The notes below the pieces were generated by a model. The model ran no database searches and was not told the DNA's origin. It was given only the letters and a program-made list of their open reading frames with translations. Of a DNA stretch of 64,000 nucleotides, positions 1 through 64,000 are shown in pieces. The position numbers and the translations under genes are program-made. The DNA is from Caldilineaceae bacterium SB0661_bin_34 (GTDB taxonomy: Bacteria > Chloroflexota > Anaerolineae > Caldilineales > Caldilineaceae): the NCBI GenBank assembly GCA_009841145.1, contig VXMJ01000083.1:1-64000 (forward strand). The letters are read 5' to 3'. Each line of letters starts with the position of its first letter. The stretch's first letter is position 1.

Positions 1-73
1 GGCGATCCCGTGGGGGTCCCCGACGACCCGTGAACGAGATGGGCCGGCTGTCAAGTCCGGCCTATAAGTCCCA
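1..73 (+). mobile_element. Right end of a TnpB (IS200/IS605-like) element, cut by the window edge
   Basis: The first 73 bases match the right end of the two complete TnpB elements in this window (30749-30824 and the complement of 23310-23385), with at least one base difference (position 52). They include the subterminal hairpin GGCCGG/CCGGCC, the tnpB stop codon and the terminal GTCCCA. The three flanks diverge right after GTCCCA, which fixes the element boundary near base 73. This is therefore a third, slightly diverged copy whose body lies upstream of the window. Confidence 0.85.
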
Positions 74-199
74 TAATTAGGAAGTACATGGCTGGCAGAG
101 GAACAAGGCTAATTTGAGACCATGGGATTGAGAAGGCGGAGACCTCAAGGTCGCGGCGGAAACCGGCGGCCCGGAGGCTGCGGCCAGGGGGAATAGCAA

Positions 200-2128
200 A
201 TGTACCGACAGCGTTATGGACACATGGTGCATGAACACGCGGTGCGTCGTGTGCGGGGATTACTCCAGGACAGGGTCCGGCGCCTCGCCGGCCTGCACAA
301 TGCATCTGATGCCGAAGCTTATGTAAATGACATAAGGGAAAAGGCGGCCCTCTGCTTTCCCGCGCTTCCAGAGAAAACGGACCTGCGCCCGCGCACCACT
401 GGCATGCTGGACTTCAAGGAATTCAAGGTCGAGAAAGTGGTGTACGAGAGTCGGCCCGATTTCCTGGTGACCGCCAATCTCTACGTGCTGAAGGGCGAGG
501 CGCCTTGCGTGCTGGGCCTGTGTGGCCATACAGACGAAGCCAAAGCCTACGGTCCTTATCAGCTGTTCGCCCAAGGCCTTGTGCGCAAGGGATTCGTGGT
601 CCTCATCATAGATCCCGTTTCCCAAGGCGAACGCCGACAGTTCTACGATGAGGAAGGCGTGCCCGCCGGCGATCCGGAGCCAAGTTCCACCACGGCCCAC
701 AACCTGATGGGCAACCCGATGCTGCTGGCCGGGGACTATCTCGGCAGCTGGATGCTGTGGGATGCCACGCGCGGGCTGGACTACCTGCTCCAGAGGCCGG
801 AAACCGATGTCTCCAGAGTCGGTGTGACAGGATGTTCAGGCGGCGGCACGCAGACCACGCACCTGACAGCCATAGATCCAAGAATCACGATGGCGGCGCC
901 GAACTGCTACATCACGAGCTGGCTCTCCAATCTGGAAAACGAACTGCCCACCGATGCGGAGCAGAACCCTCCCCGCTGTCTGGAACTGGGACTGGACGAG
1001 GCCGATCTGCTGCTGGCCTTCGCGCCCCGCCCCACACTGATCATGGCGGAGGAAAACTGCTTCTTCGACCTCAGAGGCGCCCGACAGGCCCATGCGGACA
1101 TGAAACGCGTGCACAGCCTGCTGGGCAGTCCGCAGTCCGCCGAGATCAGCGTGGGGCCCCTGGATCACGGTTATCACAAGCACGCGCGTGAGGCCATGTA
1201 CCGCTTCTTCCTGCGCCACGGCGGGGATCATGACGATTGGCAGGAGCCGGAAATGGAGGAAATTCCGGAAGCGCAGCTGCATGCCGCGTGCGGAGCCACC
1301 ATTCCCTTTGGCAGCCGCAAGGTATTCGATTTCATGCGAACGCGGGTGCGGGACCAGGCCGCCAGACGACCCAGTTTGACCATGGAAACGCTGCGCGCCT
1401 CAGTTCAGCGGCGACTGCATCTGGAGATTCCGGAAGGTCAGCCTCCGCATCGCTTTTTGCGCAGCAGCGGAGGTCAGGATCCCGAGACCGGCAAGGGATA
1501 CCAGTTCGCAGCGGAAACGGAACCCGGGATTCAGGTCATCCTGACTATGTTCGGGGATCTGGAAAACCCTTGCCGCCTGCCTCGAGGCGAACTCACTCTC
1601 TACGCCGGCCATGTCGACAGCGAACAGGACTGCATCGATCAGCCCTGGCTGCGCAGCAAGCTGAAAGCCGGCGAGCGCATCCTGGCTGTCGACGTGAGGG
1701 GCATGGGCCAGAGCATGCCGGCCACTTGCGGGTCCCGGTCGCTGCTGGAGCCCTATGGCGCGGACTACATGTACGCGAGTTACGGCAGCATGACAGGCCA
1801 GAGTTATCTTGGCCGGCGCGTCTACGACCTGCTCGGCGCGATGAACCTGTTGATCGGAAACGGGGCTGACATCTCGTTGGCCGGTCGGGGCGTCGGGTCG
1901 GTCGTCGCAGCCTTGGCCGCGCTGCTGCACGGCAGCCTCCCGCGCTGCATGATTGCCGACTACCTGCCCAGTTACCAGCTGCTGATCGACAACCCCTTGC
2001 ACAACTGGCCCCTGTCCAGCTTCATCGAAGGCTGTCTGGCAGAATTCGATCTGCCGGAGGTGTATGCGGCCTTGGGACCCCGCCTCGCCCTACGGAATCC
2101 GTGGGGAGCCTGGATTCCCGACCGTTAG
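200..2128 (+). CDS. Two-domain alpha/beta-hydrolase, acetyl-xylan-esterase-like
   Basis: A 642-residue protein. The N-terminal half is an alpha/beta-hydrolase of the acetyl xylan esterase/dienelactone hydrolase type: nucleophile elbow GCSGGG (Ser213), then APRPTLIMAEENCFFD and a DHGYHKHARE segment that supplies the likely acid and histidine. The C-terminal half, from about residue 430, again resembles a hydrolase fold (LAVDVRGMGQS, then a degenerate elbow LAGRGVGSV with Gly in place of the nucleophile), so it is probably non-catalytic. AGGGGGA at 186-192 supports this ATG. No signal peptide is seen, so it should act in the cytoplasm, plausibly removing acyl groups from imported glycans. An epimerase gene follows 67 bp downstream in the same direction. 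Confidence 0.8.
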   Translation: MYRQRYGHMVHEHAVRRVRGLLQDRVRRLAGLHNASDAEAYVNDIREKAALCFPALPEKTDLRPRTTGMLDFKEFKVEKVVYESRPDFLVTANLYVLKGEAPCVLGLCGHTDEAKAYGPYQLFAQGLVRKGFVVLIIDPVSQGERRQFYDEEGVPAGDPEPSSTTAHNLMGNPMLLAGDYLGSWMLWDATRGLDYLLQRPETDVSRVGVTGCSGGGTQTTHLTAIDPRITMAAPNCYITSWLSNLENELPTDAEQNPPRCLELGLDEADLLLAFAPRPTLIMAEENCFFDLRGARQAHADMKRVHSLLGSPQSAEISVGPLDHGYHKHAREAMYRFFLRHGGDHDDWQEPEMEEIPEAQLHAACGATIPFGSRKVFDFMRTRVRDQAARRPSLTMETLRASVQRRLHLEIPEGQPPHRFLRSSGGQDPETGKGYQFAAETEPGIQVILTMFGDLENPCRLPRGELTLYAGHVDSEQDCIDQPWLRSKLKAGERILAVDVRGMGQSMPATCGSRSLLEPYGADYMYASYGSMTGQSYLGRRVYDLLGAMNLLIGNGADISLAGRGVGSVVAALAALLHGSLPRCMIADYLPSYQLLIDNPLHNWPLSSFIEGCLAEFDLPEVYAALGPRLALRNPWGAWIPDR

Positions 2129-2195
2129 CTGGAGTTTCCCAATTCCGCAGTCTGAATTCGTGCGGCGAGTGTCGACAGGACGCCAGGAGGAACCC

Positions 2196-3386
2196 ATGTC
2201 CTACAGAGATCCAGAGTTCTTGCGCCTGCAGATGCGCAGCATCATCTCCTTCTATCATCCCGTGTGCCTCGACCGCGAACTGGGCGGCTACATCAACCAG
2301 CTGCGGGATGACGGGACGGTTTTCGACCGCTGGACCAAGCACCTGGTCGGCACGTGCCGTTTCATCTACATCTACTCGCTCGCGGCCCTGGTCTGGAATC
2401 AGGCTGAACATCGGGAGGCCGCGGTCCACGGACTGCGTTTCCTGCAGGAGCGCCACCGTCAGCCCGATGGCGGTTTCGCCTGGGAGCTGAAGGGCCTCGA
2501 AGTGGCGGACGGCACCCGCCAATGCTATGGGCATGCTTTCGTTCTGTTGGCCGCCGCCGGCGCGACCAAGGCTGGCCTGCAAGGTGCCTCCAGTCTGATC
2601 GATGAGGTTTTCAATCTGTTGGAGAACCGATTCTGGGAGGCTGAGGCCAGGCTTTATGTGGACGAAATCGATGCGAATGACTGGAACTCCATCGCTCCCT
2701 ACCGGGGCCAGAACGCCAATATGCACATGTGCGAAGCCATGTTGGCGGCATTCGAGGCGACCGGTCAGGACCGCTTCCTCGCGCGAAGCCATTTGCTGGC
2801 CAAGCGCATCTGCCTGGACTTGGCGGATAGAGCCGATGGTCTGATTTGGGAGCACTACCGAACGGACTGGACGCACGACTGGGATTACAACCGGGACAAT
2901 TCCAGCGACATGTTCCGGCCCTACGGCTATCTGTCCGGCCACTTCGCGGAATGGGCCAAGCTGCTGCTGATTCTGGAGCGATATCGGCCCGAAGACTGGA
3001 TGCTGGAAAGAGCCCGACTGCTATTTGACGCAGCCGTGGACAGGTGCTGGGATCACGAAGGCGGAGGCATGCACTACACATTCGCACCGGACGGCCGCAT
3101 TCTGGACTCGGATCGCTACTACTGGGTCCTGTCCGAGGTGTTTGCCGCGGCGGCTCTGCTGGGTTTGCGCACGGGAGAGGAGCGTTATTGGACTTGGTAC
3201 GACGAGGCGTGGAGATACAGTGAAGCGCACTTCATCGACCATGAACATGGCGGCTGGTACCGCATTCTGGACGCGGACAACAATAAATACGACGACTTGA
3301 AGAGCCCCGCAGCCAAGACCGATTATCACCCCCTGTCGGCCTGCTACGAGACCCTGGTCGCTTTGGACCTTGCGGCGAACGCGTAA
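2196..3386 (+). CDS. AGE-family N-acylglucosamine 2-epimerase / isomerase
   Basis: A 396-residue protein of the N-acylglucosamine 2-epimerase family, an (alpha/alpha)6 barrel that interconverts sugars epimeric at C2 or aldose/ketose pairs. Family landmarks are CYGHAFVLLAAAG, NANMHMCEAMLAAFEAT, the FRPYGYLSGHFAEWAKLL motif and the late DYHPLSACYETL histidine. An in-frame extension to 2064 exists, but AGGAGG at 2185-2190 sits just before ATG 2196, and homologs begin around this residue. It follows the esterase gene and precedes a carbohydrate ABC importer, so it probably processes imported sugars. The exact substrate (mannose, cellobiose or an amino sugar) cannot be read from sequence. Confidence 0.88.
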   Translation: MSYRDPEFLRLQMRSIISFYHPVCLDRELGGYINQLRDDGTVFDRWTKHLVGTCRFIYIYSLAALVWNQAEHREAAVHGLRFLQERHRQPDGGFAWELKGLEVADGTRQCYGHAFVLLAAAGATKAGLQGASSLIDEVFNLLENRFWEAEARLYVDEIDANDWNSIAPYRGQNANMHMCEAMLAAFEATGQDRFLARSHLLAKRICLDLADRADGLIWEHYRTDWTHDWDYNRDNSSDMFRPYGYLSGHFAEWAKLLLILERYRPEDWMLERARLLFDAAVDRCWDHEGGGMHYTFAPDGRILDSDRYYWVLSEVFAAAALLGLRTGEERYWTWYDEAWRYSEAHFIDHEHGGWYRILDADNNKYDDLKSPAAKTDYHPLSACYETLVALDLAANA

Positions 3387-4107
3387 GAGAGGCCGCGCTT
3401 CCGGCGGGCGGCCAAGGAGTGAAGAGAAGAACCGACACCCCGTTCCACAGAGGGTGCCGGTGGCACCTGAAGCGAGCCTCCTTCGCCAACGGCAACTGCG
3501 TTCGTGGCGGCGACTGTGAAGGACAGACCTGTCCCCTCAAGGAGCGCGATGGAATGGAATTCGGAGACTTGCCGAATTTCGTCCCGGCCTGCCAGATGGA
3601 GGCATTTCCGGCCGCTCAGCTGTTCATTTGGGCTGGAGACGAACTTTAAACAGCCTCCCGGAATCTCCAACGCCAACCGCACCGGCCACGATTATCTCTT
3701 GGCGACGTTATCAGAGAATCCGGGAGCTCAGGCTCAACTTTCGAATAGTGGCGAGCCGCCCATCGGTGGTCTCCCTCAAGCCGATGCCCGCAGGGTAACA
3801 GGGGCTATAGTTCCCCTGACTTGCCTTGGAGATCACCCGGAGACAGTTTTATTCTCATTGCTACGGATATTCACCCACTGTAGACGGGCTGGATTCCTGT
3901 GTTCCACCGTGTTCGACACCGAGTGTTTTGGCGACACTGAGCATTACATGTCCGTCGCCTGTGGACTCGGGCCAATATCAACGAAAGTGAAACAGTGCCC
4001 CGTCGCTGCAATTTAACGCAGGCAGTGGCATGCGGTGGTAGGATACGTGGTTTCTGTAGGCAATTCAGCCTCAATTCCACACAAGCCGAGCTTGTAAGGA
4101 GAACTGC
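3387..4107. other. Intergenic region, 721 bp, with hairpins and a CRISPR-like repeat
   Basis: No convincing gene. It contains a perfect 7-bp stem (AATTCGG/CCGAATT, 3558-3578), a perfect 6-bp stem CAGGGG/CCCCTG at 3799-3818 and one copy of the dispersed CRISPR-like repeat (3970-3993). The promoter of the binding-protein gene at 4108 must lie in the last part, but no clear -35/-10 pair is evident. Confidence 0.6.
3970..3993 (+). repeat. Orphan CRISPR-like repeat, copy A
   Basis: Reads GGCC followed by AATATCAACGAAAGTGAAAC. It shares the core TCAACG and the terminal TGAAAC with copies at 11845, 12135 and 41506. The GAAAC 3' end is typical of CRISPR repeats. There is no second repeat at spacer distance and no cas gene nearby. 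Confidence 0.55.
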
Positions 4108-5445
4108 ATGATTGGCAAGTTCCCAATGTCGCGTCGCCGGTTTCTGTCGGTGACCGGGTTGACCGTGGCAGGAAGTGCCCTGGCTGCCTGTGTCGCACCG
4201 ATGGCCCCGGCTGCCGATGATGCCGCCATGGCCCCGGAACCGCTGCGCATTACCCATTGGTGGGGTGAAGCCTTCGACAATGCAATGGCTGCCTTCGCCG
4301 AACAGCACCCGCAATATGATGTCGCCAACGAACCGGCTCCGTGGGATGGCTACCACACCAAGATTCCCACCACGGTGGCTGCCGGCACGGCTGCTGATGT
4401 CATGTTCATGAATGCCGGTCAGTTCATGGAATTGTTGCCCCAGGGCGTGGGCGCTGATCTGACCGAGCACCTCAATGGCGATCCGGCCCTTGATGCCAAT
4501 TTGTGGGCAATCGATCCGGCCCTCGACACCGGCTGGGAAGGAGTGGCCTATGGTTTGCCGCAGTGGCACCCGGACAGCGCCAACCTTTGGGTCAACAAGG
4601 ATTTGATGAGCGAAGCGGGCATCGAAACGCCCGAATGGGGCCATGATGACTTCATGACCTGGAACTGGAACGATCTCGTGGAAGCCACGGTGGCCACCAC
4701 CAAGCGCATGGACGACGGTTCGTTCGAGCAGTGGGGAATAGCGTTGGGCCGCCTCCATTCCAGTGCCTATCGGGACATGGTCTGGACCAATGGGGGTGAA
4801 TTCTTCGACGATACCACCCACGAAAGACCCACAGAGAGCCTCTTTACCGATCCCGAGGTCGTTGAGGCATTCCAATACCTGGTGGACTTCGAACTGAAGC
4901 ACAACGTCGGCACCCGCCCGGACGACGAAGCTGTGATCGGACCCGATGGTTCCTACCTCAGCGGCAAGGTTGCCATTACCTGGAACTGGAACATCTATGG
5001 TGTGATGAAACAGGCGAACTTCGACTGGGGCATCATCACACCACCCTTCCAGCAAGGCCGGGCCAACAAATACGGGGGCAACAGTTGGGTTGTCAACTCG
5101 GCATCCGATCACCAGGATGCAGGCTACGAATTCATCAGTTGGGCTGCTACCAAACTGGAAGGCCAGAAACAGTTCGTGGCGGTGGGTACGGTTCCCGCCT
5201 ACAACCCCCATGGAATTATTCCGGAAGCCGAAAGCGAAGCACAGTCCAATGTGTGGAAGTTGATCATCGCCCGTCAGGAGGCGGCCATTGAGGATGGCGT
5301 GGCACGTGCCTATTCCTTGGGGCCCCACGGCACCGAAATCGAGGACATTCTCAATGCGGAAATCGCCTTGATTTTCAATGGTGACCGGTCTGTGGAAGAA
5401 GCGCTGGCCAACGTCAAGGCACAGGCGGATCCATTGTTGGGCTAG
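4108..5445 (+). CDS. ABC transporter sugar-binding lipoprotein (Tat-exported)
   Basis: A 445-residue family 1 extracellular solute-binding protein. The N-terminus carries a twin-arginine motif (SRRRFLSVTG) and a lipobox LAAC, so it should be folded before export by Tat and then lipid-anchored outside the membrane. The mature part has the usual layout for maltose/oligosaccharide binding proteins (LRITHWWGEAFDNAM at the start, GKVAITWNWN and SWAATKLEGQKQFVA later). AAGGAG at 4096-4101 fits ATG 4108; ATG 4126 is an alternative but lacks this site. Two permease genes follow after a terminator-like hairpin. No ATPase gene is present, so a shared MsmK/UgpC-type ATPase elsewhere is likely. Confidence 0.92.
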   Translation: MIGKFPMSRRRFLSVTGLTVAGSALAACVAPMAPAADDAAMAPEPLRITHWWGEAFDNAMAAFAEQHPQYDVANEPAPWDGYHTKIPTTVAAGTAADVMFMNAGQFMELLPQGVGADLTEHLNGDPALDANLWAIDPALDTGWEGVAYGLPQWHPDSANLWVNKDLMSEAGIETPEWGHDDFMTWNWNDLVEATVATTKRMDDGSFEQWGIALGRLHSSAYRDMVWTNGGEFFDDTTHERPTESLFTDPEVVEAFQYLVDFELKHNVGTRPDDEAVIGPDGSYLSGKVAITWNWNIYGVMKQANFDWGIITPPFQQGRANKYGGNSWVVNSASDHQDAGYEFISWAATKLEGQKQFVAVGTVPAYNPHGIIPEAESEAQSNVWKLIIARQEAAIEDGVARAYSLGPHGTEIEDILNAEIALIFNGDRSVEEALANVKAQADPLLG

Positions 5446-5474
5446 GTCCCTGAATAGGGGATAAGCCAATTTCC

Positions 5475-5525
5475 CGCCACCGTTGCCCGGAAGTCTACGG
5501 GTGACGGTGGCGAGTCTGTTTTTGT
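5475..5525 (+). terminator. Intercistronic hairpin plus T-run between binding protein and permeases
   Basis: CGCCACCGT (5475-5483) pairs with ACGGTGGCG (5504-5512), and an inner CCCG/CGGG pairing extends the stem. A T-rich stretch with five T in a row follows. It looks like a Rho-independent terminator that would let most transcripts stop after the binding protein, which cells need in excess over the permeases. Confidence 0.7.
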
Positions 5526-5542
5526 ACCCATAGGCGCAACTC

Positions 5543-6439
5543 ATGAGCATGCGTTTGCGCGAGGAACTGGAGGCCTACCTCTTCCTCCTGCCCTGGATCC
5601 TTGGCTTCCTGATTTTCCTGGTGGGGCCGTTGGCGGCCTCCCTGTATTTCTCGTTGGCCGACTACAACATTCTCCAGCCACCCAAACTGGTGGGCTTGGC
5701 CAACTACCAGACGATGTTCGCGGACGATCCGCTGTTCCTGAAGTCTCTGCGCATTACGGCAATCTACACCTTTGCCAGCGTACCGCTGATCGTAACCCTG
5801 GGGTATCTGGTCGCCCTGTTGCTGAACCAGAAAGTGCGCGGGCTGGCTGTTTGGCGCACCATCTTCTACCTTCCGGCCGTCGTGTCGGGCGTGGCCGTGG
5901 CCGTGATGTGGGTTTGGGTGTTCGATCCAGACGGTGGAATTGTCAACAATCTGTTGCGCCTGGTAGGCATTGAAGGTCCTGCTTGGTTCACGGACCCCGA
6001 CTGGGCTCTGACTACCCTGATTCTCACCAGCCTGTGGGGAATCGGTGGCGGCATGGTCGTCTATCTGGCTGGCATGCAGGGAGTGCCTACGCACCTGTAC
6101 GAAGCCTGTGAATTGGATGGAGGCGGCACCTGGAACCGTTTCCGGCATGTAACGTTGCCCATGACTACCCCGGTGATCTTCTTCAATCTGCTCATTGGGA
6201 TCATTGGTTCGTGGCAGGTGTTCACAAACGCCTTTGTAATCACCAACGGCGGGCCAGCCAACGCCACCCTGTTTTACGTCCTGTTTCTGTACCGCCAAGG
6301 CTGGAAGTACCACAAAATGGGGTATGCATCTGCCTTGGCCTGGGTGCTCTTTTTCATCATCCTGATTTTCACTATTGTTGTCTTCAAGACATCGGGTTGG
6401 GTCTATTACGAATCGGATCAGGCAGATCAATCCAAATGA
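5543..6439 (+). CDS. ABC transporter permease, sugar type (MalF/UgpA-like)
   Basis: A 298-residue integral membrane protein with about six hydrophobic segments, beginning LFLLPWILGFLIFLVGPLAASLYFS. The cytoplasmic EAA loop reads YEACELDGGGTWNRFRHVTLP, which is the docking site for the ATPase. This is the MalF/UgpA-type half of a carbohydrate importer and pairs with the permease at 6523. It lies 97 bp after the binding-protein gene with a terminator-like hairpin in between. Confidence 0.93.
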   Translation: MSMRLREELEAYLFLLPWILGFLIFLVGPLAASLYFSLADYNILQPPKLVGLANYQTMFADDPLFLKSLRITAIYTFASVPLIVTLGYLVALLLNQKVRGLAVWRTIFYLPAVVSGVAVAVMWVWVFDPDGGIVNNLLRLVGIEGPAWFTDPDWALTTLILTSLWGIGGGMVVYLAGMQGVPTHLYEACELDGGGTWNRFRHVTLPMTTPVIFFNLLIGIIGSWQVFTNAFVITNGGPANATLFYVLFLYRQGWKYHKMGYASALAWVLFFIILIFTIVVFKTSGWVYYESDQADQSK

Positions 6440-6522
6440 TGCCACCCAAGGGTGGGAGACGTCATCCGGCCAATCCTCAACTGATTTCCTTGCCTCCCGA
6501 CCAGAATTGATCCAGGTGCTGC

Positions 6523-7419
6523 GTGAGTACTCAATTGCAATCCTTGCCCGCTTGGCGGCAGCGGCGCAGCGTGCACATGGTAATGACCCATACGCTGTAT
6601 TATCTGATTCTGGCGACGGTGGGAACCATGTTGATGGTCCCCTTCCTGTGGATGGTGGTGAGTTCGGTGAAGGCCGAACACGAAATTTTCAGCATTCCCA
6701 CGACCTGGATACCCGAGCGCATTCGCTGGGAGAACTACACGCATGCCTTGGAGAGCTTTCCCTTCTTCCGCTCGCTGTTGAATACGCTGTTCATCACCGT
6801 ATCCGTAATCGTCGGCCGGCTGCTGAGTACTTCGCTGGCGGCCTATGCCTTTGCCCGTATGCGCTTTCGCCTGCGCACGCCTTTGTTTGTGCTGGTCCTG
6901 TCCACGCTGATGATTCCCTACCATGTGACCCTAATTCCCACCTACATACTTTTTACAAGGTTGGGCTGGATTGACACATTTTTGCCTTTGATCGTGCCCA
7001 ACTGGCTGGGTTTGGGTGCTTTTTACATATTTTTGCTGCGCCAGTTTTTCATGACGGTCCCGTCGGAAATGAACGATGCTGCCCGCATTGACGGCTGCAG
7101 CCACTTCGGCATCTTTGCCCGGGTGATCCTGCCCCTGTCCATTCCCGCCCTGGCCACCGTGACCATCTTCACCTTCCTTGAGCAGTGGAACGATTTCCTG
7201 GCGCCGATCATCTACCTGAATTCCCCCGACAAACACACCCTGGCCATTGCCATCCAGTTCTACCGGCAATCCGCATCGGGTGCCGGCTGGGGTCCTGTGC
7301 GTACCTGGGCCCATCTGATGGTCGTGTCCCTGTTGACCATGGCCCCGTGTCTCCTGCTCTTCTTCTTCGCTCAGCGTTACTTCATCCAGGGTGTGGTCAT
7401 CAGCGGGGTCAAGGGGTAA
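6523..7419 (+). CDS. ABC transporter permease, sugar type (MalG/UgpE-like)
   Basis: A 298-residue membrane protein with about six transmembrane segments and the EAA loop motif MNDAARIDGCSHFGIFARVILP typical of MalG/UgpE/LacG proteins. It begins at a GTG with AGGTG a few bases upstream. It completes the membrane channel with the product of 5543-6439. The 83-bp gap between the two permeases holds nothing recognisable. Confidence 0.92.
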   Translation: MSTQLQSLPAWRQRRSVHMVMTHTLYYLILATVGTMLMVPFLWMVVSSVKAEHEIFSIPTTWIPERIRWENYTHALESFPFFRSLLNTLFITVSVIVGRLLSTSLAAYAFARMRFRLRTPLFVLVLSTLMIPYHVTLIPTYILFTRLGWIDTFLPLIVPNWLGLGAFYIFLLRQFFMTVPSEMNDAARIDGCSHFGIFARVILPLSIPALATVTIFTFLEQWNDFLAPIIYLNSPDKHTLAIAIQFYRQSASGAGWGPVRTWAHLMVVSLLTMAPCLLLFFFAQRYFIQGVVISGVKG

Positions 7420-7470
7420 CCGTCTTCGGGACCAGTACACGACTCCCACCAACACAGAGGACAACTGCCC

Positions 7471-8331
7471 ATGGACATCCAGGCACCGAACAAGCGGGAC
7501 CAACTGCACCGAGAGGGTTACTGTATCTTTCCCGATGTCCTGGATGCGGAAACACTCCAGGACCTGCGTTCGGCCACCGCCAGGTTGATAGCGCCGAGGA
7601 CCGCGGCCGACCGGGCCCGGCACCGGTCCACCGGCAGCATGTTTGGCTTTGGGGGGGTGGAGGACGAAATTTGGGGCGAGTTGGTGTTGCATCCCGGCCT
7701 GTTCGACTGCCTGCGGCAGTTGGGATACACGGATGTGACTTTCACCGACGGATACGTAATCAGCAAGCCACCGCGGAGTCCGCAGTTGTTTTGGCATTAC
7801 GACTGGTTCACCTGGGTGGAGCCGGAGGATTTTCAGCCGGCGCCGCAGCAGGTGTTTGCCATGTACTATCTGACGGACACCTCCCGCTACAACGGCTGCC
7901 TGCGCGTGATTCCCGGTTCGCACTACCAACACAATCCCTTGCACGAGGTGATAGGACAGCCCCACTCCGAGGAATTGCACCGCATGGAGGATGCCAATCG
8001 GCCGGAGTTCCGACCGCGGCCGGACGAGATTGACGTGCCGGTACGGGCCGGAGACCTGGTGCTGGGGGATGCGCGTTTGCTGCATGCGGCGCACGGGAAC
8101 CAGAGTGACGAGGAGCGCACCGTCATTACCCTGTGGTATCAGCCGGACTTCCCTTCGCTGCCCGAAGCCACCCGGCGGCAGATGGTGGAGAAGTCGCAGA
8201 TGCTGCCTGCAAGCTGGAATCCCGAACTGCGCCGTGCCGTGCAGGCGGTGATGGCCCATTACGAGGGCTCGGTGCCGGCGCACCCGCGCATGTACCGCCC
8301 CCAAGACCCGAAGGAAGGACAGATAGCATGA
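7471..8331 (+). CDS. Phytanoyl-CoA dioxygenase (PhyH) family protein
   Basis: A 286-residue Fe(II)/2-oxoglutarate-dependent oxygenase of the PhyH family. The iron-binding facial triad is visible as HYD in LFWHYDWFTWVE and the distal histidine in DARLLHAAHGNQS, followed by an arginine-containing strand that should bind 2-oxoglutarate. The substrate is unknown, since bacterial members hydroxylate many small molecules. The gene is 51 bp after the permease and its TGA overlaps the next ATG by 4 bp, so it is translationally coupled to the VCBS lipoprotein gene and probably co-transcribed with the transporter. Confidence 0.88.
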   Translation: MDIQAPNKRDQLHREGYCIFPDVLDAETLQDLRSATARLIAPRTAADRARHRSTGSMFGFGGVEDEIWGELVLHPGLFDCLRQLGYTDVTFTDGYVISKPPRSPQLFWHYDWFTWVEPEDFQPAPQQVFAMYYLTDTSRYNGCLRVIPGSHYQHNPLHEVIGQPHSEELHRMEDANRPEFRPRPDEIDVPVRAGDLVLGDARLLHAAHGNQSDEERTVITLWYQPDFPSLPEATRRQMVEKSQMLPASWNPELRRAVQAVMAHYEGSVPAHPRMYRPQDPKEGQIA

Positions 8332-9950
8332 AAGGTTTCCTGCATTTGCTGACAGGGGGAGTCGCCCTGCTGGTACTGGCAGCCTGCGTGATTCCGCCCG
8401 TGCCGGAGCCGGAGTTTGGCATTGTCCACGGCCCTCCCTCCCGTGCTTTTGTGGATGCCACCCACAGTGCGGGAATCGAGGCTGTCCACCGGGGTGAATT
8501 CGCCATGGACGGAGTAGAGGGCTACCTGGGCGTGGGACAGGCCTGGGGCGACTATGACAACGACGGCTGGGTCGACCTGTTCGTGACCGGCAACCTGGCC
8601 CCCAACGTGCTGTACCGCAACCTGCAGGACGGCCGCTTCGCCGTGTCCCCGTGGTCCGACCAGTTGGCGTTGCCGGAACAGGTGAGCGGCGGGGCCGTGT
8701 GGGCCGACTACGACAACGACGGCTGGCTGGACCTGTACATCCTGAACAAGGAGGCCAACACCCTCATGCGCAATCTGGCGGGGCAGGGCTTCGTTGATGT
8801 TACGGCGGAGGCAGGCGTGGGCGATACCGCCAAGGGGCAGTCGGCTGCCTGGGGCGATTTCGACAATGACGGCTGGTTGGACCTCTATGTTGTCAACTGG
8901 ACCTGCCTGCCGGACTGCAAGCCCGTGGATTTCGAGACGCATCAAGACCGCCTGTACCGGAACAACGGGGATGGCACGTTCACGGACTTGTCCAACACAA
9001 TGGCGCGCGATCGGTTGCTGGGGGCTGGATTTGCCGGCAGTTTCCTGGATTACGACAACGACGGCGATCTGGATGTCTATGTGGTCAACGACGAGTACGC
9101 CAATCCGATCGGCAATGTCCTGTGGCGCAACGACGGGCCTGGTTGTGAAGGTTGGTGCTGGCACGATGCCGGTCCCGAGACCGGTGCCGGGATTGTCACC
9201 AGTGGCATGGGCCTGGCCGTCAACGACTACGACAACGACGGCGATTTGGACATGTACTTCTCCAACATGGTCCGCCCCATGACCCTGTTGACCAACGACG
9301 GCACCGGCGGCTTCGCGAATACCGAAGACAAGGCCGGCGTCGGGGTACACGAAAACGGTGTGACGGGTTGGGGCGCCCTGTTTTTCGACTACGACAACGA
9401 TGGCTGGCGCGACCTGTTCCTGGCGGCGACCACGGTGAAGCCGCGAGCCTTGGAACCGGGGGCCCTAATGGACATGTTGTTTGAGCGACAGAACTACCTC
9501 TATCACAATCAGCAGGACGGTTCCTTCCAGGATGTGACGCCCGAAACCTGGAAGGAGCAACCCCGTCCCACCATGGGGGCGGCCTACGCCGACTACGATC
9601 GGGACGGCTGGCTGGATTTCGTCGTCACGGAGTGGAATGAAGGCTTTACGCTCTATCGCAACCAGGGCGCGGAAGGCGTCGGCCATCACTGGCTGACCGT
9701 GCGCTTAATCGGTGGCCAAGGGGTGAACCGGGACGCGATTGGGGCCCGTGTCACGGTGGCAACGGAAGGTGGACCGGTGCAGATGCAGGAAGTCAAGAGC
9801 GGCTCCAGTCTGGGTGCCGGCAACGACCTGTCCCTGCATTTCGGGCTGGGTTCCTCCGCGCAGGCCACCGTGACCATTGCTTGGCCGGACGGCTCCGTTG
9901 AGACCCATTCCGGTGTGGTCGCCGACCAGATCTGGCAAGTCACTCGCTGA
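8328..9950 (+). CDS. VCBS/FG-GAP repeat lipoprotein with C-terminal ASPIC/UnbV domain
   Basis: A 540-residue secreted protein. It starts MKGFLHLLTGG and has a lipobox VLAAC, so it is a lipid-anchored surface protein. The body has about seven FG-GAP/VCBS blades, each with a calcium-binding loop such as DYDNDGWVDLF, DFDNDGWLDLY or DYDRDGWLDF, which should fold as a beta-propeller. The C-terminus (HHWLTVRLIGG to ETHSGVV) is an ASPIC/UnbV domain. An in-frame extension to 8133 exists, but AAGGAAGGA at 8311-8319 and the lipoprotein signal choose ATG 8328. Related CRTAC1-like proteins bind ligands or surfaces; here it may capture substrate or adhere for the neighbouring importer, which is inference. 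Confidence 0.9.
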   Translation: MKGFLHLLTGGVALLVLAACVIPPVPEPEFGIVHGPPSRAFVDATHSAGIEAVHRGEFAMDGVEGYLGVGQAWGDYDNDGWVDLFVTGNLAPNVLYRNLQDGRFAVSPWSDQLALPEQVSGGAVWADYDNDGWLDLYILNKEANTLMRNLAGQGFVDVTAEAGVGDTAKGQSAAWGDFDNDGWLDLYVVNWTCLPDCKPVDFETHQDRLYRNNGDGTFTDLSNTMARDRLLGAGFAGSFLDYDNDGDLDVYVVNDEYANPIGNVLWRNDGPGCEGWCWHDAGPETGAGIVTSGMGLAVNDYDNDGDLDMYFSNMVRPMTLLTNDGTGGFANTEDKAGVGVHENGVTGWGALFFDYDNDGWRDLFLAATTVKPRALEPGALMDMLFERQNYLYHNQQDGSFQDVTPETWKEQPRPTMGAAYADYDRDGWLDFVVTEWNEGFTLYRNQGAEGVGHHWLTVRLIGGQGVNRDAIGARVTVATEGGPVQMQEVKSGSSLGAGNDLSLHFGLGSSAQATVTIAWPDGSVETHSGVVADQIWQVTR

Positions 9951-10039
9951 TTCGTTGCTGTGCCTTGGCTGCGTACCGCGGACAGGTGTGTCCCTCGGAC
10001 ACTTGCCAAAGCGCATCGCTTGCCAGATCCTTTCTTTTC

Positions 10040-11050
10040 TCAATCTGTCTGACCAAAGTGCCGAATGGCTTCGACCTCTGTCTCGTTGTACAGTGTGCCA
10101 TCCGGGTGAAAGATGTCGTGGAACCACAGCTCAGGTTCAGATGCTCCGCGAGGCCATCCCCATGGGAAGTGCGTCTGAGATTTTCCGTTTACCAGTCCCC
10201 AGCTGTAACACCCAATACTCTCTTGTTTCAGGAAGGGCAGGTGCGTTTCGAAGAGGCTGTCGCGTGTGCGAGCCATCCATTCCGTGCAGACAAGGGGATA
10301 TCCATACGCCTTTAGGTCATCGACCTGTTGTCTCAGCGTTTCCAAGTCATCGTAGTTGTGGAATGTCAGGATATCGGATTGCTCGGTGATGGTTTCGTTC
10401 AGTGCCTTGAGGTCAGGGTGCCAGATTCCTGCGGTGAGGGGTTGCTGGGGCTTGACTCCGCGCGCCCATTGGAAAACCTCGCATAGCAGCGGGAGGCTCT
10501 GATCGCCCATGTCTGCGGCTCCTGGCTCGTTGTAGAGATCCCAGGCAACAACCCGCGCATCCTGGGAAAAACGAGAGACAACCGATGTGACATAGTCCTC
10601 CAACCTGGCCCAAACGGTCCGGTCAACTACCCGTTCGTGGCCCGGACTTGGCGTCCAACCGCTGTTGTGGACACCGGGAACCGGTTCGTCCTGTTTGCCC
10701 AAGTAAGGTTGTCTTCCGGCAAACGCACAGTCGTCGAACAGACAGAACATGGTGGAAATGCCGTGCCTGCTGGCTATCTGCAGGAAATGGTCAATTCGGT
10801 CTGTCAATCCCTCGGGGTCGTGCTGCCATACCAAATATTGGAGAAAGACACGACAGGTGTTGAACCCCGCTTTGTTTGCCCATCCGAGTTCGCGATCCAT
10901 CGTGCCCGGATCGAATGTGTCGCTCTGCCACATTTCGGTGCTGTTGATCGCCGTGCTGGTCACATAGTTGAAACCACAGAGCCAGGATTGAGACCGGTAC
11001 CAGTCCCACGCCCTGTCGGCTGTCCAACGAGTATTGAAGGCTTGTGTCAT
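10040..11050 (-). CDS. GH5-like glycoside hydrolase (cellulase/mannanase fold)
   Basis: A 336-residue TIM-barrel glycosidase. The general acid/base lies in VVAWDLYNEPG and the nucleophile in YPLVCTEWMAR, the usual strand-4 and strand-7 glutamates of clan GH-A. No signal peptide is seen (it starts MTQAFNTRWTADRAWDWY), so it probably acts on short glycosides inside the cell. It converges on the VCBS gene; the short gap between them holds a small GTGTCC/GGACAC hairpin. Exact family within GH-A and substrate are not certain. The upstream ribosome site is weak, so a slightly later start is possible. Confidence 0.82.
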   Translation of the reverse strand: MTQAFNTRWTADRAWDWYRSQSWLCGFNYVTSTAINSTEMWQSDTFDPGTMDRELGWANKAGFNTCRVFLQYLVWQHDPEGLTDRIDHFLQIASRHGISTMFCLFDDCAFAGRQPYLGKQDEPVPGVHNSGWTPSPGHERVVDRTVWARLEDYVTSVVSRFSQDARVVAWDLYNEPGAADMGDQSLPLLCEVFQWARGVKPQQPLTAGIWHPDLKALNETITEQSDILTFHNYDDLETLRQQVDDLKAYGYPLVCTEWMARTRDSLFETHLPFLKQESIGCYSWGLVNGKSQTHFPWGWPRGASEPELWFHDIFHPDGTLYNETEVEAIRHFGQTD

Positions 11051-11338
11051 GGCACACCGTTGCCTGCCAGGGCCTGTGGATATAAGGCATGAATAAGGTC
11101 GTTGGTTGTGAGACTATCATCCTGTCCACGTCGCATTCCCCTTCACAGCCCCTCCGCCATGGCCCGTCACGCATTGTGCACCCACGAATTCGCGGTCCTG
11201 CTGCACCAGGACTCGGCGGTGCACGTGGGTTCGCACCGGGAGCTCCGCCGCTTCGGACACGGGGTCCACTACCTCCTGCGCACGGGGCTCCCGTAGCGCG
11301 ACCTGCCCCGCCGCTTCGGACACGGGAACAGCCTCTTT

Positions 11339-11737
11339 CGCCGCTATCGGCGCAGGCCCAGGGCCGCAGCCGGGGTGGCTTCGGCACCAAGCAGCATGTC
11401 CTGGTCGATGCCCAGGACGGCCTGCTGGAGGGGATCTGTCCCGATTATGTGCTGGCGGACTGGAGCTACGACGATGACGATCTGCGACTGTACATCGTGG
11501 CGCAGGGGACCGAACCGGTGATTCCGGGGACAGCGCAACCGGCGGCAGCCAATCGACTACGACCGGGTGCTGTACCGGGAGCGCAACATCGTGGAACGGT
11601 CCATCGGCTGGCTGAAGCAGGGCCGCCGCATGGTCACGCGTTATGAGAAGACCGCGGCCAGCTATTCGGGCTTTGTCCTGTTCGCCTCGACTCACCAACG
11701 GCTGTGCAATCCGTTGGCTAATGTCCACACCCCCTGA
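11339..11737 (+). pseudogene. IS5-family transposase remnant
   Basis: Two frames together give the C-terminal half of an IS5-family (IS427-like) DDE transposase: SRGGFGTKQHVLVDAQDG, then DYVLADWSYDDDDLR and GTEPVIPG in one frame, and after a shift near 11525-11535 QRNRRQPIDYDRVLYRERN, IVERSIGWLKQGRRMVTRYE and SGFVLFAS in another. The N-terminal part with the first catalytic Asp is missing, so the element is dead. Upstream, CCGCCGCTTCGGACACGGG occurs twice (11245 and 11308), and nothing else is recognisable between 11051 and 11338. Confidence 0.75.
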
Positions 11738-11791
11738 TTGGCGTTCGGGATGGGCAGTGGCAAGGACGAAGTCCACAGCGAGGGAAACTTT

Positions 11792-11812
11792 TTGGTTTTT
11801 GAAGCAAACCAA
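11792..11812. repeat. Short hairpin downstream of IS remnant
   Basis: TTGGTTT and AAACCAA form a perfect 7-bp stem with a 7-base loop. It lies between the IS5 remnant and CRISPR-like repeat B. Its role is unknown. Confidence 0.4.
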
Positions 11813-11844
11813 TTATCAAGGGCCCTTCTCCCCTTGCCAAGCCT

Positions 11845-11870
11845 GGAACCAATATCAACGGGATTGAAAC
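11845..11870 (+). repeat. Orphan CRISPR-like repeat, copy B
   Basis: Reads GGAACCA followed by ATATCAACGGGATTGAAAC. It differs from copy C (12135) at only two positions, but lies 264 bp before it, too far for a normal spacer. Confidence 0.6.
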
Positions 11871-12134
11871 AGAGTCCTATAATGGCGGTGTTGCATGCCT
11901 TCGCCATGTGGGCCGACTATGCCCACCAAGCACCATATCGTGGCACTGACGAGGAGCCAGGGCAGGGAATTGGTGCGGGTGGTGCACGCCAGGCTTTTTG
12001 CAACGGACGGGCCGGGCTGCTCCCCGCCAAAATACGCGGTTGCCCTGCAGGGCTCTGTTCGCACTGGGCCAAATCGAGCCGCCACCCGACTGAATCCGCG
12101 CCGAATCCATCCGTGATCCGGTATCTGCGCGCCC

Positions 12135-12160
12135 GGAACCTATATCAACGGGGTTGAAAC
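12135..12160 (+). repeat. Orphan CRISPR-like repeat, copy C, directly before a start codon
   Basis: Reads GGAACCT followed by ATATCAACGGGGTTGAAAC. It ends one base before the ATG of the LysM gene at 12162, so the repeat occupies the place where a ribosome-binding site should be; no ordinary Shine-Dalgarno sequence is visible. Confidence 0.6.
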
Positions 12161-12161
12161 C

Positions 12162-13025
12162 ATGCCAAAAACTGTTCATACCGTTGAAGCATGGCGATAC
12201 CGTGTCCGGATGCTGAGTCTCGGCTTGGGCCAGTTGGTCTTGCTCCTGGGCGTGATATCGAGGCCTGTCCTGTCTCAAGACGGTTCAACCTACGTGGTCC
12301 AGCCCGGAGACACCTTGTCCCAGATCGCGAGGGATCATGGCGTCACGGTGGCCCAGCTACTGGCCAACAATCCAAGCATTACCGATCCCGATCTCATACA
12401 CGCAGGCACAACTCTTACGATCTCCAGTACCCCCACGCCGACTCCTACCCCGCAACCCACGCCGACTCCCACCCCACAACCCACACCGGTACCGGGGAGC
12501 CGTTCCTCTACCAATACCAACCCCTTCCAGACCTGCGATGGCCTCCCTACCCAGCAGGAGCGCGAGGACTGCTGGTGGCAATGGCATCAGGAACAGGGGA
12601 CCAGTTCCACGTCGAATCCCAACCCTCAACCCGTGCCGGTGGGGCAAGCCGCGCTCGTACTAGCGAGGCGTTCCACCGTGGAAGGGGAGAGCGATGACGA
12701 CGACGATTTCACCGACAACGACGGTTTCGATACGACGAACAACACCGATCATGACGGCTACGACACGACGGCCAACACCGACAACGACGACTTCGACACG
12801 ACAGGCAACACCGATCGCGACGGCTTCGACACAACGAACAATACGGACAACGACGGCTTCGACACGACAAACAACACCGATCGCGACGGCTTCGACACGA
12901 CAGACAACACGGACAACGACGGCTTCGATACGACGAACAACACCGATCGCGACGGCTTCGACACGACAGGCAACAACCAAAGCGTCAGTGTCACCGACAC
13001 CGACAGTGACAACTTCAGCAGCTAA
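12162..13025 (+). CDS. Secreted LysM protein with acidic 11-residue tandem repeats
   Basis: A 287-residue protein with four regions. Residues 1-39 form a signal sequence with a hydrophobic core (LGLGQLVLLLGVISRPVLS). A single LysM domain follows (YVVQPGDTLSQIARDHGVT to HAGTTLTI), which binds peptidoglycan or chitin-like glycans. A Thr/Pro linker of repeated TPTPTPQP comes next, and then, after a cysteine-containing spacer, eight tandem 11-residue units with consensus NTDxDGFDTTN. The DxDGxD pattern suggests calcium binding. I do not recognise this repeat as a named family. The gene is framed by a CRISPR-like repeat at its start and a MITE-like element that begins at its stop codon. Confidence 0.85.
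   Translation: MPKTVHTVEAWRYRVRMLSLGLGQLVLLLGVISRPVLSQDGSTYVVQPGDTLSQIARDHGVTVAQLLANNPSITDPDLIHAGTTLTISSTPTPTPTPQPTPTPTPQPTPVPGSRSSTNTNPFQTCDGLPTQQEREDCWWQWHQEQGTSSTSNPNPQPVPVGQAALVLARRSTVEGESDDDDDFTDNDGFDTTNNTDHDGYDTTANTDNDDFDTTGNTDRDGFDTTNNTDNDGFDTTNNTDRDGFDTTDNTDNDGFDTTNNTDRDGFDTTGNNQSVSVTDTDSDNFSS
12708..12971 (+). repeat. Eight tandem 33-bp units inside the LysM gene
   Basis: Exactly 264 bp, or eight 33-bp units, encoding (N/F)TDxDGFDTT plus one variable residue. From the third unit onward the fourth position alternates Asn and Arg (NTDNDGF, NTDRDGF), so the working period is 66 bp. This points to growth by duplication of a two-unit block. Confidence 0.85.
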
Positions 13026-13372
13026 CAGGTTGTTGAAGCAGTGGGGATGCCCTGCTCCATACTGTTCTTGGGCGTCGATGCCACGGGGCCGGGGCGAGGT
13101 TGCGCCGTCCAGTCTGTGCCATTGGGCCTGAGTGTGGCCCGGTGGCATCCCGAGTATCGATCCCGACAAAGGCTGGACAGATTCCCAACGCACGCGGGCA
13201 CATCCTCTTCCCTGCCATCGATGGTGGCCTTTGTGAACATGGAGTCTTATTGTCCAGAGGGGGCATGGAGTTCCCAATCCTTGCCTGTTCACTCGATGCC
13301 CAGCCAATGCGGGCTGGGCTGAACGCCCGGTTTCCACATCTTGCGTAACTCCTCGCTTCTTCAACAGGCTGT
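13025..13372. mobile_element. MITE-like element with imperfect 17-bp terminal inverted repeats
   Basis: ACAGGTTGTTGAAGCAG at 13025-13041 is the near-perfect inverse (14 of 17) of the right end at 13356-13372. Both ends abut a TA dinucleotide, as expected for a TA target duplication (IS630/Tc1 or IS5/IS427 style). The 348-bp interior has no recognisable transposase. The left TA supplies the TAA stop of the LysM gene, and the right end lies just before the kinase gene. Confidence 0.5.
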
Positions 13373-13388
13373 TAAGGGCGATGACGCT

Positions 13389-14600
13389 TTGCCAACGACT
13401 GTGTCCCTGTACCCGCAGGTCGACTTCCCGGACGACCCTGGCTTACGGGAGTTGCCCCAACTCTTCGATGCAGATTGGCTTTGGCGAGCGTATTGTGGGC
13501 AGTTCGGGAAGCCGGAGACCAGCCCCTGCCGGATGCGCATTCGTCAGTTCAGCCACAGCCTCTCCAGGATCGCTGTCGTCAGCTATGAGTTGGAATGGCA
13601 CCTTGACGAATTCATTCCACCGCGCCACTTTACGGTCAAGATTGAGCGCGGCAAGCCGGTCGAGCTGTTTCGATACCCTGAGGACAGCCGTCTCCCGGGC
13701 CTGCGGACAGTAGCCGATCCCGAAACGGCCCGTGGGCCTCTCAGCAGGCATGTCTTGACAATGCCGCCGCGGCGTGTGCGTGTCGAATTGATTCGTTACC
13801 GGCCCGCCAGCCGGGCCGTACTGCGTCACATCGTGAACCGGGCCAGGTTTTATGCACGTGTCATGCGGCCAAATGCAGTCGCGCCATTTCTCAAGGCCCA
13901 GGAGCTGGCAGGGCAGTCAAGTTTCGTTGTACCGCGGCTTGCCGGAAACTGGGCGGAAGGCGGTGTCGTGTGGATGTCGGAAATACCCGGCAGAAACCTC
14001 CGTCGGGGCTTGCGTCAAGGCAAAACACCGGATGCCACACTGATTCTTGACGGGCTGGAGACGCTATGGAATGTGCCGCCCACGAGAGGCACCAACCGCC
14101 CATTCAACCTGCCGGGAGCTTATCGGCGGGCGCGGCGCAGCTTTATGCACAACATACAAGACAGCTGTGCCGCTCTGCGAAACCTCAACGATGCTGCCAA
14201 GGCGCTGGACCCATTCATTCGATCCTGGCACCCCTCCGGCCTTGCCCATAACGACTTCTACGATGATCAGATGCTGCTCTTGCCTGACGGCAGAATCGCA
14301 CTGGTGGATTTGGAGGAAGTGGGTCCAGGCGACCCGATGCTGGACGTGGGCAACTTCCTGGCACATCTGCAAGGGGCGTCTCACTTTGGACGCAAGAGGG
14401 AGAACGATGCCAGAGGGGCGTTTTATCATGTGTTTCGGGACGCCGCGCTGGAACGTTTTCGATGGAGTGAACGAGAACTTGCTTTCCGTGAAGCAGCTTG
14501 TCTGTTCAGGATGTGCACAAACTTTATTCGGCATCCCCAACAGGGTTGGCTGGACAAGTTGGAAGACGGTCTGTCTCTGGTAAACGAAACCTTGGGGTGA
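13389..14600 (+). CDS. Aminoglycoside-phosphotransferase-fold kinase
   Basis: About 403 residues. The C-terminal catalytic half carries the APH/choline-kinase signatures LAHNDFYDDQML (catalytic Asp in the Brenner loop) and IALVDLEEVGPGDPMLDVGNFLAHL (metal-binding Asp). The N-terminal half is less conserved. The substrate is unknown and need not be an antibiotic. The frame is open back to TTG 13341, but that part is the end of the MITE-like element, so I place the start at TTG 13389 with AAGGG about ten bases upstream; GTG 13401 is also possible. The insertion may have replaced the original start. Confidence 0.75.
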   Translation: MPTTVSLYPQVDFPDDPGLRELPQLFDADWLWRAYCGQFGKPETSPCRMRIRQFSHSLSRIAVVSYELEWHLDEFIPPRHFTVKIERGKPVELFRYPEDSRLPGLRTVADPETARGPLSRHVLTMPPRRVRVELIRYRPASRAVLRHIVNRARFYARVMRPNAVAPFLKAQELAGQSSFVVPRLAGNWAEGGVVWMSEIPGRNLRRGLRQGKTPDATLILDGLETLWNVPPTRGTNRPFNLPGAYRRARRSFMHNIQDSCAALRNLNDAAKALDPFIRSWHPSGLAHNDFYDDQMLLLPDGRIALVDLEEVGPGDPMLDVGNFLAHLQGASHFGRKRENDARGAFYHVFRDAALERFRWSERELAFREAACLFRMCTNFIRHPQQGWLDKLEDGLSLVNETLG

Positions 14601-14641
14601 AAGTCGTCTTCTCGCTATCTACCGCTTGACAACGGTTGTGT

Positions 14642-15022
14642 CTAAACCGGTTTGAACTTTGGGTCGGCAACTGCAGTGTGCATTGAGACGCGATAGTGAC
14701 GACTTGGTTTGGACTTCGTCAACTCCAACTTGGGGATGGCGTAGCTGATGTATCTCAATTGATCTTTCACGCTCATACGGCCACCGCTTCGATGCACCAA
14801 AAGGGTTGTAACGTCAAGTTGCAGCAGTTGCGCCCGATGGGTTCTGCGCAAACGATCGTCGGCATGCACAAAGACATATTCATTGTCACGACACCACCGG
14901 ATAATCTCGGCATCCTTCACTCCCTTCCCGAACTGCCCCTGTACGGATTCAGCGACATGGCCGACGATCGCCAATGACTTGGCCACTTTTGGCGAGAGCG
15001 ACTCGTCGATGAGGTACTTCAT
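14642..15022 (-). CDS. DUF5615 PIN-like toxin
   Basis: A 126-residue PIN-fold protein of the DUF5615 (Mut7-C-like) type: it opens MKYLIDESLSPKVAKSL with the first acidic residues, followed by DAEIIRWCRDNEYVFVHADD and the characteristic late acidic loop. Family members are predicted RNases paired with DUF433 antitoxins. The start lies one base after the stop of the upstream DUF433 gene, so the two are translationally linked. Confidence 0.85.
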   Translation of the reverse strand: MKYLIDESLSPKVAKSLAIVGHVAESVQGQFGKGVKDAEIIRWCRDNEYVFVHADDRLRRTHRAQLLQLDVTTLLVHRSGGRMSVKDQLRYISYAIPKLELTKSKPSRHYRVSMHTAVADPKFKPV

Positions 15023-15023
15023 G

Positions 15024-15716
15024 TCATGTGCGGCTTAGTTTCCGTTCCCATGCCATGGCCGCCCGGACTTCGTCGATGGTCAATGCAAAGTCCCTTGCAA
15101 CCGCATCCTCCGGCTCGCCCGCAAAGACCATGCCGGCGATGCTCCGCGTCGGAATCCTTGTGCCTTTGACGCAAGGTGCGCCAAATTGCACCAACGGATC
15201 CAATGTAACATGTTCGCTGGGTTCCCAAAGCGCAACAAGGTCTGAGTGTTCGTCAAATGCAAGATCGCGAACAGAAATTAAATATCCACGCAGAAACTCA
15301 AGCGCCATTTGGCCGTGCCGGCTGCCTGATACAAGAACTTCCTGCCATTCCACAAACAGTTGGCCCTGGCCCGTCAAGATATTTTGGGTGGCAAAGGGAT
15401 ATTCCATGCCCAAACGCTCTTGGAGCCAGCGCTCGGTTGCTTTTATTTCCTTGACCGACACCCTGGCCTGTCGGAGTGCGGCGATCACGCGCACCGAAAT
15501 CAACTCGTAGAAGTTGATCAACAGCTCGTTGCCCGGAGTTTCCGCCTGCTCCGGTGCAATCAACCCACTGCGAATCCACCGAATGAGCTTGGGAGCCCCG
15601 AAAGCTGCCGGGAGCTCAGGGGTACCGGCGGCATTCAGGTAGCGAGCGGCTTCCGGGATGTCGTAAATTCCCACGAAGGAAAGGTGGTTCGAAGTGTCTG
15701 AAGTCGCAGTCAACAT
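15024..15716 (-). CDS. DUF433 antitoxin with N-terminal HTH region
   Basis: A 230-residue protein. The last about 75 residues form a DUF433 domain (LDPLVQFGAPCVKGTRIPTRSIAGMV, then DFALTIDEVRAAMAWE), which is a winged-helix antitoxin module. The N-terminal part (YDIPEAARYLNAAG and following) looks like a MerR-type helix-turn-helix, so it likely binds its own promoter as well as the toxin. It is encoded directly upstream of the DUF5615 toxin. Confidence 0.82.
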   Translation of the reverse strand: MLTATSDTSNHLSFVGIYDIPEAARYLNAAGTPELPAAFGAPKLIRWIRSGLIAPEQAETPGNELLINFYELISVRVIAALRQARVSVKEIKATERWLQERLGMEYPFATQNILTGQGQLFVEWQEVLVSGSRHGQMALEFLRGYLISVRDLAFDEHSDLVALWEPSEHVTLDPLVQFGAPCVKGTRIPTRSIAGMVFAGEPEDAVARDFALTIDEVRAAMAWERKLSRT

Positions 15717-16088
15717 GCCAGCTGTCCCCTGTTGCCTGCTGCGCCTGTGAACTTTGACGAATGCTCAACGTTTCGGTGATCATAGCATATTGTCTCGACA
15801 ATTGACCGGGGACTTGGCGGTTTTGGCACCGGCTATGCACGGTGGCGGATGCCTGGCGGTCAGGCCGTATGTGTGATCATTCCGGCATTGGTGGTTGTCC
15901 TGCCCGGGGCTCACATCGATGACCGACACCCGGATTCTCAAGATGCCATCGCGACGAGGTCCAGCCTCCGATCGGAGTTGGATGGTAGTAGCCTGAAAGG
16001 CTTGTGAATGTGCCATCCAAGTCCCTACATTGGTTTCGCGACGTGACGGCCCGGGGCACCGGTACCGGGCGGCATCCGCAGAATCTCC
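15717..16088. other. Intergenic region, 372 bp
   Basis: This divergent spacer should hold the promoter of the DUF433 gene, but no clear promoter boxes are seen. A short open frame (GTG 16010 to TAG 16171, 53 codons, containing LHGDWLSADPEAGIPVFNEE) overlaps the next gene's start and ends at an AGGAGG. It may be a tiny gene or the tail of a decayed one. Confidence 0.4.
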
Positions 16089-17714
16089 ATGGTGACTGGC
16101 TTTCGGCTGACCCGGAGGCAGGCATACCGGTGTTCAACGAGGAGCTGTGGACCGGGGCCGCGCCCCGGTAGGAGGATCCGGAATCTGTCCCGCTTGCATC
16201 AATCCGGGGATCTGTCCGCGGCCGTCGTGGGTTCCGGTCCCAACGGACTGTCGGCGGCCATTGTCCTGCGTGCAGCTGGCGTTGACGTCACCCTCTTTGA
16301 AGCTCGGAGGACGCTGGGCGGCGGTGCCCGTTCCGAGATAGGCCCCCTGGCCGGATTCCGTCGCGATGTCTGCAGCAGCGTCTACCCGTTGGGGGCGGCC
16401 TCGCCGGTCTTCAGAGCCATGGATCTGGGTCGGTTCGGTCTGAAGTGGGTGGCTCCACCCATTCCCTTTGCCCATCCCTTGGACGACGGGTCGGCGGTGG
16501 TTCCTGATGCCGATCAAGACTCCCCGGATGGTGTGGGGGAGGACACGGCCGCCTGGCAGGCTGCCGTTGGTACCGTGTCCAACCACTGGGAGTGCATCGC
16601 CGCCAACCTGTTGGGTCCCCTGCGCGTACCCAGGCCGGATGCCCGGGTAATGAGGTTTGGACTGCACGCGCTCCGTTCCAGCCACGGGCTGTGCCGAAAC
16701 CTGTTTCGAACAGAACGGGCGCGGGCCCTGTTCTCGGGTGTGGCAGCCCATACCGCGGTGTCGCTGCACCGACCAGCCACGGCCGCGGCCGGTCTGGTTC
16801 TGGCCGGTCTGGCGGAGGCGACCGGATGGCCGTTTGCCCGCGGCGGTGCGGAGTCCATCACGCAATCCTTGGCTTCCTTGGCTTCCGGCATGGGTGTGAA
16901 GATCCGCACAGGGACGGCGGTTGAACACGGGTCGCAACTGGAGCCGTATGACATACGCATGCTGGATACCGGACCCCGACAGGTTGTGCAGCTGGTCGGT
17001 TCGGAACTGAAAACCTTGGTTGCACGCAACCTTGCACGGTATCGATACGGCCCAGGGGTCTGCAAGGTGGACTACGCGCTGAGTGAGCCCGCGCCCTGGT
17101 GTGCCGATGCCGCCAGAAAGGCCGGCACACTGCACCTCGGGGGCTCGCGGATGGAAATTTCCACCGCATTGGATCAGGTCTGGTCGGGGATTCCCGCACC
17201 GGCACCGTTCGTGCTGGTGGGTCAGCCCTCCATTGCGGATTCCTCGCGGGCTCCGGCCGGACGTCATGTGCTTTGGGTCTATTGCCATGTGCCATTGGGA
17301 TGGAACGGGGACGCAAGTCCGGCCATCGAAAGCCAGATTGAGAGGTTTGCGCCCGGTTTCCGGGATACGGTCCTGGCACGTCGGGTCACGCGGGCCAGCC
17401 AGTGGGAGGCCTACAACCCCAACTGGGTTGGAGGGGACATCAACGGCGGCGTGCAGGACCTGGGCCAGCTGTGGCGTCGGCCGGCCGGTTGGTTGGATCC
17501 CTACTGTCTCCGGGCTCCGGACCTGTACCTGTGCTCGTCTTCCACACCCCCCGGCGGTGGTGTCCACGGTCTTTGCGGTTGGCATGCTGCACGGTCCGCG
17601 CTCCGTCGCAACTGCGGTTTGGACTTCACCCTTGCGGATTTGCGGTCCGCCTGTACCGACACGGGGCCTTTGGAAGACACCTCCTCAAGCAGGAATGTGG
17701 ACTGGACACCGTAG
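16089..17714 (+). CDS. Phytoene-desaturase-like FAD-dependent oxidoreductase
   Basis: A flavoprotein of the phytoene dehydrogenase/CrtI superfamily. Near the N-terminus a Rossmann motif AAVVGSGPNGLSAAIVLRAA binds FAD, followed by an acidic strand end LFEARRTLGGGARS. Near the C-terminus CSSSTPPGGGVHGLCGWHAA closes the FAD site. Homology begins around residue 40, so ATG 16089 is probably too early. AGGAGG at 16170-16175 would fit a start near 16185-16194, where only CTG or TTG codons occur. Members oxidise carotenoids, retinol or other polyenes; no carotenoid genes lie nearby, so the substrate is open. Confidence 0.78.
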   Translation: MVTGFRLTRRQAYRCSTRSCGPGPRPGRRIRNLSRLHQSGDLSAAVVGSGPNGLSAAIVLRAAGVDVTLFEARRTLGGGARSEIGPLAGFRRDVCSSVYPLGAASPVFRAMDLGRFGLKWVAPPIPFAHPLDDGSAVVPDADQDSPDGVGEDTAAWQAAVGTVSNHWECIAANLLGPLRVPRPDARVMRFGLHALRSSHGLCRNLFRTERARALFSGVAAHTAVSLHRPATAAAGLVLAGLAEATGWPFARGGAESITQSLASLASGMGVKIRTGTAVEHGSQLEPYDIRMLDTGPRQVVQLVGSELKTLVARNLARYRYGPGVCKVDYALSEPAPWCADAARKAGTLHLGGSRMEISTALDQVWSGIPAPAPFVLVGQPSIADSSRAPAGRHVLWVYCHVPLGWNGDASPAIESQIERFAPGFRDTVLARRVTRASQWEAYNPNWVGGDINGGVQDLGQLWRRPAGWLDPYCLRAPDLYLCSSSTPPGGGVHGLCGWHAARSALRRNCGLDFTLADLRSACTDTGPLEDTSSSRNVDWTP

Positions 17715-18115
17715 GGATACCTGCGACTGGAACCGTCGTTCCACCGTTCTGCCTGGTGGTTCCGGTGGCATGGAGGGGCCGGAACGGTGGACGCCTCCAA
17801 ATTGAATGCGGACCGGATCCACCACACCTTGAGACTGGCGATTCCCCCTCTGACAGCTGTGCCTGTGCATCAGGGAGGTTGGACACCCCCAACCGCGTTC
17901 GCATGAGTTGAATTGCGGGGATCAATGCACGGATAATGTGTGCATGATCACAATGGGCAAGGCCGGTGCCTGTCGTTTCCCCATAGGCATCCGGAGGCCT
18001 GCCCGGATCGCTTCCCTCTCCGCAACCAAGAGCCTGCTTTTGGTTGCCGGATCGGCTCCTGTGCCGTTGCCGAGCGGCCCTGCACCCTTCTCCGCTTGAA
18101 CGTCGCCCCTGCGCC
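17715..18115. other. Intergenic region, 401 bp
   Basis: I see no gene, strong hairpin or repeat here. Short open frames on both strands do not resemble any protein family. Confidence 0.5.
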
Positions 18116-19366
18116 ATGGTCACAGCACGTCTGCGCTTCTGGGAGGGAGTGAGCCCGAACGCCTTGAGGCTCATGGTCACTACCATGATCCTCTCGATCC
18201 TCATGATGGGCATTGCCGCCGTGACGCGCACATTGTTCATCCTGCGCTTGGATTTGGGCACGGAGTTCTTTGGCGTCTACAACGCATTCGCGGCCTTCGG
18301 CTACACGGGCATGGCCATACCTGCCGGCTTGCTGGGGCGCCGCTTTGGCCTGAAGCCCACGATGGTGTTCGGCGTTGTCACCTTCCTCGTGGGCTATCTG
18401 CTCGGACCGCTGGTGGAATACACCCCGCACACACTGTGGGTGCCCTGGTCACTGGCCGCCCAGTTTATTTCGGCGGCGGGATACTCGATCCTGTCCGTCA
18501 ATGCCTCGCCGGCCATCATGGCCACCACGCGGCCGGACAACCGTTCCAAGACCTACAGCCTGTTGAGCACCACCCGCAACCTGGGTGTGTTTGTGGGCCT
18601 GGTGGCCGGCGGCATGCTGCCTACCCGCATCGCAGCCTTGATGAATTGGTCCCTGGACACCACCGATCCGTACCGGGTTGCCCTGCTGGGGTCCGGGTTG
18701 CTGGCCCTGTCCGCGCTGTTCGTTGTACTGCGCTACCAGGAAGAGGATGCTTCCATCACCGCCAAGGAACCGGCGGCTCGGGAAGGCCTGTTCCCGGCGC
18801 TGTCCCTGGGCTTGGTGCTGGTCTACATCGTGCTGAGTCAGAGCGCGATTGCGGTTTGCCATTCCTTCTGCAACGCCTACATGGACACTGAGCTGCGCCT
18901 AAGTGCCGACTTCATCGGTTGGCTGAGCGCCATCGGCCAGGTGTTTGCGGTGTTCATTCCCTTCGCCGTGCCCAGACTGCGCAACCGGATGGACAACAGT
19001 TCGGTCCTGATCTTGGCCTCACTGGTATCTGCGCTGCTGGTGGCGCCGATCATCGCGGGCGAGTCCTGGGTTCTGGCGGGGATCACCCGCATGGGTGTCA
19101 TGTCGATGTCGGCGATCTGGATGCCGGTCATCCAGATGTACCAAATGGAGATGGTGCAGGCGGAGTACCGCCCGATCGCGTTTGCCCTGGTGTCCGTGGC
19201 CCTGGGGGCCAATTACGGTCTGATCAGCCTCTTTGGGGGCTACATCATTGAAGCCTGGGGCTACCCTTCCCTCTTCCTCATTGGGGCCGTGGCTGCCGTG
19301 GCTGGCTCCGTGTTCCTGCTGGCCATCCGCGCGCGCCCGGCCATGCAGCCGCGGTTTGCCAACTGA
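18116..19366 (+). CDS. MFS transporter
   Basis: A 416-residue membrane protein with about twelve hydrophobic segments in two halves. The loop after helix 2 carries the major-facilitator signature (AGLLGRRFGLKPTMVFG). The longer open frame from 18044 is rejected because the membrane topology and conserved part begin at ATG 18116. The final residues (RARPAMQPRFAN) are cytoplasmic. The substrate is not evident; the downstream SDR and deacetylase genes suggest a sugar or a small organic acid. Confidence 0.88.
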   Translation: MVTARLRFWEGVSPNALRLMVTTMILSILMMGIAAVTRTLFILRLDLGTEFFGVYNAFAAFGYTGMAIPAGLLGRRFGLKPTMVFGVVTFLVGYLLGPLVEYTPHTLWVPWSLAAQFISAAGYSILSVNASPAIMATTRPDNRSKTYSLLSTTRNLGVFVGLVAGGMLPTRIAALMNWSLDTTDPYRVALLGSGLLALSALFVVLRYQEEDASITAKEPAAREGLFPALSLGLVLVYIVLSQSAIAVCHSFCNAYMDTELRLSADFIGWLSAIGQVFAVFIPFAVPRLRNRMDNSSVLILASLVSALLVAPIIAGESWVLAGITRMGVMSMSAIWMPVIQMYQMEMVQAEYRPIAFALVSVALGANYGLISLFGGYIIEAWGYPSLFLIGAVAAVAGSVFLLAIRARPAMQPRFAN

Positions 19367-19380
19367 AGGGAGTCGCCCAC

Positions 19381-19401
19381 TGCCGGCCGGAAGGCCCGGC
19401 A
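19381..19401. terminator. Hairpin after the MFS gene
   Basis: TGCCGG pairs with CCGGCA across a GGAA-containing loop just after the MFS stop codon and before the SDR gene. There is no T-run, so intrinsic termination is uncertain. Confidence 0.35.
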
Positions 19402-19462
19402 ATCTAGAATGGGAACTTCCACACCTGCCCTCAGCGGCCGGCCCATTGCAAGGAGAAGTTCG

Positions 19463-20194
19463 ATGAGTGAACTGAAGGACAAGATCTGCATCATCACTGG
19501 TGCCGGCACCGGCATCGGCAAGGGCATCGCCCGGCGCTTCGCCAAGGCCGGGGCCACCCTTGTCCTGGCATCGCGCAAGGTTGCCAACCTGGACGAGACC
19601 GCCGAGGAATGCCGCGGCATCGGCGCCGAGGTTATGGTTCACCAGACCGATGTGACCTCGGAGGACAGTGTCCTGTCCCTGTTCGAGGCAACCGAACAGG
19701 CCTACGGGCGCGTGGACATCCTGATCAACAACTCCGGTGTCTTCGACAACGGCCCGTTCCACGAACTATCCCTGGCCACCTGGCAGAAGGTGGTCGACGT
19801 CAACCTGACCGGTCCGTTCCTGTGTGCCCGGTCCGCTTTCCGCAGCATGCTGAAGAGCGGTGGCGGCCGCATTGTCAACGTGGCAAGCATCTCGGCCCAG
19901 ATGTGCCGTCCCAACGCTTCTCCCTACAACTCAACCAAGCACGCCCTGACCGGCCTGACCAAGTCCATTGCCCTGGAGGGCCGGGACCACGACATCGTCT
20001 GCAGCGTGCTGCACCCCGGCAACATCCTGACCGAGCGCCGGGCCGTCAGCGACACCCCGACGGACCAGGAGCCCATGATGACCGTGGACGAACTGGCGGA
20101 GACGGCCTTGGTCATGGTGATGCTGCCGCTCCATGTCAACGTCCTGGAGACCATCGTCCTGCCCACCACCCAGGCTTATCTGGGCCGGGGCTGA
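19463..20194 (+). CDS. Short-chain dehydrogenase/reductase
   Basis: A 243-residue classical SDR. Cofactor motif ITGAGTGIGKGIAR, structural NNSG, catalytic serine in ASISAQM and the YxxxK motif in YNSTKHALTG are all present, so it should be an active NAD(P)-dependent alcohol or sugar dehydrogenase. AAGGAG just upstream selects ATG 19463 over the longer open frame from 19409. It is encoded between an MFS transporter and a polysaccharide deacetylase, in the same direction. Confidence 0.9.
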   Translation: MSELKDKICIITGAGTGIGKGIARRFAKAGATLVLASRKVANLDETAEECRGIGAEVMVHQTDVTSEDSVLSLFEATEQAYGRVDILINNSGVFDNGPFHELSLATWQKVVDVNLTGPFLCARSAFRSMLKSGGGRIVNVASISAQMCRPNASPYNSTKHALTGLTKSIALEGRDHDIVCSVLHPGNILTERRAVSDTPTDQEPMMTVDELAETALVMVMLPLHVNVLETIVLPTTQAYLGRG

Positions 20195-20329
20195 TCCCTC
20201 CGAAGACGCACGCGCCTCCAACCCCCGGAAAGTTCGAAGGCAAAACCCTTTCATTGATGCCGGCCCGGAGTCGCGTCCCCGACGCGGCCTGGCCGCGTGA
20301 TCGTGGTCCTGACCAAACGAAGGTACAAG

Positions 20330-21223
20330 ATGCCGCTGTACGTATCGGCCTATGACACCGAAGCGGTGTACCCCTGGTGGGAGCGAGACTTCTGCGGGTT
20401 CGACTACACCCCGAGCCGGATCAGGGAGTTTCTGGCCGGCGTGCGCGCAGTTGTCGATGTGCATCTGGAACAGGATGTTCCGGCCACCTTCTTCCTGGTT
20501 GCCAAAATGCTGGAGTTGACCGGAAGGGAACTGCGCGAAATCCTGGACCACTCCCTGTTTGACATTCAGTGTCACAGTTTCACCCACCCGGACTTGATTG
20601 CACTGGACGACCGAGGCGACACCAAGGCTCTGCGCCACGAGCTAGCCGACTCCAAGGAATTGATAGAGGACACGTTCGGCACACCGGTAACCGGCCTCAC
20701 GGCTCCGGGAGGCTACACACGGGGGTTTGCGGGCCATCCCCGCATCCTCGGCATCATGCAGGAGGCGGGTTACCGATATGTCCGCAGCGTGGGGGCCGGA
20801 CCCGCGCGCACCGTGCCGGCTCCGTTCAACAAACCTTTCTGGTATACGGAGGACGGCTTTCCGGATTTGCTCGAGACACCCTCCCACGCCTGGCATGACA
20901 ATATCTTGACGGGGCAACCCGCCAGCACCCACTGGCCTCCCGTCCTGCCCTGGTCGCTGCCGGCTACCGTGCCGGGCGATGCCCGAGGGGTGTACGACGC
21001 GTACGCTCCGGGTATCGACTACTGCCTGCGGACGGACTTCCCCTACTATCTGCCCATCTTCCATCCCTGGTCCATCTACAGGATTGACCGGAACGCCGGG
21101 CAGATTGCGCTGTTGCTGGAGCATGCCCGGCGAAACATGGAGATGGCACACTGCGGCCATCTCCTTGGACACATCCTCAATGACCGGACCCGGGCCGGTG
21201 AAAGGCCCCTGATGGCCTGGTAG
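20330..21223 (+). CDS. Polysaccharide deacetylase (NodB-like)
   Basis: A 297-residue carbohydrate esterase 4 family member. The metal/catalytic motifs are AYDTEAVYPW (motif 1 Asp), QCHSFTHPDL (metal-binding histidines) and TAPGGYTRG (motif 3). No signal peptide is present, so a cytoplasmic role such as deacetylation of imported amino sugars, or the related allantoinase/PuuE-type amide hydrolysis, is more likely than cell-wall modification. The start ATG 20330 has GAAGG upstream; the frame is open back to 20297. Confidence 0.85.
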   Translation: MPLYVSAYDTEAVYPWWERDFCGFDYTPSRIREFLAGVRAVVDVHLEQDVPATFFLVAKMLELTGRELREILDHSLFDIQCHSFTHPDLIALDDRGDTKALRHELADSKELIEDTFGTPVTGLTAPGGYTRGFAGHPRILGIMQEAGYRYVRSVGAGPARTVPAPFNKPFWYTEDGFPDLLETPSHAWHDNILTGQPASTHWPPVLPWSLPATVPGDARGVYDAYAPGIDYCLRTDFPYYLPIFHPWSIYRIDRNAGQIALLLEHARRNMEMAHCGHLLGHILNDRTRAGERPLMAW

Positions 21224-21305
21224 GCCGGATCCCGGCCAAGGCGGCCGGCCCGGGTCGCTCTCCCTGCAGTACTCCCGGAATTCACGCGACACGTCGAGAA
21301 CCAGA

Positions 21306-22712
21306 ATGGCCATGCAACCCAACGTCCGTGCCCGGATCGGTCTGCTACCCGCCGGTCATCACTATTACTGGGACCAGTATCCGCGGTTGAAGCAGATGGG
21401 ACTGCGCATGTACGACCGGCTCCGGAACATGCTGGAGCCCATGGCCGACATCGTGGCACCGGAGTTGGTGGACACTCCGGAAAAGTCGCGCGAGGCCGGT
21501 CTGCTCTTTGCCCGGGAAAAGGTGGACTTGATACTGGTTTTTCCCTTTGGCTACACGCCCAGCATGGACATGCTGCCGGCCCTGCAGGGATTGCGCGTGC
21601 CGATCCGCATTCTCAATGCCCATGAGGACCGCGCCTACGATTACGCCACGGCGGATACGACGGACTACCTGCACCACGAAGCCGTTTGCTGTGTACCGGA
21701 ACTGGCCGGGGCTCTGGTCGGCCAAGGGCGCCGTTTCCGGGTTCGCACCGGTCCCTTTGACGACCCGCGGCTGCAACATGAGCTCCGGTCCGACTTCACC
21801 GGCGCCGCGGCCGCCCGCGAGTTTCTAGGCCTGAATGTGGGGTTGATCGGGCAGGTGTATCCCGGCATGACCGACATGCCCATCGACGAATCGAGGTTGT
21901 TGCGGGCCACCGGCCGCATGCTGGTGCGGCCCGAGGTTGAGGAATTTGAGAATGCCTTCCAGGCGGTCACCGATGATCAGCTGGAAGAAATGCTGACCCA
22001 CTTCGAAACGACCTATGAAGTGGATTCCACCGTGACCCGTGACCACATGCGGTTCTCAGCCCAGGTCGCGGTGGCCTACGATGCCGTCATCCGCAAACAT
22101 GACATTTCCGCCTTTGGCTACTACTGGTGGGGCGAGCGCGAATTGATGACCCAGTTGCGTGCCCAGTCCGGCCTGGCCGTGTCCCGACTCGCGGCCATGG
22201 GACGGCCCGGCGTCACCGAAGGCGACGTCAAGACGGCGATGGCCATGAAGATTCTGGACCTGCTGGGCGGCGGCGGAATGTTCGTTGAGTTCTTTGCCAT
22301 GGACTTCAACGAGAACTCCATCCTCATGGGACATGATGGTCCGGCCAACATCAATGTCGCCGCCGGCCATGCCCGACTGATGCACCTGGACACCCATCAC
22401 GGCAAGTCCGGGCATGGCCTGGGCATCGATTTCGACATGCAGCAAGGCCCTGTGACCCTGCTCAACCTGTCCCAGCACGATGCCGGCGACACGTTCAAGT
22501 TGATCTATTCCGTCGGCGAGATCGTTCCCGGCACCATTCTCGGCATCGGCAATCCCAACGCGAGGGCGCGGATGGAGCGCCCCCTCCACGAATTCATTGA
22601 TGCCTGGTGCCAGCAGGGACCGTCCCACCACATCGCGCTGGGTATCGGAGACCACGGCGAAGCTCTGGAAACCTTCGCCGAAGCGGTGGATTTTCCGACA
22701 GTGAGGGTTTAG
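21306..22712 (+). CDS. L-arabinose/L-fucose isomerase-like protein
   Basis: A 468-residue protein of the L-arabinose/L-fucose isomerase fold. The N-terminal Rossmann-like domain includes KVDLILVFPFGYTPSM. The C-terminal catalytic region includes ILMGHDGPANINVA and HHGKSGHGLGIDFDM, which correspond to the metal-binding part, and ends with PSHHIALGIGDHGEAL carrying the late histidines. It should interconvert an aldose and a ketose with a divalent metal. It follows the deacetylase gene by 82 bp in the same direction, which suggests a joint sugar pathway. Confidence 0.82.
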   Translation: MAMQPNVRARIGLLPAGHHYYWDQYPRLKQMGLRMYDRLRNMLEPMADIVAPELVDTPEKSREAGLLFAREKVDLILVFPFGYTPSMDMLPALQGLRVPIRILNAHEDRAYDYATADTTDYLHHEAVCCVPELAGALVGQGRRFRVRTGPFDDPRLQHELRSDFTGAAAAREFLGLNVGLIGQVYPGMTDMPIDESRLLRATGRMLVRPEVEEFENAFQAVTDDQLEEMLTHFETTYEVDSTVTRDHMRFSAQVAVAYDAVIRKHDISAFGYYWWGERELMTQLRAQSGLAVSRLAAMGRPGVTEGDVKTAMAMKILDLLGGGGMFVEFFAMDFNENSILMGHDGPANINVAAGHARLMHLDTHHGKSGHGLGIDFDMQQGPVTLLNLSQHDAGDTFKLIYSVGEIVPGTILGIGNPNARARMERPLHEFIDAWCQQGPSHHIALGIGDHGEALETFAEAVDFPTVRV

Positions 22713-22874
22713 GAGCCGCGCTTGGACCGAAGCGGCGGATTCCCGAATTTGCAGGCCTTGGTGTTGCGCACCGACAGTCTGCGGCGTTTCGAATGTTGTG
22801 TGCCTGCCAGGCGGTCCGGCCGCCCCATGGGTCACATGGTAGGCCGGAAAACGGTGCCGGGACTGGACGGATGC

Positions 22875-23309
22875 CTAAGCGTCGGCGTTCAGTCGGCTTA
22901 GGTCCTCTTCATCCAGCTCAAGGCGGCCCGCGTCGAGATTCTGGCGCAGGTGCAAGCGGTTGGTCGACATGGGAATGGCCGCGACCCAAGGCTTCCGAGT
23001 TAGCCAGTGCAGTGCCACTTGCGCGGGCGAGGCGTCATGCTTTCGAGCGACGTCTGCACGGCGGGAAGGCTCAGAACATCATCCTTCAGCGGGGAGCACG
23101 CCGTCACGGCGATGCGGTGTCGCTGGCAGTAGCTCAGGAGACCGCTCTGCTCAGGGTCGCGAGTGTGAAGATTGAAGCGCACTTGGTTGGTGGCAATCGG
23201 TGTCGCGCAAAGCATCCGGGCCTGCTGCAGTAATGGCAGATCGAAGTTGCAGACGCCCACGCGCAGCGCCTTGCCTTGGGTCACCGCCAGGTTCAACGCG
23301 TCGAAAGTT
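22875..23309 (-). pseudogene. Aldo/keto reductase remnant, truncated at a TnpB element
   Basis: The minus strand encodes the C-terminal half of an aldo/keto reductase: FDALNLAVTQGKALRVGVCN, then ATPIATNQVRFNLHTRD and RIAVTACSPLKDDVL. A frameshift near 23047 moves the reading frame to HDASPAQVALHWLTRKPW and IPMSTNRLHLRQNLDAG, ending at 22875. The N-terminal half, with the cofactor-site Asp and Tyr, is absent: the sequence stops exactly at the right end of the TnpB element, and the other side of that element does not resume the gene. An intact paralog lies at 37446-38315. Confidence 0.85.
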
Positions 23310-23460
23310 TGGGACTTATAGGCCGGACTGGACAGCCGGCCCATCTCGTTCACGGGTCGTCGGGGACCCCCACGGGATCGCCCCTCGCCGTGCAGCCGCC
23401 CCTGTCCCACGGGCCGAAACGGGCACGCACGGAAGTCCCGCCCGCACCAAAATGTTGATT
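23310..23460 (-). ncRNA. Predicted omegaRNA at the 3' end of tnpB copy b
   Basis: In IS200/IS605-type elements the guide RNA for TnpB is made from the 3' end of tnpB up to the right end of the element, and the guide is read from the flank. The region here is structured and identical in both complete copies. The guide for this copy would begin AACTTTCGACGCG, in the broken reductase. Boundaries are inferred. Confidence 0.4.
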
Positions 23461-24716
23461 GCCGCATTGTGGTCGGCGTTCGCACGGAACCCGCAGGCCC
23501 CGCACGCAAACACCGCCTGCGACGGCCGGTTTGACTTGTCAACATGGCCGCACCGGCTGCACGTCTGCGACGTGTAGGCCGGATTCACCTTCCGCAGTTC
23601 GCCCGCCTTGTACGCCAGCTTGCGCTCCCAGGAGCCCCAGCCGCTGGCCAGGATGCTGCGGTTGAGCCCCGACTTCTGCTTGACCTGCTTGCCGGGTTTC
23701 TCCACCGTGCCCTTGGCCGACTGGGTCATGCCCTTCGTGTTCAGATCCTCCACCACCACGGTGTGCGCCGTGTCCGCCAGCTTGCGACTGGCCTGGTGCG
23801 TGGCATCGTCGCGCTTGCGCGCCCCCTTGCGCTGCAGCTTGTTCAACTGCCCGTTCACGCGCCGGCCCCGGTTCGACTTGGGCCTTCGGTCCTTGGGACC
23901 CCAGCCTTGCTTGCGGCTCAGTTCCCGCTGCTTGCGGGCGATCTGCGCATCCAGCCGGTCCGTGTCGGGCATCGCGTACACCGTGCCCTCGCTGTCCGTG
24001 GCCTGCCCCACGTTGCGGTCCAGACCCAGCGCGCCGTCCGCGGCGGGTTGCTTCACCTGCTCCGCGGGCACTTCGTAGGCCACGTAGGCGTACCACTTGG
24101 GGTACTGCTCCGTGCCTTCCATCCGCACGCGCACGGTCAGCGGCTTGCAGCCCGCGTACGGGTTCGACCCCGCCAGCCGCAGCCAACCGACCTTGGGCAC
24201 GTGCAAGCGGTCCCCGTCCAGCCGGACGGCCTCGGGAATGGTGAACGCTGGCACGGTGCAGTGCCGGGCCTTGAACCGGGGCTTGCCTTCGTTCACAGGG
24301 TCCGCAAGGAACCGCTTGTACGCGTCGGCCAGGTACTTCAGGCTGTAGCGGACCACCTTGTACGGGTACTCCTTCAGCCAGGCATGGTCCGGGTCGTTGC
24401 GCAGCTCCGTGAACCGCTGGCCCAGGGTGAAGAAGCTCGTTGAGGGACCGGGTCCCATCTTCTTGCGGCAGGCCTTGGCCCACGCCGTCCTGCCCTCCCG
24501 GACCTCCGGCCAGTTGAGAGCGGGCACGTGCATCTCCTTCCAGCGTGCGTACCGCCACTCGCAGTCGGCCAGCATGTGGTTCCAGACGTAACGGCAGGCA
24601 CCGGCGATGGCCGTCAATAGGATGCCGGTGGCGGCGTCGCCCGGATACAAGCGCAGACGCACCGTGCGGTGCACGGTGTCCGGGGCCTGCGTTGTAGAAT
24701 CGGGGCTGTTGGGCAT
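23316..24716 (-). CDS. tnpB: TnpB RNA-guided nuclease, copy b
   Basis: A 466-residue TnpB, identical at protein level to the copy at 29418-30818. RuvC-like catalytic residues are intact: Asp233 in ALGLDRNVGQ, Glu323 in VVVEDLNTKGM and Asp415 in ANADHNAAINI. A zinc-binding CxxC/CxxC pair (Cys386, 389, 405, 408) sits between the last two. The longer frame starts at a GTG inside the left-end hairpin; ATG 24716 with AGGAAC upstream is a better start. It should cut DNA at sites matching its guide and so favour retention of the element. Confidence 0.88.
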   Translation of the reverse strand: MPNSPDSTTQAPDTVHRTVRLRLYPGDAATGILLTAIAGACRYVWNHMLADCEWRYARWKEMHVPALNWPEVREGRTAWAKACRKKMGPGPSTSFFTLGQRFTELRNDPDHAWLKEYPYKVVRYSLKYLADAYKRFLADPVNEGKPRFKARHCTVPAFTIPEAVRLDGDRLHVPKVGWLRLAGSNPYAGCKPLTVRVRMEGTEQYPKWYAYVAYEVPAEQVKQPAADGALGLDRNVGQATDSEGTVYAMPDTDRLDAQIARKQRELSRKQGWGPKDRRPKSNRGRRVNGQLNKLQRKGARKRDDATHQASRKLADTAHTVVVEDLNTKGMTQSAKGTVEKPGKQVKQKSGLNRSILASGWGSWERKLAYKAGELRKVNPAYTSQTCSRCGHVDKSNRPSQAVFACGACGFRANADHNAAINILVRAGLPCVPVSARGTGAAARRGAIPWGSPTTRERDGPAVQSGL

Positions 24717-24798
24717 GGAAGTTCCTGTTCCGTGTCCGATGGAGAGTCCGGCTGGCACCGGACTCTCGCATTTATGGACGCCATTATGCTACAGACGT

Positions 24799-24824
24799 GC
24801 CGACCTTGCAAGCCGACCTTGCAA
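24799..24824. repeat. Two tandem copies of a 13-bp unit
   Basis: GCCGACCTTGCAA is repeated back to back, ten bases outside the left end of TnpB copy b. The rest of 24825-25088 shows no gene. Confidence 0.7.
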
Positions 24825-25098
24825 AAAGCGAACCGGTCCGATTTGTCAAGGTTGCTTGGTAAGTCCCTTTGAAAACCATGTAGTTGACAACCGGACCAAA
24901 GGGTATCGCCGATTCTCTGGGTTTAGCGTACCGACCAACGTCCATGTGCAGCACAAGCCTCACAGAAGGGACACTTCGCCAATCTGGCTATCGAGTTGGC
25001 CCTTTTTGGCCTTGAGGCAGAGCAAGGCCTGTTCGATTGGTCCTGGATTGACGATCGGTGAGATGGGTTGCTAATGCCAACCGACGAGCACCGAAAAC

Positions 25099-26531
25099 CA
25101 GGGCAAACGCAAAGTCGCGCGGGTCGGGTGAATCGGAGCGGTGAAGGGCCTGTACCGGGCTGGGACCGCGACTGTTTAGCGCAAAACAAATCCGCCGGGC
25201 ATTGGGGGTAATTCGGCACAGACAATCCGTAACAACGGCCGGAGCGGGGCCGCCGAAAGCATCAAAAAAGAGGGCTGCCGTGCATCCTGCGGGGGTGATT
25301 GAAACCTTACAGTCCCCACGGCAACCCCCATGGCCTATATTGTCGCATGCCCCGACCCGGAACTCCTGGCCGCCCTGTGCGCCTTCGCCGACCACCTGGC
25401 CACGCTGCCCGATCCGCGCGACCGGCGGGGGGGTGCGCCACCCCCTGCCCGTGCTCCTGGCCACGCTGCTGGTGGCCCTGGCCGGGGGCGCCAACAGCAT
25501 GGCGGCCGTGGCCGCCTTCACGCACGACCACCGGGCCTGGTTCCGGCTGTGGCTGCCCCTGGGCAACACCACGCCCTCCCGCGACACCTACCTGCGCCTG
25601 GTCCGCCGGCTGGACCCGGAGACGGCCGTGAAGGCGGCCCTGTGGCTGCTCGACGGCACCCGCCTGCCCGGCCTGGAGGAACTGGTCCTGGCCCTGGACG
25701 GCAAGGTGGCGCGCCGCTCGGGCGACCGGGCCGCGGGCCTTCGGCCCCTGCACATGGTGAGCGCCTTCCTGGTGCGGGAGGGATTGACCCTGGCCCAGGA
25801 ACCGTGCGACGCCAAGAGCAACGAGATTGCGGCCCTCCCCCGTCTGCTTGACCGCATCCACCTGCAGGGGGCCGTGGTCACGATCGGCGCCGCCGGCTGC
25901 CAGACGGCCATCGTGCAGGCCCTGCAGGCCGACGACGCCGACTACGTCCTGGCCCTCAAGCGCAACCAGGGCACCCTCCACCGGGAGGTCAAGGCGGCCT
26001 TCGACGAGGCCGACCGCAGCGCCTTCACACCCGAAGTGGAGGACCGCTGCGAGACCGTCGAGCGCAACGGCGGTCGCCGTGAGCGGCGTACCTGCACGGT
26101 CTTGGGCGGCCCCGGCCTCTGCGAGTGGGTGGCGGACGCCCAGGCCTGGCCCGGCCTGCACAGCCTGGTCCGGGTACAGGTGGAGCGCACCGGACCCCGG
26201 GGTCGCCGGCAGCGCTCCGTGCGCTACTACATCTCGAGCCGCCCCCCGCAGGCGGAGGCCCTGCTGGCCCTGGTGCGCGGCCACTGGGGGGTGGAAAACG
26301 GCCTGCACCGCACCCTGGATATGCAGTTCTGGGAGGACGACTGTCGCATGCGCACCGGAAACGCGCCCACCGTCATGGGCATCCTCAGACGGACCGCCCT
26401 GAACATGATACGGACGATTCAGCGGAAGCTTGAAACGGATGTGTCCATCGGACTGCTGCGCGACCGCATCGGACGACAACCCTGGATCCTGGCCGCAGCA
26501 CTGCCCTGAATCCGACTTTGCGTTTGCCCTG
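25099..26531 (+). mobile_element. ISAs1-family insertion sequence with perfect ends and 10-bp target duplication
   Basis: Perfect 18-bp terminal inverted repeats (CAGGGCAAACGCAAAGTC at 25099-25116 and its inverse at 26514-26531) are flanked by the direct repeat CACCGAAAAC (25089-25098 and 26532-26541). This is a complete 1433-bp insertion. The family is set by the transposase. Confidence 0.92.
25330..26509 (+). pseudogene. ISAs1-family transposase, frameshifted and missing a catalytic Asp
   Basis: The N-terminus starts at ATG 25330 (ELLAALCAFADHLATLPDPR) and runs into a G7 tract at 25427-25433, where one extra G shifts the frame. The remainder (GVRHPLPVLLATLLVALAGG onward) continues in another frame to 26509. 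The first catalytic motif is present (LALDGKVARRSG) and so is the final one (GHWGVENGLHRTLDMQFWED). The second motif, usually TIDAxGxQ, reads TIGAAGCQ, so the catalytic Asp is Gly. Unless the G7 tract is read by slippage and Gly is tolerated, the enzyme is inactive. Confidence 0.85.
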
Positions 26532-26654
26532 CACCGAAAACACGGCAGACGTGAGTGCAAGGCGGCGGCTATGAACTGGATAGAGTACGCCGTAATGTAC
26601 TTCGCACACGGATAGTGAGCTCGGCCGACCAGCGAGACATGACAGTGGACGACT

Positions 26655-27836
26655 GTGCAAATTCTGGAACGAGTGCATGCCCACTATTCCTCCTCTCCTC
26701 ACCACTTTGAGGGCCTCACTTCACTAGTTGCTCGGCGTCTCTCGGGACCGGATTGCACCCGTGGATGGGTTACCAAACGGTCGGGCGATGGCGGGATAGA
26801 CTTTGTGAGCCGCTGGCCGGCAGGAACCGGTTTTTCAACCGCCTCTTTGGTTGTCCTGGGCCAAGCGACAGTCTTGCCCCCAGAGAGTGGCACTGTATCC
26901 GGAACAGATCTAGCCCGAGTTACAGCGCGTCTGCAACATGGCTGGCTCGGCGTGTTCGTCACTACCGAGCCAGCGCAGGACGGCTATCCGATAGTGCTGA
27001 TCAACGGGCAACACTTGGCCCAAGTACTTCAGAAGGAGATGGCGGCAATCGGACTTGCGCTGGAGATGCTCTTCGAACGCGAAGCTCATTGGTATACCTC
27101 GAACCTTGACATGGGGTCGGGCATCCTAATCTTCGTTATGGCGGTGACCTACACTGGCGAACGGCAGTGGACCCTGTCGGACGGCAACGAGCTTTGGATC
27201 GAGACCGCGCGTTGGCACATGACCATGCTGGACTTTCCCATCCTGTACTACGATGTGCGCCATTGTGAACCGCAGGACCTGCCGGATACAGCCGAACTGC
27301 GTATCATGATGGAAGGCGAACGCGAGCTGCAGCATCACACCCTGTACGGCCACAAGCTGGCACGGGAACTGCAATTGCTCGAGGATCCGGAAAGCCGGGA
27401 CGTACTGGCCCGCTTCCTGGCGGAATTCAGTGATCATTGGCCGCGGCACATCAGCCAGCCGGACGGTACGCTACAGTTGGTGGAAGTCAAGTGGGACCGT
27501 GTGCAAACAGCGGAGGACTATCTGATGGCGACAAGCGTGTATTCCGACGCATTCAGCCGTCTGCGTCAAGACCTGCGCGAGGAAGTGCGGGAAGAAGTAC
27601 GGGAAGGCCTGCGCGAGGAAGTACGGGAGGAAGCTCTCCGGGAGGGCAGGCAGGAGGATGCCCTCAAGATTCTAGGAACAGTGTTGGAACAGGATCAGTT
27701 GGCAAGTTTGGCGAGGGCTTGGCGGCAGTCGGGTTGGTTCCCGAATCTTGATGCCGTCTTGGCGGTTAGGGATGGAACTCAATCTTGGACCTTCCTTCTG
27801 CCAACGGAATCACCTTCCGCATCCAACAATAGCTGA
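26655..27836 (+). CDS. Mrr-like endonuclease domain fused to an unrecognised region with a charged coiled tail
   Basis: A 393-residue protein starting at a GTG. Residues 15-135 match the Mrr/restriction-endonuclease-like fold: HFEGLTSLVARRLSG, KRSGDGGIDFV (catalytic Asp), then VVLGQAT where family members have QAK, and LGVFVTTEPAQ to IVLINGQHLAQVL. Thr replaces the catalytic Lys, so activity is doubtful. The middle part (ERQWTLSDGNELWIETARW, LARELQLLEDPESRDVLARF) is not recognised. The tail REEVREEVREGLREEVREE is a charged helix like those of Rpn/Uma2-type proteins. It sits between an ISAs1 element and a hairpin, and is probably a chimera made by recombination. Confidence 0.65.
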   Translation: MQILERVHAHYSSSPHHFEGLTSLVARRLSGPDCTRGWVTKRSGDGGIDFVSRWPAGTGFSTASLVVLGQATVLPPESGTVSGTDLARVTARLQHGWLGVFVTTEPAQDGYPIVLINGQHLAQVLQKEMAAIGLALEMLFEREAHWYTSNLDMGSGILIFVMAVTYTGERQWTLSDGNELWIETARWHMTMLDFPILYYDVRHCEPQDLPDTAELRIMMEGERELQHHTLYGHKLARELQLLEDPESRDVLARFLAEFSDHWPRHISQPDGTLQLVEVKWDRVQTAEDYLMATSVYSDAFSRLRQDLREEVREEVREGLREEVREEALREGRQEDALKILGTVLEQDQLASLARAWRQSGWFPNLDAVLAVRDGTQSWTFLLPTESPSASNNS

Positions 27837-27863
27837 CACGACGACCACGCCAGGGTTCCGAGA

Positions 27864-27892
27864 CGCGCAGCCAACTGCCTTCCGGCTGCGCG
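27864..27892. terminator. Hairpin after the Mrr-like gene
   Basis: CGCGCAGCC pairs with GGCTGCGCG (9 bp, 11-base loop) 27 bp after the stop codon. There is no clear T-run. Confidence 0.4.
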
Positions 27893-28097
27893 CTTGATTC
27901 ACAAGGGGCGAAATGGGGATGGAACCGGTCCCCGGCAGCCACTGAATCTCGCGTCACCGGACCGTGCCATGCCGTTGTCCGATCAGACGACAGGCGACGG
28001 CAGTCGCTAGAATGACAGTCTGGCAGCCTTGGCCCCCCCATCCTTGTTGCGGCCCCGGCATTTCCGACACTTTCCATATACCACCGGAGATTTCTCC

Positions 28098-29099
28098 ATG
28101 CAGCGAATTGCAATGCTCAGCTTTGCCCATGTCCACGCGATGGGCTACGCCCGCCATGTCGTGGGCCATCCCAACCTGGAGATGACCTGCGTCTGGGACG
28201 ACGACCCGGATCGCGGCCAAACCGCAGCCACCCAGTTCGACGTGCCGTTCGAAAGCGATCTGGAGGCAACGCTGAACCGCGACGATGTGGACGCAGTGGT
28301 CGTCAATGCCACGACCAACATTCACCGGGACGTAATCCTGGCTGCCGTCAACCACGGCAAGCACGTCTTCACGGAGAAGGCACTGGCCGTCAACCTGGCC
28401 GAGGCACGGGAAATCACGGCGGCGGTGCAGGCCTCCGACATCAAGTTCATGATCTCCCTGCCGTCCCGCATCCGGTCGGAAACCCTCTTCGCCCGCGAGG
28501 CGATCGACAAGGGCTGGCTGGGCGACATCACTCTGATGCGTGCCCGCGTCGCCCACAGCGCGGCACTGGACAAGTGGTTCAAGGGCGGCAGCCTCTGGTT
28601 TGGCGACGAGGAGCTGGCCGGTGGCGGCTCCCTCTTCGACCTGGGCTGTCACACCGTGGACATCATGCGCTGGCTCCTGGGGCCTCCGGCCTCGATGGTA
28701 GCCAAGATTCAGAACTACAGCGGTGCCTACGACATCGACGATCAGGCGATCGCGGTCGCGGAGTTCAAGAGTGGTGCCATGGGCATCCTCGATGTCTCCT
28801 GGCTGCATCGCGCCGGTCCGAACCACATCGAGATCTACGGCACGGAAGGCTACCTGGGCTGGGACCACAGGCCCGGTACCGTGCAAATCCAAAGCCGCAA
28901 GCTTGCGGCCGACGGCATTACCGGAACCATCACGCTCGATCGGCTGCCGAACGCCCAGCCCATGCCGATGGATCAGTGGGCATCCGCCATTGAAACGGAT
29001 TCCCCCATGACCATCACGGTGGAGGACGGCCTAAACCTCAACGAGATGCTGGAAGGCATCTACGGCTCGGCCCGGAGCGGCCGCAACTGGGAGTTCTAG
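28098..29099 (+). CDS. Gfo/Idh/MocA-family oxidoreductase
   Basis: A 333-residue NAD(P)-dependent sugar oxidoreductase. The N-terminal Rossmann domain runs from MQRIAMLSFAHVHAMGYA to HVFTEKALAV (family EKP motif, here EKA). The C-terminal domain carries GGGSLFDLGCHTVDIMRWL with the Asp/His pair used in catalysis. GGAG just upstream fixes ATG 28098. Substrate is open, but the downstream (30.9 kb) dehydratase and isomerase suggest sugar-acid or inositol-type metabolism. The gene is trapped between the two inverted TnpB elements. Confidence 0.88.
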   Translation: MQRIAMLSFAHVHAMGYARHVVGHPNLEMTCVWDDDPDRGQTAATQFDVPFESDLEATLNRDDVDAVVVNATTNIHRDVILAAVNHGKHVFTEKALAVNLAEAREITAAVQASDIKFMISLPSRIRSETLFAREAIDKGWLGDITLMRARVAHSAALDKWFKGGSLWFGDEELAGGGSLFDLGCHTVDIMRWLLGPPASMVAKIQNYSGAYDIDDQAIAVAEFKSGAMGILDVSWLHRAGPNHIEIYGTEGYLGWDHRPGTVQIQSRKLAADGITGTITLDRLPNAQPMPMDQWASAIETDSPMTITVEDGLNLNEMLEGIYGSARSGRNWEF

Positions 29100-29221
29100 G
29101 ATTGGGCCGGGTGTCTGGCGGTTCGCCACAAGACACAATCCCTGGCGGTTTCCTCAGGCTGATTCGCGTTCGCGCAAGAATCCGAGGCTGCGGGATCACC
29201 TTGAGCATGTCCAAGGTTGCC

Positions 29222-29273
29222 GGCGCGCCGCGCGGTGAACCGGGAAACTTCCCGAGACCCGCGGCGGCGCGCC
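29222..29273. repeat. Long GC-rich hairpin after the Gfo/Idh/MocA gene
   Basis: GGCGCGCCGC (29222-29231) pairs with GCGGCGCGCC (29264-29273), and inside it CGGGAA pairs with TTCCCG (29241-29254). It may act as a terminator without a T-run. It lies 71 bp outside the left end of TnpB copy c. Confidence 0.5.
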
Positions 29274-29417
29274 TGAGGTCTTGCCATTTACGGATTTCCT
29301 GCGAATAGGGAATTTATATTCCTGGCTTGACGATGGGTCCTGTGGCATAATGGCGTCCATAAATGTGAGAGTCCGGTGCCAGCCGGACTCTCCATCGGAC
29401 ACGGAACAGGAACTTCC

Positions 29418-30818
29418 ATGCCCAACAGCCCCGATTCTACAACGCAGGCCCCGGACACCGTGCACCGCACGGTGCGTCTGCGCTTGTATCCGGGCGACGC
29501 CGCCACCGGCATCCTATTGACGGCCATCGCCGGTGCCTGCCGTTACGTCTGGAACCACATGCTGGCCGACTGCGAGTGGCGGTACGCACGCTGGAAGGAG
29601 ATGCACGTGCCCGCTCTCAACTGGCCGGAGGTCCGGGAGGGCAGGACGGCGTGGGCCAAGGCCTGCCGCAAGAAGATGGGACCCGGTCCCTCAACGAGCT
29701 TCTTCACCCTGGGCCAGCGGTTCACGGAGCTGCGCAACGACCCGGACCATGCCTGGCTGAAGGAGTACCCGTACAAGGTGGTCCGCTACAGCCTGAAGTA
29801 CCTGGCCGACGCGTACAAGCGGTTCCTTGCGGACCCTGTGAACGAAGGCAAGCCCCGGTTCAAGGCCCGGCACTGCACCGTGCCAGCGTTCACCATTCCC
29901 GAGGCCGTCCGGCTGGACGGGGACCGCTTGCACGTGCCCAAGGTCGGTTGGCTGCGGCTGGCGGGGTCGAACCCGTACGCGGGCTGCAAGCCGCTGACCG
30001 TGCGCGTGCGGATGGAAGGCACGGAGCAGTACCCCAAGTGGTACGCCTACGTGGCCTACGAAGTGCCCGCGGAGCAGGTGAAGCAACCCGCCGCGGACGG
30101 CGCGCTGGGTCTGGACCGCAACGTGGGGCAGGCCACGGACAGCGAGGGCACGGTGTACGCGATGCCCGACACGGACCGGCTGGATGCGCAGATCGCCCGC
30201 AAGCAGCGGGAACTGAGCCGCAAGCAAGGCTGGGGTCCCAAGGACCGAAGGCCCAAGTCGAACCGGGGCCGGCGCGTGAACGGGCAGTTGAACAAGCTGC
30301 AGCGCAAGGGGGCGCGCAAGCGCGACGATGCCACGCACCAGGCCAGTCGCAAGCTGGCGGACACGGCGCACACCGTGGTGGTGGAGGATCTGAACACGAA
30401 GGGCATGACCCAGTCGGCCAAGGGCACGGTGGAGAAACCCGGCAAGCAGGTCAAGCAGAAGTCGGGGCTCAACCGCAGCATCCTGGCCAGCGGCTGGGGC
30501 TCCTGGGAGCGCAAGCTGGCGTACAAGGCGGGCGAACTGCGGAAGGTGAATCCGGCCTACACGTCGCAGACGTGCAGCCGGTGCGGCCATGTTGACAAGT
30601 CAAACCGGCCGTCGCAGGCGGTGTTTGCGTGCGGGGCCTGCGGGTTCCGTGCGAACGCCGACCACAATGCGGCAATCAACATTTTGGTGCGGGCGGGACT
30701 TCCGTGCGTGCCCGTTTCGGCCCGTGGGACAGGGGCGGCTGCACGGCGAGGGGCGATCCCGTGGGGGTCCCCGACGACCCGTGAACGAGATGGGCCGGCT
30801 GTCCAGTCCGGCCTATAA
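29418..30818 (+). CDS. tnpB: TnpB RNA-guided nuclease, copy c
   Basis: The protein is identical to the product of 23316-24716, with the same RuvC triad (Asp233, Glu323, Asp415) and four zinc-binding cysteines. The start ATG 29418 follows AGGAAC. The C-terminal tail after the last RuvC residue (from about residue 425) overlaps the predicted guide-RNA region and is rich in Arg and Gly. Identity between two copies implies very recent transposition or gene conversion. Confidence 0.88.
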   Translation: MPNSPDSTTQAPDTVHRTVRLRLYPGDAATGILLTAIAGACRYVWNHMLADCEWRYARWKEMHVPALNWPEVREGRTAWAKACRKKMGPGPSTSFFTLGQRFTELRNDPDHAWLKEYPYKVVRYSLKYLADAYKRFLADPVNEGKPRFKARHCTVPAFTIPEAVRLDGDRLHVPKVGWLRLAGSNPYAGCKPLTVRVRMEGTEQYPKWYAYVAYEVPAEQVKQPAADGALGLDRNVGQATDSEGTVYAMPDTDRLDAQIARKQRELSRKQGWGPKDRRPKSNRGRRVNGQLNKLQRKGARKRDDATHQASRKLADTAHTVVVEDLNTKGMTQSAKGTVEKPGKQVKQKSGLNRSILASGWGSWERKLAYKAGELRKVNPAYTSQTCSRCGHVDKSNRPSQAVFACGACGFRANADHNAAINILVRAGLPCVPVSARGTGAAARRGAIPWGSPTTRERDGPAVQSGL

Positions 30819-30824
30819 GTCCCA
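30674..30824 (+). ncRNA. Predicted omegaRNA at the 3' end of tnpB copy c
   Basis: Inferred from family knowledge: the RNA should overlap the tnpB 3' end and finish at the element boundary. The guide is then read from the flank, which here begins TACAATGAACATTCC, in the upstream region of the dehydratase gene. Confidence 0.4.
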
Positions 30825-30891
30825 TACAATGAACATTCCGCCGTGAACCAACCGGCCCGCCCATCGCCGCGGCCGCTCCAGAGGCTTTTCC

Positions 30892-32031
30892 ATGCAGATC
30901 ACCGACATCACCTTCCAGCACTTCACCTACATGTCCAATACCGTGCGGGATTCGGAGGGTCACGGCCATCCCGGACCGCCCCATGAGGCGCGCCAGACCC
31001 TCATGACCATCCAGACCGACACGGATGTGGAGGGCATCTACGTGGGCGGAGTGTCGCAGGCGGTCGTGGAAGCCCATGTCAAGCCCCATATTCTCGGGGA
31101 GAATCCGCTCTACCGGGAGAAGATCTGGCAGAGCCTGAAGGAACGCCAGCGCCTGCATCTGGGTGTGCTCTCCGATCGCATCCTGGCTGCCATCGACCTT
31201 GCTCTCTGGGACCTTGCCGGCAAGTACACCAACCTGCCGGTGCACCATCTTCTGGGCGCCACCCGCGAACGTCTGCCCGCCTATGCCAGCACCATGTGCG
31301 GCGACGATCTCGAAGGGGGTCTGGACACCCCGGCCGCCTACGCCAAGTTCGCCGAGTGGTGCATCGAGCGGGGCTACCCGGCCTTTAAGTTGCACACCTG
31401 GCAGCCGCCCTATGAGGGCGCGCCCAGTGTCAAGCGGGATCTGGAGGCCTGCGCCGCGGTGCGGGAGGTGTACGGACCCGAGGCCGATCTGATGCTGGAT
31501 CCCTTCCACTACTACACGCGCCTGGAGGCTCTGGCCCTGGCCCGCGGCTTGGAGGAGCTGGACTACTATTGGATGGAGGAACCGATGGACGAGAACAGCA
31601 TGTCCTCCTACGTCTGGCTGTGCGAGCAGACCTCCCTTCCGATCTGCGGACCGGAAACGGCCGAAGGCAAGCTTCAGGTGCGGGCCGAGTGGATCAAGGC
31701 CGGTGCCTGCGACCTGGTGCGCGGGGGCATCAGCGACGTGGGCGGGATCACTCCCCTGATGAAAATCGCCCACCTGAGCGAAGCCTACGGCATGCGCATG
31801 GAGGTACACGGTGGCGGCGTGGGCAACCTCCACGTGCTGTGTGCCATGGGCATCCCGGGCCAGTACTACGAGCGGGGCCTGCTGCATCCCTTCATCGATT
31901 TCGATGAAGTACCGCCGTGGCTGAATGCCCCTGTTGATCCGATGGACGACAAGGGGTTTGTGGAGGTTTCATCCCAGCCGGGTCTGGGTCTGGAACTGAA
32001 CCGTGCCTACATTGAGAAGCACACAGTTTAA
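30892..32031 (+). CDS. Enolase-superfamily (mandelate racemase/muconate lactonizing) dehydratase
   Basis: A 379-residue MR/MLE-family enzyme. The barrel shows FKLHTW (Lys), LMLDPFHYY (metal Asp), YYWMEEPMDE (metal Glu), CGPETAEGK (metal Glu) and MEVHGGGVGN (catalytic His), so the Mg-binding site is complete. Members dehydrate sugar acids or racemise related compounds. The presence of a catalytic His near the end of the barrel places it nearer the mandelate racemase/sugar-acid dehydratase subgroups. It opens a three-gene run with an isomerase and RdgB and begins 68 bp after a TnpB element, which may have replaced its upstream control region. Confidence 0.87.
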   Translation: MQITDITFQHFTYMSNTVRDSEGHGHPGPPHEARQTLMTIQTDTDVEGIYVGGVSQAVVEAHVKPHILGENPLYREKIWQSLKERQRLHLGVLSDRILAAIDLALWDLAGKYTNLPVHHLLGATRERLPAYASTMCGDDLEGGLDTPAAYAKFAEWCIERGYPAFKLHTWQPPYEGAPSVKRDLEACAAVREVYGPEADLMLDPFHYYTRLEALALARGLEELDYYWMEEPMDENSMSSYVWLCEQTSLPICGPETAEGKLQVRAEWIKAGACDLVRGGISDVGGITPLMKIAHLSEAYGMRMEVHGGGVGNLHVLCAMGIPGQYYERGLLHPFIDFDEVPPWLNAPVDPMDDKGFVEVSSQPGLGLELNRAYIEKHTV

Positions 32032-32055
32032 GGGCCGGAAGGCCGGGGTAAGAGC

Positions 32056-32868
32056 ATGAGGATTGCGATTCAGGATCGAATGTTGCCGGGGGACACCCTG
32101 GCCGAACGTCTGGCCGTAGCCGCGGAACTCGGCGTGGAAGGTGTGGAGCTCTCCGGCCGGGAACCGCTGATGGAGATGATTCCGCAGATTGAGCGGGACT
32201 TCGCCGGGGCCGGACTCGTGGTGTCGTCGGTCTGCACCCAACCCCATCACGACTGGCTGCATCCGGATCCCGCATGCAGGGAAGTCGCACTGGAGGAGAC
32301 CAGGCGCAACCTGGAGTTCTGTGGCCATTTCGGTGCCGCGGGGCACATCGTGCCTCCGATCTTCGGGCCAGCCCTGATACCCGATCTTTCCCCTTGGAAG
32401 ACTGCCGAGGAACTGGAACGGGAGCTGCTGGCCATCCAGGTGGCCGAACTGGCAGAATTCGCTCACCGACACGGCACCAATCTGCTGCTGGAACCCCTTA
32501 ACCGGTACGAACAACACCTGCTGCAGACGCAGCAGGACGGGGTGGACGTCATCCAAATGGCCGGGGATCCGGAAGGTGTCCTCCTGCTGACCGACTTCTT
32601 CCATATGCACATCGAGGAAACGGACACTCCGGCCACCATACGCGCCGCGGGCCGTTATATTGGTCACATCCACGTGGCCGACAACACCCGGCTGGAACCC
32701 GGCACGGGTGACATCGACTGGCAGGCAGGTCTTCAGGCCCTGCGCGACATCGAGTTTGAGGGCTGGCTGGCCTACGAGTGCGGGTTGTCAGGGGATGGCA
32801 TTTCGGTCTCTGCACTGAAAACCTCGGTTGCGTTCCTGCGGGACGTTCTTGCCGGCCTTGACGATTGA
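32056..32868 (+). CDS. Sugar phosphate isomerase/epimerase (AP-endonuclease-2 TIM barrel)
   Basis: A 270-residue xylose-isomerase-like TIM-barrel protein. Metal ligands are suggested by LLLEPLNRYE (Glu), LLLTDFFHMHIEE (Asp/His), YIGHIHVADN (His) and GWLAYECGLSG (Glu), a pattern shared with hydroxypyruvate isomerase and tagatose/psicose epimerase. It lies 24 bp after the MR/MLE dehydratase gene, so the two probably act on the same sugar or sugar acid. Confidence 0.87.
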   Translation: MRIAIQDRMLPGDTLAERLAVAAELGVEGVELSGREPLMEMIPQIERDFAGAGLVVSSVCTQPHHDWLHPDPACREVALEETRRNLEFCGHFGAAGHIVPPIFGPALIPDLSPWKTAEELERELLAIQVAELAEFAHRHGTNLLLEPLNRYEQHLLQTQQDGVDVIQMAGDPEGVLLLTDFFHMHIEETDTPATIRAAGRYIGHIHVADNTRLEPGTGDIDWQAGLQALRDIEFEGWLAYECGLSGDGISVSALKTSVAFLRDVLAGLDD

Positions 32869-32902
32869 CTTGCGGCGTCCCGAGGTGTGATGCGGGGCCA
32901 AG

Positions 32903-33529
32903 GTGCGCAACGTGAGTGATGGTTCCGGTCCGTTGGCACCAAGCCCCCTGCTGGTGGCCAGTGGCAATCCGGGCAAGGTCAAGGTGCTTAGGGGTTACCT
33001 GGACGGCTTGCCGCGCGAGTTGCGGTTCCTGACCGACTTTCCCGACATCCCCGAGGTGGCCGAGACGGGCACTACGTTCGAGGAGAACGCCGTACTCAAG
33101 GCCAAGGGCTACGCCCAGGCCAGCGGCCTGCAGACGCTGGCGGATGACAGTGGCCTGGAAGTGGAGGCCTTGGGCCAGGCGCCGGGGGTTTACAGTGCCC
33201 GTTACGGCGGGTCGGGACTGTCCGATCGAGATCGCTGTGAGTTGCTCCTGCGCAACTTGGCGGACACGGGCGATGCCGCCCGACGTGCCCGGTTTGTGTG
33301 CGTGGTGGCCGTGGCCCTGCCCACCGGGGAGACGGAGCTGTTCCGCGGCGAACGGATGGGTTGCATCGCCGAATGCATGAAAGGCGAATACGGCTTTGGC
33401 TACGACCCGGTCTTCACTCCCGAGGGCCATGCACGGACCTACGCGCAGATGGAGCCGTCGTACAAGTCGGGGATTAGCCATCGGCAGGCCGCCATGGCTG
33501 CGGCGCGTGCGTTCCTGCTGGAGAAGTAG
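32903..33529 (+). CDS. rdgB: Non-canonical purine NTP pyrophosphatase (RdgB/HAM1)
   Basis: A 208-residue XTP/dITP diphosphatase that hydrolyses dITP and XTP to keep deaminated purines out of DNA. Signatures are LLVASGNPGKVKVLR, the acidic TTFEENAVLKAKGYA, LADDSGLEVEALGQAPGVYSARY and the C-terminal FGYDPVFTPEGH with ISHRQAA. The start is a GTG at 32903 (GTG 32912 is possible). It follows the isomerase gene by 34 bp, a common housekeeping insertion with no metabolic link to its neighbours. Confidence 0.93.
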   Translation: MRNVSDGSGPLAPSPLLVASGNPGKVKVLRGYLDGLPRELRFLTDFPDIPEVAETGTTFEENAVLKAKGYAQASGLQTLADDSGLEVEALGQAPGVYSARYGGSGLSDRDRCELLLRNLADTGDAARRARFVCVVAVALPTGETELFRGERMGCIAECMKGEYGFGYDPVFTPEGHARTYAQMEPSYKSGISHRQAAMAAARAFLLEK

Positions 33530-33999
33530 CGGCGCGCGGCAGTAGCCTTGTTGCCCGGGAAGTCAACCGATCCGCTATCGATTCGGAGAAAGTACAGCCT
33601 TCCGTGGCGCGAAGCCCATTCCAGGATGGTCCCGGCTACATGGCCGCAGGGGAACGAACTGCGGTCCGGCACCGTGCTCGCGGGCCTCGGATTCTGCGGA
33701 CCGATGGCAAACATTGTCCGATCGACACCTTGAAACGAACCTGATTCGGAGTTTTCGAAATCGGGCTCCCGCGGGGCAGGATAGGCGGTGCGTCGTTGAG
33801 CTTGAATCGATCCCGGCCGAGTGCGGGCTTACAAAGGTCGCCCTGAGGGCTTGGTTGCCCATGCCAACTACAGACAGGGTTTGCAGTCACTGACTGTCCA
33901 GACCGGCACCAGTACGCCGTTCGCGGCCCCGTCGCTTGCCGTGATCCCCGGTTCCATTCGGCGATCGCCGTTGTTTTCCATCATCAGGAGTATCCCAAG
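33530..33999. other. Intergenic region, 470 bp
   Basis: No coding region, repeat or strong hairpin is seen. It should contain the promoter of the binding-protein gene at 34000, but no clear boxes can be named. Confidence 0.5.
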
Positions 34000-35385
34000 A
34001 TGAAGGCGTACCGTTTGGCCTGGGTTTTTGTTTTGTTCTGCCTGCTGATGTTCGTTGCCGGCTGCACTGCCGTGCCAACGCCCACCATGCCGGTGGAAGA
34101 TGTGAATGTCTTAACCGATCAGGAGACGGAGGCCGGGTGGGCCGGTGTTGACCCCTCGGGTCAATCCCTCACGTTCTGGCACCAGCACCGCGGCGATCGC
34201 GCAGAGGCCCTTGATGCGCTTGTCGCGGAGTTCAATGCCACCAACGAGTACGGCATCACGATGGAGGCGTCGCACCAGGGCGACTACAGCCAGATTTTCA
34301 GCAAGATGCTGACGCTGCTGGGAACGCCCGACGTGCCCAGCTTGGTCATCGCATATCAATATCAGGCTGCCAGCTACCAGCTGGCCGACGGGCTGGTGGA
34401 CCTCAACAGCCTGGTCAACGATCCGGTGTGGGGCCTGAGCGAAGAGGAGCAGGCCGACTTCTTTCCCGGGTTCTACGCGTCGGATGTCTTCCCGAACTTT
34501 GACGGTGCCCGGCTCGGTTTCCCGCCCAACCGCTCGATCGAGGTGATGTACTACAACATTGACTGGCTGGAGGAGCTGGGTTATAGCAATCCCCCAACGA
34601 CTCCGGAGGAGTTCCTGGAAATGGCCTGCCGTGCCGTTGACGAGCCCTTCAGTGGTGGGGTGAGCGATGAATCGAGCCTAGGCCTGCAGTGGGGCCACAG
34701 TCCTGCGTCCCTGGCCGCCCTGACGTTCAGCTTCGGTGGTGACATCTTCGACTATGAAACGGGGCAGTTTACCTATGACGATCCGGCTGCCGTCGCGGCT
34801 CTGGAATTCATCCGGAGTGTGTACGACGCGGGCTGCGCCGGCGATGTGGTTGAGCGCGGCGGTCACTACGCGGCCTTTGGCCGCGGCAAGCTGCTCTTCT
34901 TCTTCAGCACCACGTCGGGCATGCCGTTCGCGGCGTCCAATGTGGACGGCGGTGCCGGATTCAACTGGGGCATTGCGGCCCCACCGCGCCGTGTCGACGA
35001 CCCCGTGACGAATCTCTACGGGGCCAGTATCAGCATTCCCAGGTCCTCCCCGGAACAGGAGCTGGCCACCTGGATTTTCGTGAAGTACTTCACTTCGCCC
35101 GAGGCGCAGGCCAAGTGGGCGCGGGCCAGCAACTATTTCCCGGTGCGCCAGAGTGTTGCAGCCGACCTGGACGAGTACTTCGAAGAGAACCCCAACTTCG
35201 AAACGGCCTTCTCCCTTCTGCCCTACGGCAAGGCGGAACCGTCGGTGCCCGGCTTTGAATTTGTGCGCGACATAGTCAGGGAAGCCATGGTCTCCATCGT
35301 GGATGGCGCGGATGCCGCGACAACCTTGGCGGAACTGAACGCGGAAGCCAACGCATTCCTGGCCGAGCAACTGGCGGAACAGTAG
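34000..35385 (+). CDS. Orphan ABC sugar-binding lipoprotein
   Basis: A 461-residue family 1 solute-binding protein. A basic N-terminus and hydrophobic stretch (VFVLFCLLMFVAGC) end in a lipobox VAGC, here with a Sec-type signal rather than the Tat signal of the 4-kb paralog. The mature protein has the typical LTFWHQHRGDRAEALDALV opening and PEQELATWIFVKYFTSPEAQ in the C-lobe, as in glycerol-3-phosphate or oligosaccharide binders. CAGGAG upstream supports the start. There are no permease or ATPase genes next to it, and the next genes are on the other strand. Confidence 0.9.
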   Translation: MKAYRLAWVFVLFCLLMFVAGCTAVPTPTMPVEDVNVLTDQETEAGWAGVDPSGQSLTFWHQHRGDRAEALDALVAEFNATNEYGITMEASHQGDYSQIFSKMLTLLGTPDVPSLVIAYQYQAASYQLADGLVDLNSLVNDPVWGLSEEEQADFFPGFYASDVFPNFDGARLGFPPNRSIEVMYYNIDWLEELGYSNPPTTPEEFLEMACRAVDEPFSGGVSDESSLGLQWGHSPASLAALTFSFGGDIFDYETGQFTYDDPAAVAALEFIRSVYDAGCAGDVVERGGHYAAFGRGKLLFFFSTTSGMPFAASNVDGGAGFNWGIAAPPRRVDDPVTNLYGASISIPRSSPEQELATWIFVKYFTSPEAQAKWARASNYFPVRQSVAADLDEYFEENPNFETAFSLLPYGKAEPSVPGFEFVRDIVREAMVSIVDGADAATTLAELNAEANAFLAEQLAEQ

Positions 35386-35416
35386 CAGTAGGGCGGTCTG
35401 AGCAATCCGCTAGTGT

Positions 35417-35464
35417 GGCCGGAGTCCCAGATGTCCACGCGGCATCCGGGCCTCCGGCCTTTCC
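35417..35464 (+). terminator. Possible terminator after the binding-protein gene
   Basis: GGCCGGAG (35417-35424) is the perfect inverse of CTCCGGCC (35452-35459), followed by TTTCC. The loop is long (27 bases), so strength is uncertain. Confidence 0.4.
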
Positions 35465-35565
35465 GTTGGGCTGGCCGGTAGGGGCGGAGGGCGTTTCCGG
35501 ATATTGTGCTGAACGCGGCTGCCTGGTCGCACATGCTCCCGGTTCGGTGGCGGACCGCGTTCCGA

Positions 35566-37446
35566 TCAACAGGCGGGGGTGTGCCTGAACCGCTCCAACC
35601 CGAGTGTCAGCCTTATGGCGTGGCCGGGTTCCAATGCCACGGCCACGCAGCGCCCGGGCCAGTCGCCCGCAATGTTCGTGTCCGACCAGGGCCGGCTTTC
35701 CGTGCCATGGACCGTTGCGCCGGTGAAGGCGTGTTCGCCGTAGGCTCCCGCCTGTATTCGTAGGCTTTGGACACGGTGCTCCCCCGTGTTGACCGCCATC
35801 AATGAGACGGAGTTCTCGTCGCGGCCCGTAACCAGCACCGCCACGTCCGGCGGCAGCCCCGGCAGTCCCGATGCCCCATCGAAGTGGCGTACGGGAGCAT
35901 GGAGCAGGCCCCCGTTGTACAGGGGTTGCGGCGCACCAAGGGTTAGCTGGACCAGGGCTTCGGTCGTTATCGGATTGTGTTGCTGCCAGTGGTGGATGTT
36001 GACCTGGGTCAGATCGGCATTGTCCTCTTCGATCATTCGCAACCGGATGCGAACCTGTTCCAGGGCCGCGTCTAGGATCCGGTCGGGGTAGTCCGGGTTG
36101 AGGCCGTCCAGGAAGGTCAGCCACGGCTTCTCATGGCCGGAGTCTTCCTTGAGGCGGTAGGAGGCAACGCCGTACCAATCTCCTTTTTCCGCCTGCTGCA
36201 GCCTGCGGATACGCGCGAGGTCCTCCTCCGAGCCGGAGATATTCCAGAGGGCGAAGGGATGCATTGGGCCCATGGGCTGCCAATCGAACCAGCCGCCGTC
36301 GCCATGGCGGTAGGGGACGAGGAATTCTTTCTCCTTGTGGCCTGGTGAATCGAGCTGGTCCACCCAGTGGTCGCGTAGGCTCATATGTTCGCGGCCCGGA
36401 TCCCGGTATTCCCCCAGGTCCATGATGGAGTCGTAGAGGTCGCGGGCCAGGTTCAGCCAAGCGGTGTCACCCGTCAGCAGGGCGGCGGCCTGTCCGGCCA
36501 CGGCCGCCGCCTGGCCGATGTTGTAGTAGCCGTGCGGCCAGGTCCAGCCGTAGAGGCCGCCGTACCAGCGGCCGTCCAGGTATTCACCGACCTCGCCGGA
36601 TAGGCCCACGTTGTCCGGGATCAGGCCGCCGTTGGCGTCCGCCCGTTCCTGCCAGGCGGACAGGTATTCGGTGATCCAGGCGCGATACCGGTCTTCTCCG
36701 GTGAGCAGGAACGCGTTGGCAATGAGGGAGGCCACCCCAAGGTTGCCGGCCACGTCGCCGCGGCCCATTCGTTCCTGCATGGCCCGGCCCATGCGCAGAG
36801 CCTTCCCCTGATCGCGCAGATCCTCGTAGGTGTCGATGTCCGGCAGGTCCGCGAAGGGCAGGCCATAGGTCGCCATGCCCGGCGCATAGCCGTAGGTCGG
36901 GGGCTCCACATCGGTGTACCCGTAGCGCGGCCCGCGACTGCCATTGTGGGCGGCCCTAATCAGCCGCCGCGTGGGATCGTAGTTGGGAGCTTCCGGATCC
37001 TCGTTGAGGTAGAAGCCGGCGAAGCGCCGGGCACGTTCCCGGTTGCGTTCAAGGGAGGGATCCGCCAGGCACAGGAAGTAGAAGTAGATGTAGCTTTCGC
37101 TCTGGTGGAACTGGTCGTAGCCCTGCTCGTACTCCTTGTGGACCACGCCTAGGTCCGTGAGCTGCTGCGTGATGCCGTCCCACAGCCGCTGGCTGTGTTG
37201 TAGAAGCTGCGGGTTGCCGGTCAGCAGATAGAGCAGCGGCCAGTTCTGGGCCGCTTCGTAGAAGTCGTCGGCACCGTCGCGCGTGTCGGGGTAGGTATCG
37301 CGCCAGATCAGCCGATCGTTTCTGACATAACGTTCCAGAAAGGGTTCCACGGAGTCCTGCAGCAGGTCGATCAACTGCCGCTGGCGGCGCGCCCAGCCGG
37401 GAATCCCCGGCAGGGGTCTGCCCTGCATGGCCGGCGAGTCGGGCAT
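35566..37446 (-). CDS. Large hypothetical protein, predicted alpha/alpha-toroid carbohydrate enzyme
   Basis: A 626-residue protein of no family I can name. The first about 480 residues are alpha-helical with aromatic-rich turns (NWPLLYLLTGNPQLLQHSQR, SYIYFYFLCLADPSLERNRE, YGGLYGWTWPHGYYNIGQAA) like six-hairpin glycosidases and lyases. The last about 130 residues are a beta-rich domain with PDVAVLVTGRDENSVSLM. A truncated paralog occupies 62958-64000. Its ATG overlaps the stop of the upstream aldo/keto reductase (TGATG), so the two are translationally coupled and likely serve one sugar pathway. There is no signal peptide. Confidence 0.75.
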   Translation of the reverse strand: MPDSPAMQGRPLPGIPGWARRQRQLIDLLQDSVEPFLERYVRNDRLIWRDTYPDTRDGADDFYEAAQNWPLLYLLTGNPQLLQHSQRLWDGITQQLTDLGVVHKEYEQGYDQFHQSESYIYFYFLCLADPSLERNRERARRFAGFYLNEDPEAPNYDPTRRLIRAAHNGSRGPRYGYTDVEPPTYGYAPGMATYGLPFADLPDIDTYEDLRDQGKALRMGRAMQERMGRGDVAGNLGVASLIANAFLLTGEDRYRAWITEYLSAWQERADANGGLIPDNVGLSGEVGEYLDGRWYGGLYGWTWPHGYYNIGQAAAVAGQAAALLTGDTAWLNLARDLYDSIMDLGEYRDPGREHMSLRDHWVDQLDSPGHKEKEFLVPYRHGDGGWFDWQPMGPMHPFALWNISGSEEDLARIRRLQQAEKGDWYGVASYRLKEDSGHEKPWLTFLDGLNPDYPDRILDAALEQVRIRLRMIEEDNADLTQVNIHHWQQHNPITTEALVQLTLGAPQPLYNGGLLHAPVRHFDGASGLPGLPPDVAVLVTGRDENSVSLMAVNTGEHRVQSLRIQAGAYGEHAFTGATVHGTESRPWSDTNIAGDWPGRCVAVALEPGHAIRLTLGLERFRHTPAC

Positions 37447-38315
37447 CAGGCGGGGCCCGCACCCAGTCCCAGACGGTTGCGCGCCTCGGTCACCACGTCC
37501 TCCGACAGCGGCTCGGCCAAGGCCGCCTTCACGTTCTCGTCCAGATGGTCGGGATTGGTGGTGCCCACGATGGTGGTGTGGAGACCCGGATGGACCAGTG
37601 TCAGCCGCAGCATGAGTGCAGTTCGACTTTCCCCGGGGGCCGTCAGGTCATCCAGCAGGCCGTTCTCCACCGATTCCCAGGTTCCGCTGGTTCCGGTCCC
37701 GTGGCCGGGCTCCCCGAGTGCCACGCCGCCGCGGATGATGGTGCCTGCGTTTGCTTGGGCCACCTGAGAGATTGATTCCTCGTGCTCAGTCTCCAGCAGG
37801 GAGTAGGGGATTTGGAACACATCAAACACTCCCCATTCCAGGAACGTGGGCAGGTGAGGCAGTGTCGAGGAGACGCCGATCCAGCGGACGTAGCCTTGGC
37901 TGCGCATGTCCTCAAGGCACTGCACCAGTTCGCCCTCTTCGCAGGCAGCCACGCTGGGGTTGTGCAGCTGCATGATGTCAACGCTGTCCACGCGCAGGCG
38001 CGCCAGACTTTCGTGCAGGCCGCGTTCCAGGTTCTCCCGGGTCCAGACATGGCCATCCCTGGGGTGGCAGCCGCACTTGGTGGCCAGGACGTACTCGTCG
38101 CGCCGGGATCGGATGTAGCGCCCGATCATCTCCTCACTGTTGCCGTAGTCGTTGGCGGTGTCGATGAAGTTGATGCCGGCATCCAGGACGCGGTTGAGCA
38201 TGTTGCCGATTTCGTCGTCGGTGAGCGCGCGCCGGTGTGCGGCTCCGTACCCCAAACGGGTGACTTCAAGACCGGTACGTCCGAGTACCGCGGTTGGCAG
38301 GGAGGTTGCAGACAT
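37446..38315 (-). CDS. Aldo/keto reductase
   Basis: A 289-residue NADPH-dependent reductase. The catalytic Tyr and Asp lie in FIDTANDYGNSEEMIGRYI, the Lys in YVLATKCGCHP and the His in VDIMQLHNPSV, so the tetrad is complete. A C-terminal cofactor segment reads TLVHPGLHTTIVGTTNPDHL. GGAG about 8 bases before ATG 38315 favours this start over ATG 38330 or 38375. It is the intact relative of the broken reductase near 23 kb and is coupled to the toroid-protein gene. Confidence 0.88.
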   Translation of the reverse strand: MSATSLPTAVLGRTGLEVTRLGYGAAHRRALTDDEIGNMLNRVLDAGINFIDTANDYGNSEEMIGRYIRSRRDEYVLATKCGCHPRDGHVWTRENLERGLHESLARLRVDSVDIMQLHNPSVAACEEGELVQCLEDMRSQGYVRWIGVSSTLPHLPTFLEWGVFDVFQIPYSLLETEHEESISQVAQANAGTIIRGGVALGEPGHGTGTSGTWESVENGLLDDLTAPGESRTALMLRLTLVHPGLHTTIVGTTNPDHLDENVKAALAEPLSEDVVTEARNRLGLGAGPA

Positions 38316-38671
38316 GGCGGGGGTCTCCATTGGTGGTTCAGGAATAGAGAGGCATTTGGCGGATTTGCCGATCAAATGGTGTTCGACCTTGGTCTGTAAG
38401 CCTAACAGCCGACGGGTTTACAGTCCCGTCTTGGAGGCGGCACGTTCCCGGCCGGTCTGAAGGAAGACTGTCGGTGCGGCACGGTCTCAGTGTCGTTGTA
38501 TGGGCCCGGGACCGTCGGCCGGTGGCAGTTGGCAGTCTCCAGGGCCTGTGTCTGTGTCCCCAACCCGATTCATCCTGGGGCTATGGCGCCTGGACAACCG
38601 GATTGAGATAGCCGTTTCCCTGCAACTGCAATGTCTGATGCGCAGTCCAACGTTGGGTGTTGGACAAGGAG

Positions 38672-41350
38672 CTATCCAAGTAGTTGGATGTGACCACTGC
38701 TCCCATCCACCCGAACCTGTTGGCCGGTTTGGAGGCGCTCCGTTGCTCGGTCGACACCGACAACGGCAGGAATTCCGTATTCCCGGGCCACAACGGAGCC
38801 GTGGGTCATCATGCCGCCCACTTCCATCACCAGTCCACCGGCAGCCAGAAACAGTGGGGTCCAGGATGGATCGGTGCCGGGACAGACGAGGATTTCGCCG
38901 GGCTGCAGCTGGGCATGGTTGGGATCGAAGACCACGTGAACGGTGCCTTCCACGGTGCCGGAAGAAACGCCGGATCCGACAATGGTCCTGTCGTCGGTTT
39001 CGGACGAGCTGACAAGCCCCGCGTAGATGGCTGTGCCATCGCTGAGGAGCAGCCGCGGTACGGGGCTGCGGCGCATTTCGCTTGCATGTGCAGCCCGGCG
39101 GGAGGCAATCAATTTCTTCCAATCGCCGGCCGTACACATGGCCAGCACCTTCAGCTCGTCGAGCCGCAGGAAGAAGAGATCGTCCGCCCGTTGAATCACG
39201 CCAGCGGTCGCCAACTCCCGTCCGCTGTCCAGCAGGGCAGTCCGTATCATGTCCATCAATCGAATGAACAGGAACTTGGGACTTTCACGGACACCGGCCA
39301 GAGTCCGCACACGTCGGACCAGCCAACGCACCAGACTGTCCGCTGCAGGCGTACGCCAAGCCTTGGCAGCCGCTTCCGCCAAGCACGCCGCGGTTTCTTG
39401 GGCCGCCAGTTGACCCCGCTGAAAAACCTGGTCCGGCATCAAGTTTGCGTCTGCAATTGCGAGATAGCTTTGCAAGGCGCGGATGATGGGGAGCGGCTGT
39501 TCCCGCCAGCGGGGTCGGCCGAAATCGATCTCCGCCAGCCCCCGCATGCCATAGCGGTCCAGGAAATCCGTCAGTGCCTGCTGGACGAGGGCGGGCAGCT
39601 GCCCGCTGTGGAAATCCCGGGCCAGATCTTCAGGGCTCGCGGTCTCGAATTCGGCACAGGCTTGGGCATCCTCCCGTATTCGCCTGGCGGTCTGCCACAG
39701 TTCCAGATCCATGTCGGTGGTTACATTGTTGTCTAGGCTCTTGGTCAGTTCCATATACAGCCGCGGAGGCAAGTCCGGATTGTTTGCTTCCAATCTGGCG
39801 GTCAACCGACCCAGCACGCTCAAGGATGCGTAACCTGCTGCAATCAAGGGTGCGAGCCGGAGAAATACACGCGGAAACAATACTTGGTGACCGAGCCATT
39901 CGAACAGCGTAAGCCGTTGCTGGAGGGTGCCGGACAGCCGGACTTGCTTTTCGATCAAGGTGACGAGATCCTCGACAGAGGCCTGAGCGTGGCGTAGTGC
40001 CGCCTCGGGTTGTAGCAATGCAAAGAGTACCGACCTCAGAAATCCGGACATAACCGGAGCGACACGGGCAAGCGATGACAGCCGCATCGTTCCCACCGGT
40101 AGGCGGGGATCGTCGGCCAAGGCACGTACGGCTTCGGCAATCCCCGGATCCAGCAGAGGAAACGCATTCAGGAACATGCGCCGTCCAAGCGGGTTGCGCA
40201 ATGCACTGGTGGCTTCGATCCAAGGCCGTGCGCCGGCTACGTGGACAATCGGCTGGTCGAAGATCGTTGCCTGCCGCCCAAAGACACGACAGAGGCCTGC
40301 AAACAGGCCTTTCAGCATGTCCTGTCCCAGCGGGGTGAATGGATCGAGCACTCCTTGCACCGTGCCGAGGGAGACGAAAACCCGCAGGTGGTCGGCTTTT
40401 GCCATGCGCGGCAAAGGATACAGTGTGGTAATGGGACGGGCCTGGAGCAGGAGCAATTCTTCATCGGCGAAGGCCCACTCAATGTCCTGGGGAAATTCGT
40501 ACAGGGCTGCCACCCGTCTGCCCAAGTCCACCAGCATGCCAATCTGCGCATCGGCAAGGGCCCGTATCCGTTCATTCTCCTCTTGGAGAGTCTCGGTACC
40601 GCCCTCTGCCAGTCCGCGAATGATCGTGGCTTTGGCCCCTACATGTTCTTCAAGCACGCGGCCGGTACCTGTTTCCACAACGTAGTGGTCCGGTTCCACT
40701 TGTCCGCCGACCAAGGCTTCACCAAGCCCGAACGTGGCGTCGATTACGGATTCAGTGCGCCGCCCCGTTACAGGATTGGCGGTGAACAGGACGCCCGAGG
40801 CTTCGCTCTGCACCATCTCCTGCACGATCACCGCCAGGGAGACCTCGGCCTGTTCGATGCCGTTCCGGGCCCGATAGCTGATGGCGCGTGCGGACCAGAG
40901 GCTGCTGAAGCAATCGATGACTGCCGTCAACAGCGCGTCTTCACCCAGTACGTTCAGGAAGGTGTCCTGCTGTCCGGCAAACGACATGCCGGGCAGGTCT
41001 TCGGCCGTGGCGGAGGAGCGTACCGCCACTTTCGGCCGGCCCAGATCATCGTAGGCGGCACGGATCTGTGCTGTCAACTCCCGGGGCATGGTGCCGGTCC
41101 GGAATCGGGCCCGGACACGTTCGGAGAGTGCCACCACCGCGTCCGGATCCGACATATCGATCCGGTCGGCTTCCGTGGCCATCCAACCCGCAATGCCAGC
41201 GCTTTTGACAAAAGCTTCATAACTGTCGGTAGTAATGATAAAACCACCGGGCACAGGAAATCCGGCTTGGGTCAACTTGGTTAAGTTAAGTCCTTTTCCG
41301 CCAACGCGTGCCAAAGAAACACGGGAGGTATTTAGGGGAATGCAATACAT
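38672..41350 (-). CDS. Rifampicin-phosphotransferase-like PEP-synthase-family enzyme
   Basis: An 892-residue protein. An N-terminal ATP-grasp domain (ARVGGKGLNLTKLTQAGFPV, then VRSSATAEDLPGMSFAGQQ and SGVLFTANPVTG) is followed by a long helical region. The C-terminal swivel domain carries the phosphorylated histidine in VGGMMTHGSVVAREYGIPAV. In PEP synthase the His domain is in the middle and a pyruvate-binding barrel is last. The order ATP-grasp, helical domain, His domain is that of rifampicin phosphotransferase and related enzymes, so it probably phosphorylates a small molecule. ATG 41350 matches family starts; 41428 is an upstream alternative. Confidence 0.8.
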   Translation of the reverse strand: MYCIPLNTSRVSLARVGGKGLNLTKLTQAGFPVPGGFIITTDSYEAFVKSAGIAGWMATEADRIDMSDPDAVVALSERVRARFRTGTMPRELTAQIRAAYDDLGRPKVAVRSSATAEDLPGMSFAGQQDTFLNVLGEDALLTAVIDCFSSLWSARAISYRARNGIEQAEVSLAVIVQEMVQSEASGVLFTANPVTGRRTESVIDATFGLGEALVGGQVEPDHYVVETGTGRVLEEHVGAKATIIRGLAEGGTETLQEENERIRALADAQIGMLVDLGRRVAALYEFPQDIEWAFADEELLLLQARPITTLYPLPRMAKADHLRVFVSLGTVQGVLDPFTPLGQDMLKGLFAGLCRVFGRQATIFDQPIVHVAGARPWIEATSALRNPLGRRMFLNAFPLLDPGIAEAVRALADDPRLPVGTMRLSSLARVAPVMSGFLRSVLFALLQPEAALRHAQASVEDLVTLIEKQVRLSGTLQQRLTLFEWLGHQVLFPRVFLRLAPLIAAGYASLSVLGRLTARLEANNPDLPPRLYMELTKSLDNNVTTDMDLELWQTARRIREDAQACAEFETASPEDLARDFHSGQLPALVQQALTDFLDRYGMRGLAEIDFGRPRWREQPLPIIRALQSYLAIADANLMPDQVFQRGQLAAQETAACLAEAAAKAWRTPAADSLVRWLVRRVRTLAGVRESPKFLFIRLMDMIRTALLDSGRELATAGVIQRADDLFFLRLDELKVLAMCTAGDWKKLIASRRAAHASEMRRSPVPRLLLSDGTAIYAGLVSSSETDDRTIVGSGVSSGTVEGTVHVVFDPNHAQLQPGEILVCPGTDPSWTPLFLAAGGLVMEVGGMMTHGSVVAREYGIPAVVGVDRATERLQTGQQVRVDGSSGHIQLLG

Positions 41351-41505
41351 GGGGTTGTGGCCAGGAAACGATTGAGATGCTAAATAAAATTCATGATCCG
41401 TTTTCTGTGGATCTCTCCTTGGAAACATTGTGTCACAGTTAATCCCACATCTTCGTACCCCGTTGCTTTATTGAGCCCAGCCCATTGTCAAGGGCTTCCT
41501 CGTCC

Positions 41506-41542
41506 GTTTCAGACCCCGAACCAAAGTCAACGAAACTGAAAC
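41506..41542 (+). repeat. Orphan CRISPR-like repeat, copy D, full length
   Basis: This 37-base copy opens GTTTCAG and closes CTGAAAC, a perfect 7-base terminal inverted repeat as in real CRISPR repeats. The core is ACCCCGAACCAAAGTCAACG. It is the only copy whose 5' half is intact in this sense. No second copy at spacer distance is present. Confidence 0.6.
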
Positions 41543-41746
41543 AGGCCCGGTCGGAACAACCCGCCGGGCCACGGCATCCCCGGGTATGGCAGAATTTCTG
41601 CTGATCAGGTTGCGGCAGGACAGTTCGGGGCGGCCCTTGGCACCGGCTGCGCACCGACCATATAACTGCCTTCTTCGATCCGCTGCAAAACCCGTTTTCC
41701 AGGCAGAACAGGAAACTGGCGCAAAGCCCATCACGAGTCCTTTTCG

Positions 41747-42631
41747 ATGACCAGCGAGTGTTTCCTATACCTGCTCACGCGCTTGCGGGTTCAGTCCCGG
41801 GCGGGGAAGCGAGCACCGCACAAGCCACTCCTGCTCCTGCTGGCCATGGGCAACCTGTGCCGAGGAGAACCTCGCCTATTGCCCTATGGGAACATCGCGG
41901 TGCGGTTGATTGATTTGCTGGCAAGATTCGGTCCCTACACCTATAGACGCAGCCGGCGTCCTCAGGATCCGATTTGCAGATTGCCGAAGGACGGCCTTTG
42001 GGAACTCCGAGGGCACATTCCGGCAGCGGGAAATGATGGGGTGCCGAGCCACGGGGGGCTAATGAGAAGCGATGTGTCTGCCGGGTTCCCCGAGGCGGTG
42101 CATAGTTTGCTAGTGGCGCATCCCGAAGTGTTGTGGATGGGAGCGCAGTTTCTGCTGGACAGTTACTTTGCCGAAAGTCTCCATGAGGACTTGGTCTCGG
42201 AAGTAGGTATACACCGGGCCATGCAGCCTGCGCCGAGGTCCTCCAGGAAGCGGAATCCGGAGTTCAGACGGGAGGTGATCAGGGCCTACGAACATCGCTG
42301 TGCCGTTTGCGACTACGACATTCGTCTTGACAACAACCTGATGGGTTTGGAAGCGGCTCATATCCAATGGCATGCGTACGACGGACCGGACGAGGTCCCC
42401 AACGGCTTAGCACTTTGTACCCTCCATCACAAGGCATTCGACTTGGGGGGCATCAGCCTGCTTGACGACTTGAGACTGGTCGTGTCGGACGATCTGCACG
42501 GTCAAAACCGGGCGTTCGACCTGTGGTTCCTCGACCACAAGCACAAGCCCATCCGTGCCCCGAGGCGTGACGAGCTAAGGCCTGATCCATTGTTCCTGCA
42601 TTGGCATCGCGAACAGGTCTTCCAAGGCTGA
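41747..42631 (+). CDS. SBD-HNH restriction endonuclease of the phosphorothioate-DNA type
   Basis: A 294-residue protein. The N-terminal half resembles the sulfur-binding domain of ScoMcrA-like enzymes: RAPHKPLLLLLAMGN, then LIDLLARFGPYT and CRLPKDGLWELRG. The C-terminal half is an HNH nuclease: YEHRCAVCDYDI, LEAAHIQWHAYDG and LALCTLHHKAFD hold the zinc cysteines and catalytic histidines. Family members cut DNA carrying phosphorothioate or methylated bases. No dnd modification genes are in the window, so it stands alone as a type IV-style defence gene. Confidence 0.82.
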   Translation: MTSECFLYLLTRLRVQSRAGKRAPHKPLLLLLAMGNLCRGEPRLLPYGNIAVRLIDLLARFGPYTYRRSRRPQDPICRLPKDGLWELRGHIPAAGNDGVPSHGGLMRSDVSAGFPEAVHSLLVAHPEVLWMGAQFLLDSYFAESLHEDLVSEVGIHRAMQPAPRSSRKRNPEFRREVIRAYEHRCAVCDYDIRLDNNLMGLEAAHIQWHAYDGPDEVPNGLALCTLHHKAFDLGGISLLDDLRLVVSDDLHGQNRAFDLWFLDHKHKPIRAPRRDELRPDPLFLHWHREQVFQG

Positions 42632-42754
42632 ACGGAAGCGTCATCCGAGTTTCCCGGACGCAGGGGCATTGGGGTTGGCAGACACAGGTCCAGGACTTGA
42701 AGCCTGGACATCTCGGGGCTTTTGCTGTCGTCTCCGGCCTCATGGCTGTATTGC

Positions 42755-44002
42755 CTACAGCGCGGCCAGTGCCACCAGGGTAGATGCCAGGGTTTCAGTC
42801 CCGGCCACAATGTGCTCCGGTGCTGTGAACTCCTCCGGTCGGTGGCTGTAGCCTTCGTAACACGGGATGAAAATCATTGCCGCTGGAAAGTGCCGGGCCA
42901 TGAAAACCGTGTCGTGATAAGCACGGCTGACAAGGGACAGATGGGTATAGCCCCGGGCTTCGGCGCTCCTGGCGATGGCGGCCAGGATTCGGGGATCGGA
43001 TTGGCACGCGGGGTCGTGGTTGAGCACTTGCCATTCGTGCTGGACCCGGCGGGACCGAGCCAAGGCCTTCAGTCCCGTGTGTATCTCCTCCAGCATCGCG
43101 TCGCGCACCCGCATCTCCCGGGCCCGGACATCAAGGGTCAGATCCACCCGGCTGGGAATGCTGTTGCTGGCTCCCGGGTGCACATCCAGCATGCCCACGG
43201 TTGCCACGGCCAAACCCCGGGACCGGAAACTGGCTGCCTTTTCGGCCAACAGGGCAAGTTCGGCCGCCGCGGCCAGCGCGTCATTGCGTTCCGGCATGGG
43301 AACGGTGCCGGCATGGCCTCCCTCCCCCGTGAGAGTCACCCGCACTGTGGTCGAGGCCACAATATCGGTGACGATGCCTATCTCCCTGTCTGCTGCCTCC
43401 AGGAATGGTCCCTGCTCAATATGGAGTTCCACGAAATAGGCGTACGCATCAGGGGACAGTTCCACCGATTCCAGTTCTTCCGTATAGCCGGCGTCGGAGC
43501 GGGCCTGCTCCAGGGACACGCCGTTCGCGTCCTGCAGTGCCCGCATGGCATCCCATGCCATGAGCCCTGCCATGCCGCGGCTTCCCAGACAGCCCACGCC
43601 AAAGCGGGTGGGTTCTTCCGCCGTGAACATGATCAATTCCAGGCTGCGGCGCGGCGTGATCCCCGCTTCCTGAATGGCACGCAGGGTTTCAAGCCCACCC
43701 AGCACACCCACGACGCCGTCATACTTTCCGGCATAGGGGATCGCGTCGATATGGGAGCCGGTGGCCACCGCCGGCAGGTCCGGTTCGGTGCCTTGCAGGC
43801 GAACAAACCAATTGCCCAGCGCGTCTTCCCGCCAGGGCAGGCCGGCCGCGTCCGCAAGCTGTTTGACGTAGCGCCGGGCGGCCATGTCGGCAGGGGTATA
43901 CAGGATACGGGTCACTGCCGGCGCAGGCACATCGCTGAACTGACTGATGTGTTCGATCTCGCCGAGCAAGCGCTCGGCGTTGATGGGGATGTTTCCACTC
44001 AC
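42755..44002 (-). CDS. M20-family Zn-dependent amidohydrolase (allantoate/N-carbamoyl amino acid type)
   Basis: A 415-residue dinuclear zinc hydrolase. Landmarks are VATGSHIDAIPYAGKYDGV (metal His and Asp), MFTAEEPTRFG (bridging Glu pair), FVELHIEQGP (metal His), GGHAGTVPMPERNDAL in the lid domain and CYEGYSHRPEEFT near the end. The open frame extends to 44098, but GGAGGA just before GTG 44002 and the usual family length (about 410) fix the start here. It splits N-carbamoyl amino acids, allantoate or ureidoglycine. The neighbouring molybdenum hydroxylase makes a purine or N-heterocycle breakdown role attractive, but that is inference. Confidence 0.88.
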   Translation of the reverse strand: MSGNIPINAERLLGEIEHISQFSDVPAPAVTRILYTPADMAARRYVKQLADAAGLPWREDALGNWFVRLQGTEPDLPAVATGSHIDAIPYAGKYDGVVGVLGGLETLRAIQEAGITPRRSLELIMFTAEEPTRFGVGCLGSRGMAGLMAWDAMRALQDANGVSLEQARSDAGYTEELESVELSPDAYAYFVELHIEQGPFLEAADREIGIVTDIVASTTVRVTLTGEGGHAGTVPMPERNDALAAAAELALLAEKAASFRSRGLAVATVGMLDVHPGASNSIPSRVDLTLDVRAREMRVRDAMLEEIHTGLKALARSRRVQHEWQVLNHDPACQSDPRILAAIARSAEARGYTHLSLVSRAYHDTVFMARHFPAAMIFIPCYEGYSHRPEEFTAPEHIVAGTETLASTLVALAAL

Positions 44003-44131
44003 GGCGAGTCCTCCGGCGGATCGCATCCCACATCCTTGTAGTACAGGTAACGGGCGAGTTCCTTGCCCGTGGCCGCAGAATCTTGTGTCAATACCCATTG
44101 TGGCTTGACTTCCAATACAGTCGCTGAACCG

Positions 44132-46792
44132 TTACGCGTTTGGTTGCAGCGGCAGCGAATTAGGGTGTTTGCCTCTGGCTCGCGCGAGTGCGTTGCCAAT
44201 GGCCGCCGGCACGGGTCCAATGGCGGCCTCGCCGGCACCAAGCACCGGGAATCCATCCCTCCGTATCAGATGTGTGTGGATCGCCGGAACCTGAACCGTC
44301 CGGAGAATGGGATAGGTGTCCCAGTCCGTTGACGCAACCCCCGGTCGGGTGAACTTCACCTCTTCCAACAGCGTCAGGCTGGCAGCCTGGACGAAGGCAC
44401 CTTCCAACTGGGCGCTCAAACCGTCCGGATTGATCACCTGGCCCGTGTCGGCCACGATATGGGCTTCTTCAAGGGTGATCGCCCCGGAGGCGATGTCCAC
44501 GGCCAGATCCACTCCAACGGCTACCAGAGACTTGTCTCCCTTGTAACGGCCGTAGCCGATGCCCCGGCCCTTGCCGTCGGCAGCATCTTCGCGGCTGGAG
44601 GCATTCCAGTTCATGGCTTCGCCCAGGACTTCCAGCACCTTCCGGCCTCGTGGATCCTCCAGATGCTGCAGGCGGAACTCCAGCGGGTCCACCCCGGCCT
44701 CCCGGGCCAATTCGTCCATCATGGATTCGATGGCCCATACGTTGACCAGCGCCCCCAGGGAGCGCATGGACGAGGTTCGCAGACCACTCTTCGCCAGGAA
44801 CCGCTTGACGATGGCAGGCCTTGCAATGCGATAACCCGGCTCCGCATTGCGGTGCAGGCCCACGTTCCGGCCCATCATGGGCTGTGGCAGCGGCCTGCCC
44901 ATGGGATGGGCGCGCTCCCAGGCTGCCAGTAGCATGGTTTCACCGGGTGGAGCCACCCTCGGACGACTTGAATGCGTGTGCCCAAGGCTGGATTGGTGCC
45001 ATACATCCAGTCGCTTCTCGGCATTGAGGGTGGCCCGGATGTCCACCACCATGGGCGTACCGAGCGGTTCCTGCACGAATTCGTCCTCTCGCATCCACTG
45101 CACCCTGACCGGCCGGCCGGGTGTTTCCAAGGCCAGTAGGCAGGCATCCAAGGCCACGTCATCCGCGCCGTTGTGCCCGTAGCAGCCGGGTCCCGGCACA
45201 TGGGTTACCCGGATTTCTTCCTCCGGCTTGTCAAGCACGTGTGCCAATGCCGCCCGCAGGCTGAACACTCCCTGGCTGTGGGACCAGACCGTCAGTTTCC
45301 CTGCTTCGTCCAGTTGGGCAATGGCACAGGATGGTCCCGGGGCTGCATGCATCTGGTAGGGACGATGGAACGTGCGGTGGATGACCCCGTCCCTCTTCGG
45401 AGGTTCGGGGATGGGATCCGAGGTGGGCTGTCCGTCACGGAGCAGAAAGTCCTGGCTTGCCTGCGCGTTCATCCACTGGTACAGGTTCTGCTGGTCCGGC
45501 AGGCGATCCGGCGTGTGCCAAGAGCATCGGGCCGCCACCTGTTCCCTGATGCGCAGGACTTCAATCTCGTCCTCGCCCATGACCGCCAGGAAGGAGCCGT
45601 CCCTGACCAGACGCACACCATCCGGCAGGTTGAGGCCGGCGGTATCGATCCGGTCCAAGCTCGCTTGCGCAACAGGTCCCCGCACCACCCTTGCATGCAG
45701 CATGTCCGGCAGCACCATGTCCTGCAGGAACGCGGGTTCGCCCCGGACCTTGCTTTCCATGTCCACGCGGGTCACCGGCTGGCCGACCACACTATAGGCG
45801 ACAGGCGGCTTGGGCACGGCCACTCCTGTTGCCGCCATGCCGAGCCGTCCTTCGGGCAGCAGATCCCAGTAGTCCTTCCCGGCACCGCTCGCCGGGTGCT
45901 GCACCATGCCGTTGGAGACCTCAAGGTCCTCCTGGCGGCATTCGAACTCTTCGGCCGCAATGGCCAGCAACTGGTACCTGAACTCGGCCGCAGCCTGTCG
46001 CAGCGCACCTCCGGACATCTCCATGGACATGCTGCCGGCGGTGGACCCTTCGTCAAGGGAGGTTTCCGTGTCCGCCGTGTGGATGTGGATGCGGGCGATG
46101 TCCACGTCCAGTTCCTCCGCCACCACTTGGGACAGGGATGTGGTGATTCCCTGTCCCAGCTCCACCTTGCCGGTGTACACGTCCACGCCGCGGTCCGGGC
46201 GCAGGCGGATCCAGTCGTCGAGGTTGGGGTGGTGCGCAAGCGAACCGGGCAACGGCGCGCCGGGCTCCTGGGAAGGCGGTTCCAAACCGTCATCCGGGGA
46301 AACCATCCTGTAGATGGGTTCCGCCTCGGTTCCGAATGCAACCCGTTGAATGGCCCTTACCACCCGGTTGTGGATCCCGCATCGGCACAGGTTGCGGTTG
46401 ATCGCCTCCCGGATCTCCTCCTCCGAGGGATTGGGGTTGCGGTGCAGAAGACCCTTGGCCGTCATCAGGAAGCCGGGTACGCAATATCCGCACTGGGTGG
46501 CGGTTTCCGCGATAAAGGCCTCCTGCAGCGGATCAAGCCGCCCGTCCTCAGCCAACCCCTCCACCGTCTGTATTGAACAGCCGGTGACCTCTCCTACCGG
46601 CTGACAGCAGGATGGGTGGTCCTGGTCGTTCACCAATACCTTGCAGGCACCGCACTGTTCGGCGCCACAGGCGTGCTTGGCCCCCAGCAATCCGAGTTCG
46701 CTACGCAGCACCTCCAACAAAGGGGTGTCGGAGCGCGATGAGACCAGATGGTGCTTGCCGTTGACGATGAGTTCGATGGGGTCGGTTGCCAT
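44132..46792 (-). CDS. Fused [2Fe-2S]/molybdopterin hydroxylase (IorA-IorB-like)
   Basis: An 886-residue xanthine-oxidase-family enzyme with two normally separate subunits in one chain. Residues 1-150 hold two [2Fe-2S] centres: CGAEQCGACK with a fourth Cys in SCCQ, then QCGYCVPG and NLCRCG. The rest is the molybdopterin subunit, with VYTGKVELGQGI placed before the hammerhead part (VTRVDMESKVRGEPAF), the order seen in isoquinoline oxidoreductase and nicotinate dehydrogenase large subunits. The active-site Glu lies in LGAGEAAIGP. There is no FAD domain. The frame is open to 47065 but ATG 46792 starts the ferredoxin domain, 11 nt after an NHL gene. Confidence 0.88.
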   Translation of the reverse strand: MATDPIELIVNGKHHLVSSRSDTPLLEVLRSELGLLGAKHACGAEQCGACKVLVNDQDHPSCCQPVGEVTGCSIQTVEGLAEDGRLDPLQEAFIAETATQCGYCVPGFLMTAKGLLHRNPNPSEEEIREAINRNLCRCGIHNRVVRAIQRVAFGTEAEPIYRMVSPDDGLEPPSQEPGAPLPGSLAHHPNLDDWIRLRPDRGVDVYTGKVELGQGITTSLSQVVAEELDVDIARIHIHTADTETSLDEGSTAGSMSMEMSGGALRQAAAEFRYQLLAIAAEEFECRQEDLEVSNGMVQHPASGAGKDYWDLLPEGRLGMAATGVAVPKPPVAYSVVGQPVTRVDMESKVRGEPAFLQDMVLPDMLHARVVRGPVAQASLDRIDTAGLNLPDGVRLVRDGSFLAVMGEDEIEVLRIREQVAARCSWHTPDRLPDQQNLYQWMNAQASQDFLLRDGQPTSDPIPEPPKRDGVIHRTFHRPYQMHAAPGPSCAIAQLDEAGKLTVWSHSQGVFSLRAALAHVLDKPEEEIRVTHVPGPGCYGHNGADDVALDACLLALETPGRPVRVQWMREDEFVQEPLGTPMVVDIRATLNAEKRLDVWHQSSLGHTHSSRPRVAPPGETMLLAAWERAHPMGRPLPQPMMGRNVGLHRNAEPGYRIARPAIVKRFLAKSGLRTSSMRSLGALVNVWAIESMMDELAREAGVDPLEFRLQHLEDPRGRKVLEVLGEAMNWNASSREDAADGKGRGIGYGRYKGDKSLVAVGVDLAVDIASGAITLEEAHIVADTGQVINPDGLSAQLEGAFVQAASLTLLEEVKFTRPGVASTDWDTYPILRTVQVPAIHTHLIRRDGFPVLGAGEAAIGPVPAAIGNALARARGKHPNSLPLQPNA

Positions 46793-46803
46793 GGGGCAGT
46801 GAT

Positions 46804-47670
46804 TCAGTTCTGGCGTAAGAACTTCTGCAGCCTTGAATCCGCCTGCACCTCGCCCACGTATATGTCGCCGTGGGAGTCGACCCAGATGCCGTGGGGACAG
46901 GCGACGAACTCGCCCGGCCGGGCGCTGCGCTGCCGCCCGCCCCACTGCGAGAGCAGTTCCTTGTCGAAGTTGTAGATGCTGATCTGCTGGTCCAGCTCCG
47001 CGATGTAGACCACGTCCTCCTCCGGATGGAAGTAGATGGTGTCCGGCTTGGCCAGGTCCGTCCACTCCGTCAGGAACTTGCCCTGCAGGTCGAAGATCTG
47101 GATGCGGCTATTCTCCCGGTCGCAGATCCAGACCCGGCTGTATCGGTCAATGCGCACGCAGTGGGAGAGGGCAAACTGGCCCGGACCCTTGCCCCAGTCG
47201 CCCCAGCTGTTGAGCAGCTCGCCCGCAGGGGAGTAGTGGTGGACGCGGGCGTTGCCGTAGCCGTCCGAGATATAGATGTCGCCGTTGGGGGCCAGATCCA
47301 GATCCGTTGGCAAATTGAATGGCACGCCGTCCTCGGCACCGGCCTGGCCGGGCGTGCCGATTGTCATCAGGAGTTCGCCCGCGGGGGAGAACTTGCGGAC
47401 GCAGTGGGTGTTCCGTTCCGTGCACCACACCTGGTCCTCGCCGTCGATCCAGATGCCGTGGGCGTCCTGGAGCACGTCCTCACCCCAACTGGCGAGGAAA
47501 TTGCCTTCGCGGTCGAACACCACCATGGGGTGTTCCGAGCGCGAGTACACGTGCACCCGATCCTGAGAATCGCATGCAACTGCGGCAATCCAGCCGAAGG
47601 TCCAGCCGTTGGGCGGCTTGAACCAGCCTTCGGCAACTTCGTAGGTGTACTGTCCGAATCCGAATGTCAT
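46804..47670 (-). CDS. NHL-repeat beta-propeller protein
   Basis: A 288-residue protein made of six NHL-type blades, each with a motif such as DAHGIWIDGEDQVWCTE, PTDLDLAPNGDIYISDGYGN or CPHGIWVDSHGDIYVGEV. The fold is that of peptidyl-hydroxyglycine lyase and similar propellers. No signal peptide is apparent. GGAG six bases before ATG 47670 selects this start over 47682 and the long upstream frame. Its stop lies 11 nt before the hydroxylase start, so the two form an operon; it may act as a lactonase-like or binding partner. Confidence 0.8.
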   Translation of the reverse strand: MTFGFGQYTYEVAEGWFKPPNGWTFGWIAAVACDSQDRVHVYSRSEHPMVVFDREGNFLASWGEDVLQDAHGIWIDGEDQVWCTERNTHCVRKFSPAGELLMTIGTPGQAGAEDGVPFNLPTDLDLAPNGDIYISDGYGNARVHHYSPAGELLNSWGDWGKGPGQFALSHCVRIDRYSRVWICDRENSRIQIFDLQGKFLTEWTDLAKPDTIYFHPEEDVVYIAELDQQISIYNFDKELLSQWGGRQRSARPGEFVACPHGIWVDSHGDIYVGEVQADSRLQKFLRQN

Positions 47671-47931
47671 GACGAACTCCATGCAGCGGTACCCGCGCCG
47701 GCACTGGCGGAGCCGGACATGACGGGCTGGGGCGAAGGGTGAAATCAGGTTCCGAATTGTACGCGGGCCGGTCCAAGGCCGCGCGGGCCGCCTGAAGGAG
47801 ACACGGACGGTGACCGACTTGAATTGGCACCAGGCTTGTCCGTCAGAGTCTGTGCCGACTCCCATCTCTGAACGAGACAGGACACGACATCCGGGACTTA
47901 CGGTACAGACAAGGCGAGATTGCAGGAAAGG

Positions 47932-49059
47932 TCAGGGATCCGTGAATTCCAGGCGTCGCCGGATCTGCGTTGGCACTTCCGGCCTCACAGTGGCGGCCAA
48001 GTCCGTATGGGCCGCAAGCACGTCCATGATGTCGGGAACGCGCCCAAACCGCCGCCAGTTTGCAGCTAGGCGATCCCGCTCCGGTGGATCCAGTGCCGCA
48101 AGCAACTTCAGTCGTTCGGCGATGGAAATTTCCAAGCTCTCCAGTCGAGCTTGCTCCAGTCCCTCCAGCCGGCCTTGCTGCAGGCCGTCCGTGTGGCCGT
48201 CACTCCGAGCCAATTCCTTGGTTTGGGTTTCCAAGTCCCTCCAGCCGAGGGTCTCATCCCACCATTGCAGGACGTGGTCGGGTGGGGACAGGGCCCATGT
48301 GCGGACCACGCGGCCCAGCACGGGGCTGCGATAGGCCGGCCAGTCCCCGTAGCGCGCCGTGTCCACCTCCGGCTGAACCGGTTCCGGATCGTAGATGCCG
48401 TCAGGATTGAGCGTGTAGATTTCGATCCGGGCCTCATCCGGGACGCCGGATGCATAGTCGGATCGGGTACGCCGGCGTTCCGCCTCCGCACGGGAGGGGG
48501 CCAGTGCGTTGGGGTTGCAGAGCCAGTATTCCTGGACACCGAGAGCAGCGTAGAAGGCCATTTTGAACCCGCGGTCCTTTGCCTGCGTGGTGTCGGAGAG
48601 GACTTCAACGACCAGCAGCAGGCCGGGCGAAGACGCATCGAGATCCAGGAGGCCCCCGGCCGGTATGGGGTCCGCAGCCACCACGATGTCCGGTTGCACC
48701 TGCGAGTCTAGGCCGATGTGTCGGAGATCTTGTTCCTTCCGGACATGGTCGGGCATCCAAGCGCGCAAGGTGGTATAGATGCTGTGGGCCAGACTTTGGT
48801 GTTCCGGGCTGGTCAAGACGGAGAAATCTTCGATGGGGTAGTCGGGATCGGTTGTTCGGTCGTCAAAGTATTGATGCTGTGGTTCGTAAGGGTAGTCGGG
48901 CAGGAAGTGCCACAGGCGCGTGATGGCACCCCACCTTTCCGCGCTGAAGCCTTTCGGGACAACCAGGTCCGGAGATGTCCCATTGCCGGTGGCGGACGGC
49001 GACTCTCCTGTGGTCGCCTCCGGTGTCTCCACCGGCCGCACTGTTACCTGCTGGGCCAT
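47932..49059 (-). CDS. Uma2-family PD-(D/E)XK endonuclease-like protein
   Basis: A 375-residue protein of the Uma2 family (DUF820). The catalytic core is visible as VQPDIVVAAD, LLLVVEVLSDTTQAKDRGFK and YAALGVQEYWLCNP, the usual Asp, Glu-x-x-Ser and late aromatic motif. The tail from about residue 290 is a charged helix (GLQQGRLEGLEQARLESLEI). Uma2 proteins are expanded in Chloroflexota and Cyanobacteria and their role is unclear. The N-terminus is a low-complexity Thr/Pro/Ser stretch. Confidence 0.88.
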   Translation of the reverse strand: MAQQVTVRPVETPEATTGESPSATGNGTSPDLVVPKGFSAERWGAITRLWHFLPDYPYEPQHQYFDDRTTDPDYPIEDFSVLTSPEHQSLAHSIYTTLRAWMPDHVRKEQDLRHIGLDSQVQPDIVVAADPIPAGGLLDLDASSPGLLLVVEVLSDTTQAKDRGFKMAFYAALGVQEYWLCNPNALAPSRAEAERRRTRSDYASGVPDEARIEIYTLNPDGIYDPEPVQPEVDTARYGDWPAYRSPVLGRVVRTWALSPPDHVLQWWDETLGWRDLETQTKELARSDGHTDGLQQGRLEGLEQARLESLEISIAERLKLLAALDPPERDRLAANWRRFGRVPDIMDVLAAHTDLAATVRPEVPTQIRRRLEFTDP

Positions 49060-49212
49060 GTCTGCCCTCCGTATGTTCTCTTCCGAGACGAATTATAGGC
49101 GCGGTCCGTTGGCCCAAAGGTGGACGGCCGCTCGTTCCGGACTGGCTGTCGGAGGCCCGGGAGTTCCACCATGCCTGTCGATTGCCACAAGCCGGGACAC
49201 ATGATCCCAACC

Positions 49213-49242
49213 GGCGGTCCTGGCTTGTAAGCCAGGACCGCC
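49213..49242. repeat. Perfect 14-bp inverted repeat
   Basis: GGCGGTCCTGGCTT and AAGCCAGGACCGCC are separated by two bases, giving an extremely stable hairpin or cruciform. It lies between the divergent Uma2 and lipoprotein genes and upstream of an ISAs1 remnant. Without a T-run on either strand it is not a classical terminator. Confidence 0.75.
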
Positions 49243-49324
49243 CTTGTCCCACGATTCAACACCCATCCCGAAATTACAGTCCGCTGGCGGCTGGGGACGA
49301 CTTCATAGTCGCCTCGGCAACCAT

Positions 49325-49530
49325 CCCGGACCGACGGCACTGCACCTCCAAGGCCGTACGCTACTACGTTGCCAACCTGCCCGTGGTCACCGGGACATCG
49401 GGAACCGCCAGCACTGGGTGCTGGACGACACACCCGGGAGGACCGCTGCCGCCGGTGCCCCGGAATCCCACCCGACTGGCACCGCTCATCGTCCTGTGGC
49501 GACTTTGTCAATGCCTTGGAACAGGGTTGA
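49325..49530 (+). pseudogene. ISAs1-family transposase C-terminal remnant
   Basis: In shifting frames the sequence reads AVRYYVANLP, RDIGNRQHWVLDDT and REDRCRRC, matching the RYYISSLP, GHWxIENxLHWVLDV and EDxCR blocks of ISAs1 transposases. It has several frameshifts and no first half. The rest of 49060-49654 shows no gene except the inverted repeat at 49213. Confidence 0.65.
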
Positions 49531-49654
49531 CAAATGGATGACTGGAGGCCGTTTTCCACTTGCCGGCTTTCCGTACGGACTATACTCGGAACGCATTTCC
49601 CGCAATTATGTCCCGGTGACTATTCCAGTCACGGGACAACCAACCCAGAAGAAG

Positions 49655-50617
49655 ATGGTTATGTGCCGTTCTCTCCTCCCGGAATCCCGGGTTTTCACCT
49701 CCGCTGTTGCACCCCAGGCCCTGGGGGTAAGGAAGCGTCAAGAGTTGTTGGCGGCCGTTGATCAGTTTGAATACGGCCGCATTACCCGACGCAGCTTCGT
49801 GCAGAGGGCCAGTTCGCTCGTGGGTGCCGGCGCTGCCTTGGCCCTACTGGCGGCCTGTACCGTAACCATCCCCGAACCTCCGGCTGCTCCCGAAGGCGTA
49901 GGGTCCGAAGGTGATGAAGAAGCCTCCGCCACAGGCTTGACCACCTCCATGGTGGAATACGGTGAGCATGATCAACAGACTTTGCAGGGCCATCTGGCGC
50001 TGCCCGCATCCGGTCCGGCCCCGGCTGTGCTGGTGATTCAGGAGTGGTGGGGCCTCAATCCGCACATCAAGGATGTCGCCAACCGCGTAGCCCAGGAAGG
50101 TTATGTCGCGCTTGCACCGGACCTGTATCACGGGGAGGTGGCTACGGAGCCTACGGAGGCCCGCAAGCTGGCCATGGCGATGGATCAGGCCACGGCCTTG
50201 GCCGAGCTTGATGTGGCCGCCCGATACCTTTTGGATCTGGAATCCACCCAGGGGGATCGGGTGGGAATCATTGGCTTCTGCCTAGGCGGGAGAATCGCTC
50301 AGGCCTTCGCGGCCAACAACCCGCTGAATGCCGCAGCCGTTTCCTTCTACGGGACACCCCTGTCGGACGAGGAGGCCGCACAGGTCCATGGGGCCCTGCT
50401 GGCGATCTGGGGCGCAGCGGATCAGGCCTATCCACTGCCGCGCACCGAACAACTGGAACAGGCTTTGACGGCGGCCGGTGTACCCAACCGACGTCTGGTG
50501 TATGAAGGGGCCGGGCACTCGTTCTTCAACGATACCCGCTCTTCCTACCATGCCGAAGCGGCCCAGGATGCCTGGCAACAGTCGTTGGAGTGGTTCTCCG
50601 CTTATTTGGGCACCTGA
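49655..50617 (+). CDS. Dienelactone-hydrolase-family lipoprotein
   Basis: About 320 residues. An N-terminal cytoplasmic stretch is followed by a Tat-like signal TRRSFVQRASS and lipobox LAAC (Cys68), so the enzyme should be anchored outside the membrane. The catalytic triad is Cys in IGFCLGGRIAQ, Asp in WGAADQAYP and His in GAGHSFFND, the dienelactone hydrolase pattern. The open frame reaches 49244, but that part overlaps an IS remnant; ATG 49655 or 49661 is more likely. It probably hydrolyses lactones or esters at the cell surface. Confidence 0.85.
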   Translation: MVMCRSLLPESRVFTSAVAPQALGVRKRQELLAAVDQFEYGRITRRSFVQRASSLVGAGAALALLAACTVTIPEPPAAPEGVGSEGDEEASATGLTTSMVEYGEHDQQTLQGHLALPASGPAPAVLVIQEWWGLNPHIKDVANRVAQEGYVALAPDLYHGEVATEPTEARKLAMAMDQATALAELDVAARYLLDLESTQGDRVGIIGFCLGGRIAQAFAANNPLNAAAVSFYGTPLSDEEAAQVHGALLAIWGAADQAYPLPRTEQLEQALTAAGVPNRRLVYEGAGHSFFNDTRSSYHAEAAQDAWQQSLEWFSAYLGT

Positions 50618-50847
50618 GAAGGGCAAAAGGGTCCGCATTCGCTATTTCCATGCTGTGGGCATCTTCCCGGAACTGAAATAGGGACCGGCCGGCACGTTTG
50701 AGATCCCAACCCCGGCTTGGGGCCCTTCGGGCAATCAGACTGCTGATGCAAGCACAGTCAAGGCATTGGCTCCGCACAGTCCAACCTTGCCGGCAGGTCC
50801 GGCCTGTGCCCGGCAACCGGATCCCAATGGGCGTGGGTGGGAGTAGC

Positions 50848-51315
50848 TCAAGGAATGGCCGTGATCGTCTCTGGGCAACCATCTGACCGGTCATTCTCAA
50901 GCGCCCGCATGGCCCTCAACCGCCTCAGGACACCCAGCACATCGGCGGTACCCTCCTCAAGACCACACTCCCAGACGGTCAGGACCGTCCAGCCCAGTGC
51001 CTGCAGCGCGGCTCGGTTCCGCTCGTCCCTGGCCACGTTGCTGTCCAGCTTGCGGTCCCAGAACTCGCGATTCGACGAGGGCCGGCTGGTCTTGGCGCAG
51101 CCGTGCTGGTGCCAGAAGCAGCCGTGGACGAAGACAGCCACCTTGTATTGGGCCAAGGCCAGATCGGGCTTTCCCGGCAGTGTGCGCGAGTGCAGCCGGT
51201 ACCGGAAACCCGCGCGCCAAACCGCCTTCCTTACGTACATCTCGGGCTTGGTGTCCCGGCTGCGTATGCGGGCCATGAGGCGCGAGCGTTCTTCGGGACT
51301 CAGCGTATCGGCCAT
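50848..51315 (-). CDS. vsr: Very short patch repair endonuclease (Vsr)
   Basis: A 155-residue Vsr-type nuclease that nicks DNA at T:G mismatches produced by deamination of 5-methylcytosine. It shows MARIRSRDTKPE, LPGKPDLALAQYKVAVF with the catalytic Asp, HGCFWHQHGC with the metal/zinc ligands and LGWTVLTVWECGL. The frame is open to 51528, but homologs begin at MADTLSPEERS (ATG 51315). No cytosine methyltransferase gene is next to it, which is unusual because vsr normally travels with dcm-type genes. Confidence 0.92.
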   Translation of the reverse strand: MADTLSPEERSRLMARIRSRDTKPEMYVRKAVWRAGFRYRLHSRTLPGKPDLALAQYKVAVFVHGCFWHQHGCAKTSRPSSNREFWDRKLDSNVARDERNRAALQALGWTVLTVWECGLEEGTADVLGVLRRLRAMRALENDRSDGCPETITAIP

Positions 51316-51559
51316 GCGGGTTCGTTTGTCGAATGCCTTGCCGGAGGAGCGGCAGCATGCCCGGGATCCTGGGGGCCCGGCCGTGCTGCGTTCATGACAG
51401 CCTGAATCCTGGCACATGCCCGTTGGTGCCGAAACATCGACGGTTGCCTGCGCGTACGCCGGAGCGGACGGCTTCCCGACCTGTGCATCCAGTCGGGGCG
51501 GGGCTATATACTGATCTGCTTGACCCATCGCCGACCATCCTCAACCACAGGACTGCACC

Positions 51560-52606
51560 GTGACGGCCGATACGACTTACCCCGCCATTGTGGACGGCCA
51601 CAACGACACCTTGCTGCGGCTGGTGCCCGGACGCGACCAACGGCAAACGGCGTTTCACGAAGAAGGCACGGAGGGACACGTCGACCTGCCGCGCATGCGC
51701 AAGGGCGGCATGGCCGGCGGCTTCTTCGCCATGTACACCCCGGACAAGGACTACCGGGGCGATGCACCCCTGCCGTCGCGGGGACAGGAAGTGCCCCAGG
51801 ACTTCGCCCTGGACTTCGTGCTCCGCATGTTCGCCCTCCTGTTGGATCTGGACCGGACCCTGTCCCCCGAGTTCTCGCTGGTCAGGACCGTGCCGGAAAT
51901 GCTGGATGCCCTGGCCAACGATCGCTGCCTGGCGATTGCCCACATTGAGGATGCGTCTCCGCTGGATCCGGAGTTGACGCTCCTGCCCTTGCTGTACGAC
52001 CTCGGCCTGCGTTCGATTGGGCCGGTCTGGAGCCGCACCAATGCCTTTGGCCACGGTGTGTCCTTCGACTTCCCCGGCTCCCCGGACCAGGGGCCGGGCC
52101 TCACGGAACCCGGCAAGGCCCTCGTCAAGGCCTGCAACGACCTGGGGATCATGATCGACCTGTCCCATCTGAACGAAAAGGGCTTCTGGGACGTGGCCGA
52201 ACTGTCGGAGGATCCGCTGGTGGCCACCCACTCCTGCGTGCACATTCTGTCCAATTCGGCTCGCAACCTGACCGACCTGCAGCTCGATGCCATTGCCGAG
52301 ACCAATGGACTTGTGGGCATCAACTTCAACACGGGCTTCCTGCGGCCGGACGGTGCCACCGACACCTCCACCTCTTTCACCGAAATCGTCAAGCACGCGG
52401 CCTATGTGACGGATCGCATCGGCATCGACCATGTGGCTCTGGGCTCGGACTTCGACGGCGCCACCATGCCCGGCGATCTGTCGGACTGCAGCAAGCTGCC
52501 GGCACTCATGGCATCGCTGGAGGAAACCGGCTTCGACGCGTCGGACCTGCGCAAGCTGGCCCACGGCAACTGGATCCGCGTCCTGCAGCAAACCTGGCAT
52601 CACTAA
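51560..52606 (+). CDS. Membrane dipeptidase (peptidase M19)
   Basis: A 348-residue M19 renal-dipeptidase-family metallohydrolase, active on dipeptides and often D-amino-acid or modified dipeptides. Zinc ligands are visible in VDGHNDTLLR, IAHIEDASPL, IDLSHLNEKGFWDV and ATHSCVHILS, and IDHVALGSDFDG closes the site. It starts at a GTG. No signal peptide is seen. It is the first of four closely packed genes: 22 bp separate it from the aldolase-like gene. Confidence 0.9.
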   Translation: MTADTTYPAIVDGHNDTLLRLVPGRDQRQTAFHEEGTEGHVDLPRMRKGGMAGGFFAMYTPDKDYRGDAPLPSRGQEVPQDFALDFVLRMFALLLDLDRTLSPEFSLVRTVPEMLDALANDRCLAIAHIEDASPLDPELTLLPLLYDLGLRSIGPVWSRTNAFGHGVSFDFPGSPDQGPGLTEPGKALVKACNDLGIMIDLSHLNEKGFWDVAELSEDPLVATHSCVHILSNSARNLTDLQLDAIAETNGLVGINFNTGFLRPDGATDTSTSFTEIVKHAAYVTDRIGIDHVALGSDFDGATMPGDLSDCSKLPALMASLEETGFDASDLRKLAHGNWIRVLQQTWHH

Positions 52607-52628
52607 TTCGGGAGAAAACACATCCGCT

Positions 52629-53555
52629 ATGGACCTGGCAACCCTTCTGGACAGCCTGAACAGCGTCATCGCCATTCCCATCGTGCCCCTCAGGGGCGGG
52701 GCCGTGGACTTCGACGGCCACCAGCTGAACATCCGCTACCTGATGGAGAACAACCATCTGGACAACGACCGCAAACGGGTCGTTTCCGTGGCCGGCACCA
52801 GCCTGCTGCACCACCTGAGCCTCGAGGACCAGAACGGACTCTTTGCGGCCACCGGGGAGGTCATGGGGGACGAGGGCATTCTCATGAGCGCGGTGGTGCC
52901 GAACCCACTGGCGGACGCGCGCTGCCAGATCCGCGCCCACCTGGATCTGGCGCGCCGGCCGGACGTGATTTTGATCATGCCCCTCACCGGGGTCTTCAGC
53001 CCGGACGGTCTCTGCCAGGGCCTAGGCGAACTCGCGGAGGAGTTCAGCGGCGAGGGTGCCCGGTTCCTCTACTACCTGAGAGCCTCCCGGGATCGGGATG
53101 CCGTATTGCAACTGATGGCGGCCTCTCCGCACTTTGTGGGCGTCAAGGTCGGCACGGACGTGGCGGATGCCGCCTACATGGCGGAGCGCGCCCCGGACGA
53201 CACGATTGTGATCTGGGGCATCGGCGACCGCAGCACGGCCGCCGCCCAAAAGGGCACTCAGGGCCATACCTCCGGCACGGCCGTGGTGGTGACCCGCACG
53301 GCGGACGAAATCAACAACGCCCAGCGGGCGGGCGACTGGGACCGCGCCTTGGAGTGGGAGGCGTACATCCAGGCGCTGGAGGACATCCGGTTTCGCAATG
53401 GCCGCGCCTTCAACTACACCGCCGTGATCGAGGCCCTGAACCAGATTGGCGGCGACGTGACCGGCGGCGAAGGCGGGTTCTTCAACCCGCCTGCCGACAG
53501 CGCCCTGCAGGCGGAGGTCAAGGCAGCCATCGCAACAATGGCCCCCCTGCACTGA
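52629..53555 (+). CDS. DHDPS/NAL-family aldolase-like protein
   Basis: A 308-residue TIM-barrel protein of the dihydrodipicolinate synthase/N-acetylneuraminate lyase family. The Schiff-base Lys is in HFVGVKVGTDVAD and a partner Tyr in ARFLYYLRAS. GGGAG at 52608-52612 fixes ATG 52629 although the frame is open to 52431. Members cleave or form C-C bonds next to pyruvate, for example on keto-deoxy sugar acids. Together with the SDR and isomerase behind it, a sugar-acid breakdown route is plausible. Confidence 0.85.
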   Translation: MDLATLLDSLNSVIAIPIVPLRGGAVDFDGHQLNIRYLMENNHLDNDRKRVVSVAGTSLLHHLSLEDQNGLFAATGEVMGDEGILMSAVVPNPLADARCQIRAHLDLARRPDVILIMPLTGVFSPDGLCQGLGELAEEFSGEGARFLYYLRASRDRDAVLQLMAASPHFVGVKVGTDVADAAYMAERAPDDTIVIWGIGDRSTAAAQKGTQGHTSGTAVVVTRTADEINNAQRAGDWDRALEWEAYIQALEDIRFRNGRAFNYTAVIEALNQIGGDVTGGEGGFFNPPADSALQAEVKAAIATMAPLH

Positions 53556-53592
53556 GTTCCTTCATGGCTTCGGCCGAGGAAGCAGCGGCTTT

Positions 53593-54414
53593 ATGACAGA
53601 CAACGGCAAACTGGCCGGACAGACGGCCTGGGTGACGGGGGCGGCGTCCGGCATGGGAGCCGCTGTGGCGCGTCTGTTCGTTGACGAAGGCGCCGCTGTG
53701 GCTGCGGTGGACATTCAGGCCGAACCGGGCGCGCGGGTCGCGACCCAAATCACCGAGTCGGGCGGCACGGCCGAGTTCCACGACTGCGACATCACCGACA
53801 GCAACGCGGTCAAGGCCAGCCTGGACAAGGCCGCGGCATCCCTGGGACCGCCCTCGATCATTGTGAACTGCGCCGGCATCGTCCATGTGGCCAAGCTGGA
53901 CGAGTATCCCGAGTCGGACTGGGACCAGTTGATGGGTGTCAACCTCAAGTCGGTCTACCTGTCCGTGCGGCACGGCATGCAATACCTGCGGCAACACGAA
54001 CGCAGCTACATGGTCAACATCGCCTCCGTGGGCAGTTTCATCGCCCAAGGGGACACACCGGCCTACATCGCGTCAAAGTACGCGGTCCTGGGCCTGAGCA
54101 ACAACATCGCCGTGGACTACGCCCGGGACGGTCTGCGCTGCAACTGTGTCTGTCCGGGCATCACCGACACCCCCATGCTCCGCTACCACTTGAGCACCAC
54201 CCCGGATCCGGAAGAAACGCTGGCCATGCGCCTCAAGCGGGTGCCGACCGGCGTGGTGATCACTCCGGAACAGATCGCCCGAGCCGTGTTGTACCTGAGT
54301 TGCGAGGACTCGGCCGGGATTACCGGCACCTCCCTGGTCGTGGACGGCGGCTACATCGCACCGGCGGAGTGGGAGACTGACATCACCCGATTCATGGACA
54401 ACCAGGAGGCCTGA
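53593..54414 (+). CDS. Short-chain dehydrogenase/reductase
   Basis: A 273-residue classical SDR with cofactor loop VTGAASGMGAAVARL, an N-C-A-G variant of the NNAG motif (IVNCAGIVHV), serine in ASVGSFIAQ and the catalytic YIASKYAVLG. The C-terminus includes GTSLVVDGGYIAPAEW. It is an NAD(P)-dependent sugar or hydroxyacid dehydrogenase by family, 37 bp after the aldolase-like gene and 1 bp before the next gene, so it is part of one operon. Confidence 0.9.
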   Translation: MTDNGKLAGQTAWVTGAASGMGAAVARLFVDEGAAVAAVDIQAEPGARVATQITESGGTAEFHDCDITDSNAVKASLDKAAASLGPPSIIVNCAGIVHVAKLDEYPESDWDQLMGVNLKSVYLSVRHGMQYLRQHERSYMVNIASVGSFIAQGDTPAYIASKYAVLGLSNNIAVDYARDGLRCNCVCPGITDTPMLRYHLSTTPDPEETLAMRLKRVPTGVVITPEQIARAVLYLSCEDSAGITGTSLVVDGGYIAPAEWETDITRFMDNQEA

Positions 54415-54415
54415 A

Positions 54416-55255
54416 ATGCGTGCCCGACTTGCCTGTGCCGACTTCACCTTCCCCTTGCTGGAGCACCATGCATCCCTGCAATTGATCCAGTTGATGGGCT
54501 TCCAGGGCGTGGATATCGGACTCTTCGAGGGTCGATCCCACATTCAGCCGTCCGGGGAGTTTGCGGATCCGGTGCGTTCGGGCCAGCGCCTGGAGCACCG
54601 CTTGTCGAACCTGGGCCTGGAAGTGGCGGACATTTTCCTGCAGTTGGATACGGACTTCGTGTCGTTTGCCATCAACCAGCCGGATGACACCCGTCGGCGG
54701 CATGCCCGCGAGCAGTTCCTGAGGGCCCTGGACTATGCCGCCGCCTGCGGCAGTCGGCACGTCACCACGCTGCCAGGTGTGCGATTCCCGGAGGAATCGC
54801 ACCGGGACTCCCTGGACCGGGTCAAGGAAGAGTTGGCCTGGCGTGTGGAACGGGCACAGCGGCTAAGGCTGGAGTTCAGTGTCGAGGCGCACGTGGGTTC
54901 GATAGTCGACACACCGCGCAAGGCCCGGGCCCTGGCCCGGGGCGTGGACGGCCTGACCCTGACCCTGGACTACACCCATTTCACCCGGCAGGGCGTGACC
55001 GACGAGGAGATCGAGCCCCTCGTGGAACATGCCAGCCACTTCCACTTCCGCGGCGCGCGCCAAAACCGCCTGCAGGCGTCCATGGCGGAAAACACGATCG
55101 ACTACGAACGGGTCCTGACGCGCATGGAGGAGGTCGGCTACCCGGGCTGGCACGCCGTGGAGTACGTGTGGAGTGACTGGGAGCACTGCAACGAATGCGA
55201 CAACGTGTCCGAAACCATCATCCTGCGGGATTTGATCCGCAGGCATTGCACATGA
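54416..55255 (+). CDS. Sugar phosphate isomerase/epimerase (TIM barrel)
   Basis: A 279-residue xylose-isomerase-like protein. It opens MRARLACADFTFPLLEHHAS and carries the metal-ligand pattern FSVEAHVGSI (Glu/His), LTLDYTHFT (Asp/His), HFHFRGARQ (His) and WHAVEYVWSDW (Glu). Its start follows the SDR stop by one base. It is a paralog at family level of the isomerase at 32056. The likely role is epimerisation of a keto sugar in the four-gene pathway. Confidence 0.87.
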   Translation: MRARLACADFTFPLLEHHASLQLIQLMGFQGVDIGLFEGRSHIQPSGEFADPVRSGQRLEHRLSNLGLEVADIFLQLDTDFVSFAINQPDDTRRRHAREQFLRALDYAAACGSRHVTTLPGVRFPEESHRDSLDRVKEELAWRVERAQRLRLEFSVEAHVGSIVDTPRKARALARGVDGLTLTLDYTHFTRQGVTDEEIEPLVEHASHFHFRGARQNRLQASMAENTIDYERVLTRMEEVGYPGWHAVEYVWSDWEHCNECDNVSETIILRDLIRRHCT

Positions 55256-55325
55256 CGACCCGTCCCAAGGATTGACAGACCCCAACAGCTCAAGGGTCGC
55301 AAATCCAAGACCTCCATGTCACCGA

Positions 55326-55352
55326 GTGCCCAGCCGGCTTGACGCCGGGCAC
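55326..55352. terminator. Hairpin between convergent genes
   Basis: GTGCCC pairs with GGGCAC, with GGC/GCC inside, in the gap between the isomerase and the convergent acyltransferase gene. No T-run is visible, so it may be bidirectional but weak. Confidence 0.35.
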
Positions 55353-55432
55353 GGTCCGGTGTGTCGGACACATGGGTCTACCAGGCCTCCGGGGATTGCA
55401 CCCCGCCTCGCCGCCCTCGCTGGATGCCGCTC

Positions 55433-56629
55433 TCAAGCCGCGGCCCGTGGATAGCGGCGACCGTTCAGTTGCTTTCCGATGAACGTCGGCCGCACCAGAT
55501 ACTGATAGAGCACCAGGATCAAACAGGTTGCCGCGACCACGACGAGAGCGAGCTTCACGATTCCCGGAAGGGGCATGTTCCTTAAGGGGAGGGGCAGCAA
55601 TATGACGAACGGCACATGGACGAGGTAGATCCAGTACGAGGCGTCCGCCATGTACCGCCAGCGCTGGCTTGGTTTGTCCATGTAGCGGAGGAACAGTCCA
55701 ATCAGGCCATAGGCCAGGAACCACATGGAAAGCGAGAGGAAGGCGACCGCCCCCACATGGTGGACCGTCGAAGTCCCCGCGCAGATCCTGTCCGGACCGG
55801 CGTGGCAGCCGGCGTCGGCGAAGTACCGGTACACGAAGAAGCACACGATTCCCGCAGCGAGATGGAGCCATGCGGGACGCTTGAAGCCTTCCAGCGTCTC
55901 TCGGCGGCAGAACAGCAGCCATCCGACTGTGAAGAACAGGCACCACAGTGCCAGTTGGCGCAGGGTTGGGATCGGACCGGCGTAGTAGTCGATGGCCCAC
56001 GACTGCATCCGGTACAGAATGGTGCCGGTGACCAGGACCAGCACCACGATGCCTCCTCGGTGCAGCAGACGTTCAAAGAGGTCCAGCGTCCAGGTACGCA
56101 CCCGCTCCGGGATGCGAACGGCGAGCGGCCGTACCCCGCTCGCGACCACGCAAAGGATCATCAGATGGTAGAGGAACCACAGATGCAGGAAGATGTAGCG
56201 CACCGCATCCGCTGACATCAGCTCGTCCCTGCCATAGGTATGGGTTGGCGGGACCGAACTGAACCGGGAGGCATACGTCACGACGAAGTACATCGTGGCC
56301 GCCAGCATGGGCCAGGCTACCAGGAACGGCACCCCGATCCGGCTCCATCGATTCCGCAGGAATGCCGGGATGCCCCGTGTCTGCACCAGGTACGCCGCGA
56401 AGAACCCCGCAATCGCAAAAAAGACCGGCAGCTGGAACACACGGATGAAGACGATCACCCAGTGAGCGAGGATGTCGGCCTGGGCATCTTTGTATGGCCA
56501 GGCCTCAAAAACGGTGGGTTCGTAGCTCATCGCGGCGTGCCGAACCACCCCAAGGAGCATCAAGACCGCACGCAGCCGGTCGAGTGAGTGATATCGTGGG
56601 ATCGTGACCCGGGACCGAGTGCCGTCCAC
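55433..56629 (-). CDS. Acyltransferase-3 family membrane protein
   Basis: A 398-residue integral membrane protein with about ten transmembrane segments. The family catalytic His follows an Arg in LDRLRAVLMLLGVVRHAAM, and ADASYWIYLVHVPFVILLPL is the conserved C-terminal helix. Members (OafA, MdoC and others) transfer acyl groups to sugars, lipids or polyketides. The open frame reaches 56836 but would overlap the P450; GTG 56629 sits 17 nt after the P450 stop. The gene is thus probably co-transcribed with the GPP34-P450 gene and may modify its product. Confidence 0.82.
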   Translation of the reverse strand: MDGTRSRVTIPRYHSLDRLRAVLMLLGVVRHAAMSYEPTVFEAWPYKDAQADILAHWVIVFIRVFQLPVFFAIAGFFAAYLVQTRGIPAFLRNRWSRIGVPFLVAWPMLAATMYFVVTYASRFSSVPPTHTYGRDELMSADAVRYIFLHLWFLYHLMILCVVASGVRPLAVRIPERVRTWTLDLFERLLHRGGIVVLVLVTGTILYRMQSWAIDYYAGPIPTLRQLALWCLFFTVGWLLFCRRETLEGFKRPAWLHLAAGIVCFFVYRYFADAGCHAGPDRICAGTSTVHHVGAVAFLSLSMWFLAYGLIGLFLRYMDKPSQRWRYMADASYWIYLVHVPFVILLPLPLRNMPLPGIVKLALVVVAATCLILVLYQYLVRPTFIGKQLNGRRYPRAAA

Positions 56630-56646
56630 GCGCCCTGATGCCTGGT

Positions 56647-58644
56647 TCAGTTGGTCATCGGAGCGTTGTGCGTCCGGCGGCCCAGAACGCGGATTCTGAA
56701 GCCGACGGGCTGCATGGTCGGGAACGATCTCACCCGCAGGGCATGATCCGGAGCAAGCGGCTCCAGAACGAGTTCCCGCAGAATCGTCGCCATTGTGAGG
56801 CAGAGCTGGATTGGGACGAGACCGCTGCCGAGACACCGGTGGTGGCCGGCCCCGAAGGGAGCGTAGGCGCCGGGCTGCCGATGTTCGCCGCGGGCCTGGG
56901 TGTAGCGGTCGATATCGAAGTGCTCCGGTTCCGGAAAGTATTCCTCGAGCGTGTGTCCCACGGCCGTGCCGATCATGACCTGGGTCCCCGCGGGTACCGT
57001 GTGTCCCGCGAACTCGAAGGAGTTGGAGGTCATCCGAAGCACGGCCGGCGATACCGGATGGAGCCGAAGGGTCTCCATCGCCACGCGGCGCGAAACGTCG
57101 AGCCGCCGCAGACCCTCATCGGACACAGGGCCCTGCTCGAGGAGGGCGTCCGCTTCGGCGGTCATGCCTTCCATGAGCTGCGGACGCTTCAGCATGTTGT
57201 AGAGCATGAACGAGCAGGTGCTCGCCGTGGTGTCCAGTCCGACCATGTAGGGTGCCAGCACGGTCAGGTTCAGGTTGGTCTCGGGCAGGAGCTGAGGATC
57301 GGCCTCACGCAAATCGAGCATGAGGTCGATGAAGTCCCGGTTCGTCCCGCGGGGACCCACCGTCTGCTTGTGCGCGAGGACCTTCTTGGCCAATTCAAAG
57401 GCTCGCGTGCGGGCACGCCGGAAGCGCGGGAGCTTCATGACATGCGGCAACGTAGCCGCGCTCAGGAGCAATCCGCCGAGGAGCGTGGCCAGGTCCTGGG
57501 TGTAGCCTTGGGGCGAATGGTCCGCCATCAGGTAGCCCATCTGCTCGGCAATAACGCTCTGGAACGCCGGCAACACCTCGAATGACTTGCCAATCGGCCA
57601 CTTGGCAATCTCGTCGCGGGTGATGTCGACGACCTCCCTCGCCCGCTCCCTCAGGACGCGGGCCGCGTACCCCTTGGCTTGGGCCTTCCGCGTGGTGACA
57701 TGGTCGATGCCGTCCATGGTCAGGATCGAACGCGACGCGTCCATCTGCCTATGGAAGTTCGCCATGGGCTCGAGTGATCGAAAGACGGCTTGCCCGTGCG
57801 ACATCAGGAAGTTGACCGCTTCCGGTCCCGCGATGCACACGAACCGGCGTCCGGGAACGCGTATCCTGAAGATTGGGCCCAGGTCGCGGTACTGGCGGGC
57901 AAGGAACGACACAACTCCCTTTCGCATGGCCAAGCCGTTGCCCATCAGCGGAAGGCCCGGTACGACCGGGATCTCTCTCGGGTGCGGAGGCCCCGGAGAT
58001 GATTCGTCGGGCACCTCCAATCCCTCGATGGCCAAGCTCATCGTCCGGCCGATCAGGTCGAGATTCTTGAGCAGGTCGACGCGATCCTGGATCTGCTCCC
58101 GCTCCTCCGACGACAGAATGGTACGGAACACCCCGCAGGCGTCTGCCAGCGTGATCAACACGATGTCGCGCGGATCCGGGATATCGTCGCCGAATAGCAC
58201 ACGCATGACGCGCAACTTGGCTTCTTCGACCTGTCGCCCGTCCGCGGTGGGGTAGCGCCGCGACCGGGACACCGCGGGAACCAGGGACAGAAGCCCCTGT
58301 GCCTCGGATCTCAGGATTCCGCGCTCAATTAGACGGGCCAGCGCGGCATGTCGAACTTGGTCTCCCCGCTCGGCGATCCGTCCCAGCCAATAGCCCGTGT
58401 CGCGCGACTGGCCTTCGCTTGCAATCTCGGTCAGTGTTGGATCGAGAATGTCGTCGCCGAAAGGCGTGGCGTCCACGAGCACCAGACTCTCGAGATCCGT
58501 GTCGATGCGGTCCTCGAGCGCGAGATCCATCAGCACCGCTCCGGCGAGTGCCAAGTGGAGTGAGCGCGGGGACAGACTGGCGGCCAGATCCCCCCGCCCT
58601 TCGTCCAGGGCGAGAACCAGGATTTCCTCGGCAAACCTCAGCAT
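56647..58644 (-). CDS. GPP34 (GOLPH3-like) domain fused to cytochrome P450
   Basis: A 665-residue fusion. Residues 1-205 form a GPP34 domain: LRFAEEILVLALDEGRGDL, LHLALAGAVLMDLALEDRID, LVDATPFGDDILD and LARLIERGILR are its typical blocks; eukaryotic relatives bind phosphatidylinositol-4-phosphate. Residues 222-660 are a complete P450: I-helix MVGLDTTAST, ExxR in METLRLHP, and the heme loop FGAGHHRCLG with Cys604. No membrane helix is visible. GGAG before ATG 58644 selects this start over 58656 and 58722. Electron-transfer partners are not encoded nearby. Substrate is unknown; membrane docking through the GPP34 part is a plausible inference. Confidence 0.88.
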   Translation of the reverse strand: MLRFAEEILVLALDEGRGDLAASLSPRSLHLALAGAVLMDLALEDRIDTDLESLVLVDATPFGDDILDPTLTEIASEGQSRDTGYWLGRIAERGDQVRHAALARLIERGILRSEAQGLLSLVPAVSRSRRYPTADGRQVEEAKLRVMRVLFGDDIPDPRDIVLITLADACGVFRTILSSEEREQIQDRVDLLKNLDLIGRTMSLAIEGLEVPDESSPGPPHPREIPVVPGLPLMGNGLAMRKGVVSFLARQYRDLGPIFRIRVPGRRFVCIAGPEAVNFLMSHGQAVFRSLEPMANFHRQMDASRSILTMDGIDHVTTRKAQAKGYAARVLRERAREVVDITRDEIAKWPIGKSFEVLPAFQSVIAEQMGYLMADHSPQGYTQDLATLLGGLLLSAATLPHVMKLPRFRRARTRAFELAKKVLAHKQTVGPRGTNRDFIDLMLDLREADPQLLPETNLNLTVLAPYMVGLDTTASTCSFMLYNMLKRPQLMEGMTAEADALLEQGPVSDEGLRRLDVSRRVAMETLRLHPVSPAVLRMTSNSFEFAGHTVPAGTQVMIGTAVGHTLEEYFPEPEHFDIDRYTQARGEHRQPGAYAPFGAGHHRCLGSGLVPIQLCLTMATILRELVLEPLAPDHALRVRSFPTMQPVGFRIRVLGRRTHNAPMTN

Positions 58645-59886
58645 CGTTGGCTCCATCCGGTGGCCGAGGTGCGTACCCGCGTGTGTCCGAACAGATGGAA
58701 CGGGCGGAACGCGGTTGTGCATCCCTGCTGGATGGAAAGGATTTCCGTCATCCTGCGTGCCCTATTCGGCCGCGACGCGGAGGCTGGATGCCCACGTCTC
58801 GGCGAGATCCCTCCGACACTGACCACTTCTCTGTCCTTGGACGATCGGGCAAGAAGATGAACGAATGAGGAGCTCCGATTCCGCGCGACCCAAACCAACA
58901 GCGAGGTTTTGGATGAAGAGATTCGACTTGATCCGGAGTACGAGTTCATGTTCGTACCAGTACTCAGTACTGCCCCGGCTGCTGGACACTGTGCACGCAA
59001 GCGGCGATGAGTTTCTTACCGCGTCTACCCATTTGGTCACCTTGCCTGAAAGACAGTATAACGTTAATGTAACTACATCTTCATATACCTTTCTTGACAC
59101 TGTTTAACATAAATAAATTTTACTCTGTATTCAAAAAGGCCAAGGAGCACTGCACCCTTGATTTTGATGAGTCAAAACCCCAATAGGATCCCTTGTCGTG
59201 GATTTCAGTCGCAGTCCATGCCGGACCGGACTGGCCGTCTATCTCGGTCCGTCCGAGACCTGCTCCCACTGTGGCGGCCACGCTTGGCTCCTCAACAGCA
59301 CCTACTCCTACATCTTGAAGGGTCTCGGGGGCAAGGGGCACCCGGGTCCGGTACTGGTCGTGCAAGACATGCCGCAGTGTCTCCCAATCACCGTCGGATA
59401 TGACCACTCGGCAGCGTACGCATGCCTTGTAGGCACTGGTGGCCCGACTGTATGTCCTGGATGTCAGCTACCGGAACCTGGCCACGGCGCTTGGAGCCCT
59501 GGCGGTGGTGTGGGTACAAACACCCTGTGGCGGAATGGGTAGCGGCCGCTTAGTTGACCCTCGGTCCACAGACTTGGCATCCGCCCATTGTCTTGTGGAC
59601 TGGATTTGGTTTCGACCGGGCAGCCCATGGCGGTGTCCTCAGGGCAACAGGGTCCTATGGTTCCCATACCGATACCGCCCACCCGATACGCTTGACCGTT
59701 TCAGCGATGTCGAAACTTCCGCATCATCTGCCCTGTTCCGGACGAAACACGAGGACATCCGCCTGTTGAATGCGCGTCTGAGGCTTGCCGCACGCGACCA
59801 AGACAGCTTGGCTGTATTCGTGCTGGAACAGAATGGCTGCCGGCCGCGTGCGGCCCGACCTCGCCGCAAATCGACTGGCGAGACCT
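58645..59886. other. Long region without a recognisable gene, including an AT-rich island
   Basis: About 1.2 kb. A sharply AT-rich stretch at about 59040-59130 (with a TTGACA hexamer) stands out from the GC-rich background and may hold a promoter or an integration scar. Between 59198 and 59480 a plus-strand frame has CxxC pairs (TCSHCGG, VCPGC) but matches nothing I recognise. No RNA gene is evident. Confidence 0.4.
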
Positions 59887-60621
59887 CTAGGCACTGGCCC
59901 GGCATCGAATCAGCTTGAGCTCATCGGTGCCGACGTTCTCGACGGCATAGGCTTCGTCCGTCTCCAGCAACACGGCGCCGCCGTGAGCCAGACGGCCCGT
60001 CTCACCGCCGCTGGTAATCAGTGCTGTGCCTTCCCAGATGAAGATCACCGTCTCGCCGCCCCCCTGTTCCTCGCGCTCCATGCGACCGCCTGGAGCAAGT
60101 TCCAGGCAAGTCAAAGTCATTTCGGCCATGCCGCGCGCGGGACTGGCCGGCACGCGGGCCTGAGCCCCCTGCACGGCGGCGGCTTCCGCATCCCACATGG
60201 ACTCGATGCGCACAGTGGATGCCGCGTCCGCGGCGGGTTGCGGCATCACACCCGTCTTGGCCGGATCCCGGTCGCCCGAATACAGTTCGGGATCGGGCGG
60301 CGACTGAAAGCTGATCAGCGTGGCCTGGTCGTCGGTGTGGTTGACAGTGCCGTGGACCTCGCCGGGGGGAATATAGGCGAAGTCACCTTTCACGATGGGG
60401 GTGTAGCGTTCGCCCTGGCGCACGGACACGCTGCCGTCCAGCACAATAAAAATGTCGGCCGACACTTCGTGGAAGTGCTGGGGGAACTCCTGTCCGCCCT
60501 GGAACACGGAATAGTTCAGCGTGATGTTGCGGCCTCCGCTGTCGGGGCTGATCAGACGCCGCGAATAGCCCTGTCCCATGTGAAAAACGGCACCGTCTTC
60601 CAGATTGATGAATTTCGCCAT
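59887..60621 (-). CDS. Bicupin protein
   Basis: A 244-residue protein with two cupin barrels. The first has metal-ligand residues in QEFPQHFHEVSADIFIVLDG and IPPGEVHGTVNH; the second has ELAPGGRMEREEQGGGETVI with Glu in place of some histidines. Cupins of this type are often dioxygenases or isomerases such as ureidoglycine aminohydrolase (AllE). A strong GGAGGTG lies just upstream of ATG 60621. An AllE role would fit with the allantoate-type hydrolase at 43 kb, but the ligand pattern alone cannot prove it. Confidence 0.82.
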   Translation of the reverse strand: MAKFINLEDGAVFHMGQGYSRRLISPDSGGRNITLNYSVFQGGQEFPQHFHEVSADIFIVLDGSVSVRQGERYTPIVKGDFAYIPPGEVHGTVNHTDDQATLISFQSPPDPELYSGDRDPAKTGVMPQPAADAASTVRIESMWDAEAAAVQGAQARVPASPARGMAEMTLTCLELAPGGRMEREEQGGGETVIFIWEGTALITSGGETGRLAHGGAVLLETDEAYAVENVGTDELKLIRCRASA

Positions 60622-60846
60622 GGCACCTCCTTCCTAGGATGTGTCCTGTGCCGGGTGTAGCCTTGCAGACCGAAACAATTACAGTGTACAGGGAAATTCG
60701 TTCCGCCTCGCCGTGCCGGTCTCGGACCGGCTAAGCATTTCACACGACTTGGTGTCAAGACAGCAGTTGTGTGTTGACCTGCCAGAGGCCGCCTTCCGAC
60801 CGCCAGCCCGGGACAGGCGGGTTTCGGTCGAGCCTGGGAGAAGCCG

Positions 60847-61086
60847 TCATCCCCAGCGCCTGAACAAATACAGAACCGCGTTCAGGATTACGGTCAACAC
60901 GATGCTAACGGCCACCATGGTGCCCAGAGGAACGTGCACACTCATGCCCGGACGGTTCCAACGCAGGTTGCCTGGGATGTTGTCGATGGGAAGGCGCGGC
61001 AATATCAGCAGCAGGCCACCAGCGAGAATCAGTACGACACCCAGACCAATCAACAACTTTCCCATTGTTGGCAATGCTTCCTGCAT
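60847..61086 (-). CDS. DUF2905 membrane protein
   Basis: A 79-residue protein with two transmembrane helices (LLIGLGVVLILAGGLLLI and VAVSIVLTVILNAVLYLF) joined by a short LPRLPIDNIPGNLRW turn typical of DUF2905. Its function is unknown. GGAGG upstream supports ATG 61086; ATG 61065 is an alternative closer to the usual family start. Confidence 0.82.
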   Translation of the reverse strand: MQEALPTMGKLLIGLGVVLILAGGLLLILPRLPIDNIPGNLRWNRPGMSVHVPLGTMVAVSIVLTVILNAVLYLFRRWG

Positions 61087-61186
61087 GGTGCGGTGCCTCC
61101 CCCCTGTCTGTTCATGCGGTCACATGCGGGCGGGCAAAGCCATGTCGGGGCGGTGATGCCACGGTGGCGACGACCGGCCGTTGTCA

Positions 61187-61843
61187 TCAGGGCACACAGT
61201 CTGTTGGGAGGAATGTGCCTGCGTGGCGCCGGAGATCCTGATGTGTATCAATATCGGCAAGTTGGCCGGGAGCCGTTTCCACCTCGCCTACTTCGCTCCT
61301 ATGTGTCTCAAGGATGCCCCGCGCTCCCCGGTCCCCCTTCAAGCTCCTGATGCTGGACCACCAGACTCGCCCAAAAAGAGCGGGAGCTCCCAGCAGTTTT
61401 CCTTTGTGGACCGGAGCCGACATCGTCCAACCTTGATGCCACCGTTGTTGCAGACTGCGTAGGAGGTCGGGGGAAACAAGGGGTTGGTCGCTCAACATGA
61501 ACAACACAGCTTCCACATTCGATGCGGTTCTTTCAAGATGATCGATGCCCATCTGCAGGCTGGTGGACATGCCACGCGACCAACCTGCGTTGTGGCATAA
61601 GCTCAAGCCGTCGTAGTTCCCGAGATGGGGAACAACCGTCCGTTCCACCTCGGCCTGATGAGCACCTGTCACCACGACAATGGGTGAGGACGGCCGTCTG
61701 GCCTGCGCGGCGAGAGCGATGGCGTGTTCCAACAAGGTGCGGCCGCCAAGAACCGCGACCTGCTTGGCCCCACCGAAGCGACTTCCGCCACCGGCGGCCA
61801 AGATCACGAAGCTACAGGTTGCGGTTGGCGAGGTGGTGGTCAT
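61187..61843 (-). CDS. MocA-like molybdenum cofactor nucleotidyltransferase
   Basis: A 218-residue NTP-transferase. Signatures are FVILAAGGGSRFGGAKQV (nucleotide loop), IVVVTGAHQAEV, LFMLSDQPLVSPDLL and GDRGARGIL, as in MocA/MobA-like enzymes that add CMP (or GMP) to molybdopterin. Molybdenum hydroxylases of the xanthine oxidase family need the MCD form of the cofactor, so this gene may mature the fused hydroxylase at 44-47 kb. ATG 61843 is preferred because the conserved part follows it closely; the frame is open to 61867. Confidence 0.82.
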   Translation of the reverse strand: MTTTSPTATCSFVILAAGGGSRFGGAKQVAVLGGRTLLEHAIALAAQARRPSSPIVVVTGAHQAEVERTVVPHLGNYDGLSLCHNAGWSRGMSTSLQMGIDHLERTASNVEAVLFMLSDQPLVSPDLLRSLQQRWHQGWTMSAPVHKGKLLGAPALFGRVWWSSIRSLKGDRGARGILETHRSEVGEVETAPGQLADIDTHQDLRRHAGTFLPTDCVP

Positions 61844-62052
61844 ACAAAAAGCTCGGTTCGGAGGCAAAGGACGCGGAGTGACTGAGTGGGGCCTGTTGTG
61901 GCGCGCCTGGAGCCACTCTGCTGTCTTGCGTTGTCGCCTGGGAGTTTGGGTTCGGGGAAACCTGAGGGGGGCGGCATCGCGGGAAGCGGGTCAGATGCTC
62001 GGGTTCGGGGTCGGAATCCCCGAAACGAGGAAGCCTATCCGTTTCGGAGAGT

Positions 62053-62457
62053 CTACTGTGCCAGTGCGGACAGGAACTGTGGGGCATTGACGATCCTTGT
62101 GCCGCGGTGTTCCTCAAGAGGCAACAGATGCCGCCGATCACCGGTGACCAGGTAGTCGGCAGAAGCTTCCAATGCACATTCCAGAATACGGTTGTCGGCA
62201 TGGTCCGGCTTGATCACGTCCAGATGTTGACGGGGTTCAACTAAGGTGGCGACTCGATGCAGTGCTTCGAGGGCCGTGGACGAGCGATCATCGGACCAGT
62301 TGAACTTGCGCTCAAGGACTTCGGCCACTTCTTCCAATATGAATAAGGACAGATATAGTTCGAACCGCGCCCTGCGAGCCAGATCGAGCACCATGCGTTC
62401 GTTGCCTGGAAAGTTCAATCCGGAAATGATGACGTTGGTATCCAGAACAACCCTCAT
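62053..62457 (-). CDS. PIN-domain toxin (VapC-like)
   Basis: A 134-residue PIN-domain ribonuclease. Acidic active-site residues lie in MRVVLDTNVIISG, LFILEEVAEVLE, DHADNRILECAL and YLVTGDRRHLL. The frame is open to 62571, but ATG 62457 begins the PIN fold and overlaps the TGA of the RHH antitoxin gene by 4 bp. It should cleave RNA when the antitoxin is lost. Confidence 0.88.
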   Translation of the reverse strand: MRVVLDTNVIISGLNFPGNERMVLDLARRARFELYLSLFILEEVAEVLERKFNWSDDRSSTALEALHRVATLVEPRQHLDVIKPDHADNRILECALEASADYLVTGDRRHLLPLEEHRGTRIVNAPQFLSALAQ

Positions 62458-62711
62458 GTCCGGGCCGGGTTGGTCTCGGATCGATATTCTTCCACTAGGC
62501 GGGCCACGTCCTCCGGTCCGATACCCTCTTCCCTTGCCTTCTGCTCTCCATATTGGAGGAGCTGCCGCCACTCGTGCTCTTCAATGTAGCGGACCACTGC
62601 AGTGCGCAAAAACTCACTTCTGGAGCTTCCCTGCTGTGCTGCCACCTCGTTCACCCTTTCCGCCATTTCCGGTGGTAGGGAGAAAGTGATTGTCTTGGTT
62701 GTGCGTGCCAT
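62454..62711 (-). CDS. Ribbon-helix-helix antitoxin (CopG-like)
   Basis: An 85-residue protein. The N-terminal part (TKTITFSLPPEMAERVNEVA, then SSRSEFLRTAVVRYIEE) is a ribbon-helix-helix DNA-binding domain, followed by a helical tail that should wrap the toxin. Its stop overlaps the PIN start, a standard toxin-antitoxin arrangement. ATG 62711 is chosen over 62720. It likely represses its own promoter in the short region 62712-62780. Confidence 0.85.
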   Translation of the reverse strand: MARTTKTITFSLPPEMAERVNEVAAQQGSSRSEFLRTAVVRYIEEHEWRQLLQYGEQKAREEGIGPEDVARLVEEYRSETNPART

Positions 62712-62957
62712 AAGTACCATGGTTGTTACTGGGTCTTACTTGCCCAGTGTACCATCGGAGTTCCCTCCCGGTGATTGCAGCTTTCGCCCCGCCTCCCAAT
62801 GCGTCGGAAGGTCGGCACTGGGAGATTGGAACCTGAGGCCGCATGGCGGAACTTCAGGAAAGAGTCGCATCCCCCGTATCCAACCTGCCATCGGTCGACC
62901 ACGCCACCCCCGCGGTGCAGCACCATACGCGGACTCGTCAACAGGACGACGCAGGTT

Positions 62958-64000
62958 TCAGAACAGCTGCGCGTAGGACGGCTGAAAGGCATACCGCTCG
63001 AGGTGGAGGGTTAGGTCCACCGCGCGGCCGGCCGGCAAGTCGACCTGTGCCCTGCCCCCGGAATCGGCTTCCTGTATATCCTCCCGGGTTCCATCCGCTT
63101 CCACGGCCTTGATGCGGTGTTCCCCGAACGCTCCGCCCTGGATGAGCAGGGAGCGACATTCCCCGGGGTGGATATTCACCAGGCTGACCGAGACTGTGTC
63201 GGCGTCCATCGCGGTTACTAGGGCTGCCGTGTCCTGCGGCAGGCCCGGCCGCCGTTCCGTCGCGTCGAAGTACCTGAGCCGGGTGTGCAGGAGCCCCCCG
63301 TGGTACACGATCTGCGGCCCACCGCAGGTTAGCTGCAGCAGACTTTCGGTGTGGACCGGATTGCGGTCCTGCCAGTGATGGACGTCCCAGGTCTCCGGAT
63401 CCCCGTCGTCGTTCCGGATCAGATCCATGCGGCGCAGCACCTCGCTGTACTGGTTCTGCAGGATTAAGGACGGATAGTCCGGGAGCTTCCCTTGCAGGTA
63501 GAGGAACCAGGGGCCGGCATGCTGATCGTCGCCCTTGCCGCGGCCCGGCGCCAGCCGGCTCCATTCGTTCCTCATCTCCGGCACGCGCTCAAGGCGAGCC
63601 AGATCCTCCTCGGCAAAGGACATGAAGTAGAGCTGGAGCAGGTGCTGGGGCCGAAACGGTCGAAATGACTGCCAGCCCGAATCGGTGCGGCGGTGGGGCA
63701 CCAGCCACCGGCCGTTGTCTTCCCGACCCTGCGACTGCACGAAGTCCAGCTGGCCGCGCGGGATGTCCAGATAGCCCATGTCGCCGGTTAGCAGAACCGC
63801 ATTCATGGCCGCCACGGTCAGGGGTTCGATGATCGTGGGGAAACCGTGCGGCCACGACCAGCCGTAGTAGCCGCCCCACCACTTGCCGTCCATGCACTCG
63901 CCGATGGTGCCGGAGGGGCCGACATTGTCCGGACAGATGCCGTTGTTGCACCGAATGCGGTCCGCCCAGGATTCCAGGTAGTCCAGGACCCAGCTTCGGT
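62958..64000 (-). CDS. Alpha/alpha-toroid-like hypothetical protein, partial (paralog of 35566-37446)
   Basis: The coding frame runs off the window end; the visible 347 codons are the C-terminal part. It aligns block by block with the 35.6-kb protein: RSWVLDYLESWADRIRCNNG with RAWITEYLSAWQERADANGG, ICPDNVGPSG with LIPDNVGLSG, GGYYGWSWPHGFP with GGLYGWTWPHGYY, and both end in a beta-rich domain (DTAALVTAMDADTVSVSLVN). Function is unknown; a role in glycan breakdown is inferred from fold-like features and gene context of the paralog. Confidence 0.78.
   Translation of the reverse strand, partial: RSWVLDYLESWADRIRCNNGICPDNVGPSGTIGECMDGKWWGGYYGWSWPHGFPTIIEPLTVAAMNAVLLTGDMGYLDIPRGQLDFVQSQGREDNGRWLVPHRRTDSGWQSFRPFRPQHLLQLYFMSFAEEDLARLERVPEMRNEWSRLAPGRGKGDDQHAGPWFLYLQGKLPDYPSLILQNQYSEVLRRMDLIRNDDGDPETWDVHHWQDRNPVHTESLLQLTCGGPQIVYHGGLLHTRLRYFDATERRPGLPQDTAALVTAMDADTVSVSLVNIHPGECRSLLIQGGAFGEHRIKAVEADGTREDIQEADSGGRAQVDLPAGRAVDLTLHLERYAFQPSYAQLF

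Follow-up and report, generated by a model that had tools for sequence, protein, structure and literature searches.

Each of the parts combined in the locus described here has known relatives. The GPP34 domain family (PF05719) includes human GOLPH3 and yeast Vps74, and the PI4P ligands of human GOLPH3 we take to be W81, R90, R171 and R174. Among the cytochromes P450, an enzyme is counted as CYP51, the family of the sterol 14-alpha-demethylases, at about 40% identity or more to CYP51. A bacterial P450 fused to a second domain is seen in the CYP51-ferredoxin of Methylococcus capsulatus (6mcw, 7snm), and the membrane acyltransferases of the AT3 type (PF01757) include the succinyltransferase MdoC/OpgC. 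Sponge metagenomes have yielded bacterial sterol gene clusters that include sterol methyltransferases, and the bacterial share in sponge sterols and sterane biomarkers is debated (PMC10070321); P450, CYP51, Chloroflexi and SAR202 are absent as terms from the main text of that study. For SAR202 Chloroflexota, the oxidation of sterol- and hopanoid-like compounds by P450s has been proposed (PMC5395668). P450 fusions and GPP34 are each already known, whereas their combination appears to be undescribed; the open-licence literature searched gave no account of a GPP34-P450 fusion or of bacterial GOLPH3-like proteins, which is not proof of absence.

In our study, a stretch of 64,000 nucleotides from Caldilineaceae bacterium SB0661_bin_34 (contig VXMJ01000083.1), called the window here, was found to carry an open frame for a GPP34-cytochrome P450 fusion of 665 amino acids (56647..58644, minus strand, like all its parts). 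Pfam places the GPP34 domain at residues 5-203 (58036..58632; E 2.6e-37, 129.3 bits vs a cut-off of 29.1) and the p450 domain (PF00067) at residues 229-629 (56758..57960; E 1.4e-55, 189.4 bits vs 22.8), both far above the cut-offs. The hallmarks of a P450 are all present, namely the I-helix oxygen-activation motif GLDTT with its acid-alcohol pair (residues 469-473, 57226..57240, within the stretch VGLDTTAS), the ExxR motif ETLR (residues 524-527, 57064..57075) and the heme-thiolate motif FGAGHHRCLG (residues 597-606, 56827..56856), whose Cys604 is invariant in an alignment of 23 fused homologues. On the grounds of sequence this architecture is solid, and the proposal of an earlier note on this DNA, that one protein joins a GPP34 domain to a complete P450, is borne out by the domain search on the 665-residue product and by the intact motifs.

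Far from being a one-off case, the fusion belongs to a widespread family. About 50 fused loci were found in six phyla (Chloroflexota, Gemmatimonadota, Acidobacteriota, Pseudomonadota, Binatota and Latescibacterota). Full-length orthologues of 91-92% identity occur in two other Caldilineaceae genomes; relatives of about 73-85% identity per domain are present in assemblies of Gemmatimonadota, Pseudomonadota (Gammaproteobacteria) and Acidobacteriota. Binatota, Latescibacterota and further Gemmatimonadota have relatives at 43-63% per domain. Since full-length fusions recur in the assemblies of other genomes, the two domains were not joined by the assembly, and we give next to no weight to an assembly or frameshift artefact that brought two separate genes together. 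A misassembly is ruled out by the independent assemblies of these loci; moreover, the linker position is conserved and both domains are under purifying selection, with median dN/dS of about 0.2 (0.195 for GPP34 and 0.203 for the P450 over 91 pairs of intact orthologues; 0.33 for the acyltransferase). The sole point in favour of an artefact is an in-frame TAG between the domains, near codon 222, in one orthologue of 91% identity (G001; L008/L120), for which sequencing error, strain decay or a split gene are candidate causes.

In a sample of 400 Chloroflexota genomes, GPP34 was present in 43, about 24 of which have a GPP34 frame of at least 600 residues; such frames were P450 fusions in all 15 inspected. 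The window genome has five GPP34 genes, comprising the window fusion, a second GPP34-P450 of 48% identity to it (C46), a further fusion on contig C65 and two genes without a fused partner. In the trees, the fused GPP34 domains, B types (a diverged subfamily described below) included, form a group separate from the stand-alone ones (SH-aLRT 95); this group also takes in a GPP34 domain fused to an ABC ATPase and a single stand-alone copy of the window genome. The fused P450s form one group within the window-like set (support 99), which drops to 32 once the distant B types are added. A single old fusion event is the simplest reading of these trees, not a proven one. The high identity of close orthologues scattered across phyla points to horizontal transfer of the window-type fusion between phyla. 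Many of the metagenome-assembled genomes (MAGs) with the fusion bear isolate names from sponge surveys, and the carriers appear to be mostly of sponge origin, an association that is in part presumed and in part based on the work on Aplysina sponges (PMC5649159, PMC6306507).

In eight Gemmatimonadota MAGs (L047-L053, L056; 3' pieces L138-L142) the fusion gene is split by a repeat element directly after the heme-Cys codons; the C-terminally altered copies were rejected as a real variant because this element interrupts the gene at the heme loop. A direct repeat of 14 bp, TG(C/T)CTCGGCAGCGG, is present at each of the two junctions, and element copies elsewhere (L133, L136) come after the same GCCTCGGCAGCGGA. 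The start of the element occurs 13-31 times per genome and has a strong hairpin. In the interrupted loci the gene halves and the acyltransferase remain open, which hinted at splicing or programmed excision. Separate insertions fit equally well, because the first 84 nt of the element are 93-100% alike in six of the eight genomes, above what the host gene mostly shows (about 86-94%), and differ more in L047 and L049. An Rfam search found no intron; a site-specific element, a transposon with duplication and an intron are the candidates. Elsewhere, copies of the repeat precede genes that PADLOC matches to DUF262/GmrSD-like and type IIG restriction systems (L146:4993-11388, L147:4940-6646), and the repeat may therefore mark mobile defence cassettes.

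The AlphaFold2 model of the whole fusion (pLDDT 89, pTM 0.70) falls below a pLDDT of 50 at residues 211-219 (57988..58014), the flexible linker. The structure prediction, which the earlier note had proposed for the interface, gave a pair of folded domains that are flexibly joined and whose mutual orientation is uncertain in the model. Modelled by itself, the GPP34 domain reaches pLDDT 91.5 and matches GOLPH3 9qpq with Z 20.0 (2.6 A over 194 aligned residues), 3kn1 with Z 18.6 and yeast Vps74 with Z about 18, against less than 4.5 for unrelated structures; a profile search also reaches GOLPH3 (3kn1) at E 6.5e-13. The domain is accordingly modelled with the GOLPH3/Vps74 fold. In the profile alignment, the window residues at human W81, R90, R171 and R174 are S25, A34, D95 and R98, and as only R98 of the four ligands is kept, the PI4P pocket of GOLPH3 is not conserved. 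The suggested docking on PI4P is therefore unsupported, though the fold is retained. Another kind of enzyme in the same genome also bears a GPP34 domain: the gene on contig C65 (L116:8523-13011) places it N-terminal to an ABC importer ATPase (ABC_tran and TOBE_2), adjoining a BPD permease and a solute-binding protein. For stand-alone GPP34 genes no fixed partner was found in the neighbourhoods; the neighbours differ by lineage and include ribonucleotide reductase, ammonium transporter, FAD enzyme and ceramidase-like genes.

The closest solved structures to the window P450 are CYP51 sterol demethylases (TM about 0.85, phmmer about 1e-32, 22-24% identity), the best Foldseek match being 4uhl (TM 0.85 by target length, 22% identity). 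This identity lies outside CYP51 membership and is too low for the CYP51 substrate to be transferred to the window enzyme. A link to sterols comes instead from the B-subfamily fusions, which have 30-33% identity to the window protein and a conserved neighbourhood in 12-13 Chloroflexota loci: an MMPL transporter with a sterol-sensing domain is found in 13, a KshA/SdmA-like Rieske oxygenase (KshA_C) and an FAD oxidase in 12 each, and a sterol methyltransferase in 7. In some loci ERG4/ERG24 genes lie near the fusion. In Binatia, a B-type GPP34-P450 lies beside a squalene epoxidase-oxidosqualene cyclase fusion, a sterol methyltransferase, a Rieske gene, a 3beta-HSD-like SDR and ERG24, and by its gene content this cluster would serve de novo sterol synthesis. 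The frame of this B-type gene appears broken within the P450 part, and the same genome also has a window-like fusion. Squalene epoxidase-oxidosqualene cyclase fusions, of about 1265 aa, were seen close to Rieske and ERG24 genes in one Chloroflexota and one Binatia genome (L194:9167-12958, L195:4415-8224).

The B-type P450s retain the heme Cys and ExxR and have lost the I-helix acid-alcohol motif, and for this reason they are possibly not ordinary monooxygenases and may perform other chemistry; YLGD replaces GLDTT in L152:6205-8190, L153, L155, L157, L161 and L164. In the window genome (98% complete), no cyclase, ERG24, sterol methyltransferase or KshA-type (KshA_C) Rieske gene was found, so that the window fusion is linked to sterols by its family and not by its own context; several parts of a sterol biosynthesis cluster are present in the B-subfamily genomes. 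The position of distant copies inside sterol clusters suggests, by analogy, a sterol-like membrane lipid as the substrate of the fusion. Of the substrate classes proposed earlier, a lipid or terpenoid thus gains indirect support through these distant members, and nothing points to a carotenoid.

The coupling to an acyltransferase, also proposed from the window, is supported and holds across phyla. A gene for a membrane acyltransferase of 398 aa, a relative of MdoC/OpgC (55433..56629, minus strand), begins with GTG 17 nt past the stop codon of the fusion; it matches Acyl_transf_3 (E 9.8e-24, 84.4 bits vs a cut-off of 31) and has eight hydropathy peaks. Such a gene lies directly 3' of the fusion in all close orthologues for which the contig includes an intact P450 end. 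Its apparent lack in L039 and L040, from the initial gene calls, was overturned by tblastn, which found it at 78-79%. The linkage is also seen in three diverged fusion subfamilies: the one of L151 and L154 (38-39% overall identity to the window fusion) has its own AT3 gene about 14 nt downstream, and in L122 the fusion, an APH/EcKL-like kinase, an MFS gene and AT3 follow on one strand, AT3 three genes downstream. The acyltransferases of these subfamilies have just 26-28% identity to that of the window, and the pairing is therefore old or recurrent. The genes at 51560-55255, which converge on the acyltransferase from the opposite strand (M19 dipeptidase, DHDPS-like, SDR and xylose-isomerase-like TIM barrel), were found in Caldilineaceae loci only and hence lie outside the fusion-acyltransferase unit.

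The best NCBIfam model of the acyltransferase is MdoC/OpgC (NF003014), at 146.1 bits. The nearest curated model is hence a glucan enzyme, which speaks against a sterol reading, and the acyltransferase might be OpgC-like and act on glucan or the cell surface, its pairing with the P450 resulting from joint transfer or co-regulation instead of a shared pathway, while GPP34 would bind a protein partner instead of a membrane. The loss of most PI4P ligands, the GPP34 on a soluble ABC ATPase and the stand-alone GPP34 genes without a constant neighbour agree with this. However, the score is far under the equivalog cut-off of 338 bits, and the pairing is kept across subfamilies in spite of the low identity of the acyltransferases; we consider this explanation rather unlikely.

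Other genes also adjoin the fusions. A sulfotransferase is next to the C46 paralogue and to Binatia relatives; in one of these (L061:6942-12779) a sulfotransferase, the GPP34-P450, a cupin, MFS and GST follow each other, an order kept in L063 and L064, and L065 shares the sulfotransferase and the fusion. The acyltransferase, sulfotransferase and kinase partners would all modify a hydroxyl group, which would match a P450 product. This variation of partners by subfamily, with MFS or GST genes alongside some fusions, raises the main rival, in which the fusion oxidises foreign hydrophobic compounds that partition into membranes (host sterols or the sponge's terpenoid defences). The hydroxyl would then be conjugated by the acyl-, sulfo- or phosphotransferase encoded nearby, and the product would leave the cell through an MFS pump, as in phase I-III drug metabolism. 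The window genome without any searched sterol or hopanoid synthesis gene and the SAR202 proposal (PMC5395668) favour it further. On the other hand, the window gene has no transporter or GST beside it, the fusion and the acyltransferase are paired with a high constancy that detoxification sets often lack, and the B-type members are placed among biosynthetic sterol genes. Such detoxification with conjugation is possible but doubtful, and it ranks ahead of the glucan acyltransferase with a protein-binding GPP34.

Our preferred reading, held with somewhat less than even confidence, is that a P450 recruited to the membrane adds a hydroxyl to a sterol- or triterpenoid-like lipid, which is probably imported, and that the acyltransferase esterifies this hydroxyl. 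The P450, by sequence a canonical monooxygenase, would be tethered through the flexible linker to GPP34, which may hold this soluble enzyme at the cytoplasmic face of the membrane, docking through a lipid or the tail of a membrane protein rather than through PI4P; both the docking and the substrate we infer. There it would hydroxylate a lipid dissolved in the membrane, with electrons that have to come from a ferredoxin or flavodoxin encoded elsewhere, and the co-encoded AT3 enzyme would act on the hydroxyl. As four searched families of the sterol/hopanoid pathway are absent from the window genome, the bacterium probably takes up its substrate from outside, for instance from a sponge host or the host's food.

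Taken more broadly, and as a speculative proposal, GPP34 may be a reusable bacterial module that recruits membrane-lipid enzymes, with GPP34-P450s tailoring sterols or triterpenoids in two branches; one branch might act in the pathway by which uncultured sponge symbionts make sterols de novo, and the window branch might turn host material into acylated sterols. The bacterial GOLPH3-like domains gain a testable job, that of a module which targets a P450. Moreover, bacterial sterol clusters, those of sponge symbionts included, gain an unassigned oxidase, and from the conserved pairing of P450 and acyltransferase a concrete acylated product is predicted, which can be looked for.

In comparison with the known systems, the B-subfamily loci resemble the sterol clusters of sponge metagenomes (PMC10070321) in the sterol methyltransferase, SdmA/SdmB-like and ERG24 genes, whereas the window genome has no cluster of this kind. 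The window acyltransferase shares the AT3 membrane architecture and a partial 146-bit match with MdoC/OpgC, but it is below the equivalog cut-off, is tied genetically to a P450 and was not seen with glucan synthesis genes. The GPP34 domain is like GOLPH3/Vps74 in domain and fold; it differs from them in about 24% structural identity, in the substitution of three of four PI4P ligands and in being bacterial and the N-terminal module of an enzyme. The CYP51 demethylases are the nearest structures to the P450, yet at 22-24% identity. Like the CYP51 of Methylococcus capsulatus, the window protein is a bacterial P450 fused to a second domain; there the partner is a C-terminal ferredoxin, a redox domain, whereas here it is GPP34.
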